Source: Natronomonas sp. (GTDB taxonomy: Archaea > Halobacteriota > Halobacteria > Halobacteriales > Haloarculaceae). From it: a DNA stretch of 50,279 bases. The stretch covers positions 1 to 50,279 of the forward strand of contig NZ_JAQCNO010000050.1 of NCBI RefSeq assembly GCF_028274965.1. The letters run 5' to 3'. Under the pieces are notes generated by a model. That model was not told the DNA's origin. It saw only the letters and a program-made list of their open reading frames with translations, and did no database searches. Below are positions 1 through 50,279 of this stretch, in pieces. How positions within the stretch are numbered: the stretch's first letter is position 1; each line of letters opens with the position of its first letter. The translations under genes and the position numbers were made by a program.

Positions 1-94
1 CGAGCTTCATCAGCAATCGTGGTGTCGCTTCTCGTTCCACAAAACCTAACTCAATTTGGTCGATATTACCGCCGAGGCGTGTGTTTTCGGGCAT
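1..94 (-). mobile_element. IS6-type transposase, N-terminal fragment cut by the window edge
   Basis: On the minus strand an ATG at 94 opens a frame that runs off the left edge after 31 codons. It begins MPENTRLGGNIDQIELGF and continues with VEREATPRLLMKL. This resembles the N-terminus of haloarchaeal IS6-family transposases, which share an I-E-L-x-F-V-E-R-E-x-T-P stretch before their helix-turn-helix. These enzymes move their insertion sequence by replicative (cointegrate) transposition. The DNA is visibly less GC-rich than the genes that follow. The catalytic DDE domain lies outside the window, so completeness cannot be judged. The outer end of the element should fall between 95 and about 200; with one end visible its terminal repeat cannot be defined. 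The family call comes from recall of the motif. Confidence 0.6.
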
Positions 95-120
95 GAACCA
101 CTCAGAAAACACACCGCCTC
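74..120. repeat. Inverted repeat (15-16 bp arms, 16-base loop) at the transposase start
   Basis: Left arm 74-88 (GAGGCGTGTGTTTTC) pairs with right arm 105-120 (GAAAACACACCGCCTC), with one unpaired C in the right arm. The loop, 89-104, contains the transposase ATG (complement of 92-94). In the transcript of the transposase the start codon would sit in the loop of a long stem, an arrangement that could limit translation. It might instead be part of the insertion-sequence end. Confidence 0.6.
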
Positions 121-211
121 ACTCTTCATCCTTATCTGAACACCGCCGCGGGTTCCGCCGCAATCTATTTATGTGATGGCGTCACAGGATCGTACAAGCG
201 GAGTTGCGTTA

Positions 212-221
212 GTTAAAATAC
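212..221 (+). promoter_or_regulatory. TATA-like box for the CbiX-like gene
   Basis: The AT-rich GTTAAAATAC lies 17-26 bases before the ATG at 238. That spacing places transcription start at or next to the start codon, the usual leaderless haloarchaeal arrangement. Confidence 0.45.
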
Positions 222-237
222 ACTTGATCTCAGACCC

Positions 238-945
238 ATGACAGACACACTCCTCCTCGTCGGTCGATCGCACGTCGACGATGTCGCCCGCGTCCACGCC
301 GACCGTCTCCGAGAGCGCGGCGTCGCCGACCGCGTGTCGGTCGCGACGTACGACGACCCCGCTGGGCTCGATCCCGACACGGACGGAACCGCCTACGTCG
401 TCCCGATAACGGCCGCCCCCGACAGGGACACGACGCGGGCGATCCCGGGCGCGATCCCGGACGCCCACCACTGCGAACCCGTCGGCACGAGCCCCGCCGT
501 CGCCCGCGCCGTCGCCGACCGGGCCCGCGCGGCGCTGTCGCCGGCCCCGGACGTCTCGCTCGCGCTCGCCGCCTTCGGGGACGGCTCCGGCTCCGGATCG
601 TGGCGGACCACCGAACAGCAGGCCGATCGGCTCCGTGAGGCCACCGAGTACGGCGGCGTCACGACCGCGTACCTGCTGCAGAACCCCGCCGTCGAGTGCC
701 TCCGGTACAACCTCTCGGGTGAGTCCGCCGTCGTCGTTCCGTTCTTCATCGCGCCGTGTGAGGAGACCGAACGGGCGATCCCCGAGAAGCTCGAACTCGA
801 CCGCGGCGGCCTCACGTACGCCGATCCCCTCGGAACCCACGAGGCCGTCACCGACGCCATCGAGGCCGAACTCGCCAAGGCCCGCGCGATCGGCTCCGGC
901 ACCGCCGCCGTCAGCCCCGTCGCCACCGACGGCCGCGGCCGCTGA
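238..945 (+). CDS. CbiX/SirB-like protein (diverged)
   Basis: The 235-residue protein looks like a two-lobed CbiX/SirB chelatase fold, the family that inserts Co2+ or Fe2+ into sirohydrochlorin. The N-terminus has LLLVGRSH where the family has a GHGS(R) metal-ligand motif. The segment PFFIAPCEETERAIPEKL (about residues 165-182) aligns with the family motif P-x-F-L-x-x-G-x-H-x-x-x-D-I-P, but the second metal-binding His is absent. It may not chelate metal in the usual way. It stands alone, about 40 kb from the other cobalamin genes, preceded by its own TATA-like box and followed by dnaJ 52 bases later. The start at 238 is the first ATG after that box. Fold call fairly secure, function open. 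Confidence 0.65.
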   Translation: MTDTLLLVGRSHVDDVARVHADRLRERGVADRVSVATYDDPAGLDPDTDGTAYVVPITAAPDRDTTRAIPGAIPDAHHCEPVGTSPAVARAVADRARAALSPAPDVSLALAAFGDGSGSGSWRTTEQQADRLREATEYGGVTTAYLLQNPAVECLRYNLSGESAVVVPFFIAPCEETERAIPEKLELDRGGLTYADPLGTHEAVTDAIEAELAKARAIGSGTAAVSPVATDGRGR

Positions 946-974
946 CGGTCGCGACCCGTTCTTTTCAAGTGTCT

Positions 975-990
975 CAACCGACTACGGTTG
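975..990. repeat. Short hairpin before dnaJ
   Basis: CAACCG and CGGTTG (975-980 and 985-990) form a perfect 6-bp stem around the 4-base loop ACTA, ending 7 bases before the dnaJ ATG. It could be an operator or a 5' leader hairpin; it is too short to be sure it is not chance. Confidence 0.35.
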
Positions 991-997
991 GTAAGGA

Positions 998-2158
998 ATG
1001 AGCGAGGACTTCTACTCGGTGCTCGGCGTCTCGAGGGACGCGGACGACGACGAGATCAAACAGGCGTACCGAAAGATGGCCGCCGAGTACCACCCGGACG
1101 TCTCCGACGATCCGAACGCCGAAGAGAAGTTCAAGCGAGCCAAGAAGGCCAAGGAGGTGCTGTTGGACGACGAGAAGCGCCGGATGTACGACCAGATGGG
1201 CCACGAGCGGTTCAAAGAGGCCGAAAAGCGCGGCGCGACCGACACCGACGGCCGCCGCGGCGCGGGCGGGATGGGCGGCATGGGTGGAGGCGGTATGGGC
1301 GGTGGCGGCATGGGCGGGATGAACGACATCTTCGAGCAGTTCTTCGGCGGCGGCGGATCGCGCTCCGAGTCGGGTCCTCGGCAGGGCTCGGACCTGAAGA
1401 CCCGCCTCCGGATCGACCTCGAGGACGCCTACCGCGGGGTCACGAAACAGCTGACGGTCACCCGTCCCGAGCGCTGTCCGGACTGCGGCGGGACCGGCCA
1501 CCCGCCGGACGCCGACTCGCGGACCTGTTCGGTCTGCGACGGCCGCGGCCAGCAGACGACCGTCCGACAGACGCCGCTCGGGCGCGTCCAGCAGACCCAG
1601 ACCTGCTCGCAGTGCGACGGCGAGGGGACGGTCCACTCCGAGACCTGCTCGACGTGTCGCGGCGACGGCCGGATGCGCAACGAGGCGACGCTTCAGGTCG
1701 ACGTCCCCGAGGGGATCCGCGACGGCCAGACGCTCCGGATGGACGGCGAGGGCGCGCCCGGCGAGAACGGCGGCCCGAACGGCGATCTGCTCGTCGAGAT
1801 CCGGATCGACGAGCACGCCGTCTTCGAGCGCGACGGTGACGACCTCCGGAAGCGACACCCGATCTCGTTCCCACAGGCGGTCTTCGGCGACACCGTCGAG
1901 GTCGGGACGCTCGACGGCGCGGTGGAGATGGACGTTCCCGCCGGGACCCAAAGCGGCGAGACCTTCCGGCTGCGCGGCAAGGGGATGCCCCGGCTCCAGC
2001 GCCGCGGCCACGGCGACCTCTACGTCGAGGCCCGCATCGTCACGCCTGAGAGCCTCAACGACGACCAACGCGAGGCCCTAGAGGCGTTCGCCGAGGCGGG
2101 CGGTGAGGACATCGACGTCGAACAGGGCTTCTTCGAGAAGCTCAAAAACAGCTTCTAA
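998..2158 (+). CDS. dnaJ: Chaperone protein DnaJ (Hsp40)
   Basis: This is a 386-residue type I DnaJ. It delivers unfolded clients to DnaK and stimulates its ATPase. Visible parts are an N-terminal J domain with the HPD motif (YHPDVSDD, about residue 35), a Gly/Met-rich linker (about 84-108), and four CxxCxGxG zinc-binding repeats (CPDCGGTG, CSVCDGRG, CSQCDGEG, CSTCRGDG; about 160-228). Two C-terminal substrate-binding beta domains follow. Length is normal for the family. DnaK and GrpE are encoded 25 kb away at 27491-30283, so the three genes are not one operon here. The gene faces sppA, with 18 bases between the two stop codons. Confidence 0.97.
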   Translation: MSEDFYSVLGVSRDADDDEIKQAYRKMAAEYHPDVSDDPNAEEKFKRAKKAKEVLLDDEKRRMYDQMGHERFKEAEKRGATDTDGRRGAGGMGGMGGGGMGGGGMGGMNDIFEQFFGGGGSRSESGPRQGSDLKTRLRIDLEDAYRGVTKQLTVTRPERCPDCGGTGHPPDADSRTCSVCDGRGQQTTVRQTPLGRVQQTQTCSQCDGEGTVHSETCSTCRGDGRMRNEATLQVDVPEGIRDGQTLRMDGEGAPGENGGPNGDLLVEIRIDEHAVFERDGDDLRKRHPISFPQAVFGDTVEVGTLDGAVEMDVPAGTQSGETFRLRGKGMPRLQRRGHGDLYVEARIVTPESLNDDQREALEAFAEAGGEDIDVEQGFFEKLKNSF

Positions 2159-2176
2159 ACCCCGCCCCTTCGGCGG

Positions 2177-3184
2177 TCAGAACCGGAACCGGAACCGGAA
2201 CCGCGACGCGTCGCCGACGAACCGCCCTGCGATCCCGGCGCCGAACGCGTAGGCGACCCGCTCGGCCCCGCCCCGGATGCGCTCCGTGACGCCCGTTCGG
2301 GGCTCGAGTTCGGTCACGCTCGGCTCCCCATCGAGGAGCTCCGAGAGGCGGTCCTCGACGTCCTCTCTCGTTCCGATCCCGTCGACGAGCCCCATCTCCG
2401 CGGCCTCGCGTCCGAGAAAGACCCTCGCCTCGGTGTCCCGGATCGCTTCGGGGTCGGCGTTGCGCCCCTCGGCGACGGTCTCGACGAACTGGTCGTAGTA
2501 GTCGTCGACGATGCCCTGGAGGTAGGCCCGCTCGTCCTCCTCGAGGTCGCTGAACGGAACGCCCGCCTCCTTGTACTCGCCGGCGGTGAGCTGTTCGTAC
2601 TCCACCCCGGCCCGTTCTAGGAGCTCCGCCGCCGTCACCCGCGAGCCGCGGACGCCGATCGAGCCGACCACGCTGCCCTCTCTGGCCCACAGCTCGTCGC
2701 ACCCGCTTGCGATCCAGTAGCCGCCGCTGGCGCAGACGTCCGTCGCGTACGCGAGCGTCGGGCCGTCGAAGGCCTTCGCGGCCAGCCGGATGTCGTCGCT
2801 CGGAACGACGGCGCCGCCCGGGGTGTTCAACCGGAGCACGAGCGCCTCGGCGCTGTCGTCCTCGTCGGCCCGCTCGATCAACTCGACGACGTCGTCGGCT
2901 CCCGGCGCGCCCGGCGACGAGAGCGGGACGCCACCGCCGCCGCCGTCGCGCGTTATGGGCCCCTCGACGGCGACCTCGGCGGCGTTGTACCCCGGAACGA
3001 CGCTTTCGGCGACGCTGCCTCCGAGCTTGAGCCCGACGCCGAGCGTCGCCACGACGAGCAACACGCCCAGAAGCTCCGCTATGTCCGAGGGAACCCGGAC
3101 GAACGCGAGCCACCCGACGGCGGCCAACGCCGCGGCGACACCGAGCCCGATACCGAGACGACCGACGCGTTCGAGTCCGCTCAT
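2177..3184 (-). CDS. sppA: Signal peptide peptidase SppA-type serine protease
   Basis: This 335-residue membrane protease of the S49/ClpP-crotonase fold is expected to degrade leftover signal peptides or other membrane-embedded peptides. Two hydrophobic segments lie near the N-terminus (about 10-30 and 35-58). The fold begins around residue 70. The catalytic Ser is probably the one in CASGGYW (about 151) and the general-base Lys the one in GEYKEAG (about 204), the Ser-Lys dyad of SppA. The ATG at 3184 is chosen because the hydrophobic segment starts just after it; upstream codons in the same frame run into antisense sequence. The last residues are (RF)4, encoded by a hexanucleotide repeat. 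Confidence 0.9.
   Translation of the reverse strand: MSGLERVGRLGIGLGVAAALAAVGWLAFVRVPSDIAELLGVLLVVATLGVGLKLGGSVAESVVPGYNAAEVAVEGPITRDGGGGGVPLSSPGAPGADDVVELIERADEDDSAEALVLRLNTPGGAVVPSDDIRLAAKAFDGPTLAYATDVCASGGYWIASGCDELWAREGSVVGSIGVRGSRVTAAELLERAGVEYEQLTAGEYKEAGVPFSDLEEDERAYLQGIVDDYYDQFVETVAEGRNADPEAIRDTEARVFLGREAAEMGLVDGIGTREDVEDRLSELLDGEPSVTELEPRTGVTERIRGGAERVAYAFGAGIAGRFVGDASRFRFRFRF
2180..2203. repeat. Hexanucleotide tandem repeat (GAACCG x4)
   Basis: Four perfect copies of GAACCG lie at the 3' end of sppA and encode the alternating Arg-Phe tail. Copy-number change would lengthen or shorten the tail without shifting the frame. Confidence 0.8.
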
Positions 3185-3291
3185 TACACAGACCGTGGGC
3201 CGGCGTCGTGTTAAACGGCGCGGCGCGCCCGCCAACCGGAGGACAAGAGGACGGAGACGGGGCCCCGCCGATCGTCGGCCGCCACCGCCGA

Positions 3292-3474
3292 TCAGACGCC
3301 GGTCTCCTCGCCCGAGAGCCCGACGAGGAGCGTCCCGGCGGTGATGACGAGCGCCGCGAGCGCCGCCGTCCCGGCGGGCAGCGGCGATCCGATGAAACTC
3401 ATGCCGAAGATCAGGACGCTGCCGAGGACCAACAGCGCCGCACCGACGACGAGTCTCCGCTTGTCGGTTGCCAT
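3292..3474 (-). CDS. Small two-helix membrane protein, unknown function
   Basis: The 60-residue protein begins MATDKRR (positive side in), followed by a hydrophobic helix (about 8-27), a short GSPLP turn and a second helix (about 34-53), ending acidic (GEETGV). This predicts a helical hairpin in the membrane with both ends in the cytoplasm. A TATA-like box (TTTATC on the minus strand) lies about 25-33 bases before the ATG, supporting a real leaderless transcript. I do not recognise a family. Confidence 0.65.
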   Translation of the reverse strand: MATDKRRLVVGAALLVLGSVLIFGMSFIGSPLPAGTAALAALVITAGTLLVGLSGEETGV

Positions 3475-3498
3475 GCCCCGAACTCGGTATGTCGATCA

Positions 3499-3507
3499 GA
3501 TAAAGCC
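3499..3507 (-). promoter_or_regulatory. TATA-like box for the small membrane protein
   Basis: Minus-strand GGCTTTATC lies 25-33 bases before the ATG at 3474. Confidence 0.4.
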
Positions 3508-3604
3508 AGCGAAACGCCCGACCCCCGCCGTCGCCGCTGGGCCCGCCGAGCGGGCCGCTCGGGGAGCCGAAAGGCGTATTCCGCCGCGGCACCCGCTCGG
3601 AGGT

Positions 3605-4063
3605 ATGGCAACCGACGTCGACGCGCTGGCGACGGTCGCGGACTACCAGTTCGGCGCGGGCGCCGGCGCCGCGCTCTTCGCCGGCGACGTGACGATCCAC
3701 CGCACGGGCTCCGGACGGCCCCAACAGATCCACGCCGACGAGGGGCGTCTGGTCTCGTACGGCACCGACGGCCGCTTCACGCTCGGCGTCGCCGGCGGCC
3801 GCAGGCTCCGGGCCGCCCTCTCGCCGCCGGCCTCGCGGGTCGTCGTCGGCGACGAGAGCGAACCGTTCGTCAGGGAGGGCCGGAACGTCTTCGCCAAGTT
3901 CGTCCGCCGCGTCGATCCGGCCGTCCGCCCCGGCGACGAGGTCCTCGTCGAGCGCGACGACGGCGAGCTCATCGCGGTCGGACGCGCCGAGCTTTCGGCC
4001 GACGCGATGGCCGACTTCGAAACGGGCATGGCGGTCGCGGTCAGAAACGGCATCCCCGAGTGA
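3605..4063 (+). CDS. PUA-domain RNA-binding protein
   Basis: The 152-residue protein matches the PUA domain and its N-terminal companion found at the C-terminus of archaeal tRNA-guanine transglycosylases. The DYQFGAGAGAALF segment (about residues 12-24) is typical, and the PUA core follows (about 75-150: RVVVGDES, a FVREGRNVFAKFV block, PGDEVLV, LIAVGRAELS). It probably binds structured RNA such as tRNA or rRNA; the transglycosylase catalytic domain is absent. The ATG at 3605 is directly preceded by GGAGGT with no spacing, too close for a normal Shine-Dalgarno, so the transcript is probably leaderless. The exact RNA target cannot be told. Confidence 0.75.
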   Translation: MATDVDALATVADYQFGAGAGAALFAGDVTIHRTGSGRPQQIHADEGRLVSYGTDGRFTLGVAGGRRLRAALSPPASRVVVGDESEPFVREGRNVFAKFVRRVDPAVRPGDEVLVERDDGELIAVGRAELSADAMADFETGMAVAVRNGIPE

Positions 4064-4126
4064 CGCGGCCGCCCCCGCCGGCGCGAAATGGCTACGCGTA
4101 AACCGCTGGCCGTCGAGACACCGCCT

Positions 4127-4825
4127 ATGGACGTCAGCGCGGTCCGCCGTGGGATCCGAGACGTGGCACCGCTGCTTTTGGGCGTCGCGCCGTTCGGTCT
4201 CGTGGCCGGCGTCGCGGCGATCAACGCCGGTCTGACGCTCGAACAGGCGCTCGGCATGTCGGTCATCGTCTTCGCCGGGGCCTCCCAGCTGGCGGCGCTC
4301 GAACTCATCGGACGGGACGCACCGCTCTCGGTCGTCGTCGCGACGGCCGTCGTCATCAACCTCCGAATGCTGATGTACTCGGCGTCGATCGCCCCGTACT
4401 TCCGGTCGCTCCGGGCCCGGAGCCGATCGATCGCGGCGTACCTCCTGACAGATCAGGCCTACGCGCTCTCGGTGTCGGCCTACCGCTCCGAGGACGCGAT
4501 CGATCGCCTCGCGTACTACCTGGGGGCCGCCGCTACGCTCTGGGTCGTCTGGCAGGTCGCAACGGTCGCGGGCGCGCTGCTTCAGGCCGGCGTCCCGGAC
4601 GCGCTCGGCTTGGAGTTCGCCGTCCCGCTCGTCTTTCTGGCGCTGTTGGTGCCGGCGATGGAGGACGGCCCGACCGTCGTCGCCGGGCTCGTCGGCGGCG
4701 GGATCGCCGTCCTCGGCGCGGGGCTCCCGCTCAACTTCGGTCTGTTGGTCGGCGCGGCGGTCGGCATCGCCGCCGGCGTTGCCTCCGAGACGACGCTGCC
4801 CGTGGGGGCGAGCGATGCCCACTAG
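4127..4825 (+). CDS. azlC: AzlC family branched-chain amino acid exporter subunit
   Basis: The 232-residue multi-pass membrane protein is the large subunit of an AzlC/AzlD (YgaZ/YgaH-like) exporter of branched-chain amino acids. Family hallmarks are LLLGVAPFGLVAGVAA near the N-terminus, the FAGASQLAALEL helix, and NLRMLMYSASIAPYF. An alternative in-frame ATG at 4088 would add 13 residues; I prefer 4127 because the conserved region begins soon after it. Its 3' end overlaps azlD by 11 bases, so the two subunits are probably translationally coupled. Confidence 0.88.
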   Translation: MDVSAVRRGIRDVAPLLLGVAPFGLVAGVAAINAGLTLEQALGMSVIVFAGASQLAALELIGRDAPLSVVVATAVVINLRMLMYSASIAPYFRSLRARSRSIAAYLLTDQAYALSVSAYRSEDAIDRLAYYLGAAATLWVVWQVATVAGALLQAGVPDALGLEFAVPLVFLALLVPAMEDGPTVVAGLVGGGIAVLGAGLPLNFGLLVGAAVGIAAGVASETTLPVGASDAH

Positions 4826-5162
4826 CTACGCCGACCCCCTCATCTGGGGCGTCATCGCGGCGATCGGGCTGTTGACGTATCTCATCCGGCTCTCGTTCAT
4901 CGCGCTGTTCGGCTACGTCGACGAGATCCCCGACGGGCTCGAGCGCGTTCTCAGGTACGTCCCGCCCGCCGTCCTCGGGGCGTTGGTATTCCCGGCGTTC
5001 GTGACGATCGCCCCCGGCGCCGGGGGCCTCGAGGCCGACAGGCTCGTCGCCGGCGCGGCGGCGATCGGCGTCGCGTGGTGGCGACAGAGCGTCCTGGCGA
5101 CGATGGCCGCCGGGATGGGGACGCTGTGGCTCGTCCGGTTCGTGGTGCTGCCCGCCGTCTGA
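4815..5162 (+). CDS. azlD: AzlD family small exporter subunit
   Basis: The 115-residue protein is the small partner of AzlC, with about four hydrophobic segments. Characteristic pieces are TYLIRLSFIALFG (about 17-29), the LRYVPPAVLGALVFPA helix (about 46-61) and the C-terminal VLATMAAGMGTLWLVRF. The ATG at 4815 lies inside the azlC coding end. The stop is only 6 bases from the stop of the convergent mutS-like gene. Confidence 0.88.
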   Translation: MPTSYADPLIWGVIAAIGLLTYLIRLSFIALFGYVDEIPDGLERVLRYVPPAVLGALVFPAFVTIAPGAGGLEADRLVAGAAAIGVAWWRQSVLATMAAGMGTLWLVRFVVLPAV

Positions 5163-5168
5163 GACCGC

Positions 5169-7169
5169 CTACCCCGCCTCGGGCGAATCGAACTTCTCCA
5201 GTAGCTCCGCGTAGAACCCGCTCGTCTCGCGTTCGGCGAGCTTCTCGACGATGAGCTCCGGCGTCGACCGCGCCAGGTGGTCCTTGACGGGCGAGCGGTT
5301 CACCCGGAGCTCCCCGTCCTTGAGGCCGACCGCCTCGATCCCGTCGACGTTCACGTCGACCGCCGCGGCCTCGCGGATCTCGCCGGCGAGATGCGAGACG
5401 AACACCGCCGTCGAGTCGCTTTCGGTCAGCGCCTCGAGGATGCCCGCGATGATCACGGCGCTCGCGCCGGGCTCCGTGATCGACTCCAACTCGTCGACCA
5501 ACACCAGCCGCGTCCGGTCGCCCTCGACGAGCGAGCCGAACTCCCGCAGCGTCGACTCGAACGCCCCGGCGTCGAGCGTCCCTTGCGATTTCGCCTGGTA
5601 GTGCAGCGCCTCGAAGCGCTCGGTCCGGACGCGCTCGGCCGGCACGGGCAGCCCCATCTGGGCCAACACGACGACCGCGCCGACGAGATCCAGCGTCGAC
5701 GTCTTCCCGCCGCTGTTGACCCCGGAGAGAAGCGACACGCCCTCGACGGCGTAATCGACCGCTTCGACGGCCTCGAAGGGAACGTCCAACAGCGGCGAGC
5801 GCCCGCCCTCGATCGAGACGCCCCGCCCCTCGATCGTCGGGAACGCACACTCGAAGTCCTCGGCGAACCGCGACACGGCGAGCTCGACGTCGATCTCTAG
5901 GGCGTCGCCGACGAGCTTCTCGGCCGGCTCGCGCATCGCGCCGAGCTCCTCGGCGAGCTCCCGTTTCAGCCGGGTGCCGCGGCGGTCGCGCTCGGCGGTG
6001 AGTTCCTCCCGGAGCCGCTCGACGACGCGCTCGTCGCGCTCGACCGGATAGGTCGGCTCCTCGGTGAACACCCGCCTCGCGAGCGACTCGTGGTCCGTCA
6101 CCCCGAGCGTCTCGACGAGGTCGGTCCGCGCCGCCTCGATCGCGTCGGCGAACTCCGAGTCGAGTTCCCGCTCGAGCAGCGAGTCGACGCCGGCCCCGCG
6201 CTCGACGAGGGACAGCAGGTCCGTGCCCTCGATCGTCACGTCGCGCTCCTCGATCGCCGCCCGGAGGCGGTCGTTCGCGACCCCCTCGGCCATCGAGACC
6301 GCGGCCTCGAGGTCGTCCAGCGCCGCCTCCAAACCCTCCAGTCGGTCGTCCCCGGCGACGGTCCCGTCGGCGCCGAGGCGTTCGAGCGCCGCCTCCAGGG
6401 CCGCGAGGTCGCACCCGGCGTCCGCCCCCGCGGCGCGGTGGACGGCCGCGGCCGCCCGTATCCGATCGCGGTTCCGGGCGAAAAACGCGAGCGTCCGCTC
6501 GGGGACGACCGACGCCGGGCTCCGCAGGGCCTCGGGCCGCACCCGCACGTCGCCGTCGATCTCGACCCCGGAAAAGGCCTCGTCTAAGACGATGACCGTC
6601 GAGTACCCCCGCGCGAGGTCCGCGATCGCCCGCGCGTTGTCGACCAACTCGACGCTCATCTCCGGGACGGCCTCGGTCGCCGCCGAGAACGTCTCGGCGT
6701 CGTTCGTCGCCAGACAGCGGTCCCGGACCCGCACGTCCCGCGGGGGTTCGAGCGGTTCGACGCCCGAGAGCGCCTCGATGAGCTCCGGGGTCGGCTCCCG
6801 CTCGACGGCCGCCTCGGCCATCGCCCTGACCTCGGCGATCCGGTCGGCCGAGGCGCTCGGGTAGAACGTCCGGAGCCGCTTTCTGCCGTACTCCGTGACC
6901 GCCCGCTCCTCGAGCAACCCGAGGACCGACTCGTACAGTTCCCGCGCCCGGTCGGTCGCCAGAAACGACCCCTCGTCGCCGTGGCGGTGTCGGATCGCCG
7001 CCCGGACGATCCGCGCGGCCCGCCCGTCGCTGATCCCCGGTGCGCGCGCGATCGCCGAAACGTCCCCCGCCGCCAGCGCCGCCGCGGGGTCGTCGAGTTC
7101 GGCCAGCCGCGCCGCCGTCTTCTCGCCCACGCCGTCGATCGCCGTCAGGTCGTCGAACGCCCCGCTCAC
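5169..7169 (-). CDS. MutS-family ATPase with N-terminal helix-hairpin-helix (MutS5/MutS2-like)
   Basis: The 666-residue protein has a helix-hairpin-helix at its N-terminus (about 1-55: LTAIDGVGEKTAARLAELDD), then long helical segments, and a C-terminal MutS ATPase (about 440-666). The Walker A is GVNSGGKTSTL (about 483-492) and the Walker B is RLVLVDELES. It lacks the N-terminal mismatch-recognition domain of MutS1. A role in recombination or branched-DNA processing is more likely than classical mismatch repair. The start is GTG at 7169, overlapping the polymerase DP2 stop as GTGA on the minus strand, so it is probably co-translated with DP2. The subclass is uncertain. Confidence 0.85.
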   Translation of the reverse strand: MSGAFDDLTAIDGVGEKTAARLAELDDPAAALAAGDVSAIARAPGISDGRAARIVRAAIRHRHGDEGSFLATDRARELYESVLGLLEERAVTEYGRKRLRTFYPSASADRIAEVRAMAEAAVEREPTPELIEALSGVEPLEPPRDVRVRDRCLATNDAETFSAATEAVPEMSVELVDNARAIADLARGYSTVIVLDEAFSGVEIDGDVRVRPEALRSPASVVPERTLAFFARNRDRIRAAAAVHRAAGADAGCDLAALEAALERLGADGTVAGDDRLEGLEAALDDLEAAVSMAEGVANDRLRAAIEERDVTIEGTDLLSLVERGAGVDSLLERELDSEFADAIEAARTDLVETLGVTDHESLARRVFTEEPTYPVERDERVVERLREELTAERDRRGTRLKRELAEELGAMREPAEKLVGDALEIDVELAVSRFAEDFECAFPTIEGRGVSIEGGRSPLLDVPFEAVEAVDYAVEGVSLLSGVNSGGKTSTLDLVGAVVVLAQMGLPVPAERVRTERFEALHYQAKSQGTLDAGAFESTLREFGSLVEGDRTRLVLVDELESITEPGASAVIIAGILEALTESDSTAVFVSHLAGEIREAAAVDVNVDGIEAVGLKDGELRVNRSPVKDHLARSTPELIVEKLAERETSGFYAELLEKFDSPEAG

Positions 7170-10100
7170 ATGAAGTCCTCGATCCCGCTTTGCTTGTTGG
7201 TGTCGTCCTCGAAGACGGACTCGACCGCGCGCTGTAGTATCTCGAGTCGCTGTTTGGTGTACTCCCGGCAGCCGTACTCCGATGCGACCCGCATCGCGGT
7301 GTCGATGTACTTCTTGACCGACCCCTCGTGGACGGTGAGCGCGACCCGGCCGCCGCACTCCCGACAGTCGCCCGAAAGCGGCACCCGCCGGAACTTCTCG
7401 CCGCAGTCCAGACACCGCGTTTCCTGCCGCGAGAACGCCCGGAGGTTGCCGATGATGTCCGGCAGGAAGTGGTACTCGATGACCCGCTCGGCGACGTCGG
7501 TCTCGTCGACCGCCCGCAGTTTCCGGGCGAGTTCCAGTTGGGCGTTCATCTTCTCCATCATATCCCCGAGCGTCTTGTACGCCGACAGATCCGGGCCCGC
7601 CGCGATGTCGGCCGTGTCGTGGGTGTGATCGAACCCGCGGTACTCCCCGTCGGTGCCGAGGGTGTCCTCGCCGAGTCGTATCAGCCCTTCGACCTCGCCG
7701 GGGTCGGCCATCCGCCGCGTCGCCTCGTAGAACTCCCTTGGGTATGACCGGACGATGTCCATGTTGTGGGCCTCGTCGTCGATCTCGGAGGGGTCGATCC
7801 GGGAGGACATGACCAGGGGCGCGTCCATCCTCCCGCCCCGCTGGTCGGGGAGAAACGACTTCGAGAAGTTGATCAGCCCGTCCATGAGCAACATTACGCA
7901 GTCCTCGTCGCCGTCGCACTGACCGACGAACACGTCGTTGGCGACGAGCGTGTTGGTCCCTTCGACGGTCACACAGTAGGTGTGTTCGACAGCCGATTCG
8001 ACGATCTCCACGTCGACGACTTCGTCCAGCCACACGTCGCCGCCGTCGCCGAAGAGACGCTGTGTTCGTGTTTCAACGCCTTCGACGGCGTCCGCGAGCG
8101 TCTCGGATTTCCGATCGAGGTCGAAACCCACGCGGTCCGCGAACCGGACCGCGTTCTGCGAAGTGATTTTCAGGACCCACGTTTCGAACGACCGGGGCTC
8201 GTCGTAACACTCCGCGATCGCACCGGTCTCCGGGGTACGCTCTTCGCTGTACACCTTCGTGGCGACGCCGAACCGCTTGAGCGCCGCGACGAGGTCCGAC
8301 TTGAGTTCGTCGCTGACGGTGTGTGCGCGCACCTCGACGCGGTCGCTTGCGGTGCTACCGTCGCCCGAAACGTACGCTGCGAGGAACGAGCGCAACACGG
8401 GGTCCGGTGCCGAGAGGACACGACGCGGGATGCGTTTCGTCTCGGCTCGACTGCCCGCATCAAGGACGTCCGCGAACAGCGTCGTCACGAGACGGCTGGA
8501 CACCGTGATCTTCCACTCGTTTTCCTCGAACGCGTCGACGTTTAGCGTCTCCGCGAACGTTTCGGTCAGTTCTGCCCGGGGTGTCTCCTCGGGCGTACAG
8601 ATGGTCGTCTGATAGAACGAGCCGTCCTCTTTCCGCGTGAAACCTTCCGCAGCGTAGTACCCGAGCAGTGTGCCGACGGCCTCGTCGAGTTCGAAGTGAC
8701 GGGGGATTTCAGCGGTGTCACGTCGGACACTCAGGGTAACGTCGTCGGGAACCCGATCGAGTACGGTTTCGCGGTCAAACAGTTCGAGGAACGCGTCCAC
8801 GGGGACGCTGTCACGAGACACCCGGTTGTGCGCCGTCGAATCGCTCACTCCGAGACGTTCCGCGACGGGGTTCAGGTAGCTGTCCGCGTCGGTCGCGTCA
8901 TCGAGCAGTTCCCTGAGACGGGCTTTGCCGAGGCCGCGAACCATGAGGTCCTCGTTCGGGATAGAACCGGCATCGAGGAACTCGGCGAGCAGGTCGACTG
9001 TCTCGGCCGATCCGTCGACAGAGACCTGTTTCGGCGCCGGTATCGCGTCGCCCTCGGTAAGCCTGTGTGCCGCGACGCGCTCGATACTGCCGTTTTCCCG
9101 GCGCCGCATCGAGTGGTCCGGCGTTACGGTCAGTTCGCGTCCGGCTCTTGTCTCGACCCGGATGAGATGGTCGGGAGAGGGGTGTTTCGAGACTGTCTCG
9201 ACCCGCTGGCGCGTCCGCTCGCCCCCCTCGGTGAGTGACGGTACAAACACGTCGGTGTCGAGTTGCTGTACGAGCGCGCCGAAGTCGTCCTTGTCGGCGG
9301 TTTCCGGGTTAAGATGCCCTTTGACCAGCGTCTCGATCTCCTCGTAGTGCCAGCCGTCGTCTTCGTACCAGAGTTTGGTTTCGGGATGGAAGCAGTTCCG
9401 GCGCTTGGCGGCGTGGAAGTACGGGTGTGCGTACCCGACCGCCGCCGACGTGAACCCGATCACCCTGCCGACGACCGCCGCCGAGGTGTGCGGCGCCATC
9501 CCGAAGACCAACTCGCCGACGAGGTCCTCGCGGGTCTCGAGTTCGTAGTACCGCTCCATCCCGTAGTACTGCGCCAAGAGGTCGTCCACGAAGTCCGCGG
9601 TCCGCATCATGTGCTCGGCGGCCCCGTCGGACAGCACCACGTCCTGGACGCGCAACCCGACGAGTTGGTCCTCGTGGGTCAGCGCCTCGCCGTGGACGTC
9701 CGTCTCGTAGCCGAGGGCCCGCAGCCGGTCCGCGGAGACGTCGAGTTCGGCGGGTCGGACCGACGTGACCGGCAGGTCCGTCATGTCGTATCTGACGGTG
9801 CCGTCCTTGAACGACGACACGCCGTTTTTCGCCCGCAGGATCCCCTTCTCGATCGGCTCGGGGACCTTGTGCTCCGAGGAGAGCCCCTGTACGCCTTTCA
9901 GCACCTCGAAGGCGTTCTCGCGCTCGCCGACGGCCTCCAGCGCCGAGCGGTACTCCGCGTTGACGTCTATCGTCGTTCGCTGGACCGCGTCCGCCTCGGT
10001 CTCACAACGCGGACAGACCGCCCGCCCCGCGGCGTCGGGTTCGACGTCGATCTCGCAGCTGTGACAGACGTAGTGGGGCTCGGTCACGCCGTTGCAGTCC

Positions 10101-12274
10101 GGACACCGCGACCGGAACGTCGCCGTCCCGCAGGCGCGACAGCGCCGCCGCCCGACCTGGGCCTCGATCTCGCCCGGCGTGTCCCGCATCGTGTCGGCGT
10201 GCTTTGCGGCCTTCGCGATGTCGCGCTGTGCGCCGCCGGCCTCGCCGATCGGAAACAGCGTGTGGACCGCCGGCGAGAGGTCGCGCTTCTCGGATTTTTC
10301 GGGGCGGCCCATCCGACAGCCGATCCGGGTCGGGGCCCGCTCGCGGACCTCGAAGGGCGCGACCTCGTTGACGGCCTCGACGGCGTTCTCGCCGCCCTCG
10401 TACTCTCTCGCCGCCGCCGAGAGGCGCTCCCAGGTCAACTCGAGGTCGTCCGTGGCCCCGAGCGAACGGACGAACGGGCCCGCGTCCGGGACCGTGATCG
10501 TCTCCTCGCCCCGGCTGTGTTCGACCAACAGGACCTCGAGAGCCTCCCGCACCGGGTCGGCGTCCTCGACGACGAGCGTCCGCCCCGCCGTCGCCCCCGG
10601 CGCTTCGAGCGCCGACCCGTCGGACTCGACCCAGTCCCCGTCGGCCACCGCGTCGGCGAGCGCCTCGAAGCGGCCGACGTCGAGGTCGTGCCAGAGGTAC
10701 GTGTACTCGGGGTGCAACGGCGCGTCGTACGCCTCGGCCCACTCTAAGGCCCGCTCGGCGCTCGGGTGTTCGAGGTCGACCCGCGGCGCGTCCGCGAGCG
10801 CCTGGACGTCCGCGCCGGCGGCCGCGAGGTCCTCGCGCCACCACTCGACGGTGTAGCTCGCCGGCGACAGCGGGTGGTTGTTCTCGACGAACTCGCCGTA
10901 GTTGACGAGGTACTCCCCGGCGTCGAGGATCGCCTCGACGCCGTTTCTGACCGCGCGCGCCTCCTCCGGGTCGTCGATCCGCCGGACGTCGCCGTTCGCG
11001 AGCCTGACGGTCGGCCCCTCGATGGTGTCCACGGGGACCACCCCGGCGGCCTTGCCGGGGCGCTCGGTCTTGATCTGCGTGCCCGCCGCGAGGAAGTCGT
11101 CGAGGAGGTGCATCGTCGCCGGGTGGACCCCGGCGGTCGCGAAGCCGTGGTTCCGCGCCCGGCCGTACCGGAGCCGAAACCCTCCCTCCTCGGAGGGGTG
11201 TCCGAACACCGGCCGCCCGGCGATGAGGTCCCTGAGGAACTTCGCCTCCGGCTCGGGGCGGGCGGGGCCGCTCGGCGCCCGCCCGCCCGTCGCGTCGCCG
11301 GGATCGGCCGTGAGCTCGGCCTCGGTCTCGGGACCGCCCGCGCCGTCCTCGGAGCGCGCGCCGCTCTCGGCGACTGCCCCCTCTGTGTCCCCGCCGCCGG
11401 CGTCCGGTTCGCTCGCCCCTTCTGACTGTTTGTACGTCCCGTCGATGAGATCCTCCAGCCACGGCCACTCGACCTCCTCGAGTCGGGACGTGTACCGCTG
11501 GATCTTCGGGGCCTTCTGTGCGATCCCCTCGCCCAACACGAGGCACATGCCGCCGCGGGCGTTGTTCGTGTCGACCCGTTCGAGGTCCCGGAACCCCGAG
11601 ACCTCCTCGTCGCCCGTCGCCTCCCCGTCGAGCATGATCGGCATGTTCCGGGCGATGAACTTCGCCTCGGCGTCCTTCGGGGCGTACTGCAGCCCCGTCT
11701 CGTCGTCGTACAGCGACAGCTCCTCGGCGTAGCGCTCGATCTCGTCGTCCCGCGGGCCGTACTCCTCGATCCCGACGAGCGTTCGCGTGTAGTCGGCGAC
11801 GAGGACCGACAGCGCCTGTGCGGTCCCGCCGGCCGAGCGGATCGGCCCGGCGTAGTAGATGTTGACGAACTCCGTCCCGTCGTCGTTTTCCAACACCTCG
11901 ACGCGGTCGATCCCCTCGATGGGCGCGGCGACGACGCCCTCGGTCAACAGCGCAACGGCCGTCCGGACCGCGCCCTCGACTTTCCCTGCGGGCGTGTCGT
12001 ACTCCCCGACGGTCCCGTCGGCGAAGTCGGCCGCCAACTCCAGGGCCGCCTCCTCGCGCGAGAGGTCGGGGTCGGCCTCCATCTCCCGGACCCGCTCGGC
12101 GACGCCGTCGATCCCGAGGATGTTCTCGACGCGGTCGGCCATGTCCTTCGCGATCGGGATCTCGACGTCGTCCGTCGGGTCCCCACCGCGCCGTCTCGCC
12201 TCCTCGGCCACCTCGAGGGCCTCCTCGAGGCCGGATTCCAAGCGCTCGAAGTACCGCTCGTCGTCGGGCCGCAT
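7166..12274 (-). CDS. polC: DNA polymerase D large subunit DP2 with intein
   Basis: This 1702-residue precursor contains DP2, the catalytic subunit of the euryarchaeal replicative polymerase PolD. Supporting motifs are NARGGMCLVLGEG (about residue 240), the internal zinc fingers CRACGTATFRSRCPDC and CHSCEIDV..CPRCE, and the extein motif KRRN|CDGDEDCVMLLMDG around the active site. A C-terminal zinc module (CLDCGEKF..CRECGGRV) that contacts DP1 or PCNA follows. The intein occupies residues 961-1452; after splicing DP2 is 1210 residues. An acidic low-complexity insert (about 285-345) is halophile-typical. Its start abuts the stop of the PPC gene, and its stop overlaps the MutS-like start. DP1 is about 0.8 kb upstream. 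Confidence 0.96.
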   Translation of the reverse strand: MRPDDERYFERLESGLEEALEVAEEARRRGGDPTDDVEIPIAKDMADRVENILGIDGVAERVREMEADPDLSREEAALELAADFADGTVGEYDTPAGKVEGAVRTAVALLTEGVVAAPIEGIDRVEVLENDDGTEFVNIYYAGPIRSAGGTAQALSVLVADYTRTLVGIEEYGPRDDEIERYAEELSLYDDETGLQYAPKDAEAKFIARNMPIMLDGEATGDEEVSGFRDLERVDTNNARGGMCLVLGEGIAQKAPKIQRYTSRLEEVEWPWLEDLIDGTYKQSEGASEPDAGGGDTEGAVAESGARSEDGAGGPETEAELTADPGDATGGRAPSGPARPEPEAKFLRDLIAGRPVFGHPSEEGGFRLRYGRARNHGFATAGVHPATMHLLDDFLAAGTQIKTERPGKAAGVVPVDTIEGPTVRLANGDVRRIDDPEEARAVRNGVEAILDAGEYLVNYGEFVENNHPLSPASYTVEWWREDLAAAGADVQALADAPRVDLEHPSAERALEWAEAYDAPLHPEYTYLWHDLDVGRFEALADAVADGDWVESDGSALEAPGATAGRTLVVEDADPVREALEVLLVEHSRGEETITVPDAGPFVRSLGATDDLELTWERLSAAAREYEGGENAVEAVNEVAPFEVRERAPTRIGCRMGRPEKSEKRDLSPAVHTLFPIGEAGGAQRDIAKAAKHADTMRDTPGEIEAQVGRRRCRACGTATFRSRCPDCNGVTEPHYVCHSCEIDVEPDAAGRAVCPRCETEADAVQRTTIDVNAEYRSALEAVGERENAFEVLKGVQGLSSEHKVPEPIEKGILRAKNGVSSFKDGTVRYDMTDLPVTSVRPAELDVSADRLRALGYETDVHGEALTHEDQLVGLRVQDVVLSDGAAEHMMRTADFVDDLLAQYYGMERYYELETREDLVGELVFGMAPHTSAAVVGRVIGFTSAAVGYAHPYFHAAKRRNCFHPETKLWYEDDGWHYEEIETLVKGHLNPETADKDDFGALVQQLDTDVFVPSLTEGGERTRQRVETVSKHPSPDHLIRVETRAGRELTVTPDHSMRRRENGSIERVAAHRLTEGDAIPAPKQVSVDGSAETVDLLAEFLDAGSIPNEDLMVRGLGKARLRELLDDATDADSYLNPVAERLGVSDSTAHNRVSRDSVPVDAFLELFDRETVLDRVPDDVTLSVRRDTAEIPRHFELDEAVGTLLGYYAAEGFTRKEDGSFYQTTICTPEETPRAELTETFAETLNVDAFEENEWKITVSSRLVTTLFADVLDAGSRAETKRIPRRVLSAPDPVLRSFLAAYVSGDGSTASDRVEVRAHTVSDELKSDLVAALKRFGVATKVYSEERTPETGAIAECYDEPRSFETWVLKITSQNAVRFADRVGFDLDRKSETLADAVEGVETRTQRLFGDGGDVWLDEVVDVEIVESAVEHTYCVTVEGTNTLVANDVFVGQCDGDEDCVMLLMDGLINFSKSFLPDQRGGRMDAPLVMSSRIDPSEIDDEAHNMDIVRSYPREFYEATRRMADPGEVEGLIRLGEDTLGTDGEYRGFDHTHDTADIAAGPDLSAYKTLGDMMEKMNAQLELARKLRAVDETDVAERVIEYHFLPDIIGNLRAFSRQETRCLDCGEKFRRVPLSGDCRECGGRVALTVHEGSVKKYIDTAMRVASEYGCREYTKQRLEILQRAVESVFEDDTNKQSGIEDFM
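7919..9394 (-). mobile_element. Intein with LAGLIDADG homing endonuclease in DP2
   Basis: The 492-residue intein lies exactly between RRN and CDGDED of the DP2 catalytic motif. It starts with Cys (CFHPETKLWYED), has a block-B-type ELTVTPDHSM, and ends EGTNTLVANDVFVGQ before the +1 Cys. The last residue is Gln, not Asn, and the penultimate is Gly, not His. Between the splicing halves lie two LAGLIDADG motifs (LLGYYAAEGF and FLAAYVSGDGS), plus an HTH-like segment (RLGVSDSTAHNRVSR). An endonuclease able to spread the intein at this site is therefore probably intact. The DNA looks less GC-rich than the surrounding extein. A Gln-ended PolII intein that still splices is known from Pyrococcus. Confidence 0.93.
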
Positions 12275-12697
12275 CTACAGCGGCCAGAGATCGAGGTCCG
12301 TCACGTCGTCGTGTTCGCGTTCGAGCCGCGTGTCGAGCTCCCTGACGTAGAGCTCCCCCGCGAAGACGGTCGCCGAATCGAGGTGCCCGCCGACCATCGA
12401 GCCGTCCGGGCGCGAAAGCGTCGCGTGGGTGTGGGCAAAGCGGCCGTCGTCGAGGTGTGACACGTTCCCGAGCGCCGACGTCACCTCGAGGGGCTCGTCG
12501 AACTCGGCGGGGTAGTACTCCTGGTCGTCCTGGTCGTAGAACAGCACCGTCGCGTCCTGCACCGCGCCGAGCCCGAAAAAGAAGGCGGCGTCGATCCCCT
12601 CGCTCTCGGCGAAGTCCTCTATCTGCCCGCGCCAACCGCCCCCGTGATCGAGTCGGGCGACGTACTCGCGGTCGCCCTCGACACGTCGGTGATCCAT
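12275..12697 (-). CDS. PPC-domain (DUF296) DNA-binding protein
   Basis: The 140-residue protein has the plant-and-prokaryote-conserved (PPC/DUF296) fold, known as a trimeric domain in AT-hook proteins. Recognisable parts are the REYVARLDHGG strand, FFFGLGAVQDATVLFYD, a conserved THATLSRPDGSMVGGHL stretch with metal-ligand-like histidines, and AGELYVRELD. No AT-hook is visible, so DNA binding is inferred only from the family name. The ATG at 12697 is preferred to 12724 because the fold begins right after it. The stop codon abuts the DP2 start with no gap, suggesting one operon. Confidence 0.85.
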   Translation of the reverse strand: MDHRRVEGDREYVARLDHGGGWRGQIEDFAESEGIDAAFFFGLGAVQDATVLFYDQDDQEYYPAEFDEPLEVTSALGNVSHLDDGRFAHTHATLSRPDGSMVGGHLDSATVFAGELYVRELDTRLEREHDDVTDLDLWPL

Positions 12698-12735
12698 ACC
12701 CCCGACAACACCCCCCGGAAGCAAAAGCGATTCGG

Positions 12736-12900
12736 CTACCGCCAGTCGGTGACGACGACCGTCGCCTCGGTTGACATCGAGACGTACGCGTCCTCGCGAC
12801 AGAGCTCGGCGATGATGAGCTGTTCGCCCTCATCGCCGTCGTCGACCGAGGCCATGACTTCGCAGTCGGCGGCGGTCGGGGTAGCCGGGTTCTGCGACAT
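12736..12900 (-). CDS. Small acidic haloarchaeal protein (54 residues), unknown function
   Basis: The reading frame begins MSQNPATPTAADCEVMAS at 12900, continues with an acidic VDDGDEGEQLIIAEL stretch, and ends TVVVTDWR before a TAG. I recall similar 45-55 residue proteins with a MASVDD..GE..L.IAD/E core and a C-terminal DWR in other haloarchaea, currently without a function. A TATA-like box centred 26 bases before the ATG supports a real leaderless gene. It lies between the two polymerase D subunit genes on the same strand. It is not obviously membrane-bound, and it contains two Cys. Confidence 0.7.
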   Translation of the reverse strand: MSQNPATPTAADCEVMASVDDGDEGEQLIIAELCREDAYVSMSTEATVVVTDWR

Positions 12901-12921
12901 ACATGCTAATTGTTGTCACTC

Positions 12922-12931
12922 GGTATATAAC
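12922..12931 (-). promoter_or_regulatory. TATA-like box of the 54-residue protein
   Basis: Minus-strand GTTATATACC, in a locally AT-rich stretch, lies 22-31 bases before the ATG at 12900. It is one of the clearest archaeal TATA boxes in the window and may also drive the PPC-DP2-MutS genes. Confidence 0.6.
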
Positions 12932-13078
12932 GGTAACGATGTGATGACGTGACATACCGCCGTCGGGCGCCGGCGTCTCCCGACGCGACGCGGCTCCTCC
13001 CGGCGCGACACCCGTCGCTCGCCGGCCCCGCTGACCGCATAAGAGCCCCGCCGCTCGCGGCGCCGATCGGAACGCGGC

Positions 13079-14767
13079 TCAGGAGAACTTCCGGACGGTC
13101 ATCCCGAGCGTGTCCAACTCGAGGATCGGCGCGAACCCGGCGTCCGGATCGATGTTGACGCTGCGCTGGAACTCCGTTTGGGCCTGCCAACAGCCGGAGT
13201 TGACCGCCAGCACGTTCCGGTACTTCCCCCACCCGAGTTTGTGCACGTGCCCGGTGTGAAAGACGTCCGGCACCTCGTCCATGACGAGGTAGTCCTTCTG
13301 TTCGGGGGCCAGACGCGTGTGACCGCCGAACTGCGGGGCGACGTGGCGCTTTTTCAACAGCTGGTACATCGCCCTGTGGGGCTTCTCGTAGCTCGCTTTC
13401 CCCTCGGGGAGCTCCGCGATCACCTCGTCGATCGAGACGCCGTGGTACATGAGCACCGAGACGCCCTCGATCGTCACCATCGCCGGGTTCGAGACGATCC
13501 GCGCGTCGTGGGCGGTCATGATCCCACGCAGCTCCTCGTCGAAGCCCGGCTGTGGCTCGGCCAGCCGCACGGCGTCGTGGTTCCCCGGGATCATGACGAT
13601 CTCGATGTCGCCGGGGACCTCCTTGAGGCGCTCGGAGAACGCGCGGTACTGATCGAAGATGTCGACGATCTCCAGTTCCTCGTCCTGGTCGGGGTAGACG
13701 CCGACGCCCTCGACCATGTCCCCGGCGATGAGGAGGTACTCGATCCGGGCGGCCTCCGGGGTGTGCAGCCAGGCGGCGAACTCCCGCCACGCCTCGGCCA
13801 TGAACTCCTGGCTCCCGACGTGGACGTCGCTTATCAGCGCGGCCTGGACGTGCCTGTCGGCCGTCGAGGGCTCGTGCGTCCGGGGCACGTCCGGGAAGTA
13901 CAACTCGTCGACGAACAGGATCCCGCCGTCGTCGGAGAGCGTCCCCTCGACGGCGATGACCTCGTCGTACAGCAACTCGTCGACGAGGTCGGCGATCGGC
14001 CTGTCTTTCATGACCAGACAGGGGAACACGCCCGTCGTGTCCTCGAGTTCGACGAGCCAGTGGCCCGAGGCCGTCGAGCGGATGTCCGAGATCATCCCGA
14101 TCATGCCGGCGTCGCCGCCGCCGGGGCTCGACTGCATTGCCGCCGCGTTGCGGTGGGTGACGCGGCCCCGCAGCGTCCCCGCGAGGCGCTCGTAGCGGTC
14201 CCGGAACGTCGAGACGAAGTCGTCGTACTCGCCCGTTCCGGTCGAGTAGCCCGTCATGTCGTTGCCGACCTCGAGCGAGCGCAGCGACGGATCGACGGTC
14301 CGCGTCGCCTCCCCCTCGGACGGTTCTTCGGCCCCAGCCGTCGTCGCCGGAGCGCCCTCCTCGCGTGTCGGCTCCCGGCCCTCCTCCGTTACCCCCTTCG
14401 TTTCGACTGGAACTCCCTCGGAGTCGTGGTTCGGCTTCTCGGGGCGTTCTCCAGTCGAAACGAAGGGGTCGGGCCGGTCGGTCCCGTCCGGATCCGGAGC
14501 GGCGCCCTCGCCGGTATCGCCCGTCGGTTCCGCCGCCGTCCCGGCGTCCGCGATCGGGTTCCGGCCGTCTCGGGGGGCCTCGGTAAGCACCGCCCGAACG
14601 TCCGCCGCCGTGAGCTTCAGCGCCCCCTCGGCGGTCGCCTCGACGGCCACGGCGAGCGCCTCGGCGGTGTCCTCGGCCCTCGCCAGCAGCGTGATCGCCT
14701 CCCTGTCGGCGGCGTACCCGTGGGCCGCGAGCTCCCGGGCGATGCGGGCCGGCTCCTCCTGTGGCAC
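13079..14767 (-). CDS. polB: DNA polymerase D small subunit DP1 (3'-5' exonuclease)
   Basis: This 562-residue protein is DP1, the proofreading subunit of PolD. A helical N-terminal domain (about 1-65) precedes a long acidic linker (about 70-170), an OB fold (about 195-300) and a calcineurin-like phosphodiesterase domain (about 310-562). Metal-binding motifs are ISDVHVGS, AGDMVEGVG, IPGNHDAVR, MYHGVSID and HTGHVHKLG, all intact, so exonuclease activity is expected. Translation starts at GTG 14767 (GTG CCA CAG GAG). The linker DNA carries a perfect inverted pair of origin-recognition-box-like sequences (14393-14468). Confidence 0.95.
   Translation of the reverse strand: MPQEEPARIARELAAHGYAADREAITLLARAEDTAEALAVAVEATAEGALKLTAADVRAVLTEAPRDGRNPIADAGTAAEPTGDTGEGAAPDPDGTDRPDPFVSTGERPEKPNHDSEGVPVETKGVTEEGREPTREEGAPATTAGAEEPSEGEATRTVDPSLRSLEVGNDMTGYSTGTGEYDDFVSTFRDRYERLAGTLRGRVTHRNAAAMQSSPGGGDAGMIGMISDIRSTASGHWLVELEDTTGVFPCLVMKDRPIADLVDELLYDEVIAVEGTLSDDGGILFVDELYFPDVPRTHEPSTADRHVQAALISDVHVGSQEFMAEAWREFAAWLHTPEAARIEYLLIAGDMVEGVGVYPDQDEELEIVDIFDQYRAFSERLKEVPGDIEIVMIPGNHDAVRLAEPQPGFDEELRGIMTAHDARIVSNPAMVTIEGVSVLMYHGVSIDEVIAELPEGKASYEKPHRAMYQLLKKRHVAPQFGGHTRLAPEQKDYLVMDEVPDVFHTGHVHKLGWGKYRNVLAVNSGCWQAQTEFQRSVNIDPDAGFAPILELDTLGMTVRKFS
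14393..14468. repeat. Inverted pair of origin-recognition-box (ORB)-like elements inside the DP1 gene
   Basis: The 19-mer TCCAGTCGAAACGAAGGGG occurs on the plus strand at 14450-14468 and perfectly inverted at 14393-14411, with 38 bases between. Both arms point their G-string outward. The sequence fits my recollection of the archaeal (mini-)ORB, TCCAnnnGAAAC followed by a G-run, which is bound by Orc1/Cdc6. It lies in the DP1 linker, where the arms encode PVETKG and PFVSTGE. The spacer is GC-rich with no AT-rich unwinding region and no orc1/cdc6 gene is in the window, so a full origin is unlikely. Confidence 0.7.
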
Positions 14768-14875
14768 GGTCGTATGTCGCTGTCGGTACTCAAAAGCGTA
14801 GCGACCCGGGGCCTCCGGCCGCCCCGGCTGCCCCCGTCGGTGCTCCGGCGGCGGCCGGGCTATCGCCCCGTCGGC

Positions 14876-16795
14876 TCATTTGAACCGGAACGTTTCGAGG
14901 TTCTTCGGCGCGAACGTCCGGATGTTGAAATCGTGGTACATCGCCGAGGAGAGGTCCTGCACGGAGGACTCGTCGCCGTGCACGCAGAGCACCTTCTCCG
15001 GGCGGGGGTTCATCGTCCGGACGAAGTTCATCAGCCCCTGCCGGTCGGCGTGCCCCGAGAACCCGTCGACGGTTTCGATGTCCATGTGCAACGCGAGCGT
15101 CCCGCGGTCGCTCGCCCGGTCGTTCATCGGGATCTCGTCCCAGCCGTTCTGGATCCGACGGCCCAGGGTCCCTTGGGCCTGGTAGCCGACGAACACGAGC
15201 GAGGAGTCGGACTCGCCCCCGACGTGGTTGAGCCACGACATGATCGGGCCGCCCTCGATCATCCCCGACGTGGAGAGGATGATACAGGGGCCGCCGTCGG
15301 CGATCTCCTGGCGCTCGTCCTCGCCGCCGTCGATGTGGTTGAACTGCTCGGCGAGAAAGGGGTTCTCGTCGTCGTGGAAGATCCGCTCTTGGAGGTCGTC
15401 CCGGAGGTACTCGGGGTAGGTCGTGTGGATCGCCGTCGCCTCCCAGATCATGCCGTCGAGGTGGACCGGGACCGTCGGGATCTCCCCTTTCCGCATCGCC
15501 TCCTCTAGGACGAGCATGATCTCCTGGGATCGCCCGACGGCGAAGGCGGGGATCAGTATCTTCCCGCCCTCCTGTGTCGTCTCGCGGACGATCTCCTCGA
15601 GGTTCCGCTCGGAGTCCTCCTGGTCGGTCTGGTAGTCGTTCCGACCGCCGTAGGTCGACTCCATGACGAGCGTCTCCACGCGCGGGAAGTCGTTGACCGC
15701 GCCGTTGAACAGCCGGGTGTCGTCGTAGTGGATGTCCCCGGAAAACGCGACGTTGTAGAGGCCGTCGCCGATGTGGAAGTGCGTGACCGCCGACCCGAGG
15801 ATGTGCCCCGCGTTGTGGAAGGTGAGTTTGATGTCCGGCGCAACGTCGGTCACGTCGCCGTACTCCAGCGGGATGCAGTGTTTGATCGCCTCTCTGACCT
15901 GCTCGGACTCGTAGGGCGGCGTCCGGCCCTCCTTGGCCGCGACGTCGAGATAATCGAGCGTGAGCAGGCCCATCAGGTCCCGCGTCGGTTCGGTGCAGTA
16001 GATCGGCCCGTCGTAGCCGTACTTGAACAAAAGCGGGACGAGCGCCGAGTGATCGAGGTGGGCGTGCGTCAACACGACCGCGTCGAGGTTCGCCGCCCCG
16101 GCCCCGAGCGCCTCGGGGACCTGCAGGTACGGCACCTCCCCCTCCGCGCCGGGCTTGTCGCCGCAGTCGATGAGCACGCGGGTCTCGGGCGTGTTGAGAA
16201 TGAACGCCGCCCGCCCGACCTCCCGGCAACAGCCGAGCGTGGTGATCCGCACCCACTCGTCGTCGGACATCTCCTCGCGGTGGATCTGCCTGCCGATGCG
16301 CTCGAGGATGTCCCGGCGATCGTCGCGCTCCTGTTTCAGGAAGTTCCGGACGTTCGAGACCGTCGAGGACTCGATCGGCGGCGTCCGGACGACCTCCGGC
16401 GTCCAGCCGACCTCCTGGGTGATCTCCCGGAGCGTCGAGCCGTGGCGGCCGATGACGACGCCGGGCTTTTCGGCCTCGATCACGACCTCCCCGGTGTCGG
16501 AGTGGAAGTCCAACCCCGTGACGCCCGCCTCCTCGGGGATCACCCCCCGGATCCGCTCTCGGGCCTCGCTCGGCCGCACGAGGACCTCGGGATCCGGCCG
16601 CACCGTGATCCGCTTTCGGAGCTTCGAGGCGAGCCGCCGGATCAGGTCCCCGTCGCTCGCGAACTTCTTCGGATCGCGGGTGTAGATGACCAACTCCGGG
16701 CCCTCGTAGGTCACGTCGGACACGGAGATGTCGTTGGGGACCTCGCTTACGATCGTTGCCTTGATATCATCGAGTTTCCGCTCTACTGCACTCAT
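14876..16795 (-). CDS. fttA: aCPSF1/FttA, archaeal KH-metallo-beta-lactamase-beta-CASP ribonuclease and transcription terminator
   Basis: The 639-residue protein is the archaeal homologue of CPSF73. Two KH-type RNA-binding regions lie at the N-terminus (about 1-150; IGRHGSTLREI is the second GxxG motif). The metallo-beta-lactamase domain follows with THAHLDHS (about 245), HNAGHILGSA and SGDIHYDD. A beta-CASP domain (MESTYGGRND onward) and the returning lactamase segment (GFSGHADRQGL, LCVHGD) complete it. The family cleaves nascent RNA at U-rich 3' ends and releases RNA polymerase. All zinc ligands appear intact and the length is standard. It lies upstream of DP1 on the same strand, 108 bases away. 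Confidence 0.96.
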   Translation of the reverse strand: MSAVERKLDDIKATIVSEVPNDISVSDVTYEGPELVIYTRDPKKFASDGDLIRRLASKLRKRITVRPDPEVLVRPSEARERIRGVIPEEAGVTGLDFHSDTGEVVIEAEKPGVVIGRHGSTLREITQEVGWTPEVVRTPPIESSTVSNVRNFLKQERDDRRDILERIGRQIHREEMSDDEWVRITTLGCCREVGRAAFILNTPETRVLIDCGDKPGAEGEVPYLQVPEALGAGAANLDAVVLTHAHLDHSALVPLLFKYGYDGPIYCTEPTRDLMGLLTLDYLDVAAKEGRTPPYESEQVREAIKHCIPLEYGDVTDVAPDIKLTFHNAGHILGSAVTHFHIGDGLYNVAFSGDIHYDDTRLFNGAVNDFPRVETLVMESTYGGRNDYQTDQEDSERNLEEIVRETTQEGGKILIPAFAVGRSQEIMLVLEEAMRKGEIPTVPVHLDGMIWEATAIHTTYPEYLRDDLQERIFHDDENPFLAEQFNHIDGGEDERQEIADGGPCIILSTSGMIEGGPIMSWLNHVGGESDSSLVFVGYQAQGTLGRRIQNGWDEIPMNDRASDRGTLALHMDIETVDGFSGHADRQGLMNFVRTMNPRPEKVLCVHGDESSVQDLSSAMYHDFNIRTFAPKNLETFRFK

Positions 16796-16982
16796 ACGTT
16801 AGAAATCCTTGCTTCGGGCTCCGGTCGCTCCGCGTCCACGCCCCGGGTTCGACGGGACGTACAGGTTCGCCGACTGTATCGGTGACAACAGGTCATATGG
16901 ACTCGGTCTGCGGTGGCCGCCGCCGCCGACGGCCGCGGGAGCTACCGGAAAACCCGCTCGTAACCGAGTCTAACCCACCACT

Positions 16983-16992
16983 GATATAAAAC
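16983..16992 (+). promoter_or_regulatory. TATA-like box for the 17010 gene
   Basis: GATATAAAAC ends 18 bases before the ATG at 17010, in the 214-base divergent space shared with fttA. This implies a leaderless or nearly leaderless transcript. Confidence 0.5.
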
Positions 16993-17009
16993 CCTTCGCA
17001 AAGTGGCGC

Positions 17010-17492
17010 ATGGAGATCACGCCGACCGCCGTCGCCGAGGAGCACGACAGGCTGCGGGCCGACGAAGCGATCCCCGCGCTGATAAACGACGTCCGCGACC
17101 GACTCGGGCCGCTGTTCGGGACCGAGGTCAACCCGGTCACCGCGGCGGCCTACCGCGAGGCGGTGGACGCGGTGTTCGCCGACGGCGACCGCGCCGTGAA
17201 CGTGACCGCTCTCTGTGCGCTCCTCCGGGACCTCGATTGTCAGGGGGACTACCCGGGGTTCGTCGTCGACGAGTTCCTCGGCCGGAAGCTCGCGGCGACG
17301 ATCGCCGGCGGGGAGCCGTCCGCGCTCCTCGCGGAGGCGACGTTTCACTTCGCCGACGTCCACACCCACGGCGGGTCCGACGACCCGGCCGGCGCCGACG
17401 ACCTCGAGGCCGCCCTCGCCGCCGGGTTCCAGACCCGACTCCCCGGGTGGGCCTGGACGGAGTCGCCGAGTCCCTTCGCTTCGACGCGCTGA
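17010..17492 (+). CDS. Conserved-looking soluble protein of unknown function
   Basis: The 160-residue acidic protein has no membrane segment or signal peptide. It looks helical, with a central LCALLRDLDCQGDYPGFVVDEFLGRKLAATIAGG region split by two Cys and a FHFADVHTHGG segment whose clustered His and Asp could bind a metal. I do not recognise a family. It is read divergently from fttA and is followed 66 bases later by the Brp/Blh-like gene, from which it may be independent. The start is the first ATG after the TATA-like box. Confidence 0.6.
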   Translation: MEITPTAVAEEHDRLRADEAIPALINDVRDRLGPLFGTEVNPVTAAAYREAVDAVFADGDRAVNVTALCALLRDLDCQGDYPGFVVDEFLGRKLAATIAGGEPSALLAEATFHFADVHTHGGSDDPAGADDLEAALAAGFQTRLPGWAWTESPSPFASTR

Positions 17493-17558
17493 CGGGATGA
17501 TAAACCCCCACGGAACCGTGGCCCACAACCGAGGCCGCCGAAGCCGGTACGACCGTGT

Positions 17559-18596
17559 ATGGCGACCGTCGAGACGCGGATCGGGCGGCTCCGCACCGAC
17601 CGGTGGCGATGGCTGCTGTCGGCCTCCCGGATCGCTCTGCTCGCCTCGATCGGGTGGTTCCTGCTCGCGCGGTGGGCGAACGTCTCGCTCGACGTGCGGA
17701 CCCAGGCCGGGATCTATCTCTTCGGGATGGTCGTTTTGAACCTCCCGTACGGCGGCTACGAGCACATGTCGAACCTCCGGAGCCGCGGGCTCCCGTTCGG
17801 CGCCCGCTACATCGGGCTGTACCTGCTCGCGGCCGCGGCGTTCGTTGCGCTGTTTTTCGCCGCGCCGGTCGTCGGCCTCGCCGTCGCCATCGCCGTCGCC
17901 GTCATCAAGGGCGGCCACGGCGGCCTGCGGGTGCTCGACGCCCTCGTCGGCACCGACCACCTCCGGACCGGACCACAGCGCGCCCTCGCCGCGTTCGTCC
18001 GCGGCGGCACCGTGATGATCGTCCCGATGTACGCCTGGCCCGGCGACTTCGCGGCGTTCTCGACGTTCATGATCGACATCTTCCAGCCGGGGGCATTCGC
18101 GGCCGTTGCGCCGCACTTCCCGACGGTGCGCTCGCTTTGGGGGGGCGTCTTCGCCGTCGCCGTCGGGGCCCACGTTGCCCTCGGATTCGCCCGCCGCGAG
18201 GGGCTCTCGACGTGGCTCGTCGACGTCGGCGAAACGGCGCTTTTGATCGCGTACTTCGCCGTCGTTCCGGTCCTCGTCGCCGTCGGGCTGTACTTTCCGC
18301 TTTGGTACTCGCTGCGACAGAGTGCCCGCGCCGAGGCGATCAAGAACGAACACCCCGCCGACCCCGGATCGGCCCCCTCGCCGGGGGCGGTCGTCGCCGC
18401 GTTCGTCGGCGGGACGGTCGCCACGTTCGGCCTCGCCGCCCTGTTGGCGACGCTCGCCCCGAACCCGCTTTCGGGCGGGACGCCCCTCGTCAGCGGCGTC
18501 GCCTTCTTCAGCGTCTTCATCAGCATCGTCGCGCTCCCCCACGTCGTCGTGGGCGATTGGCTCGACGCCGACCGCGGCATCTGGTACACGCCCTGA
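17559..18596 (+). CDS. Brp/Blh-family membrane protein (beta-carotene dioxygenase-like, diverged)
   Basis: This 345-residue membrane protein has about eight hydrophobic segments. The order of motifs follows Brp/Blh beta-carotene 15,15'-dioxygenases, which cleave beta-carotene to retinal: LNLPYGGYEH for the family PHGxxDH, KGGHGG, YFPLWYSLRQ for YFxxWHSxRH, and ALPHVVVGDW near the end. Several histidines that hold the catalytic iron in the family are replaced here (PH to PY, WHSxRH to WYSLRQ), so retinal formation is doubtful. The gene is 41 bases before a carotenoid desaturase, so a role in carotenoid metabolism or binding is likely. The start at 17559 fits the first membrane segment. Confidence 0.7.
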   Translation: MATVETRIGRLRTDRWRWLLSASRIALLASIGWFLLARWANVSLDVRTQAGIYLFGMVVLNLPYGGYEHMSNLRSRGLPFGARYIGLYLLAAAAFVALFFAAPVVGLAVAIAVAVIKGGHGGLRVLDALVGTDHLRTGPQRALAAFVRGGTVMIVPMYAWPGDFAAFSTFMIDIFQPGAFAAVAPHFPTVRSLWGGVFAVAVGAHVALGFARREGLSTWLVDVGETALLIAYFAVVPVLVAVGLYFPLWYSLRQSARAEAIKNEHPADPGSAPSPGAVVAAFVGGTVATFGLAALLATLAPNPLSGGTPLVSGVAFFSVFISIVALPHVVVGDWLDADRGIWYTP

Positions 18597-18637
18597 CGCG
18601 CCGGGAGACGCCGATCACAGACCACTCATTAGAACCA

Positions 18638-20197
18638 ATGCTCGGATCGACAGACGCGGTACGACGGACGCACCGACGCGACGAACGACCCCTCGCCGAC
18701 CGGACGGTAACGGTCGTCGGCGGCGGGTTCGGCGGCCTCTCGGCGGCCTGCTATCTCGCCGCCGACGGGGCCGACGTGACGCTTCTCGAACGGCACGAGG
18801 ACCTCGGCGGCGTCGCCGGCCGGATCGAGACCGACGGCTTCCGGATCGACACCGGCCCGTCGTGGTACCTGATGGCCGACACCTTCGAGCGCTTCTTCGG
18901 CCACTTCGATCGCCGCCCCGAGGAGTACTACGAGCTCGAACGGCTCGATCCGCACTACCGGATCTTCTGGAAGGACGGCGACCGCCTCAATGTCCCCGAC
19001 GACCCCGAGGCGGTCGCGGAGCTCTTCGAGTCCTACGAGTCCGGCGCCGCCGACGCCTTTCGGTCCTACCTCGAGGAGGCCGAGCGCGCCTACGAGGTCG
19101 GCGTCGAGGAGTTCGTCTACCGCGATCGCTCGCGGTTCCGGGACTGTCTCGACCCGCGTCTGGCGCGCGCCGCCCGCGGGGTGACGCTTCTGGACTCGAT
19201 GCAGGACCACGTCGCCGACTACTTCGAGCACCCGAAGCTCCGACAGCTCGTCCAGTACACGCTCGTCTTTCTGGGCGGCGCGCCGCACAACACGCCCGCG
19301 ATCTACACGCTCATGTCCCACGTCGACTACAATCTGGGCGTCTATCACCCCACCGGCGGGATCGCGAGCGTCGTCGACGGCGTCGCCGAACTGGCCGGCG
19401 AACTCGGCGTCGACGTCCAGACCGGCCGCGCGGTGACGGGGCTCGACCCGACGCCCTGGGGCGTGGACGTCCGAACGGAGCGCGGCACGCTGAACCCGAA
19501 CGCCGCCGTCGCCAACGCCAACCCGGCACACGTCGATCGGGACCTCCTGCCCGAGGGCACCCGCGAGTACGGCGAGGGCTACTGGGAGGATCGGACGTAC
19601 GCCCCCTCGGCGTTTCTCATGTACCTCGGCGTCGAGGGCGACGTCGAGCCGCTCGAGCACCACACCCTCGTGTTGCCGACCGACTGGGACGACCACTTCG
19701 AGACCATCTTCGAGGACCCCGGCTGGCCCGAGGACCCCGCGTACTACATCAACGTCCCCTCCCGGACCGACCCGACGATGGCCCCCGCCGGCCACGAGGC
19801 GGTCGTCGTGTTGGTCCCGATCGCGCCGGGGATAGCGGACGACGGCCCCGCCAGAGAGCGGTTCCGCCGGAAGGTCCTCGACGACGTCGCCGAACACACT
19901 GGCGTCGACCTCGCCGACCGGATCGTCCTCGAGCGGACGGCCTGTGTGTCCGAGTTCGGCGAGCGCTTCGGCGCGCCTCAAGGCACCGCCCTCGGGCTCG
20001 CGCACACGCTCTCACAGACCGGGCCGCTCCGCCCGTCGATCCGCTCGTCGGTCGCCGACTCGCTGTACTACACGGGCTCGTACACCTCCCCGGGGATCGG
20101 CGTCCCGATGTGTCTGGTGAGCGGCGAACACGCCGCCGCCGCCGTCGCGGACGACGAGACCCCCGGGACGCTCGGTCGCCTCTCGGAGCTGGTCTGA
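18638..20197 (+). CDS. crtI: CrtI-type phytoene/carotenoid desaturase
   Basis: The 519-residue FAD-dependent oxidoreductase has a dinucleotide-binding motif VVGGGFGGLSAACYLAADG (about 27-45), then LLERHEDLGGVAGRIE and RIDTGPSWYLM. The C-terminal signature GSYTSPGIGVPMCLVSGE is typical of CrtI desaturases. It would introduce double bonds into phytoene or a later C40 intermediate on the way to bacterioruberin. Length is usual for the family. The ATG at 18638 leaves a roughly 20-residue charged extension before the Rossmann fold. It ends exactly where the convergent nuclease gene ends, with no gap (TGA|TCA). Confidence 0.9.
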   Translation: MLGSTDAVRRTHRRDERPLADRTVTVVGGGFGGLSAACYLAADGADVTLLERHEDLGGVAGRIETDGFRIDTGPSWYLMADTFERFFGHFDRRPEEYYELERLDPHYRIFWKDGDRLNVPDDPEAVAELFESYESGAADAFRSYLEEAERAYEVGVEEFVYRDRSRFRDCLDPRLARAARGVTLLDSMQDHVADYFEHPKLRQLVQYTLVFLGGAPHNTPAIYTLMSHVDYNLGVYHPTGGIASVVDGVAELAGELGVDVQTGRAVTGLDPTPWGVDVRTERGTLNPNAAVANANPAHVDRDLLPEGTREYGEGYWEDRTYAPSAFLMYLGVEGDVEPLEHHTLVLPTDWDDHFETIFEDPGWPEDPAYYINVPSRTDPTMAPAGHEAVVVLVPIAPGIADDGPARERFRRKVLDDVAEHTGVDLADRIVLERTACVSEFGERFGAPQGTALGLAHTLSQTGPLRPSIRSSVADSLYYTGSYTSPGIGVPMCLVSGEHAAAAVADDETPGTLGRLSELV

Positions 20198-21634
20198 TCA
20201 GCCGAGCTGCTCGGCGGCGAGCCGGTCGGCGTGCTCGATGAACGCCGCCCTCTTTCCGCTCGGGATCGTCGCGCCGGCGGCGATGTCGTGCCCGCCGCCG
20301 TCGCCCCCGACGGCGCGCGCGGCCTCGCCCATGACGACCGAGAGGTCCAACCCGTCGCCGACGAGCGGACCGGTCGCCCGGCTCGAGACCTTCGTCTCCT
20401 TGTCGTTCTTCTCGGCGAAGGCCACGATCGGGCGGTCCCTGGAGACGCCGTCGGTCCCCATCGACATCCCGGCGATGATACCCACGATCGTCTCTTTGAT
20501 CTCGTCGCCGGCGTCGAACCACTGGAGGTGTTCCGTCTCGGTCACGCCGTTGTCCTCGACCCACTCGATCCCCTCCGAGAGGTTCCGGCGGTGGTTCCGG
20601 AGGAGCTCCACCGCCCGATCGAGCGCCGCCCCGCGGTCGCCGAGACAGACGGCCAAACCGACGTCGGCCCGCTCGTAGCGGGCGGTCGCGTTCAGAAGCG
20701 TCGAGAACTCGCTCGCGTCCCGAAGCTCCGTCCCGACCGCCTCCTCCGTGAGGACGTAACTCGTGCCCACGAGCCGGTCGATCTCGAACGCCGGAACGCC
20801 GCGGTTCACTGCGTGTCTGACGAGCGCGCTCGCGACCGTTCGCTTCTCGTCGTCGGTCAGATCGACCCAGCGCTTCCAGGCGCCCTCCGCCCGACACGAC
20901 ACCTCGAGGCCGTCCAGAAACGAGACGGCCCCGCGCTCGTCGTTCGTGATCCCGGGGATCCGGACGTCGGAGGCGTACTCGAGGAGCTTCGGCAGCGGTC
21001 GGGTCTGCTTGCCGTACACCGCGAGGTCCTTTTTTTCCTCTAAGACGCCGGCCTCGACGCCGTCGGCGACGATCGCGGCGTTCGCGCCGCGGAGCTTCCC
21101 GTCGGACGCCTGCATGTCGCCGACCGCGCCGACGACCGCGAGGGCGGCCAGATCCCGGTTGTCGCGCCGCTTACCGCCCGGCGACTCGGCGGCGAGTTCG
21201 CGGGCGAGGAGGTAACTCGCGCCCGCGCCGGACAGCGACGAGGCCCCGTCGATCCCCTCCAACAGCGGGTTGAGGTGGTACTCGGTCTCGGCGTCGGCCG
21301 GCTGGTGGTGGTCGGCGATGACGGGGACGAAATCGCCCGCGCGCTCGCGTTCGGCGATGGCCTCGAGCTGGCCGCTGCCGAAGTCGGTGAACAGCACCGT
21401 CCCGTACCCCCGCTCGGCGATCGCGGCGATCGACGCCTCGTCGAGCTGTTTTTCGAACGCCGCCTCGAAGGCGATCCCGGCCCGCTCGAGCGCGCTCGCG
21501 GCGATCCCGGCGCTCGTCAGCCCGTCGGCGTCGATGTGAGACACGAGCAACACCCGCTCGGCCTCGAGCAGCCGCTCGGCACAGGCGGTCGCGCGGGACC
21601 GCAACTCCGGGACGGGGGCGTCCTGAGTGGCCAT
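20198..21634 (-). CDS. DHH-family single-strand nuclease (RecJ/GAN-like)
   Basis: The 478-residue DHH/DHHA1 phosphoesterase resembles archaeal RecJ-like nucleases including GAN, the CMG-associated nuclease. Motifs are SHIDADGLTSAG (about 33-44), TDFGSGQ, ADHHQP (the DHH motif, about 107-112), VVGAVGDMQ, and the DHHA1 GGDGGGHDIAAGATIP near the C-terminus. All metal-binding Asp and His appear present. It is expected to degrade single-stranded DNA or RNA 5'-3' during replication or repair. Haloarchaea have several RecJ paralogues, so the exact member cannot be named. The upstream gap to the next gene on this strand is 72 bases. Confidence 0.88.
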   Translation of the reverse strand: MATQDAPVPELRSRATACAERLLEAERVLLVSHIDADGLTSAGIAASALERAGIAFEAAFEKQLDEASIAAIAERGYGTVLFTDFGSGQLEAIAERERAGDFVPVIADHHQPADAETEYHLNPLLEGIDGASSLSGAGASYLLARELAAESPGGKRRDNRDLAALAVVGAVGDMQASDGKLRGANAAIVADGVEAGVLEEKKDLAVYGKQTRPLPKLLEYASDVRIPGITNDERGAVSFLDGLEVSCRAEGAWKRWVDLTDDEKRTVASALVRHAVNRGVPAFEIDRLVGTSYVLTEEAVGTELRDASEFSTLLNATARYERADVGLAVCLGDRGAALDRAVELLRNHRRNLSEGIEWVEDNGVTETEHLQWFDAGDEIKETIVGIIAGMSMGTDGVSRDRPIVAFAEKNDKETKVSSRATGPLVGDGLDLSVVMGEAARAVGGDGGGHDIAAGATIPSGKRAAFIEHADRLAAEQLG

Positions 21635-21706
21635 CGTACGAACGGGTACCGCGCGTTCGGATTTAAACCTCCGCCCCCGGCGCGACCGGACGGACCCGCC
21701 CGGCTC

Positions 21707-22351
21707 TCACTCGGTCTCGGCCTCGGGCGCGTCGTCGACGAGAACGATCGCCTCCCCGTCGATGACCTGGTCGTCGCCCTTCGCGACCGTCGTCCGGATC
21801 CGGTACTGGTCGCCGCCGAGGTCCTCGGCGATCTCGACGGTCGCGGTGACGCAGTCGCCGACGCGGACCGGCGCGCGGAACTCGATATCCTGTGAGAGAT
21901 AGACGATACTGCCCGGCAGCCGCGCCAGCGCCGCGCTTATCAGCCCGGTGACGAGAATCCCATGGACGATGCGGCCGTTGAAGCGGGTGCCCTCGGCCCA
22001 CTCGTCGTCGAGGTGGATCGGGTTCGTATCGCCCGACGCGGCGGCAAAGCGCTGGACGTCCTCCTCGGCGAGGGTCTTGCTGAACCGGACGCTGTCGCCG
22101 ACGTCGACCTCGCTTCCGACGTCGCGCTCGACGTCCCATCCCGGAAGGTCGGACCCGCCCTCGAGGCGGCCGTCGGCCGCCCCGCCGGTCGGGTTCGGTG
22201 CGTCGGTGTCGGTTCCCGCCGGCGCGGGCGAACCGAGCACCGAAAACGCCGCCCTGTTCGCGGCCTGATTCGCCTCAAGGAGGCTACTGAACACGCGAGA
22301 GGAGGCGTTGGCCCACGCATCGAGCGGCGTTGAGTACCTGCTGTCGTTCAT
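21707..22351 (-). CDS. phaJ: MaoC-like (R)-specific enoyl-CoA hydratase with phasin-like N-terminal extension
   Basis: The 214-residue protein has a hot-dog hydratase domain (about 85-205) with the MaoC signature AAASGDTNPIHLDDEWAEGT and GRIVHGILVTGLISA. The Asp and His in this signature hydrate enoyl-CoA to (R)-3-hydroxyacyl-CoA, the monomer used by PHA synthase. The first 45 residues are an amphipathic helix (WANASSRVFSSLLEANQAANRA) reminiscent of phasins, followed by a loose linker. This suggests anchoring on PHA granules. It is divergent from the PhaR-like gene, with which it shares a 137-base promoter region. The symbol is assigned by context. Confidence 0.82.
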   Translation of the reverse strand: MNDSRYSTPLDAWANASSRVFSSLLEANQAANRAAFSVLGSPAPAGTDTDAPNPTGGAADGRLEGGSDLPGWDVERDVGSEVDVGDSVRFSKTLAEEDVQRFAAASGDTNPIHLDDEWAEGTRFNGRIVHGILVTGLISAALARLPGSIVYLSQDIEFRAPVRVGDCVTATVEIAEDLGGDQYRIRTTVAKGDDQVIDGEAIVLVDDAPEAETE

Positions 22352-22390
22352 CGCTACGCCGGTTACGCGCTTGCGGTACTAAAATGTAGT

Positions 22391-22421
22391 GTTAAATCGG
22401 GTGGTAAGCTCCACACAGTGG
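22391..22421. promoter_or_regulatory. Minus-strand TATA-like box and alternating GTGG/CCAC half-sites between phaJ and phaR-like gene
   Basis: GTTAAATC (22391-22398) reads as GATTTAAC toward phaJ, about 40 bases before its ATG. Directly upstream of it lie GTGG (22401), CCAC (22411) and GTGG (22418), making two short inverted pairs. In Haloferax mediterranei the AbrB-type PhaR represses its own promoter through a cis-element; this cluster is a candidate equivalent. The assignment is inference. Confidence 0.35.
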
Positions 22422-22453
22422 TTTTCATCGACAATCGTTGGTTCTCTGCGGAA

Positions 22454-22462
22454 CGTTTATTC
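22454..22462 (+). promoter_or_regulatory. TATA-like box for the PhaR-like gene
   Basis: CGTTTATTC lies 27-35 bases before the ATG at 22489. Confidence 0.45.
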
Positions 22463-22488
22463 AGCGCCGCGGCGTACGCGTCGCCACG

Positions 22489-22824
22489 ATGACCGACACG
22501 GACGACACCGGCGACGGACTGATGTGGCCCCCGAACATGCTGAAGGCGTTCCAGGAGACCTCCGAGCAGGCGACGCGGAAACAACAGGAGGCGCTCCGGA
22601 GTCTCTTTGCGGGCGCGGGGACCGCTACCCCCGATCTCGGCGACTTCGGCGATATCGGCGACCAACTCGGGGCGATGAGCCGCACGGCGACGTTCAAGAC
22701 GCGCATCCAGAGCGGCGGCCGGATCTCGATCCCCGACGCCGAACGCGAGGCGCTCGACATCGGGGAGGGCGACATCGTCCAGACCGTCGTGGTGCCGGTC
22801 AAGCGCGCCGACGACGACGGGTGA
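22489..22824 (+). CDS. phaR: AbrB-fold PHA regulator/granule protein (PhaR-like)
   Basis: The 111-residue protein has an N-terminal amphipathic, phasin-like helix (MWPPNMLKAFQETSEQATRKQQEALRSLF, split by MWPP at its start). Its C-terminal half (about 60-105) is a swapped-hairpin AbrB domain: TFKTRIQSGGRISIPDAERE followed by LDIGEGDIVQTVV. Haloarchaeal PhaR of this type is known in Haloferax mediterranei to repress the phaRP operon and to sit on PHA granules. The order phaR-phaE-phaC fits; the phasin gene phaP that follows phaR there is absent here. The start at 22489 follows a TATA-like box. Confidence 0.78.
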   Translation: MTDTDDTGDGLMWPPNMLKAFQETSEQATRKQQEALRSLFAGAGTATPDLGDFGDIGDQLGAMSRTATFKTRIQSGGRISIPDAEREALDIGEGDIVQTVVVPVKRADDDG

Positions 22825-22942
22825 GGGCTCCGAGCCCGCCGCGGCCGGGTCCAACGGCCGGGGCCGGGGCCGGGCGCCCGATGTGACCCGAACGCCCCCC
22901 GAGAGACGGCCGCGCGCCGACGAAAGCGAAAGCGACCCGACA

Positions 22943-22952
22943 GTTTATGAAA
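22943..22952 (+). promoter_or_regulatory. TATA-like box for phaEC
   Basis: GTTTATGAAA lies 23-32 bases before the phaE ATG at 22975, in a 150-base gap after the phaR-like gene. This suggests that phaE-phaC has its own leaderless promoter. Confidence 0.5.
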
Positions 22953-22974
22953 CGATCGGTACTACGTATTGGCA

Positions 22975-23517
22975 ATGAGTAACAACGATCGGCTTCAGGA
23001 AGACTGGAACGAACTGGCCGAGAACGTGAACGAGGCGGTCGCACAATCGGTGGAACAGAACATGGAGGCGAGCGCCGCGTTCATGGAGTCGTGGGCCGAC
23101 GCGATGGAGGACTCGATGCCGGAGTCCGATGGGATGGCGAGCGCGGTCGAAGGCTACAACGGGGCCTACGAGGTCTGGATGAACGCCGCCGAGGAGATGT
23201 TCGAACGGACCGCCGACGGCGCCGCCGGCGAGGACGTCTCCGTGGACGAGTTCCGGGACATCTGGCTCCAGAGCGCGAACGAGGCGTTCAAAGAGGTCAT
23301 GGGCACCTCGGCCTTCGCGGCGGCCAACGGCCGGCTCGTCAGCGCGATGATGGACATGCAACAGCAGGTCGACGAGATCGGCGAGGAGACGCTCTCGGAG
23401 ATGGGGATGCCGACCGCCGCCGACCTCGACGAGATCGGTGAGCGACTCGTCGAACTCGAGCGCCGACAGCACAGCGTCGAGGCGAAACTCGAGCGCATCC
23501 TCGAGGCGGTAGAATGA
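22975..23517 (+). CDS. phaE: PHA synthase subunit PhaE (haloarchaeal class III)
   Basis: The 180-residue acidic, mostly helical protein has an N-terminal [19 protein letters not shown] helix and a middle [15 protein letters not shown] / [18 protein letters not shown] region. A C-terminal coiled coil (about 130-180: [20 protein letters not shown]) completes it. This is the haloarchaeal PhaE layout, shorter than bacterial PhaE. PhaE partners PhaC to make an active class III polyhydroxyalkanoate synthase on the granule surface. Its last codons overlap the phaC start by 4 bases (ATGA), so the two are translationally coupled. The ATG at 22975 is chosen from promoter spacing. Confidence 0.9.
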
Positions 23518-24962
23518 GCGCGAACGACCCCTTCTCGTTCGCGTTGAACGTCCAGCGCGACGTGTTGGACGCGGCGGCCGACTCCGTGCGGAAGGGATCG
23601 ATCGCCGGCGAGCGCTACGACCGGATCGAGGACGTCGAGGTGGGACAGACGCCGAGCGAGGTGGTTTACGAGGAGAACAAACTCGAACTCCTCCACTACG
23701 AGCCGATCACCGACGAGCAACACGACGTGCCGATCCTCATCGTGTACGCGCTCATCAACAAGCCGTTCATCCTCGATCTCCAGCCGGACCGAAGCGTCGT
23801 TCGGCGGCTGTTGGAGGCCGGCCACGACGTCTATCTCATCGACTGGAACGAGCCCTCCCGGCTCGATCGACACCTCACGATCGACGACTACGTCAACCGC
23901 TACATCGACAACTGCGTCGACGTCGTGAGGGATCGCTCCGGACGGGAGTCGATCAACCTCCTCGGGTACTGCATGGGCGGCACGATGACGGCGATGTACA
24001 CCGCGTTGCACCCCGAGAAGGTCCGCACCCTCGGGCTCATGGCGGCCGGGCTCTGTTTCGACGACACGGGCGGCGTCCTCGAGTTGTGGGGCGACGACGA
24101 GCACTACGACCCGCGGGACGTCGTCGACGCCCACGGGAACGTCCCGGCGACGATGCTCGACGTCGGGTTCGCGCTCATGGACCCCGTCGCCAACTACGTC
24201 TCGAAGTACGTCCGCCTGTACGACAACCTCGAAAACGAGGACTTCGTCGAGAACTTCGCCCGGATGGAGCGGTGGCTCGGCGAGGGGATCGACCTCGCCG
24301 GCGAGACGTACGTCCAGTTCCTCGAGGACATCTACCAGGACAACAAGCTCTACAACAACGAACTGTACCTCGGCGACAACCACGTCGACATCACCGAGAT
24401 CGACGTGCCGCTGCTCCAGATCGTCGGGGAGTACGACCACCTCATCCCCTCCGAGACGAGCAAGCCGTTCAACGAGGTCGTCGGCAGCGACGACACCGAG
24501 ACGATCGAGTACCCCACCGGCCACATCGGGCTGTCCGTCTCGGGGTCGAGCCACCGCGACGTCTGGCCCCGGGTCGCCGAGTGGTTCCTCGAGAAGTCCG
24601 CCGCCGACCCCGAACGGCTCGAGGCGGTCGCGGAGTCGGTCGCGGCGGCGACCGACCAGATCGGCATCGAGGAGATCGACGTTGACGCCGAAAGCGCCGC
24701 CGCCGAGCGCGACACCCCGACGGCGGTCGAGATCGACATCGACGACGCCGGCTCCGGGGCGGACGATCCCGACGGCTCCGGGGCGAACGCGGTCGACGTT
24801 CGATCGGCAATCGACGGGATCGGACCGACCTACGCCGAACGGCTCGCCGACGCCGGCATCGAGACGGTCGCGGACCTCGCCGACGCCGGCATCGAGACGG
24901 TCGCCGACGCCGCCGAGGTCACCGAGCGCCGCGCCGGGGAGTGGATCGCCCAAACGGAGTGA
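23514..24962 (+). CDS. phaC: Class III polyhydroxyalkanoate synthase PhaC with C-terminal helix-hairpin-helix
   Basis: The 482-residue alpha/beta-hydrolase polymerises (R)-3-hydroxyacyl-CoA. The catalytic triad can be read as Cys153 in the lipase-like box GYCMGG, Asp308 in GEYDHLIP and His337 in TGHIGLS. The synthase core ends around 365. A roughly 65-residue acidic linker then leads to a helix-hairpin-helix-like domain (about 432-482: [16 protein letters not shown], then [14 protein letters not shown]). Long C-terminal tails are known for haloarchaeal PhaC; a DNA-binding-type fold at the end is unusual. Within it an 11-residue unit is duplicated. Confidence 0.94.
24846..24904 (+). repeat. 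26-bp direct repeat, 33-bp period, in phaC
   Basis: The same 26-base sequence (start GCCGACGCCGGC) occurs at 24846-24871 and 24879-24904. It encodes two copies of [10 protein letters not shown] in the C-terminal HhH region, an in-frame 11-codon duplication with identical bases, so probably recent. Confidence 0.85.
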
Positions 24963-24981
24963 TCGCCCCGACGACGCGGAA

Positions 24982-25899
24982 CTACGCCGCGCGCCCGTCC
25001 CGCATCGCCGCCGCGTCCCCTCTTTTCGCCCGATCGATCGCCGCCGGCGTCGGGTCCGGCCCCGCCCTCGCCTCCGGGGCGCTGCCGGCCGGATCGGCTC
25101 CCACACTCGAGAACAGCAGTCTGACGTGGCCGAGATACGGGACGCGGAGCTCGGCAGTCCCGATGATCCAGGCGGGCCGGATCGGGGCCGACAGCCGGGT
25201 CACCTGGTCGTAGTTCGCGTTCGTCCGCTCGTTGTCGCCTTTGGTGATGAACCCGGCGTGATCGGCCGGGCAGTGATGCAGTTCCGCGCAGCTGTCGGCG
25301 CTGCCGACGGCGTCGGGATCGGCCCGGTCGTACCAGTTCTCGCCCTCCTCGACCCAAAGCATCGTGCGGTGGATCACCGGCGTCCGCCCGGCGTTGCCGT
25401 TCGGCTGGAACACGATCACGTCCCCGGGCGCGTTGAAGGTCGTCCGACCCGTCGTCCGCGCGACGTCGGCCGGAACGACCCCGGTCTGTTCGCCCTCGTG
25501 CGTGACGCCCGCCTCGGGCGTAAAGCGCTCGTTGTCGACCACGATGACGAGGTCGCCCCGCTCCATGTTCGGCTCCATGCTGTCGGAGATGACCGCAACC
25601 ATCGGCGGCCACACGCCGCTGGCGGCGAACAGCACCCCCCCGATGGCGAGCACGATCAGGACGCTCGTCACGAGGTCGCGAACGTAGAGCAGCGGCCCCG
25701 AATCGACCGCCCGGAACCACCGGATCCACCCGAGCACGCCCTCGGGTCGGTCGCCCTCCGATCCCGCTCGATCGGGTCCGCCGGACGGTCCGATCGGTTC
25801 GTCCGGGCCGCCGCTCGTCCCGCCGGCGCGATCCGCGTCCGCCCCGGACGACGCGTCCGCGGGATCCTCGGCGCGGTCCTCGCCCGTCCTGTCAGTCAT
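24982..25899 (-). CDS. Signal peptidase I (archaeal Sec11 type)
   Basis: The 305-residue protein has a disordered acidic N-terminus (1-55), a membrane helix (about 75-97) and an S26 peptidase domain outside the membrane. The catalytic Ser is Ser107 in VISDSMEP. The base is His177 in PVIHRTM, as in archaeal and ER signal peptidases, where bacteria use Lys. Asp222 in ITKGDNERTN completes the site. A second hydrophobic stretch near 250-265 (RVPYLGHVRLLFSS) may touch the membrane. It removes signal peptides from Sec-exported proteins. The long disordered N-terminus and a Cys/His-bearing insert (about 200-214) are halophile-like extras. The gene is convergent with phaC, 19 bases apart. Confidence 0.92.
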   Translation of the reverse strand: MTDRTGEDRAEDPADASSGADADRAGGTSGGPDEPIGPSGGPDRAGSEGDRPEGVLGWIRWFRAVDSGPLLYVRDLVTSVLIVLAIGGVLFAASGVWPPMVAVISDSMEPNMERGDLVIVVDNERFTPEAGVTHEGEQTGVVPADVARTTGRTTFNAPGDVIVFQPNGNAGRTPVIHRTMLWVEEGENWYDRADPDAVGSADSCAELHHCPADHAGFITKGDNERTNANYDQVTRLSAPIRPAWIIGTAELRVPYLGHVRLLFSSVGADPAGSAPEARAGPDPTPAAIDRAKRGDAAAMRDGRAA

Positions 25900-25980
25900 T
25901 GTCCCCGATAGCGAGGCCGCAAACGTGAACGTTCTGGGTTCCGGCCGGCCGCCGCCCGGGGCCTGTTTGGGCGCGTCGGC

Positions 25981-27405
25981 TCACCGCCGCCGCCGCGACA
26001 CGCGCTCCTCGGCGGTCTCGCTCGTGACGACCTCGTACAGGAGCGCCCGCCCGCCCCGCGCCCGCTCGTCCGTCTCGTCGGTTCGCTCGCCGGACTCGGG
26101 GCCGCCCCCGTCGTCCGCGGTCGCGTGCCCGCCGCTCGGTCGGAGTATCCGGCCGAGCCGCTGCGTGAACTCCCGCTCGCTGCCGGACCCCGAGAGGACG
26201 ACCGCGACGTTGGCGTCGGGGACATCGACGCCCTCGTCGAGGACGTTGGCCGCGACGATCCGGGAGTACTCGCCGCGGCGGAACCGATCGAGTATCTCCC
26301 GGCGCTCGTCGGCCCCCGTCTCGTTCGTGATCGGCGGGAGCAAAAACCGCTCGGCCAGGTCGTACACGAGGTCGGTGTGGGCGGTGAAGACGATGATCCG
26401 ATCGCCGCGGTGTCGCTCGAGGATCTCGGCGAGGGCGTCCGTCTTCGCGTCGGCGTTCATCATCACCTCCCGGGCGCGCTGCTTGGCGAGAAGCGCCTCG
26501 CGGGCCTCCGGGTCCGACCCCGAGCGCTTGACGAGTTCCCGGTAGTCGCTGCCGCTCCGCAGTTCGATCCCGGACGCGGCGAGGTAGTCGGTGAACGTCC
26601 CCTGGAGGCGCTCGTAGCGCTCGCGCTCCTCGGGCGTCAACTCGACGTCGATCCGCTTGATGTCGTACTCCGCGAGGTGCTCGCCCGCGAGGTCGTCGGC
26701 CGACAGCCGGTAGACGACCGGCCCGACGAGCTCCGCGACGGCGTCGTGGGCCCCGTCGGGCCGCTCGAACGTCGCCGTCAGCCCGAGCCGCGCCGGGGCG
26801 GCGCTCAGCCGCGCGATGTCGCGGTACCCCTCGCCGCCGAGGTGGTGGACCTCGTCGAAGACGACGAGACCGAACCGATCGCCCAACTCGTCGGCCCGGA
26901 GGTACGCCGAATCGTATGTGCTGACGGTGATCGCCTCGACGCGCTGCTCGCCGCCGCCGAGGCGACCGATCGGCCGTCCGTCGCCGAACTCCGCGTCGAG
27001 TTCCGCGTGCCACTGCTCGACGAGATCGATCGTCGGGGCGACGACGAGCGTCGGGGTGTCCGAGGCCGCGATGGCGCCGATCGCGACGACCGTCTTACCG
27101 CTGCCCGTCGGCAACTCGACGACGCCCCGGTCGCCGGCCGCCCGCCAGGCGTCGACGGCGTCCGTCTGGTACCCGCGGAGTTCGTACTCGGTCGCCAGAT
27201 CGCCGGTGTCGGCGAGATCGAGCACCCGATCGTCGAGGGGAAGCCCCCGATCGACACAGCGCGCCGACAGGTCGGCGTACCGGACGGCGGGCGCGCGGTA
27301 GGTCCCCGAACGCGCGTCCGACTCGACGAACGGCAGGCCCCCGAGTTCGGCCGCGGCCTCGCCGTCGATCCGGATCGTCCCCTCCTCGTACCGGAGCGTG
27401 ACCAC
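25981..27405 (-). CDS. XPB/Rad25-like DNA helicase
   Basis: The 474-residue superfamily 2 helicase has a short N-terminal damage-recognition-like domain (1-70), Q-motif RGYQTDAV, Walker A PTGSGKT (99-105), DEVH box (184-187), GLTATFER, a thumb-like insert (about 255-315), motif IV VFTAH and motif VI QRLGRILR. Archaeal XPB acts in DNA opening for repair or transcription, often with the nuclease Bax1; no bax1 is adjacent here. A disordered insert (HATADDGGGPESG) sits just after motif VI. Translation starts at GTG 27405; a minus-strand GGTTTAACT lies 22-30 bases before it. Confidence 0.92.
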   Translation of the reverse strand: MVTLRYEEGTIRIDGEAAAELGGLPFVESDARSGTYRAPAVRYADLSARCVDRGLPLDDRVLDLADTGDLATEYELRGYQTDAVDAWRAAGDRGVVELPTGSGKTVVAIGAIAASDTPTLVVAPTIDLVEQWHAELDAEFGDGRPIGRLGGGEQRVEAITVSTYDSAYLRADELGDRFGLVVFDEVHHLGGEGYRDIARLSAAPARLGLTATFERPDGAHDAVAELVGPVVYRLSADDLAGEHLAEYDIKRIDVELTPEERERYERLQGTFTDYLAASGIELRSGSDYRELVKRSGSDPEAREALLAKQRAREVMMNADAKTDALAEILERHRGDRIIVFTAHTDLVYDLAERFLLPPITNETGADERREILDRFRRGEYSRIVAANVLDEGVDVPDANVAVVLSGSGSEREFTQRLGRILRPSGGHATADDGGGPESGERTDETDERARGGRALLYEVVTSETAEERVSRRRR

Positions 27406-27426
27406 GGCGATCCTCGGCGACGCGGC

Positions 27427-27435
27427 GGTTTAACT
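27427..27435 (-). promoter_or_regulatory. TATA-like box for the XPB-like helicase
   Basis: Minus-strand AGTTAAACC lies 22-30 bases before the GTG at 27405 and supports that GTG as the start of a leaderless message. Confidence 0.45.
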
Positions 27436-27460
27436 CCGGCGGCCGCCGCGTTTGTCAACC

Positions 27461-27468
27461 CTTATTGC
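27461..27468 (+). promoter_or_regulatory. TATA-like box for grpE
   Basis: CTTATTGC lies 23-30 bases before the grpE ATG at 27491, facing away from the helicase promoter. Confidence 0.4.
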
Positions 27469-27490
27469 CGCCGACCGGCACCGTTCGCGT

Positions 27491-28219
27491 ATGAGCGACG
27501 AACAGGGCGACGCCGGAGCGACCGCCGGGGCGGAGCCGGCGACCGACGCGGAGGGGGCCGAACGCGACGAGCCCTCGGCCGACGCGACCGAAGACGCGAC
27601 GGAGCCGCCTCTCGCGGAGATCGCCGACCGGATCGAGCGGAGCGATCCCGGGGAGATCGCCGAGGAGATCGCCGCGCTCCGCGAGGAGGCCGTCGGGCTC
27701 CGGACCGACCGCGACGACCTCGAAGCGCGGCTCAAACGGAAGCAAGCGGAGTTTCAAAACTACAAGAAGCGACAGGAAAAACAGCGCAAAAAGGAGCGCG
27801 CCCGGGCGACCGAGTCCCTCGTCGAGGACCTCCTCGAGGTGCGCGACAACCTCACGCGCGCGCTCTCGCAGGACGCGGACGCGGACATCCGCGAGGGCGT
27901 CGAGGCGACGTTCCGGCAACTCGAGGAGGTCCTCGAGGGCGAGGGCGTCGAACCCGTCGAACCGGACCCCGGCACGCCGACCGATCCGGTCCGACACGAG
28001 GTGCTGTTGGGCGTCGAGAGCGACCGCCCGGAGGGCACCGTCGCCGAGGTCCACCGCCCCGGCTACGAGATGGCCGGCAAGGTCCTCCGTCCGGCACAGG
28101 TCACCGTCTCACAAGGCCCCGCCGACGCGGACGATCAGGCGGCGACCGAACCGACCGACGACGACGGGACCGAAAGCGGGTCCGACCCCGAGGAGCGGGA
28201 CGCGGCCGGGGACGAATAA
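27491..28219 (+). CDS. grpE: Nucleotide exchange factor GrpE
   Basis: The 242-residue protein is the nucleotide exchange factor for DnaK. An acidic disordered N-terminus (1-60) leads to a long coiled coil (about 62-110: EARLKRKQAEFQNYKKR) and a four-helix plus beta-wing domain ending GYEMAGKVLRPAQVTVS, the GrpE signature. A further acidic tail (about 205-242) is halophile-typical. dnaK follows on the same strand after 129 bases with its own TATA-like box. Confidence 0.96.
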   Translation: MSDEQGDAGATAGAEPATDAEGAERDEPSADATEDATEPPLAEIADRIERSDPGEIAEEIAALREEAVGLRTDRDDLEARLKRKQAEFQNYKKRQEKQRKKERARATESLVEDLLEVRDNLTRALSQDADADIREGVEATFRQLEEVLEGEGVEPVEPDPGTPTDPVRHEVLLGVESDRPEGTVAEVHRPGYEMAGKVLRPAQVTVSQGPADADDQAATEPTDDDGTESGSDPEERDAAGDE

Positions 28220-28313
28220 CGCTTCCGTGTATACGTCCCGGTTCGACGGAGCGCGCGGAAAAAACGCAGGACGGAACGCCCCCGCCGCGAGCCCCCTCGG
28301 ACGCGTCTAGCAA

Positions 28314-28322
28314 CTTTTAACC
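28314..28322 (+). promoter_or_regulatory. TATA-like box for dnaK
   Basis: CTTTTAACC lies 27-35 bases before the dnaK ATG at 28349, consistent with dnaK also being transcribed apart from grpE, as expected for a heat-inducible chaperone. Confidence 0.5.
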
Positions 28323-28348
28323 GATCCAGACCGGTAGTTACGGCCAAC

Positions 28349-30283
28349 ATGGCTAGCAACAAGATCCTCGGTATCGACCTCGGTACCACGAACTCCGCCT
28401 TCGCGGTGATGGAGGGCGGCGATCCCGAGATCATCGTCAACGGCGAGGGCGAACGGACGACGCCGTCGATCGTCGCCTTCACCGACGACGACGAGCGCCT
28501 GGTCGGCAAGCCGGCGAAGAACCAGGCGATCCAGAACCCCGAGAACACGATCCAATCGATCAAGCGACACATGGGCGAGGACGACTACACCGTCCCCGTC
28601 GACGGCGAGGACTACACGCCCGAGCAGATCTCGGCGATGATCCTCCAGAAGATCAAACGCGACGCCGAGGAGTACCTCGGCGACGACGTCGAGCGGGCCG
28701 TCATCACCGTTCCCGCGTACTTCAACGACCGGCAGCGACAGGCGACGAAGGACGCCGGCGAGATCGCCGGCTTCGAGGTCGAACGGATCGTCAACGAACC
28801 GACCGCGGCGGCGATGGCCTACGGTCTCGACGACGAGACCGACCAGACCGTCCTCGTGTACGACCTCGGCGGCGGCACGTTCGACGTCTCGATTCTCGAT
28901 CTCGGCGGCGGCGTCTACGAGGTCGTCGCCACGAACGGCGACAACGACCTCGGCGGCGACGACTGGGACGAGGCCATCATCGACTACCTCGCCGACTCCT
29001 TCGCCGAGGAACACGGCATCGACCTCCGGGAGGACCGCCAGGCCCTCCAGCGGCTGACCGAGGCCGCCGAGGAGGCCAAGATCGAACTCTCCTCGCGGAA
29101 GGAGGCGACGATCAATCTCCCCTTCATCGCGGCGACCGACGAGGGGCCGCTCAACCTCGAGGACAAGATCTCGCGGGCGAAGTTCGAATCGCTCACCAGT
29201 GATCTGCTCGAACGGACCGTCGCGCCGACCGAGCAGGCGCTTTCCGACGCCGGGTACGCCAAGGGCGACATCGACGAGGTCATCCTCGTCGGCGGGTCGA
29301 CGCGGATGCCCCAGGTCCAAGAGAAGGTCGAGGAACTCACCGACCAGGAGCCGAAAAAGAACGTCAACCCCGACGAGGCCGTCGCCCTCGGCGCGGCGAT
29401 CCAGGGCGGCGTGCTCTCGGGCGACGTCGACGACATCGTCCTGCTCGACGTGACGCCGCTCAGCCTCGGCATCGAGGTCAAGGGCGGCCTCTTCGAGCGG
29501 CTGATCGACAAGAACACCACCATCCCGACGGAGGCCTCGAAGGTCTTCACCACCGCCGCCGCCAACCAGACCTCGGTCAACATCCGGGTCTTCCAGGGCG
29601 AACGGGAGATCGCCGAGGAGAACGAACTGCTCGGCGCGTTCCAGTTGACCGGGATCCCGCCGGCACCCGCCGGAACGCCGCAGATCGAGGTCTCCTTCGA
29701 CATCGACGAGAACGGCATCGTCAACGTCTCCGCCGAGGACCAGGGGTCGGGCAACAGCGAGGACATCACCATCGAGGGCGGCGTCGGCCTCTCCGACGAG
29801 GAGATCGAGCGCATGCAGGAGGAGGCCGAGGAACACGCCGAGGAGGATGAAAAGCGCCGCGAGCGGATCGAGGCGCGCAACGAGGCCGAATCGACCGTCC
29901 AGCGGGCCGAAACGCTCCTCGAGGAGAACGACGACGCGATCGACGACGCGACCGAAAGCGACATCGAGGCCGCGATCGAAGACCTCGAAGCCGTCATCGA
30001 GGACGACGACGCGACGACGGAGGAACTCACCGAGGCGACCGAGGACCTCACCGAGAAACTCCAGGAGATCGGCAAGCAGATGTACGAACAGCAGGCCGCC
30101 GGCGCCGAAGGGGCCGGTGCCGGCGCTGGCGCGGGCGGCATGGGCGGTATGGGCGGCATGGGCGGTGCCGGTCCGGGCGGCCCCGGCCCGGGTGCGGGCG
30201 GTGCCGGACCCGGCGCGCAGGCCGGCGACGACGAGTTCGTCGACGCCGACTTCGAGGACGTCGACGACGACGACGAGGAGTAG
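28349..30283 (+). CDS. dnaK: Chaperone DnaK (Hsp70)
   Basis: The 644-residue Hsp70 has phosphate-binding loops [16 protein letters not shown] (about 6-21) and [19 protein letters not shown] (about 171-189), [13 protein letters not shown] (about 311-323), the linker [14 protein letters not shown], and a substrate-binding beta domain ([16 protein letters not shown]). A helical lid ends in a Gly/Met/Ala/Pro-rich tail ([11 protein letters not shown] type) and an acidic VDDDDEE end. It is a cytoplasmic ATP-dependent folding chaperone working with DnaJ and GrpE, both encoded in this window. Length and motifs are complete. Confidence 0.98.
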
Positions 30284-30299
30284 CCCCCGAGTCCCGGGG

Positions 30300-30458
30300 T
30301 CAGTCGTCGGGTTCGTCGTTTTTTCCGAGACGATCAAGCAGCCAGATCAGCGCCAAAATCGGGGCGGCGGGCAACAGAAGCAACATCGCGCCGAGACCGA
30401 TGACCGCGTCGAGGATCCGGTTTCCGAGCGACGGCTTCGGCGGTGTGGTCTCGGGCAT
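30300..30458 (-). CDS. Small membrane protein (52 residues), unknown function
   Basis: The minus-strand frame reads MPETTPPKPSLGNRILDAV, then one or two closely packed hydrophobic segments (about 17-41: IGLGAMLLLLPAAPILALI), ending RLGKNDEPDD. It is a short membrane-anchored protein with acidic soluble end. A TATA-like sequence lies 27-35 bases before the ATG at 30458. The gene is convergent with dnaK, 16 bases between stops. No family recognised with certainty. Confidence 0.65.
   Translation of the reverse strand: MPETTPPKPSLGNRILDAVIGLGAMLLLLPAAPILALIWLLDRLGKNDEPDD
30319..30324 (+). terminator. Possible U-tract terminator after dnaK
   Basis: Six T in a row occur 36 bases after the dnaK stop. 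Archaeal termination, including FttA-assisted, uses U-rich tracts. The same bases encode the KN of the convergent small protein, so the run may be there for coding reasons. Confidence 0.25.
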
Positions 30459-30484
30459 CCCACCCCGACGTAGACGGGTCGGTC

Positions 30485-30493
30485 ACATAACGG
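30485..30493 (-). promoter_or_regulatory. TATA-like box for the 52-residue membrane protein
   Basis: Minus-strand CCGTTATGT lies 27-35 bases before the ATG at 30458. Confidence 0.4.
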
Positions 30494-30568
30494 TGGTGTC
30501 GCGGGGCGGCCGACCCGCCGGCGCACCCCACAGGAGGGCGGCGACGCGGCGTTTCGCCCGGCCCGGAT

Positions 30569-31327
30569 CTACCGACGGACGACCATCACCGAGAGGTCCG
30601 AAAACGCCGTTTCCTCTTTCGAGTCGACGTCGGCCGCAAGCGACGAAAGCGACGTCCTCGTGATCGACTCGTCGTCGTGTGTCAGCCGCTCACAGACCCA
30701 AACCGAGCGGTCGGACGCGCCGCCCTCGAGCAACCGGCGGGCGATCCGTTCGGGCATCCAGTCGAACGGCCGGGGCAACACGAGCAGGTTCCGGTCGCCG
30801 ACGTCGCGTTCGAGCCGCCCGAGGTCCGCCTCGATGGGGCCGCTTTTGTGCAGCGTGACGAACGTCGTCTCCTCCATCGGCGTGCGCGCCCGGGAGGCCG
30901 CGATCTGCAGCGACGAGATCCCCGGGATCACCCGCACGGGAGCGCCGACCGCCGACTCGAGTTTCCCGACGAACTGGTATCCCGAGTGGTTGGGGTCGCC
31001 CATCAGCACGGCCGCGCCGCGCTCGCCGTCTGCGACCCGGTCGGCGAACGCCGCGAGCACCTCCGGTTCGTCCTCGTAGCCGCAACACAGCGCCTCGCCG
31101 GTGATCTCCTCGCCGACGAACCCGACGACGGTTTCGAACCCGACGACGACGTCCGCCTCCCGGATCGCCCGCGCGCCCCGTCGCGTGAGGTACTCGGGGT
31201 TCCCGGGGCCGATCCCGACGGCGTACACCGGCTCCTCGCCGCGTCCGCTTCGGTCCCCGCCGATCGCCTCGGGGCGCTCGGCGGCGAACGCCCCGGGGTC
31301 CTCGGGGAACTCGACCCCGTCGGTCAT
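30569..31327 (-). CDS. cbiE: Precorrin-7 C5-methyltransferase CbiE
   Basis: The 252-residue tetrapyrrole methylase adds a methyl at C5 of the corrin ring using S-adenosylmethionine. The start of the fold is VYAVGIGPGNPEYLTRRG (about 34-51), with the GDPNHSGY SAM-site loop and IPGISSLQIAASRA typical of CbiE. Only the CbiE half is present; the C15-methylating decarboxylase CbiT is a separate gene at 47816. An acidic 30-residue extension precedes the fold. The ATG overlaps the cbiC stop by 4 bases, so cobN-cbiC-cbiE is one unit. Confidence 0.88.
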   Translation of the reverse strand: MTDGVEFPEDPGAFAAERPEAIGGDRSGRGEEPVYAVGIGPGNPEYLTRRGARAIREADVVVGFETVVGFVGEEITGEALCCGYEDEPEVLAAFADRVADGERGAAVLMGDPNHSGYQFVGKLESAVGAPVRVIPGISSLQIAASRARTPMEETTFVTLHKSGPIEADLGRLERDVGDRNLLVLPRPFDWMPERIARRLLEGGASDRSVWVCERLTHDDESITRTSLSSLAADVDSKEETAFSDLSVMVVRR

Positions 31328-32022
31328 CGGTCGAGGGTCACCTCGTCGTTTCGCGCGTCGCTGGCGACGTGGACCAACTCGTTTGTCAGCCCCGCCGCGA
31401 GCCCGCTCCCGCCGCGCCGTCCGACGTTCGTGACCGCCGGGACGCCGTGTTCGGCACAGACCTCTCGGACGCGCTCGCGGCTCTCGGCGGCCTTGACGAA
31501 CCCGACGGGCGTGGCGACGACGACCGCCGGGCGGGTGCCCTGGTCGATGCAGTCGGCGAGCGCGAGGGCGGCCGTCGGCGCGTTGCCGATCGTCGCGATC
31601 GCGCCCTCGTAGGCCCCCTCGCGGTCGAGTTCGAGCACCGACGCCGCCGTCCGGGTCATCCCGGTCTCGGCGGCCAACTCCGCCCCGTTGCCGATCGCCT
31701 TCCGGACGGGGCAGTCGTGGCCCCGCCCCGTGATCCCGGATCTGACCATCGTGATGTCGGTGACGATCGGGCGCTCGGCGAGGACGGCCTCGGCCCCGGC
31801 GACGACCGGTTCGTCCTCGTCGTCGCCGGTGAACCGCAGCAGGTACTGGAACTCCTCGTCGCCGGTCGCGTGGACCGCCTTCCCGCGCAGCCTGTCGGCG
31901 AGCGTCTCCTGTGGGACCAACTCGTGGACCCGGTCCATGCTCGTCTCGGCGATCTCCATGGCGTCGGCGGTCGTCGCCCCCAGATCCGCGTACTCCTCGT
32001 GGTCCTCGCTTTCAGTCGTCAT
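31324..32022 (-). CDS. cbiC: Precorrin-8X methylmutase CbiC
   Basis: The 232-residue enzyme moves the C11 methyl to C12, giving hydrogenobyrinate or cobyrinate. Family motifs are RVHATGDEEF-like KAVHATGDEEFQYLLRF, TDITMVRSGI, the IGNAPTAALALADCI loop and VVVATPVGFVKAAESRE. The active His is probably the one in VHATGD (about 51). The start overlaps the cobN 3' end by 11 bases. Confidence 0.93.
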   Translation of the reverse strand: MTTESEDHEEYADLGATTADAMEIAETSMDRVHELVPQETLADRLRGKAVHATGDEEFQYLLRFTGDDEDEPVVAGAEAVLAERPIVTDITMVRSGITGRGHDCPVRKAIGNGAELAAETGMTRTAASVLELDREGAYEGAIATIGNAPTAALALADCIDQGTRPAVVVATPVGFVKAAESRERVREVCAEHGVPAVTNVGRRGGSGLAAGLTNELVHVASDARNDEVTLDR

Positions 32023-35000
32023 CGCCGGGCACCTCCTCGTCGCCCTCGCCTCGCCGCCCGCCCGCGCCGAGGCTCCCGGGGTCGCCGCCCGTCGTGCGCT
32101 CCTCGAGGTCGCCGTCGACCCGGAGGTTGATATCGGTCAGCCGCTCTTCGACCCCGTCGTCGGCGTCCCAGAGGCCCCGCTCGATGGCCTCGAGTAAGGT
32201 GTCGGTGATCGACTCCAGCGCCCAGGGGTTCACGTCGCGCATCCACTCCCGTCTGTCCTCGTCGAAGGCGTAGCGCTCGGCCACCTCCGACCACAGCGCG
32301 TCGCTGACGACGCCCGTCGTCGCGTCCCACCCGAGCGTGACGTCGACGGTGCTCGAGAGGTCCCCCGCGCCCTTGTAGCCGTGTTCCTCCATCGAATCGA
32401 GCCAGGCGGGGTTGAGCACGCGCGACCGCATCGCCTTGCGGACCTTCTCCTCGTTCGTGTAGACGGAGACGTTGTCGGGGTCCGAGGAGTCACCCACGTA
32501 GGAGGCCGGCTCCTCGCCGGCGACCTCGGAGACGGCGGTGATGAAGCCGCCGTGGAAGGCGTACCAATCCGAGGAGTCGAACTCGTCTTGCTCCATCGTG
32601 TCCTCGATCTTGACGGTCGCCTCGACGCTGCCGAGTCGGCGCCGGAAGGCGTCGTGGTCCTCGGAGACGCGCCCCCGGGATCCCAAGGCGTAGCCGCCCC
32701 ACTGGACGTACACCTCCGCCAGATCCGAGCGGTCCTCCCAGTTGCCCTCGTCGACGGCCTTGTTCGTGCCCGCGCCGTAGCCGCCGGGGCGGGTGGTAAA
32801 GACCCGCGGCATCGCGGCGTCGCGGGCGTCGTCGGGCGCGAGCCCCTCGGCCTCGAGTTCCTCGGCCTCCTCCTCGACGTGTTTCTTGACGTAGTTCATC
32901 TCGTGGGGCTCGTCGAGGTCGACGACCGCCTCGACGGCGTCGTGGATCACCCCGGCGGCCTGCGGGAACGCGTCCCGGAACAGCCCCGAGACGCGCGTCG
33001 TCGCGTCGATCCGGGGGCGTCCGAGCGCCTCGAGGTCGATCGGCTCGACGTCGTCGATCCGCCCGGCGTCGGTCCAGACCGGCCGGACGCCCATCAGCGC
33101 GAGCACCTGCGCGATCGTCTCGCCGCGCGTCCTGACCGTCGGGGTCCCCCACGCGACGACGCCGATCTCCTCGGGGTACTCGCCCTCGGCGTCGCGGTGT
33201 CGCCGGAGCGTCCCCTCTGCGACCTCCCGGCCGACCTCCCAGGCCGCCTTCGCGGGGACCTTCCGGGGGTCGAGCGTGTAGAAGTTCCGTCCGGTCGGCA
33301 GCAGATCGACGCCGCCGCGGGTCGGCGCGCCGCTCCCGCCGGGCGGGACGTACTCGCCGGCCAAGGCGTCGACCGTCCGGGGGATCTCGGCCCGTGCGCC
33401 GCCGACCCGCGGGGCGACCTCCTCGCAGATGTACGCGAGCGCCTCGCGGAGATCGTCGTGTGCGCCGCCGGCCACGCGGGCGTCGCCGAGCGCGTCGACA
33501 TCGACGACCATGAGATTCACCGTCGTCTCGTCGCCGGGGCCGGCGTCGGGTTCGGCCTCGGGCACGTCGAAGTCGTGTTCGGCGAGCGTCTCGACCAACT
33601 CGACGCTCAGTTCGTGGACCTCATCGGCGGCCTCGGCGTAGGTCATCCCCAGCGTCTCGTCGTACTCCCCCGGCGCGTCCAACATCCGCTCGTAGTCGAC
33701 GCCCAACACGCCCGCGACCGACTCGCGCAGCGAGGGTCCCCCGGGGTTCTCTAGCCGCGTCAGCGCGATCAGGTACTCGACGAGACGGTCGCCCTCCGGC
33801 GGTTCGCCCATCGTGTGCAGCCCCATCCTGATCTGGGTCGTCTTCACGTCCGTCAGGTAGGCGTGGACGCGCTCGACCAGCTCGTCGATCCCCACCTCGT
33901 CGCCCGAGACCGCGCCCTCGGCGAGTGTCGTCCCGGCCGCCTCGGGGCCGCGCACGTCGGCCGCCTCCTCGATCTCGCCGGCGACGCCCAACTCGACGGC
34001 GAGGTCCAACTCGTCGATCGTCTCCCGTATCAGCCGCTCTGTGGTCTCGCCGGCCTCGCCGCCGGCCTCGCGGTACCGGTCGGCGAGCTCCTCGAGTTCG
34101 GCGAGGTCGTCGTAGGTGCCGGCGTTCGCCATCGGCGGCGTCAGGTAGTCGACGACGGCGGCGTACGAGCGCCGCTTCGCCTGGGTCCCCTCGCCGGGGT
34201 TGTTGACGATGTAGGGGTAGACGTTCGGGACGTCGCCGACGAGCGCGTCCGGGGCGCTCTCGCCGTCGAGGCCGACCGTCTTGCCCGGCAGCCACTCCAG
34301 CGAGCCGTGCGTGCCAAGATGGACGACGGCGTCGGCGTCGAACTCGTTTCGGAGCCACGAGTAAAACGCGACGTAGTCGTGGGGCGGCTGGAGGTCCGAG
34401 TCGTGGTACACCTTCGAGGGGTCCATCCCGAACCCGCGCGGCGGCTGGACGGTCACGAGGACGTTCCCGAACTCGATGCCGGGGATCGCAAACGGGCGTT
34501 CGGGCGGCTCGCCCCACTCCTCGCGGACGTTCTCGCGAAAGCCCGGGTCCGCGTCGGCCCACCACTCGGCGTACCGCTCGGCGGGGACGACGTCGACGGA
34601 CCGCTCCCGGACGTCCTCCGGGGCGACCCAGCGGTCCTCGAGGGTCAACTGGGCGGTGAGCGTTTCGATGAGCTCCTGTCCCGACCCGGGAAAGCGCCCG
34701 CCGAGGTCGTAGTTTCGGTCCCGCAGTTCCGAAAGCAGGTTCACCGTCGACTCGGGCGAATCGAGCCCGAAGGCGGTCCCGATCCCGTCGTCGCTCGGCG
34801 GGTAGTTGTGCAGGACGACGGCGACGTCCTTTCTCTCGTTCGGCGTGTGCCGCAACTCGGCCCAGTTGACCGCGAGCGAGGCCGCGTGGTCGATCCGGTC
34901 CTCGATCGGGAAGTGCTGTTTCGGCGCGCTCCCGATCCCCGCCTCGTCGTCGGTCCGCTCCTTGCCCGACACGGGGTGGGTGATGACGTTGCCGTCGAAC

Positions 35001-35926
35001 TCGGGCAGCGCGACCGACAGCGCGAGTTCGAAGCCCATCACGCCGGTGTCGCTCGAGGCGTACCGCGCCCGCGACCGCATCGTCGTCACCGTCTGGACGA
35101 CGGGGACGCCGAGGCGTTTCAAAAAGACCTCCTCCGCGCCGTCGCCCTCGCTGTTGGCCGCCCGCCCGCGCTCGGCCATCGACAGCGAGAACATGAACGA
35201 CGAACAGACCGCATCGACGAGTGCGTCGCCCGCGTCGTCGGTGAGCCAGTTGTCGACGACCCACTCCGCGTCGCGCTGCTCGTCGGCGTCGGTGACGGGA
35301 TTACAGAACACGGGCAGGGCGTTGGCGCCCTCGGCCTCGATCGCCCGGACCATGGCGTCGACGTAGCGGGTGTTCTCGTGGGTCCAGTGGGACTCGTAGA
35401 ACCAGACGGCGACGGTCGGACGCCCCGCCTCGAGGGTCCCGATCAGCTCCTCGACGGACGCGCCGGGGTAGTCCGGGTGGTAGACGCCCTCCGTCGGCAG
35501 CGACACGGGGTCGTCGTAGCCGGGGCTCGCCGGCGTGAACTGATCGGTCAGATACCGGAGGCAGTTCGCGAGGTTCGCGCTGCCGCCCCGTTCGAGGTAC
35601 TCCGAGACGCGCTCTCTGATCTCGCCGGGGACGGTCGTGTCCTCGAGTGCGAAGGCGTCGCCGGTCGCCTTGACGACCACGGGGACGCCCGCCTCGAGGC
35701 AGGCCTCTCTCGCCCGGTCGTACCCGGGCATGCTGTCTTTCCCGCCGTGGAGCCACAGCACGACGACGTCGCAGTCGGTCAGTTCCTCGCAGAACGCCTC
35801 GATCGCCTCGGGGTCGTCGAGGTCGCTCTCGGAGCGGGCAGCGAGGTCGGTCTCGACCTCGCCGGCGGCGCGGGCGAGCGCGCCGAGCTCGTTTTCGGTC
35901 GCGGTGTAAAGTCCGATGCGTGACAT
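32012..35926 (-). CDS. cobN: Cobaltochelatase large subunit CobN
   Basis: The 1304-residue protein is the porphyrin/corrin-binding subunit of the ATP-dependent cobaltochelatase, homologous to ChlH/BchH. Recognised pieces include the N-terminal MSRIGLYTATENELG, the GTHGSLEWLPGKTVGL motif (near the middle), NPGEGTQAKRR, and the C-terminal EEHGYKGAGDLSSTVDVTLGWDA and WMRDVNPWALESI, all typical of CobN. It needs an AAA+ ATPase and a VWA partner, here the divergently encoded ChlID-like protein. The ATG at 35926 is chosen because conserved sequence begins there; the frame stays open into the divergent gene. A 20-bp palindrome lies 16 bases upstream. Confidence 0.95.
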   Translation of the reverse strand: MSRIGLYTATENELGALARAAGEVETDLAARSESDLDDPEAIEAFCEELTDCDVVVLWLHGGKDSMPGYDRAREACLEAGVPVVVKATGDAFALEDTTVPGEIRERVSEYLERGGSANLANCLRYLTDQFTPASPGYDDPVSLPTEGVYHPDYPGASVEELIGTLEAGRPTVAVWFYESHWTHENTRYVDAMVRAIEAEGANALPVFCNPVTDADEQRDAEWVVDNWLTDDAGDALVDAVCSSFMFSLSMAERGRAANSEGDGAEEVFLKRLGVPVVQTVTTMRSRARYASSDTGVMGFELALSVALPEFDGNVITHPVSGKERTDDEAGIGSAPKQHFPIEDRIDHAASLAVNWAELRHTPNERKDVAVVLHNYPPSDDGIGTAFGLDSPESTVNLLSELRDRNYDLGGRFPGSGQELIETLTAQLTLEDRWVAPEDVRERSVDVVPAERYAEWWADADPGFRENVREEWGEPPERPFAIPGIEFGNVLVTVQPPRGFGMDPSKVYHDSDLQPPHDYVAFYSWLRNEFDADAVVHLGTHGSLEWLPGKTVGLDGESAPDALVGDVPNVYPYIVNNPGEGTQAKRRSYAAVVDYLTPPMANAGTYDDLAELEELADRYREAGGEAGETTERLIRETIDELDLAVELGVAGEIEEAADVRGPEAAGTTLAEGAVSGDEVGIDELVERVHAYLTDVKTTQIRMGLHTMGEPPEGDRLVEYLIALTRLENPGGPSLRESVAGVLGVDYERMLDAPGEYDETLGMTYAEAADEVHELSVELVETLAEHDFDVPEAEPDAGPGDETTVNLMVVDVDALGDARVAGGAHDDLREALAYICEEVAPRVGGARAEIPRTVDALAGEYVPPGGSGAPTRGGVDLLPTGRNFYTLDPRKVPAKAAWEVGREVAEGTLRRHRDAEGEYPEEIGVVAWGTPTVRTRGETIAQVLALMGVRPVWTDAGRIDDVEPIDLEALGRPRIDATTRVSGLFRDAFPQAAGVIHDAVEAVVDLDEPHEMNYVKKHVEEEAEELEAEGLAPDDARDAAMPRVFTTRPGGYGAGTNKAVDEGNWEDRSDLAEVYVQWGGYALGSRGRVSEDHDAFRRRLGSVEATVKIEDTMEQDEFDSSDWYAFHGGFITAVSEVAGEEPASYVGDSSDPDNVSVYTNEEKVRKAMRSRVLNPAWLDSMEEHGYKGAGDLSSTVDVTLGWDATTGVVSDALWSEVAERYAFDEDRREWMRDVNPWALESITDTLLEAIERGLWDADDGVEERLTDINLRVDGDLEERTTGGDPGSLGAGGRRGEGDEEVPGDDD

Positions 35927-35932
35927 AAGGTT

Positions 35933-35961
35933 GATAAACTCCAGTTGTGCTAGTACAACTG
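35933..35961. promoter_or_regulatory. Divergent promoter with 20-bp palindrome between cobN and the ChlID-like gene
   Basis: CAGTTGTGCTAGTACAACTG (35942-35961) is a palindrome with 7-bp arms and a CTAG core; only one base pair is mismatched. It lies 21 bases after the TATA-like GATAAACT (35933-35940, plus strand) starts, and covers the place where the minus-strand TATA of cobN should be (about 26 bases before its ATG). A dimeric regulator bound here would affect both genes. No regulator is assigned. Confidence 0.6.
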
Positions 35962-38081
35962 TGTTTGATTCCGCTCGTGTGAAAAACGTTTCCACGCCGT
36001 TCGGCGCGGTCGTCGGGCAGGACCGCCTCAAAGAGGCGCTGTTGACCGTCGCGACCGACGACGGCCTCGGCGGACTGCTCGTCACCGGCGAGAAGGGGAC
36101 CGCGAAGTCGACGCTCGTCCGCGGGCTGGTCGATCTCCTCCCGGCCCAGCGCGCCGTTGCGGACTGCCCGTACGGCTGTCCTCCGGCCGACCGCGCCCGG
36201 CAGTGCGGCTCCTGTCGCGACCGGGCGAGTTACCCCGTCGAGACGCGCTCGGTCCCGCTCGTGACGCTCCCGCTGGGCGCGACGAGAGAGCGCGTCGTCG
36301 GGACGCTTTCGGTCTCGGAGGCGCTCTCGGGCGAGGCCTCCTTCGATCCCGGCCTCCTCGCCCGCGCGAACCGCGGCATCCTCTACGTCGACGAGGTGAA
36401 CCTGCTCGACGACCACCTCGTCGACGTGCTGCTCGACGCCGCCGCCTCCGGCGAGAACCGCGTCGAACGCGACGGCGTCAGCGTCTCTCACCCCGCCGAG
36501 TTCACCCTCGTCGGAACGATGAACCCCGAGGAGGGGGAGCTGCGACCCCAACTCCGGGACCGCTTTGCCCTGTCGGTCGACGTGGAGGGCGAACGCGACA
36601 TCGAGGACCGCGTCGCCGTCATCGACGGCGAACTCGACGAGAGCCCCCCGGACGGCGACGACACCGAGACCCACCGCGAACGGCTGAAGGCGGCGCGGGA
36701 ACTCCTCGGGGACGTCCGCCTGAGCGACGAGCAGAAACGCGATATCGCGACGCTGTGTCTGGACGCCGGCGTCGACGGCCACCGCGCCGACATCGCCACC
36801 GCGCGGGCGGCGCGGGCCCTCGCCGCGCTCTCGGGGCGACCGACGGTCACGGACGGCGACGTCCGCCGGGCGGCGACGTTCGCGCTCGGCCACCGGATGC
36901 GGTCGACGCCGTTCGAGGACGCCCCGGACGCCGAGGATGTCGTTGAGGACCACTTCGAGGACGCCCCGGACGCCGAGGACGGCGACGGCGAGAGGTCGGG
37001 CGACGACCCCTCCGACGGCGGGGAACGCGCCGACGGGTCGGATCCTCCCGAGACGGACGACGGCCGGGACGGCGAGGACGAGGAACCCGGCGGCGATCCG
37101 CCGGACGGTGACTCCTCCGGTGGCCGATCCGACGGGCCCTCGCCGCAGCGGGACGCCGACTCCGACGCCGACGCCGATCCGCAAAGCGCGGACGCGCCCG
37201 ACGACTCCGCGCCGGCCGAGGCGGGCGAGCCGCCCGGTTCGGAGGCCGACGGCGACGGCGAGGGATCTGACGGCGACGACTCGGGCGAGGAGGCGGCCCC
37301 GATCGTCCCCGGCCAGCCACGCGAGACGGCCGACGCCGCGGCCCCCGAGATCGACGCCCCCGAGACGGACGCGGCGACCGGGTCCGGCCGGGCCGCGTCC
37401 GATCCCGCCCCCGGAAACAGGGGCGCTCGCGTCCGAACGGAGCCGACCGACGGCGCGGGATCGATCGACGCGGCGGCGTCGGTCCGGGCCGCCGCGACCC
37501 GCGGCGAGGACCGGGTGCGAACGCGGGACCTCCGGCAGTCGGTCCGGGCCGGCAGCGGCGACGCCCTCGTCGTCTTCGCCGTTGACGCGAGCGCCTCGAT
37601 GCGACCCGCGATGGCGGCGACGAAAGGCGTCACCCTCGAACTGCTGAAGGGGGCCTACACCGAGCGCGACAGCGTCGCCGTCGTCGCCTTCGCCGGCGAG
37701 GACGCCGATGTCGTGCTGCCGCCGACGGACTCGGTGTCCCTCGCCGCCCGCCACCTCAAGGAGCTCCCGACGGGCGACCGAACGCCGCTTCCGGCCGGTC
37801 TCCGGACCGCGGCGTCGGTGATCGACCGCGCGGACCCGGACGCGGCCGTCTGCGTCGTCGTCTCCGACGGGCGGGCGAACGCGGCGTCGAACCCGACCGC
37901 CGACACGCGGGCGGCCGCCGACGCCCTCGCGGCGACCGACGCCGGCGTGGTTTGTGTCGAGTCGGGCGACGACCGCGGCCTGCTCGGCGACGTCGCGCGG
38001 GCGACAGACGGGACGCTCGTCGACCTCGACGCGCTGACGGCCGAACGCGTCGAGGCCGAGTTGACCCGCTCGCGGGAGTGA
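35961..38081 (+). CDS. Fused ChlI/ChlD-type AAA+ and VWA protein, cobaltochelatase ATPase partner
   Basis: The 706-residue protein has a Mg-chelatase-type AAA+ domain (about 1-315): Walker A TGEKGTAKST, Walker B ILYVDEVNLLDD, and a Cys4 insert CPYGCPPADRARQCGSC. An acidic, proline-rich linker (about 315-510) and a C-terminal VWA domain with the MIDAS motif DASASM (about 535) complete it. This matches the I plus D subunits of chelatases and replaces CobS/CobT for CobN, encoded divergently 34 bases away. The GTG at 35961 is preferred because it lies 21-28 bases after a TATA-like box; GTG 35979 is possible. An ATG at 35916 would lie inside cobN. Confidence 0.88.
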   Translation: MFDSARVKNVSTPFGAVVGQDRLKEALLTVATDDGLGGLLVTGEKGTAKSTLVRGLVDLLPAQRAVADCPYGCPPADRARQCGSCRDRASYPVETRSVPLVTLPLGATRERVVGTLSVSEALSGEASFDPGLLARANRGILYVDEVNLLDDHLVDVLLDAAASGENRVERDGVSVSHPAEFTLVGTMNPEEGELRPQLRDRFALSVDVEGERDIEDRVAVIDGELDESPPDGDDTETHRERLKAARELLGDVRLSDEQKRDIATLCLDAGVDGHRADIATARAARALAALSGRPTVTDGDVRRAATFALGHRMRSTPFEDAPDAEDVVEDHFEDAPDAEDGDGERSGDDPSDGGERADGSDPPETDDGRDGEDEEPGGDPPDGDSSGGRSDGPSPQRDADSDADADPQSADAPDDSAPAEAGEPPGSEADGDGEGSDGDDSGEEAAPIVPGQPRETADAAAPEIDAPETDAATGSGRAASDPAPGNRGARVRTEPTDGAGSIDAAASVRAAATRGEDRVRTRDLRQSVRAGSGDALVVFAVDASASMRPAMAATKGVTLELLKGAYTERDSVAVVAFAGEDADVVLPPTDSVSLAARHLKELPTGDRTPLPAGLRTAASVIDRADPDAAVCVVVSDGRANAASNPTADTRAAADALAATDAGVVCVESGDDRGLLGDVARATDGTLVDLDALTAERVEAELTRSRE

Positions 38082-38091
38082 CCCACCCGAA

Positions 38092-38110
38092 GCTTTACAA
38101 GCATACTTTC
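38092..38110 (+). promoter_or_regulatory. TATA-like region for cbtBA
   Basis: Two AT-rich motifs, GCTTTACAAG and GCATACTTTC, lie 20-38 bases before the cbtB ATG at 38130. Either could serve as TATA; the 48-base gap after the ChlID-like gene suggests separate expression of the transporter. Confidence 0.35.
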
Positions 38111-38129
38111 AGTAACCCAAGTAGACTTT

Positions 38130-38315
38130 ATGACCGCGAACGACACCGTCTCCGATCGCTTCGAACTCGCCTCGGGCCGACTCAACGCGACGCGACTCGC
38201 CGCCGGACTCCTCTTCGGCGCCGCGATCGCCGCCGCGCTGCTTTTCGCCCAGGAACCGCTCGTCCACGACGCGGCGCACAACTTCCGGCACGCCGCCGGC
38301 GTCGTCTGTCACTGA
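38130..38315 (+). CDS. cbtB: Cobalt transporter subunit CbtB
   Basis: The 61-residue protein has one membrane helix (about 22-41) and a His-rich end: HDAAHNFRHAAGVVCH. CbtB proteins are small single-helix partners of CbtA with a C-terminal histidine motif thought to bind Co2+. cbtA follows after 3 bases. Located beside the cobaltochelatase genes, it supplies cobalt for corrin synthesis. Confidence 0.9.
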   Translation: MTANDTVSDRFELASGRLNATRLAAGLLFGAAIAAALLFAQEPLVHDAAHNFRHAAGVVCH

Positions 38316-38318
38316 GGG

Positions 38319-39071
38319 ATGATCCAGCAGTACTTCCAGCGCGGCGTCGGCGCCGGCGCCGTCGCCGGTCTCGCCTACGGGGCGTACATGGCGCTCGTCG
38401 GCAACCCGCTCAGCGAGCACGTCCACGAGGCCGGCCACGGGGCCGATCACACCCACGCCGGCGCGGCCGAACACGCCCACGAGGCAGGGCCCGCGGTCTC
38501 GGAGGCGACGACGGCCGCCGTCAGCGCCGGCAGCGGGGTGCTCTGGGGGGTCCTCCTCGGCGGCGTCTTCGCCGTCGCGTTCTACCTGTTCGAACCCGCC
38601 CTCCCCGGCCGCCCGGAGACGAAGGCCTACGTCCTCGCCGGCGTCGGCTTCTTCAGCGTCTCCGCGACGCCGTGGCTCGTCTTCCCGCCGGCCGCCCCCG
38701 GGGCCGAACACCTCTATGGGATCGAGGTCCGTATCGCCGCGTACCTCGGCCTCGTCGCCGTCGGTCTCGCCGTCTCCGCGGCCGCCGTCGCCGCCTACCG
38801 GCGGGTCGGGTCCGAACGCCCGGGGCTCGGCCTCGTCGCCGCCGCGGCGCCGGTCTCGGCCGCGGCGCTTCTGTTGTCGACGCTCGCCCCACAGACGGTG
38901 ATCAGCCCCGAACTCCCGGCCGACCTGCTGGCCGCCTACCGCGGCCTCACGGTCCTCACGCAGGCGGGGCTGTGGCTGGTGATCGCCGCGGCCTTCTCGC
39001 GGCTGCAGCGCCGCGGCGGGACCGATCGCGCCGAACGACCACGGACGGGGGCGTTGAGCAGCCCCGAATGA
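38319..39071 (+). CDS. cbtA: Cobalt transporter subunit CbtA
   Basis: The 250-residue membrane protein has about six hydrophobic segments and the CbtA pattern: an N-terminal GAVAGLAYGAYMALVGNPL helix, then a His-rich loop (HVHEAGHGADHTH, AEHAHEAG; about 35-55), SGVLWGVLLGGVFAVAF, and TPWLVFPPAAPG. The loop could collect cobalt outside or near the membrane. CbtA with CbtB is a predicted cobalt transporter, often under B12 control in bacteria. The stop overlaps the start of the ferredoxin gene. Confidence 0.9.
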   Translation: MIQQYFQRGVGAGAVAGLAYGAYMALVGNPLSEHVHEAGHGADHTHAGAAEHAHEAGPAVSEATTAAVSAGSGVLWGVLLGGVFAVAFYLFEPALPGRPETKAYVLAGVGFFSVSATPWLVFPPAAPGAEHLYGIEVRIAAYLGLVAVGLAVSAAAVAAYRRVGSERPGLGLVAAAAPVSAAALLLSTLAPQTVISPELPADLLAAYRGLTVLTQAGLWLVIAAAFSRLQRRGGTDRAERPRTGALSSPE

Positions 39072-39391
39072 AGCGCTGTACCGACGAGCAGACGACCCGA
39101 CTCGCGGCGCACGTCTTCGTCTGCACGAACGAGCGCGACTCCGAGTACGCCGCCTGCGCCGGCGCCGGCGGCGAGGAGACGACCGCCGCGGTGAAGACCT
39201 GGCTCCGCGAGCGCGACGCCTTCTGGTCGCCGATCGGCGTCTCGACGACCGACTGTCTCGGGCTCTGTAGCGCCGAGGGCACGGCGATCACGATCCAGCC
39301 GCGAAACGAGTGGTACGCCGAGGTCAGCCCCGAGGACGTCCCGGCGCTGCTCTCGGAGGCGTTCGGCGAGGACGCCGACGACGTGGCGTGA
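39068..39391 (+). CDS. Thioredoxin-like 2Fe-2S ferredoxin
   Basis: The 107-residue protein belongs to the thioredoxin-fold 2Fe-2S ferredoxins. Four likely ligands are the Cys in HVFVCTN, the Cys in YAACAG and the two in TTDCLGLCSAEG. It resembles the C-terminal domain of the CbiX protein at 41136 (HVSVCTNRTC, SSCLDRCGEG, then a WY segment). It may pass electrons in ring formation or cobalt reduction; this is inferred from context. The ATG at 39068 overlaps the cbtA stop by 4 bases, joining it to the cobalt-uptake operon. Confidence 0.82.
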   Translation: MKRCTDEQTTRLAAHVFVCTNERDSEYAACAGAGGEETTAAVKTWLRERDAFWSPIGVSTTDCLGLCSAEGTAITIQPRNEWYAEVSPEDVPALLSEAFGEDADDVA

Positions 39392-39518
39392 TCGGGGCGC
39401 TCGCGGTCCCGGATCTGTCTGACTCCGCGCTCGTTCCCGTCAGCCGTGGACGGATGCCCGAGCCGCGATCGCCACGAACGGACGAGAGCGGCCGCCCGAC
39501 GACGCCTCTAACGGGCGC

Positions 39519-40730
39519 TCACAGCCACAGCGCGTACGCGCCCCGGACGGCCCCGTCGTCGTGGTACGCGACCGGTTCCTCTATGGCCGCCGCCCGGCCG
39601 TCTTCGAGGGCGGCCGCCGTGAGCACGCCCGGTGTCGTCCCCCCACCGATCGGCCCCTCGACGGTGTCGAACGCTCGCCACCCGTGGACCGAGGGGTCCC
39701 TCTCGCGGAAGTGCTGGGCGACCGGCGCGAGCAGTTCGGCCCCGTCGCCGGCGATCCCGTGACAGAACCCGCCGACGTCGGCGCGCCACCGCCGCGTTCC
39801 CGCCGGCGTGTAGCCGAAGGCGCTCTGCTCGTTCGGGTGTCTCTCCTCTGTCTCCCTGCCCGTCGCCGGAAACGAGTTCCCGGTCAGAAAGACCACGCCG
39901 GAGCCGCCGGCGTACGCGTGGTTCGGGTAGGTGTACACCTCGTCGCCGCCCTCCCGGGGCCTGCCGAGATCGACCCGCCAGACCGCCGTCCCGTCCTCGA
40001 TCCGGTACCCCCGGTAGTCGGCGTGACTCGTCGCAACGACCCCCTCTTCGAGCGCCGCCACGTCGCCGACGCGGCGGTCGGCGCCCCCGCCAGGGTCCCA
40101 CGTCCACCGCTCGCTGCCGTCGGCTCCGAGCGCGACGAGGCCCTCGTCGTGGCGCCCCGGACAGCGGTTGTACGCGACCGCGACGCCGCCGTCGGACGCC
40201 GCCAGCGAGACCGGCGAGGCGTCGGCGTCGTAGCGCCACCGAACCGACCCGTCGGGGGCCAGCGCGTACACCGAACTCTCGAAGTGGCGCTCGCCGCCCT
40301 CCCGCTCGTAGCGCCTGGCGGCGGCGTAGACGGTCCCCTCGCCGACGGCGGCGTCGACGACCATCGGCAAACGAAAGCGCGTCTCCTCGGTCGGATCGCC
40401 GATCGCGTCGGCGGCGTCGTGGCGCCACCGCTCGGCGCCCTCGACGAGATACCGGACCGCGCCGCGCGCCGAGCGCTCCCCGACCACGACGCCGTCGCCG
40501 AACGGGACGAGCGTGATCGCGCTGCCCTCGCCGTCGACGCGCCACCGCTCGGTCCCCCGGTCGTCGAACGCCTGGACGCCGCCGTCGGCGCGCCCGACGA
40601 CCGGGCCGGCGTCACAGATGGCGAGACCGGAGCGCCGTCCGGCCTGCCGCGACCCGCAGGGATCGATCTCGCCGAGTTCGACCCGCCGTTCGAGGCCCGC
40701 GAACGCCCCGTTCGCCCGCCGGTCACTCAT
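39519..40730 (-). CDS. PQQ-like beta-propeller repeat protein in the cobalamin locus
   Basis: The 403-residue protein is built of repeats around W-R-(V/Y/H)-D-(A/G) with preceding VYALAPDG or AFDDRGTE strands, such as VQAFDDRGTERWRVD, YLVEGAERWRHD, ALAPDGSVRWRYD and ALGADGSERWTWD. This is the PQQ-binding-like (BamB-like) beta-propeller. There is no signal peptide or lipobox, so it is probably cytoplasmic, which is unusual for the fold. It follows the DUF3209 gene on the same strand. No catalytic role can be assigned. The start at 40730 sits within a 14-bp tandem repeat. Confidence 0.75.
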   Translation of the reverse strand: MSDRRANGAFAGLERRVELGEIDPCGSRQAGRRSGLAICDAGPVVGRADGGVQAFDDRGTERWRVDGEGSAITLVPFGDGVVVGERSARGAVRYLVEGAERWRHDAADAIGDPTEETRFRLPMVVDAAVGEGTVYAAARRYEREGGERHFESSVYALAPDGSVRWRYDADASPVSLAASDGGVAVAYNRCPGRHDEGLVALGADGSERWTWDPGGGADRRVGDVAALEEGVVATSHADYRGYRIEDGTAVWRVDLGRPREGGDEVYTYPNHAYAGGSGVVFLTGNSFPATGRETEERHPNEQSAFGYTPAGTRRWRADVGGFCHGIAGDGAELLAPVAQHFRERDPSVHGWRAFDTVEGPIGGGTTPGVLTAAALEDGRAAAIEEPVAYHDDGAVRGAYALWL

Positions 40731-40754
40731 CGTCGATCACTCATCGTCGATCAC
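40723..40754. repeat. 14-bp tandem repeat over the propeller gene start
   Basis: The unit TCACTCATCGTCGA is present 2.3 times without mismatch. On the message strand the first copy creates a 5-codon frame (ATG at 40744, MSDRR then TGA) whose stop overlaps the true ATG at 40730, which begins with the same MSDRR. It looks like a recent duplication of the gene's start. Confidence 0.7.
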
Positions 40755-40757
40755 GCA

Positions 40758-41129
40758 TCACTCGTCGACGGGGAACGTCTCGTGGAGCGCGTGGTGGCTG
40801 TCGCCGAGGTCCTCGAGGAACGACTCGCCGCCGTCGACCAGCCGATCGAGCGACGCGGCGGCGTCCCGGACCGCGACCACCCGCCCGCGGAGGTAGTCGT
40901 ACCCCGGGTCGTCGGCGTCGGTCGCGGCGACCTCGGACTCGAGTTCGACGATCGCGGTGTCGAGGTGCCGACGACAGGCCGCCAGGTCGTCCGCGTCGGC
41001 GAGCGCCGCGATGTGGGGCTCGGGGCTCTCGCCGAGCTCGTCGCGGGCGTGTTTCTCCGTGGCGTCGTCGCCGACGCCGAGGCTGTTCATCAGGCCGAGC
41101 CGGAGCGCTTCGATCTCGTGGCACGTCAT
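40758..41129 (-). CDS. DUF3209 family protein
   Basis: The 123-residue helical protein starts MTCHEIEALRLGLMNSLGV, the hallmark N-terminus of DUF3209, which I recall as a haloarchaeal family found beside cbiX. It ends with GDSHHALHETFPVDE. His and Cys near both ends could bind metal. It lies 6 bases after the cbiX stop and 27 bases before the propeller gene. A role with CbiX in cobalt handling is inference only. Confidence 0.8.
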   Translation of the reverse strand: MTCHEIEALRLGLMNSLGVGDDATEKHARDELGESPEPHIAALADADDLAACRRHLDTAIVELESEVAATDADDPGYDYLRGRVVAVRDAAASLDRLVDGGESFLEDLGDSHHALHETFPVDE

Positions 41130-41135
41130 ACTCTC

Positions 41136-42323
41136 TCAGAGGGTCTGGTCGACTAAATCGGACACGATTCGATCCTCGGCGACGGCGTCGGCGAGGCGGT
41201 CGGCGTCGTCGGGCTGGACGGAGCCGTACCAGACGCTGTCCGGGTAGACGGCGACGTTCGGCCCCTCGCCACAGCGGTCGAGACACGACGACCGGGTGAT
41301 GCGCGCGTCGATGTCGCGCTCGTCGACGGCCTGTCGGAGCCGCTCTAAGACCGTCGCCGCGCCCTGTGCGGCGCACGTCCGGTTCGTACAGACGGAGACG
41401 TGTTTCTCGGGCGCGTCGTGGGTGTCGGTCTCCTCGTCGACCGACGAGCGGTCGGCGTGGGTCGCCCGGTGTGTCATCGCCCGCAACATCGCGCGCGCGC
41501 CGCCGGCGTCGTCCTCGAAGCCGTCCATCTCGACTTTGTACTTGCAGGTGTCACACGACATCGACACGTCGCCCGTCCGGGCCTCCTCGAAGCGGTCCGC
41601 GAGGACGTCGAGAAGCCGATCGTCGGTGCCGAGCGGGTCGCCGCACCCGGCGACGGCGTAGGGGTACTCCTCGTCGAACTCCGCGGTCCGCTCGCGGATC
41701 CTGTCGGTCAACACCCCGTCGCCGAGCATGTACGGCAGGACGACGACCGCGTCGGGCCGGCGCTTGGAGACGGTGTGTAACGCGTCCTCGAGCAGCGGTT
41801 CGGTCACGCCGATAAAGGCCGCGTTCGCGTCGAGAAACCCCCGGCCCTCGTACAGCAGCCGGGCGAGTTTGTGGACGTCGCCGTTCGAGTCCGGGTCCGA
41901 GGAGCCGCGCGCGCACAGCACGATCAACACGTCGTCCTCGGCGCGGTCGACGCCGAGGCGCTCCTCGACGGCCGCCGCCCGGTCGTCGAGCAACTCGACG
42001 ATCGAGGGGTGCACGCCGAGGTGTCGCCCGCCGTGGATCCCGACGTCGTGTTCGGCGCGGGCCTCGTTGAGCACGAGCGGCACGTCGGCCTTGACGTGGC
42101 TGGCGGCGAAAAGCGACAGCGGCACCACCGTCACGTCCGACACCGCGGGAACGAGCGACCCGATCGCCTCGGCGATCGAGGGCTCGGCCAACTCGATGAA
42201 CCCCGCGTTGGCCGGCAGCCCGAGCCGTCCCTCTAAGCCCGCGGCCAACTCCCGGACCTGTTCGTTCGACTTCTCGCGGCGGGAGCCGTGCCCGGCCAGC
42301 ACGACCGCCTCGCTGTCCAGCAT
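41136..42323 (-). CDS. cbiX: Sirohydrochlorin cobaltochelatase CbiX, two-domain, with C-terminal 2Fe-2S ferredoxin
   Basis: The 395-residue protein has an N-terminal CbiX domain with both metal-ligand motifs, VVLAGHGSRREKSNEQV (His about 12) and PLSLFAASHVKADVPL, then a second CbiX-like half (VLCARGSSDPDSNGD, LPYMLGDGVL) lacking the second His. A CDTC segment (about 275) and a C-terminal thioredoxin-like 2Fe-2S domain (HVSVCTNRTC to SSCLDRCGEG) follow. It inserts Co2+ early in the anaerobic-type pathway; the Fe-S centre may sense or donate electrons. The ATG at 42323 overlaps the upstream gene's stop by 1 base (TGATG). Confidence 0.92.
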   Translation of the reverse strand: MLDSEAVVLAGHGSRREKSNEQVRELAAGLEGRLGLPANAGFIELAEPSIAEAIGSLVPAVSDVTVVPLSLFAASHVKADVPLVLNEARAEHDVGIHGGRHLGVHPSIVELLDDRAAAVEERLGVDRAEDDVLIVLCARGSSDPDSNGDVHKLARLLYEGRGFLDANAAFIGVTEPLLEDALHTVSKRRPDAVVVLPYMLGDGVLTDRIRERTAEFDEEYPYAVAGCGDPLGTDDRLLDVLADRFEEARTGDVSMSCDTCKYKVEMDGFEDDAGGARAMLRAMTHRATHADRSSVDEETDTHDAPEKHVSVCTNRTCAAQGAATVLERLRQAVDERDIDARITRSSCLDRCGEGPNVAVYPDSVWYGSVQPDDADRLADAVAEDRIVSDLVDQTL

Positions 42324-42997
42324 CAGTACGCCCCCGCCTCCTCGATGCTCCGCTCGGTCTTTCGGCGCCGGCTCGGCGCGAACAGCCCCGTCGCGTCGCT
42401 GTCGGCGTACAGCCACGCGCCGAACGCCGGCGCGGCCGCGTCGTCGATCCCGAACCAGTAGCCCCCCGAGGAGGTCTCGGAGACCTCGCCGCAGGGCGCC
42501 TCGACGTCCGCGGCGTCGATCAGCCCCTGGACCCGCTCGAGGAGCTTTCTGTCGTCGTGGACGACGGAGATCCCGACGGTGCCCGACGAGGACTTGAAAC
42601 AGACCGTCCCGCAGCCCTCGATTATCCCGCGGAGCAGTTCCCGATCGCACCCCGCGAGGACGTCGAGTCTGTACCCCCCCGAAGCGGCCTCGAAGGGGAG
42701 CCCGAGCGCCGCCGCCGCCCGCTCGCCGATCGGGCCGTGTACCTGCACCGTGTAGCTGTCCTCGCGTCGGGTGATCGAGGCGTCGTGGGCGTACTCCCGT
42801 TCGACCGTGTCGTGATCGATGGCCGCCGTCTCCGCGCCGGCGATCGCCGCGAGCCGCTCGGCCGCCGTCTCGTCGTTCGTCCGGACCGTCACGCCGCTTT
42901 CTGTCACCCCGCCGTCGCCGATGACCCGCCCCCAGAAGTACGCCGTCTCTGGGTGGGCGTCGAGGAGGTGCTCCGGCGTCTCCCGTTCGACGCTCAT
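42323..42997 (-). CDS. Cobalamin-operon protein with LAGLIDADG-like fold
   Basis: The 224-residue protein has two motifs spaced like a two-repeat LAGLIDADG homing endonuclease: AYFWGRVIGDGG (19-30) and ELLRGIIEGCGTV (120-132). A C-terminal FGAWLYADSD (192-201) and a basic SRRRKTERS tail match the end of such enzymes. The acidic catalytic residues are partly kept (Asp in GDGG; Glu then Cys in EGCG). There is no intein or intron around it; it is a normal operon gene between the small ferredoxin and cbiX, overlapping both. A domesticated DNA-binding role, such as regulation of the locus, is plausible but unproven. The ATG at 42997 is chosen because a TGA-type overlap with the ferredoxin results. 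Confidence 0.7.
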   Translation of the reverse strand: MSVERETPEHLLDAHPETAYFWGRVIGDGGVTESGVTVRTNDETAAERLAAIAGAETAAIDHDTVEREYAHDASITRREDSYTVQVHGPIGERAAAALGLPFEAASGGYRLDVLAGCDRELLRGIIEGCGTVCFKSSSGTVGISVVHDDRKLLERVQGLIDAADVEAPCGEVSETSSGGYWFGIDDAAAPAFGAWLYADSDATGLFAPSRRRKTERSIEEAGAY

Positions 42998-43227
42998 TCG
43001 CCTTTCACCTCGACGGTGATCGCGTCTGTCGGGCACGCCGCCGCGGCGTCCTCGGCGTCGGACAGCCGGTCGTCCTCGAACGTCGCCCGAAGCGTCCCGT
43101 CCTCGCGGCGGCCCCCGGGCAGCGTCACCAGCCCGTCGGCGGACTCCTCGAAGCGACCGTCGCGGACGAGACAGGCGAAGATCCCGTCACACAGCTCCAT
43201 GTCGACCGTGATCTCGTACTCGGTCAT
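42994..43227 (-). CDS. Small ferredoxin (single Fe-S cluster)
   Basis: The 77-residue acidic protein reads as a monocluster ferredoxin: LCDGIFACLV near residues 12-21 and AAACPTDAI near 62-70. Only three cluster Cys are visible (C13, C19, C65 by eye), the middle position being Gly, which in related ferredoxins goes with a 3Fe-4S cluster. It lies within the cbi operon, overlapping its downstream neighbour by 4 bases, so it probably donates electrons to a corrin-ring step. Confidence 0.82.
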   Translation of the reverse strand: MTEYEITVDMELCDGIFACLVRDGRFEESADGLVTLPGGRREDGTLRATFEDDRLSDAEDAAAACPTDAITVEVKGE

Positions 43228-43228
43228 C

Positions 43229-44218
43229 TCAGTAGTCGTACTTCGTCTCGTAGCCCCGCGGCGTCACCATCCGGTCCTCGAAGACGTAGGTCTCGTCGTT
43301 GCCGACGATGATCGTCGTCGTCATGTCGACGATGTCGGTCTCGCCGAGCTCCGGCAGGGTCTCGAGGTCCGTGATCGTCGTCTCCTCGTCGTCGCGGGAG
43401 GCCCCGTGGACGATGCCGACCGGCGTCTCCGGATCGCGGTGTTCGAGGAGGATCTCACAGCAGCGCTGGAAGTTCTCCCGCCGCTTCCGGCTCCAGGGGT
43501 TGTAGATCGCGATCGTAAAGCCCTCGCCGGCGACCGCCTCGAGGCGCGATTCGATCTCCGCCATCGGCGTGAGGTGATCCGACAGCGACACCGAAACGGT
43601 GTCGTTGACCAGCGGCGCGCCGAGGCGCGCCCCACAGGACTGGGCCGCCGGGACCCCCGGAACGACCTCGAAGTCGACCGCGTCGGCGCTTCCGCCCTTC
43701 GATTCGAGGATCTCGAGGGCGAGCCCCGACAGCGCGTACACGTTCGGATCGCCCGAGCCGATGATCGCCACGTCGTTGCCGGCGAGGGTCCGGTCGATGG
43801 CCTCCTCGGTCCGGGAGACCTCCCCGCACATCGGCGTCGAGTAGATGTCCTCGGCGGCCTCGGTGATCTCGTCGGGTAAGAGATCGACGTACGTCCGGTA
43901 GCCGACGATGTGTTCGGCCTCCGCGAGGGCGGCTTTGGCCCGCGCCGTCATGCCCTCGGGTCTGCCGGGGCCGAGCCCGACGGTCGTCAGCGAGCCGGGA
44001 TCGGCCTCGAAGTCCTCGACCGTCGAGCCGACCTCCTCCTCGTCGTCCGCGTCCGTGGACGCGCCACAGCCGCCCGAGGAGGACGCGGAGGAAGACGAAG
44101 ACGAGCCGGACGCGCCACACGCGCTCTCGGTCTCCTCGGTCGTCGCGCCGCCGCATTTCGAACTCGAATCAGTTTCCGTCGTCGATGCCTCGGTCTCCGC
44201 GGTGTTGTCGGTGCTCAT
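43229..44218 (-). CDS. cbiH2: Precorrin-3B/cobalt-factor III C17-methyltransferase CbiH, second copy (CbiH2)
   Basis: The 329-residue protein has a methylase core from about residue 75: LTTVGLGPGRPEGMTARAK, GYRTYVDLLPDEI, the SGDPNVYALSG loop, VVPGVPAAQSCGARLGAPL and IYNPWSRKRRENF, all CbiH/CobJ signatures. It methylates C17 with ring contraction. A 70-residue N-terminal tail is rich in Ser, Gly, Asp and Cys (KCGG, ACGASG, GGCGAS) and looks disordered; its Cys could bind metal. It is followed in order by the ferredoxin gene and preceded by CbiH1, separated by 1 base. Confidence 0.9.
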   Translation of the reverse strand: MSTDNTAETEASTTETDSSSKCGGATTEETESACGASGSSSSSSASSSGGCGASTDADDEEEVGSTVEDFEADPGSLTTVGLGPGRPEGMTARAKAALAEAEHIVGYRTYVDLLPDEITEAAEDIYSTPMCGEVSRTEEAIDRTLAGNDVAIIGSGDPNVYALSGLALEILESKGGSADAVDFEVVPGVPAAQSCGARLGAPLVNDTVSVSLSDHLTPMAEIESRLEAVAGEGFTIAIYNPWSRKRRENFQRCCEILLEHRDPETPVGIVHGASRDDEETTITDLETLPELGETDIVDMTTTIIVGNDETYVFEDRMVTPRGYETKYDY

Positions 44219-44219
44219 G

Positions 44220-45122
44220 TTAGAAGTCCTCCACCTCGCGGCCGCCGCGCGGCGTCACGAGGAACTCGCCGTAGTCGTTCTCCCACCCGTGGCTGTCGGC
44301 GGTGCCGACGAGGATCGACGTCCCCATCCCGCCGACCTCGTCGGCGTGCTCGTCGGTCTCGCCGAGCGTCGTGATCGTGTGCGTCTCGTCCTCGAGGTTC
44401 CGGCCGGCCTCGCCGCGCCCGGCGTCGTTGAAGATCGCGACCGGCACGTCGTCCGAGCGCTCCGCGCGGATCACGTCGATCGCGCGCTCGTGGTCGCGCC
44501 AGCAGTTATAGAGGACGATGACGAACCCCGAGATCGCCGCCGCCCGGAGCTTCTCCTCGATCTCCTCCCACCCGCGCCACTTGTCGGACAGCGAGATCGT
44601 ACAGAAGTCGTTCGACAGCGGCGCGCCGAGGTTCGCCGCCCCGCCGAGCGCCGCCGTCACCCCGGGGACGATCTCGATCGGGACGTCGTCCGCGTCGTCC
44701 TCGTCGGCCATCAGAAAGACCAGATCGCTCTTGCCGTAGACGTTCGGATCGCCGCCCGAGACGTGGGCGACGTCCTGTCCCGCCCGGACGCGGTCGAACG
44801 CCTCCCGCGTCAACTCGACCTGTTGGCCCATCGAGGAGCGGACGATCTCCTGTCGGCTCCCGTCGGATCTGGTCGCGACCGTCCCGTCGGTCCACCCCTC
44901 CGGGCGGGCGGCGGCCGCCGCGCTCCCGCCGTCGGCGGCGGCCTCCGGCGGGATCGTCCCGTCGGCCCTGAGGAACTCCTGATAGAGGTTCGAGGCGATG
45001 ACGCAGTCGGCCGTCTCGATCACGTCCGTTGCGCGCTGTGTCATCGCGTGCGGGAGCCCGGGGCCGATCCCGACGACGTACAGCGTCCCGTAGTCCTCCG
45101 GCGGCGTCGATCCGGCCGCCAT
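44220..45122 (-). CDS. cbiH1: Precorrin-3B C17-methyltransferase-like CbiH, first copy (CbiH1)
   Basis: The 300-residue tetrapyrrole methylase is a diverged paralogue of the neighbouring CbiH2: LYVVGIGPGLPHAMTQRA, VIASNLYQEFL, SGGDPNVYGKSDL, IVPGVTAALGGAANLGAPL and LYNCWRDHERA. The tract after ADGGSAAAAARPEG (about 65-85) is an insertion relative to CbiH2. Which of the two does ring contraction cannot be read from sequence. The ATG at 45122 shares a base with the cbiG stop (TAATG). Confidence 0.85.
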   Translation of the reverse strand: MAAGSTPPEDYGTLYVVGIGPGLPHAMTQRATDVIETADCVIASNLYQEFLRADGTIPPEAAADGGSAAAAARPEGWTDGTVATRSDGSRQEIVRSSMGQQVELTREAFDRVRAGQDVAHVSGGDPNVYGKSDLVFLMADEDDADDVPIEIVPGVTAALGGAANLGAPLSNDFCTISLSDKWRGWEEIEEKLRAAAISGFVIVLYNCWRDHERAIDVIRAERSDDVPVAIFNDAGRGEAGRNLEDETHTITTLGETDEHADEVGGMGTSILVGTADSHGWENDYGEFLVTPRGGREVEDF

Positions 45123-46135
45123 TATCGCCCCACCGCCACGGTGACCGCCTCGTCGAATCGCTCTTTCTCCCGGAGGAGTTCGTGCTCGCGGCCGCCGGCG
45201 ATCGCCGACGCCTCGGCGATCCCCGGCCACCCGATGAGCTCCTTCGCCCGGGAGGGCGTCGGACCCTCGTGGTCCGTGAGGGTCCCTTTGCCGAAGAGCA
45301 CGACGCCCGCGCCGATCTCCTCGGCCGCCTCGTAGAGGCCCGCCTCGCCTTCCTTGCGGGTCGCGGTTGCGACGAACTCGACGTCCGAGAGGCTACGATC
45401 GACCGCGTTGAGGGCGGCCTCCCAGGCGTTTATGACCTGCTCCTTTCGGACGCCCTCGACCGTCCCCGTCCCGAGGACGACGCCGTCGTCGTTCCGTTTC
45501 ATCACCGTCACGTCGTCGCCGACGAGGACGGCCCGGGGACCGTCGAGCCGCTCGACGACATCGAGGTCGTCGTTCAACACGGCGAGGTTCGTCGCAACCG
45601 TCGAATCGCCGTTGACGACGTGGGCGTCGAGGGCCTTCGCCTTCGACTCGATGCCCTGCTTGCCCGCGGCCTCCGAGGCGGTCGTCATCGCCGGCACCGC
45701 GCCGAGCGTCGAGAGGTCGTGTGCGACCTGGTTCGCGCCGTGGTGGCCGCCGGTCAGCGGGATCGCCCACGTCAGCTCCTCGTCGATCACGACGACGGCG
45801 GGGTCGTCCCACTTGTCGTCGAGTAGCCCCGCCGTCTTGCGCATCGCGATCCCGGAGGCCATCAGACCGACGAAACAGTCGTACTCGCCCCAGTGCTCGG
45901 CGAAGACGTCGCCGTGGTACTCGAGGATCTCGATCGACTCGTAGTCGTCTATCAGTTCGTCTCTGATCTCGTTGGCGACCGGCAGCTTCCGCTCGAAGCT
46001 GATTATCGCGATCTCCTCGGCGACCTCGCCGTCGGAGTCGGGCGTCGAGCAGTGCCCGCCCCCGCCTCCGCTTTCGCTTCCGCCGTCGGTGTTGGTGTCG
46101 GTTCCAGCGTCCGTGTCGTCTGTGTCAGTGCTCAT
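45122..46135 (-). CDS. cbiG: Cobalt-precorrin-5A hydrolase CbiG
   Basis: The 337-residue protein opens the delta-lactone of cobalt-precorrin-5A, releasing acetaldehyde. After a disordered Asp/Gly tail (1-40, ending GGGGGHCSTPDSDGE) come the CbiG N-terminal domain (FVGLMASGIAMRKTAGLLDDKW, LTGGHHGANQVAHDL) and the C-terminal domain (FVATATRKEGEAGLYEAA). The GGHHGAN motif is typical. The start at 46135 is 2 bases from the cbiF stop. Confidence 0.93.
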   Translation of the reverse strand: MSTDTDDTDAGTDTNTDGGSESGGGGGHCSTPDSDGEVAEEIAIISFERKLPVANEIRDELIDDYESIEILEYHGDVFAEHWGEYDCFVGLMASGIAMRKTAGLLDDKWDDPAVVVIDEELTWAIPLTGGHHGANQVAHDLSTLGAVPAMTTASEAAGKQGIESKAKALDAHVVNGDSTVATNLAVLNDDLDVVERLDGPRAVLVGDDVTVMKRNDDGVVLGTGTVEGVRKEQVINAWEAALNAVDRSLSDVEFVATATRKEGEAGLYEAAEEIGAGVVLFGKGTLTDHEGPTPSRAKELIGWPGIAEASAIAGGREHELLREKERFDEAVTVAVGR

Positions 46136-46137
46136 TG

Positions 46138-47037
46138 TCAGTCGTCGGAGGTCGTCTCCGTCTCGGTTCCGCCGTCGGTGTCGCCTCGGTTCGCCCAGTC
46201 GCCGTACAGGTAGGACCGCTCGTAGCCGGCACCGGCCGCGGCGTCGCCGATCAGCACCATCGCCGAGGCCCGATACCCCGCCTCGTCGACCTTCCGGCCG
46301 ATCGTTCCGACCGTCCCCTCGATGACGTCCTCGTCGGGCCAGGAGGCGTGGTACACGACCGTCACCGGCGTGTCGGGGTCGACGCCGTCGGCGAGGAGCC
46401 GGTCCATCGTGTCGGCGACCGCGTGGGTGCCGAGATAGATGCAGGTCGTCACGTCGCCCATGCCGACGAACTCGGCGATGTGGTCGTCCTCGGCCTCGAG
46501 CGTCCTGCCCTGCGGCCGGGTGAACGCGACGTGGTTCGCGGTCTCGTTGAGCGTCAACTGCGTCCGCAGCGTCGCGCTCGCGGCGAACGCCGAGGTGACG
46601 CCGGGGACGAGATACGTCGGCACGCCCTCGTGCTCGAGGGCGTCCATCTGCTCGAGGGCCGCGCCGTAGATCGCCGGATCGCCGCTGTGGAGCCGGACGA
46701 CCGTCCGACCCTCCTCGTAGGCGTCCCGCATCAGCGGCACCAGCTCCTCCAAGTCCTTGCCGACGCTGTTGACCAACTCCGCGTGCTCGCAGTACGCCTC
46801 GAGCACCTCGCTGTTGACGAGCGACCCCGCGTGGACGACCAACTCGGCGTCCTCCAGCGCTCGCTTGCCGGCGACCGTCAACAGCCGGGGGTGCCCCGGC
46901 CCCGCGCCGACAAAGGGGATCCCCTCCTGTTCGTCGCCGGCGGCGAACTCGTAGACGCGGTCGTCGCGCTCGTGGGCGTGTTTCTCCCGCTCGGCGTCGA
47001 TCGCCGCCTGCGGCGTCGCCTCGCTTTCGTCCGTCAT
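46138..47037 (-). CDS. cbiF: Cobalt-precorrin-4 C11-methyltransferase CbiF
   Basis: The 299-residue methylase has the CbiF/CobM pattern: IPFVGAGPGHPRLLTVAG (about 40-57), VHAGSLVN, LHSGDPAIYGAALEQM, LVPGVTSAFAASA, and FTRPQGRT. It methylates C11 after ring contraction. A charged 38-residue N-terminus and an acidic tail are additions. It overlaps cbiL by 4 bases. Confidence 0.95.
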   Translation of the reverse strand: MTDESEATPQAAIDAEREKHAHERDDRVYEFAAGDEQEGIPFVGAGPGHPRLLTVAGKRALEDAELVVHAGSLVNSEVLEAYCEHAELVNSVGKDLEELVPLMRDAYEEGRTVVRLHSGDPAIYGAALEQMDALEHEGVPTYLVPGVTSAFAASATLRTQLTLNETANHVAFTRPQGRTLEAEDDHIAEFVGMGDVTTCIYLGTHAVADTMDRLLADGVDPDTPVTVVYHASWPDEDVIEGTVGTIGRKVDEAGYRASAMVLIGDAAAGAGYERSYLYGDWANRGDTDGGTETETTSDD

Positions 47038-47819
47038 CGGCCTTGAGCCTCCCCGTCGCGGTAGGCCTCACCGTCGCCGGCGGACTCGGCGGCGGCGAGT
47101 TGGTCGCCGATCGCGCCGCCGTCGGCCTCCGTTTCGGTGCCGAACGCCGCCGTCGCCGGGGCCTCGTCGGTCCCGGGCTTTTCGGCGTAGGCGACGGTGT
47201 AGTAGTCCCGTTCGGCAAGCGCCTCGGGGTCGTCGGTGACGACGGTCTCGTGGCCGTCCATGAACAGCCGGCGACCGTAGACCACGTCGTAGCCCGCCTC
47301 GGTCAGCTTCTCGTGGGTCGTCGGCACGTCGGTCACCTTGAACAAGACGAGCCGGTCGGGGCCGATCGGGGCCGCCCCGCGGTCGGCTTCCCGGAGCACG
47401 AGCTCCGATCCGGCCGTGATCTCGACGCCGAAGGCGGTCGCAAAGGCCGTCACCGTCGAGACCCCCGGGACCACCTCAAGCTCCACCGCCGGGTAAAACC
47501 GCTCTACGGTCCGGCGCAGGTGCCCGAACGTCGAGTAGACGTTCGGATCGCCGAGCGTGACGAAGGCGGCGGTCCCCTCCCGGGCCGTCGGCGCGATCTC
47601 GGCGGCGGCCGCCTTCCAGGCCCGCCGGAGTTCGTCCTCGTCTCTCGTCATCGGGAAATCGAGGTCCCCGAGTTGGGACTCCGAGACGTACTCCTCCGCG
47701 ACGCCCCGCGAGAGCCGTCCGGGCGTGTAGACCACGTCGGCGGACTCGAGAACCGACCGGCCCTTGACCGTGATGAGCTCCGAATCGCCCGGACCGAGCC
47801 CGACGCCGTACAGCGTCAC
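47034..47819 (-). CDS. cbiL: Precorrin-2/cobalt-factor II C20-methyltransferase CbiL
   Basis: The 261-residue methylase has LYGVGLGPGDSELITVKG at the very N-terminus, TLGDPNVYSTFGHL and VVPGVSTVTAFATAFG, the features of CbiL/CobI, which methylates C20 of precorrin-2 or its cobalt form. A low-complexity acidic tail (about 222-261) follows the enzyme domain. It overlaps cbiT by 4 bases upstream. Confidence 0.94.
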   Translation of the reverse strand: MTLYGVGLGPGDSELITVKGRSVLESADVVYTPGRLSRGVAEEYVSESQLGDLDFPMTRDEDELRRAWKAAAAEIAPTAREGTAAFVTLGDPNVYSTFGHLRRTVERFYPAVELEVVPGVSTVTAFATAFGVEITAGSELVLREADRGAAPIGPDRLVLFKVTDVPTTHEKLTEAGYDVVYGRRLFMDGHETVVTDDPEALAERDYYTVAYAEKPGTDEAPATAAFGTETEADGGAIGDQLAAAESAGDGEAYRDGEAQGR

Positions 47820-48355
47820 GCCGCACCACCCGAGATGACGTACACCGGGTTCTCCGAGTCGAAACTCGTCGCGCCGGCGAGTTCGTACCCCGTCGAGACC
47901 TGCATCTGGACGACCTCATCGTAGAGCCCCCGCTCGCGGAAGGCCCGGACGGCGTCGCCCGCGACCTCGAGCCGGGAGACGTTCATCACGACGCGGTCGA
48001 CGCCCGTCTCGGCGGCGTGATCGAGCACCTCCTCGTAGTTGCGCGACCCGCCGAGAAACAGCGCGTCCGCGTCGTCGGGCAGCGCCTCGGGGGCCTCGCC
48101 CTCGATCAGTTCGACGCCGTCGACCCCGTTGGCCGCGAGGTTCTTTCTCGCCGCGTCGAGCCGTTCGGGCTTGCGCTCGATCGCGGTCACGCGGCCGGCG
48201 TCGGCGGCGGCCTCGATCGTCACCGCCCCGGTACAGCAGCCGACCTCGACGAAGTGATCCTGCTCGTCCAACCCGAGTTTCCCGACCGTGACCGAGCGGA
48301 CCTCGGGTTTGGTCGGCCCGGCCTTCGCGTCGTGTGGAAGCGCTATGCGTGCCAT
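47816..48355 (-). CDS. cbiT: Cobalt-precorrin-6B C15-methyltransferase (decarboxylating) CbiT
   Basis: The 179-residue Rossmann-type methyltransferase starts with the CbiT-typical PHDAKAGPTKPEVRSVTVGKL and has the SAM loop VEVGCCTGAVTIEAA (about 36-50), the acidic AIERKPERL and FLGGSRNYEEVLDHA. It methylates C15 and decarboxylates the ring-C acetate. It is the first gene of the large minus-strand cbi operon. The promoter region upstream (48356-48501) holds an inverted repeat. Confidence 0.94.
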   Translation of the reverse strand: MARIALPHDAKAGPTKPEVRSVTVGKLGLDEQDHFVEVGCCTGAVTIEAAADAGRVTAIERKPERLDAARKNLAANGVDGVELIEGEAPEALPDDADALFLGGSRNYEEVLDHAAETGVDRVVMNVSRLEVAGDAVRAFRERGLYDEVVQMQVSTGYELAGATSFDSENPVYVISGGAA

Positions 48356-48379
48356 AGCGGTACAATCGAACCCACAGTG

Positions 48380-48399
48380 AAAACAATTGTGGTTGTTTT
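48380..48399. promoter_or_regulatory. Inverted repeat upstream of the cbi operon
   Basis: AAAACAA (48380-48386) and TTGTTTT (48393-48399) form perfect 7-bp arms around TTGTGG; an ACAATTGT palindrome overlaps. It begins 25 bases before the cbiT ATG, where the TATA box of a leaderless gene should be, so bound protein could block or help initiation. It has the same 7-6-7 layout as the cobN palindrome but the half-sites are inside out. Confidence 0.45.
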
Positions 48400-48501
48400 A
48401 GGACAAGTGAGGTTTAGAAAACGGTCGGGCCCCACTACCCCCTGGCGCGCCTTGGTGGCCGCCGACAGCGACATACGGCCACGGCCCGGACCCGCCAAGG
48501 G

Positions 48502-48774
48502 ATGACACGCACCGATCCGCCGTCGACCCCCTACGACGCCGGCGACCGCGTTCGGGTTCGCGTCGGCTCCGAGGCCGACAGCCCCTTCGAGGGGACGGTC
48601 TGTCGGGTGCTTCACGTCTTCGCGGACGACCCGACCGCCGAGGGCGCCTCCGATCGCGAGACGGCCGACGCCGCCTACCGGCTCAGAGACGTCGAAACCG
48701 GCGAGGTCCTGCCGATCGTCCTCCGGCACCGCGATCTCCGTCCGGCCCCCGACGGCGACCCCGAAAACGACTGA
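48502..48774 (+). CDS. Small acidic protein with SH3-like barrel pattern, unknown function
   Basis: The 90-residue protein has strands YDAGDRVRVRVGSEADS, GTVCRVLHVFADD and AYRLRDVETGEVLPIVLRHRDL. This spacing (GDRVRVR..GTVxxV..YRLRD..G) looks like a small SH3-like beta barrel, as in KOW-type domains. No family is recognised with confidence. It is divergent from cbiT with 146 bases between starts and convergent with the next gene. Confidence 0.6.
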   Translation: MTRTDPPSTPYDAGDRVRVRVGSEADSPFEGTVCRVLHVFADDPTAEGASDRETADAAYRLRDVETGEVLPIVLRHRDLRPAPDGDPEND

Positions 48775-48816
48775 CCCGCCGGCGGCGCCGGCGGCGCGGA
48801 CGGCCTCGGCGGACCG

Positions 48817-49908
48817 CTACTCGAACCCGCTGACGAGCGTTACGACCCACTGCGCCGGGTCGCCCCGGTCGCGGACCTCGATCCGCTCGACCCACTTGAC
48901 CCACTGGAACCCGCGGCGACCGGGGGCGACGAGACGCGCCGGCGCGCCGTGGCCGTGGGTGAGCGTCTCGCCGCCGACGTGGGTCGCCAAGAGCGCCCCG
49001 CGAGCCTCCGCGATCGGCAGCGACCACCGGTAGCCGGTGACCGAGACGAACCGGACGTGGGTCGCCGCCTCCGACGCGCCGACGGCCGAAAGCAGCGCGC
49101 CGACCCGGACGCCGCCCCACTCCTCGACGGTGTACCACCCGCTGGTGCAGTCCAAAAGCGCCTCCTCGCTGGTCGCGGGGCCGTCCCCGACGAGGTCGTC
49201 GTACCCGTACGAGCGCGGGTCGGCGACGAGCCCCGTGACCGAGAGGTCGTACTCGTCGGCCCGGATCGGATCGGGGTCGTCCGCGACCCACATCGTCACC
49301 GGAAACGAGCCGTTGCCGGACCCGCCCGTGGGCTTCGACCCGGTGAACCGCCGGTCGGCGCCGGGCGCACCCGAGACCCGCGTGAGGCCGTCACCGAGGC
49401 GGGCGGCGATCCCGCCGGCGGCCAACAGCCCGAAGTACTTCAGCGCCGTCCGGCGACCGGTGACGTCGCGTCGCCGCGGGAGCCGAAACCGCGTCCACAT
49501 GTGCAGAAGCGTCAGCGGCACCAACGACAGCCCGAGGCCGACGTGGACGGCCAGAAGCGGCCACACCGCGACCCAGACGAGCCCGACGACGCCCCAGACG
49601 ATCCCCGTTGCGAGCGTCGCCGCCGCGACGACGCCGGTCACCGCCGACAGCGCCGTCGAGCGCTGCCACCGCTCGGGGTCCGTGAGCCGGCGGTGGACGC
49701 GGGCGATCTTGAACACGAGGAGAACGAGCAAGACGAGTCCGACGACGCGGTGGATCCAGACCGGGAGCCACCCCAAGCCCGCCGGACTCCCGACAGTAAA
49801 GGAGTACAGCCCGCTCGCGGTCGCGACCGAGACGCAGACGAGCACCGACCAATCGACGGCCCGCGCCGGCGGCGCGTAGCGCAACAGCCGTCCCGAGACG
49901 CCGGCCAT
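48817..49908 (-). CDS. Molybdopterin-dependent oxidoreductase with N-terminal b-type membrane domain
   Basis: The 363-residue protein begins with four hydrophobic helices (about 20-38, 50-68, 88-112, 112-137) carrying His 53, 72, 122 and 136 that could hold heme, like cytochrome b561 or MsrQ. A twin-arginine-like GRRTALKYFGLLAAGG (151-166) then leads into a sulfite-oxidase-fold molybdopterin domain (about 200-363) with the likely Mo-ligand Cys254 in LLDCTSGWYT, plus HGHGAPARLVAPGRRGFQWVKWV. The layout equals an MsrP-MsrQ pair fused in reverse order. The substrate (a sulfoxide, sulfite or other) is unknown. Confidence 0.85.
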   Translation of the reverse strand: MAGVSGRLLRYAPPARAVDWSVLVCVSVATASGLYSFTVGSPAGLGWLPVWIHRVVGLVLLVLLVFKIARVHRRLTDPERWQRSTALSAVTGVVAAATLATGIVWGVVGLVWVAVWPLLAVHVGLGLSLVPLTLLHMWTRFRLPRRRDVTGRRTALKYFGLLAAGGIAARLGDGLTRVSGAPGADRRFTGSKPTGGSGNGSFPVTMWVADDPDPIRADEYDLSVTGLVADPRSYGYDDLVGDGPATSEEALLDCTSGWYTVEEWGGVRVGALLSAVGASEAATHVRFVSVTGYRWSLPIAEARGALLATHVGGETLTHGHGAPARLVAPGRRGFQWVKWVERIEVRDRGDPAQWVVTLVSGFE

Positions 49909-49947
49909 GTGCGGAGGTGTGTCCGTACCGACCTGAACCTGTCGCCG

Positions 49948-50279
49948 CTACTCGATGTCGTCCTCGAGTTCGATGTCGGCGCTCTCGACGTCGGCCGTCT
50001 CGACCTCGAGGTCGAGATCGACGTCGCCGTTGCCGGCCGCGAGGTCGTCGATGCTGTCGATGCCGAGCATCTCGCGCGTCTCCGCGTCGAACTCCATCGA
50101 CTCCAAGGACTCCCCGCCGCCGGCGTCGCCGCCGGTGAGGTGTTTGCCGTAGCGGCTCAACAGCGAGGTCATCTCCTGGGGCAACACGAACGTCGTCGAC
50201 TCGCCTTTGCCGATCTCTTCGAGCGTCTCCATGCCGCGTTCGATGATCGCGCGTTCGCCCATCGACTCGGCGGATTTTG
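49948..50279 (-). CDS. SPFH/band-7 (stomatin-like) protein, C-terminal part
   Basis: The frame enters from the right edge (…KSAESMGERAIIERG) and ends in TAG at 49948; about 110 residues are visible. GMETLEEIGKGESTTFVLPQEMTSLLSRYGKHLTG, read in two halves, is the C-terminal signature of haloarchaeal stomatin-like membrane-scaffold proteins. The last 55 residues are strongly acidic (DVDLDLEVETADVESADIE). The membrane anchor and SPFH domain are outside the window. The ATG at 50262 is internal, not the start. Confidence 0.8.
   Translation of the reverse strand, partial: KSAESMGERAIIERGMETLEEIGKGESTTFVLPQEMTSLLSRYGKHLTGGDAGGGESLESMEFDAETREMLGIDSIDDLAAGNGDVDLDLEVETADVESADIELEDDIE

What the first reader, a model, noticed from the sequence alone, without database searches (positions are those of the whole stretch)
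14393..14468. Perfect inverted pair of Orc1/Cdc6 recognition boxes inside the DNA polymerase D small-subunit gene
TCCAGTCGAAACGAAGGGG at 14450-14468 is repeated exactly, inverted, at 14393-14411. The core TCCAnnnGAAAC plus a G-run is the archaeal mini-ORB as I recall it. Two 19-bp perfect arms 38 bases apart are not expected by chance. They lie in the variable linker of DP1, where DNA sequence can be selected with little protein cost. With no AT-rich unwinding region and no orc1/cdc6 gene nearby, they may be an initiator-binding site that is not a normal origin: initiator titration, feedback of Orc1 on PolD expression, or a dormant origin.
Basis: partly seen in the sequence, partly recalled or inferred. 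Interest (0 to 1): 0.78.

Follow-up and report, generated by a model that had tools for sequence, protein, structure and literature searches.

The report
Conserved Orc1-box pair inside PolD gene
Salt-loving archaea keep, inside the gene for a DNA polymerase subunit, two facing copies of the DNA word that their replication-starter protein is expected to recognise, nearly always the same distance apart, which suggests a control site for starting DNA replication that has not been tested.

Summary
In detail: two identical 19-bp arms (14393-14411, 14450-14468), inverted, 38 bp apart, inside the PolD small-subunit (DP1) gene. They match the haloarchaeal origin recognition box (ORB). The genome has 10 strict ORBs: 7 on the contig of orc1 and oriC1, 2 here, 1 elsewhere; reversed-pattern control 0. 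It is no local accident: 131 of 391 class genomes carry a strict pair, a relaxed pair is in 67 of 81 DP1 loci with spacer 38 (64) or 35 bp (3), and in 23 of 30 genomes lacking the strict pair. Selection is on DNA: rare codons are fixed in the arms; the free positions do not covary, against an RNA hairpin. DP1 boxes lack the G-string of oriC1 (4 of 90 have it, against 115 of 135), which a plasmid-borne oriC1 needs (PMC3936714), and an AT-rich core: probably a binding site, not an origin. It persists with DP1 11-74 kb from oriC1. I favour an origin-proximal Orc1 sink; feedback on DP1 is the main rival. Orc1 binding is untested. ORBs in DP1 of Thermococcales were noted in 2008 (PMC2643942).

The parts
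14393..14411 (-). ORB arm (3' arm in the DP1 reading direction), TCCAGTCGAAACGAAGGGG; codons CCA GTC GAA ACG AAG GGG
   Evidence: codon statistics
14412..14449 (.). 38-bp spacer: length nearly invariant among pairs found, sequence little conserved, not AT-rich
14450..14468 (+). ORB arm (5' arm in the DP1 reading direction, there read as CCCCTTCGTTTCGACTGGA; codons CCC TTC GTT TCG ACT GGA)
   Evidence: codon statistics
13079..14767 (-). DP1, DNA polymerase D small subunit gene (562 aa), host of the pair; arms in the variable linker

Best explanation
The pair is a conserved, non-origin binding element for the oriC1 initiator Orc1 in the class Halobacteria. Two Orc1 molecules are expected to sit on the two boxes in mirror orientation at a fixed distance (inferred). 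It most likely works as an origin-proximal initiator sink: because DP1 lies near oriC1 it is duplicated soon after initiation, and the new copy then draws Orc1 away from oriC1 and helps to prevent re-firing (inferred, by analogy with datA and with the oriC2D region of Haloarcula hispanica). Shown here: ORB sequence, DNA-level conservation, fixed spacing, absence of the origin-specific G-string and AT-rich core, and retention when DP1 is 11-74 kb from oriC1. Not shown: binding, and any effect on initiation. I put about 0.8 on the first sentence and about 0.4 on the sink.
For: Rarity: 10 strict ORBs in the genome, 7 on the oriC1 contig, 2 here, control 0. Over the 31 genomes the reversed control gave 1 match (G252). 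Class-wide pair: strict in 131 of 391 genomes, no control match in the listing; all 30 places fetched lie in DP1. Spacer 38 bp in 64 and 35 bp in 3 of 67 pairs found in 81 loci, while the distance from the start codon takes 30 values between 212 and 458 nt in 66 rows. Codon-shuffled genes: 0 of 1200 give a pair with at most 3 mismatches, against 60 of 80 real genes. Codons: GAA 66 of 66, CCA 60 of 60 Pro, GTT 49 of 49 Val, ACT 48 of 48 Thr, GGA 49 of 49 Gly, against shares in the DP1 genes of 0.30, 0.11, 0.09, 0.08, 0.11; with protein-only anchoring CCA 59 of 60 and GAA 60 of 60; one per genus group, GAA 39 of 39 and third bases T, T, A at three arm-1 codons 39 of 39. G-string (at least 4 G in the 5 bases after GGGGT): DP1 boxes 4 of 90, oriC1 pair boxes 115 of 135; mutating either G-string cost a plasmid-borne minimal oriC1 of H. 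hispanica its function (PMC3936714, section read). Sink: in 26 genomes, each with orc1 within 3 kb of the pair taken as oriC1, 40 of 177 strict ORBs are in DP1, and of 57 others more than 5 kb from oriC1, 49 lie within 200 kb (7.5 expected if uniform on the contig). oriC2D, an ORB-rich region without origin activity, restrains oriC2, likely by Cdc6E titration according to its authors (PMC3936714, passages). DP1 further from oriC1: 11-17 kb in six genomes of the window's genus (G037 counted across the contig ends), 58 kb in G099 with arm 1 degenerate, 74 kb in G229 with a strict pair.
Against: No binding data. Two boxes are few for titration (oriC2D has 11), and titration by itself does not need a fixed spacing. 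Of 10 Haloferax loci none is strict in both arms, Halorubrum keeps one strict arm in 10 of 11 loci and no pair in any, and 7 of 30 genomes lacking the strict pair show no relaxed pair either, so it is dispensable in some lineages. Some relaxed pairs rest on one good arm and a weak one with 3-4 mismatches, a level that chance also reaches at other spacings (second-best rows). Codon shares are gene-wide; in linker codons 60-140 third bases A and T are commoner (0.16 each against 0.08). Boxes near orc1 also lack the G-string (3 of 51 have it), so its absence marks non-pair boxes in general. An intragenic element travels with its gene, so persistence at a distance does not prove action in trans. 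In G005 an ORB pair without orc1 lies 156 kb from DP1, so nearness to oriC1 may not be universal. Species are related, so counts are not independent.
Confidence: 0.45

Rival explanations
1. Feedback of Orc1 on PolD: Orc1 bound to the pair, 200-460 nt inside the gene, acts as a roadblock to transcription and tunes DP1 expression to initiator availability.
For: All 30 fetched strict pairs lie in DP1, and the pair stays with DP1 when the gene is not beside orc1 (12 of 13 loci without orc1 in the fetched stretch); 7 of these 13 have DP2 downstream instead. Orc1-family proteins can regulate genes (Orc1-2, PMC9738581, start of abstract in the listing only).
Against: The distance to the start codon varies widely (212-458 nt), so it is no promoter-linked operator; it does not explain why other isolated ORBs also cluster near oriC1.
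Confidence: 0.3
2. Cryptic helicase-loading site or dormant origin: the mirrored Orc1 pair loads MCM without a melting region and fires only under stress or when oriC1 is missing.
For: Same mirror orientation as the oriC1 pair, TCCA ends inward and G ends outward; dormant origins exist in Haloferax mediterranei (PMC4595724, passages).
Against: No AT-rich region (spacer G+C 0.63 on average over 63 sequences); no extended G-string, which plasmid-borne oriC1 needs; the dormant origins reported there lie beside cdc6 genes.
Confidence: 0.12
3. Protein-level selection: a short linear peptide motif in the DP1 linker (P-x-V-S-T-G ... P-x-E-T-K/E-G) is conserved and the DNA repeat is a by-product.
For: A loose form of the peptide is found in 60 of 80 proteins, and 10 of 11 Halorubrum loci keep PVETEG or PVETKG.
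Against: Codons are fixed to rare ones, and the third base stays T or A where the amino acid changes. Over the 90 strict DP1 boxes, those of both arms pooled, motif positions 5-6 are G (81%) and T (84%), and each arm by itself shows the same preference although one is read as the reverse complement.
Confidence: 0.05
4. RNA hairpin in the dp1 mRNA formed by the two arms.
For: In the window the arms are perfectly complementary over 19 bp.
Against: Perfect arms in only 2 of 66 rows; complementarity at the free positions equals the shuffled level in the 39 rows with at most one mismatch (0.607 against 0.606, z 0.04) and is only weakly above it in all 66 (0.573 against 0.545, z 1.49).
Confidence: 0.03
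5. Relic or passenger: part of the old oriC1 neighbourhood with no present role.
For: In most loci DP1 is next to orc1 (67 of 80); the pair is degenerate in several lineages.
Against: Strict pairs in 19 of 43 genus groups and a fixed spacing inside a hypervariable linker speak for continuing selection; 7 of the 8 loci with a full 6-kb upstream flank and no orc1 keep the pair.
Confidence: 0.05

Closest known systems
[quoted passage not shown] 2008, PMC2643942, citing Matsunaga et al. 2007, which is not held)
   Same: Initiator boxes inside the coding sequence of the same gene, DP1, near oriC and cdc6 (passages read).
   Different: Other phylum (recalled); the passages seen give no fixed-spacing pair and no base-level test. 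In one DP1 gene from each of 30 non-halobacterial genomes of the window's phylum I found no clear excess of ORB cores (13 against 8.2 expected), so descent from one ancestor is unproven. Thermococcales DNA was not examined.
oriC1 of haloarchaea (inverted ORBs beside orc1/cdc6)
   Same: Core TCCANNNGAAACNNNGGGGT and mirror orientation.
   Different: DP1 pair: 38-bp spacer instead of a longer AT-rich one, no extended G-string, inside a gene, other bases preferred at the free positions.
oriC2D ORB-rich region of Haloarcula hispanica (PMC3936714, passages)
   Same: A set of ORBs that is no origin and lies apart from the origin proper.
   Different: oriC2D has 11 ORBs in an intergenic region downstream of cdc6E; the DP1 element has two at fixed spacing in a coding region and matches oriC1 boxes.
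datA of Escherichia coli (recalled; its DnaA titration is mentioned in PMC3936714)
   Same: Proposed role as a sink for the initiator outside the origin.
   Different: Bacterial DnaA system; no homology.

Membership tests
Haloarchaeal ORB (mini-ORB) element | Core TCCANNNGAAACNNNGGGG, as at the genome's own oriC1 | tested here: met
Haloarchaeal ORB (mini-ORB) element | Bound by Orc1/Cdc6 | not testable with these tools
   no binding data at hand; the search listed three papers, none of which was opened
oriC1-type replication origin | Two inverted ORBs | tested here: met
oriC1-type replication origin | AT-rich unwinding region between the ORBs | tested here: not met
   38-bp spacer, mean G+C 0.63 over 63 sequences; own oriC1 has 34-42% G+C there
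oriC1-type replication origin | Extended halophile G-string on the ORBs | tested here: not met
   4 of 90 DP1 boxes against 115 of 135 oriC1 pair boxes; neither window arm has it
oriC1-type replication origin | Adjacent orc1/cdc6 gene | tested here: not met
   not on the window's contig, though orc1 lies in 67 of 80 relatives' loci
oriC1-type replication origin | Autonomous replication, marker-frequency peak | not testable with these tools
   needs experiments
Initiator-titration site (oriC2D or datA kind) | Cluster of many initiator boxes outside the origin | tested here: inconclusive
   two boxes only, but 40 of the 177 strict ORBs of 26 genomes
Initiator-titration site (oriC2D or datA kind) | Loss causes over-initiation | not testable with these tools
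   needs a recoded strain
DP1-borne ORBs as in Thermococcales | ORBs inside the DP1 coding sequence | tested here: met
   the Thermococcales side only from PMC2643942
DP1-borne ORBs as in Thermococcales | Same ancestral element | not tested
   no Thermococcales sequence fetched; no clear excess in 30 other genomes of the phylum

The most novel reading that the evidence does not exclude
The DP1 pair is an archaeal initiator-control centre: two Orc1 AAA+ proteins held face to face at a fixed 38-bp distance, without an unwinding region or G-string, form a complex that sequesters or inactivates Orc1 (for example by stimulating its ATP hydrolysis), and the surrounding 200 kb carries further single ORBs that belong to the same origin-domain system.
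Probability: 0.25. Interest if true: 0.88.

Novelty: new variant of a known kind. Interest (0 to 1): 0.66.

Why it matters
How archaea keep initiation in check is largely open (my judgement). This gives a precise, small, genetically accessible element (two boxes that can be removed by synonymous changes without touching the protein) and natural reductions (Haloferax, Halorubrum) for comparison. It also shows that origin surveys restricted to intergenic regions beside cdc6 genes, as in PMC3528665 (passages), would miss conserved initiator boxes inside genes.

Tried and rejected
RNA hairpin: rejected, no clear covariation of the arms. Peptide motif: rejected as the main cause, codons and bases are fixed across amino-acid changes. 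Dispersed repeat: rejected. Short-range part of oriC1: disfavoured, since the pair persists at 11-74 kb and in the window's genome the two are on different contigs. Promoter-linked operator: disfavoured, variable distance to the start. ORBs in DP1 of other classes of the phylum: no clear excess in 30 genomes (13 against 8.2 expected). Orientation bias of the isolated ORBs relative to oriC1: not clear, 33 of 57 outward. G005 at first looked like an unlinked case, but orc1 lies beside its DP1, so it was not used as one; its 156-kb-distant ORB pair is told as evidence against.

Rows dropped and limits: L074 (same genome as L073) was left out; it is in the 81 rows, in the 80 loci and in the rows grouped. 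The output was cut in the middle (part of L058 to L062 not shown). may count an oriC1 arm more than once where several pairings fit (154 arms); one search counts each once (135). In some searches I left out the genomes whose ORBs are spread over several contigs or whose oriC1 was unclear (G036, G049, G220, G252, G005), 5 of 31. One search used rounded genome sizes; one search repeats it with contig lengths and a check of orc1 (26 of 26), which changed the expected number within 200 kb from 6.65 to 7.5; for G212 the contig is only 1.1 Mb. Loci with short upstream flanks (L013, L015, L022, L025, L027) are weak evidence for lack of linkage. Genus groups were assigned by me from the titles. That genus g1 is Natronomonas is inferred: contig G049:C27 has the length of the Natronomonas sp. 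LN261 contig of L017.

Full report
What is there. The window is contig C22 of a 2.28-Mb genome in 73 contigs. Its DP1 gene (PolD small subunit, 13079-14767 on the minus strand) carries two identical 19-bp arms in mirror orientation, 38 bp apart. The arms are the haloarchaeal ORB by sequence: the genome's own oriC1 on contig C3 has the same core (TCCACTCGAAACGAAGGGG) on both sides of a 34-42% G+C stretch, upstream of an orc1 gene (Cdc6_C and NCBIfam ORC1-type models). Genome-wide there are 10 strict ORBs: 7 on C3, 1 on C15 and these 2; the reversed pattern has none.

It is widely conserved in the class. A strict inverted pair with a gap of 15-45 bp is present in 131 of 391 Halobacteria-class genomes and 39 of 86 genera, with no control match in the listing. 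All 30 of these places that were fetched lie in DP1. In 81 DP1 loci (80 named loci plus the window) a relaxed pair was found in 67: spacer 38 bp in 64, 35 bp in 3, always in the same codon frame; 29 are strict in both arms, 14 have no pair. By genus group, 19 of 43 have a strict pair, 37 of 43 a pair with at most three mismatches, and 4 none. In 30 genomes chosen because they lack the strict pair, a relaxed pair (1-6 mismatches in all) is visible at 38 bp in 20, at 35 bp in 2 and at 50 bp in 1, and not in 7; several of these rest on one good arm and a weak one. Codon-shuffled genes gave 103 of 1200 loose pairs at scattered spacings and none with at most three mismatches, against 60 of 80 real genes. 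A looser core pattern over 392 genomes of the phylum hit 33: of these, 31 belong to the window's class, 30 with the 38- or 35-bp spacer and one (G039) with a 52-bp spacer outside its DP1 gene, and 2 belong to other classes with different spacings. The listing has 311 genomes outside the class.

Selection acts on the DNA. In 66 rows the arms use GAA 66 of 66 times, CCA for 60 of 60 prolines, GTT for 49 of 49 valines, ACT for 48 of 48 threonines and GGA for 49 of 49 glycines, while in the same genes these codons have shares of 0.30, 0.11, 0.09, 0.08 and 0.11. These rows were chosen by DNA match, so I repeated the count with rows found by a protein pattern only, in 60 of 80 proteins: CCA 59 of 60 and GAA 60 of 60, with the third base of three arm-1 codons kept in 59 of 60 across different amino acids; third bases A and T have shares of 0.16 each in the linker. 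One representative per genus group gives the same result. The distance from start codon to arm 1 takes 30 different values between 212 and 458 nt in 66 rows, while the spacer length is nearly fixed and its sequence little conserved. That is what two protein-binding sites held at a set distance would show. An RNA hairpin is unlikely: the free positions of the two arms do not clearly covary (z 0.04 in 39 good rows, 1.49 in all 66).

It does not look like an origin. oriC1 pair boxes continue after GGGGT into a second G-run in 115 of 135 cases, but only 4 of 90 DP1 boxes do; other boxes near orc1 also lack it (3 of 51 have it). In Haloarcula hispanica changing either G-string made a plasmid-borne minimal oriC1 lose its function (PMC3936714, section read). 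The spacer has 63% G+C on average over 63 sequences. DP1 boxes prefer GT at motif positions 5-6, oriC1 boxes mostly CC or CT.

Position relative to oriC1. In 67 of 80 named loci orc1 lies within the fetched stretch; in 66 of these, after dropping L074, it is upstream in the same direction with a median gap of 1189 nt to DP1. In the window's genus (inferred to be Natronomonas) the DP1 boxes lie about 11-17 kb from oriC1 in six genomes (G036, G049, G252, G288, G351, and G037 across the contig ends; orc1 beside oriC1 and the DP1 gene checked in G288 and G351), and 58 kb in G099 with one arm degenerate. In G229 of another genus it is 74 kb with a strict pair. Of the 13 loci without orc1, 12 keep a pair with at most two mismatches; among the 8 with a full 6-kb upstream flank it is 7. 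In 7 of the 13, DP2 lies downstream of DP1, as in the window. A short-range role at oriC1 therefore does not explain the retention.

Mechanism. I take it as a non-origin Orc1-binding element (about 0.8). For what it does, I favour an origin-proximal sink for Orc1 (about 0.4). In the 26 genomes and in G036, G049 and G252 DP1 lies within 75 kb of oriC1; G005, with an extra ORB pair 156 kb away and no orc1 beside it, may be an exception. In the 26 genomes orc1 was found within 3 kb of the presumed oriC1 in all 26; 40 of 177 strict ORBs are in DP1, and of the 57 others more than 5 kb from oriC1, 49 lie within 200 kb (7.5 expected if uniform on the contig; without G212, 48 of 56 against 7.15). Haloarcula hispanica has a precedent, oriC2D (PMC3936714, passages). 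Feedback on DP1 expression is the main rival (0.3). Fixed spacing argues for a defined two-Orc1 complex under either view.

Against this reading: there are no binding data here; no Haloferax locus (0 of 10) is strict in both arms and Halorubrum has no pair (0 of 11) but one strict arm in 10 of 11; two boxes are few for titration; counts across related species are not independent; an element inside a gene moves with the gene.

Known before. Berthon et al. 2008 state that an ORB and mini-ORBs were noticed in the DP1 gene of four Thermococcales, and that cdc6 and DP1 are linked in Thermococcales, Halobacteriales and Methanosarcinales (PMC2643942, passages); the cited Matsunaga paper is not held. 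A review places DP1 of Haloferax volcanii close to oriC1 and orc1 (PMC7776575, passages). In DP1 of 30 non-halobacterial genomes of this phylum there is no clear excess of ORB cores (13 against 8.2). In the listings and in the passages opened from seven of those papers I saw no statement about ORBs in DP1 of haloarchaea; most listed papers were not opened. The two surveys whose methods I saw searched intergenic regions beside cdc6 genes (PMC3528665, PMC4595724, passages). Norais 2007 and Coker 2009 are not held, so a mention there cannot be excluded.

Noticed in passing
26 genomes (analysis): Single strict ORBs away from oriC1 and DP1 cluster around oriC1: 49 of 57 within 200 kb (7.5 expected if uniform on contigs of 1.1-4.5 Mb). 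In the two stretches checked, L223 and L224, no orc1-like gene was found.
   Followed up: partly
L153 (G000:C3:14500-23500), orc1 16665-18419 and upstream; 66 linked loci: ORBs also lie inside or just upstream of orc1 itself (own genome 18210 and 18432; 53 boxes between 350 nt before the aligned part of orc1 and its end over 66 loci), suggesting autoregulation.
   Followed up: partly
L153 7507-8634 (-), C3:22006-23133: A second ORC1-type gene (NF001626, 375 aa) lies about 3 kb on the other side of oriC1; similar weak matches lie in L158 and L159.
   Followed up: no
window 7166-12274 (-): PolD large subunit DP2 with an intein (LAGLIDADG and splicing domains) is the second gene downstream of DP1, and the FttA gene lies directly upstream of DP1; in most named relatives DP1 is beside orc1 instead.
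   Followed up: partly
L155/L156 (G005): A 337-bp-spaced ORB pair without a nearby orc1 lies 156 kb from the orc1-DP1 locus: perhaps an oriC1 separated from its initiator gene by rearrangement.
   Followed up: partly
Haloferax DP1 loci L028, L043, L049, L052, L053, L058, L062, L066, L072, L080: Haloferax DP1 keeps recognisable but imperfect arms (1-4 mismatches in all), with TGCA for TGGA and usually GAAGC for GAAAC.
   Followed up: no
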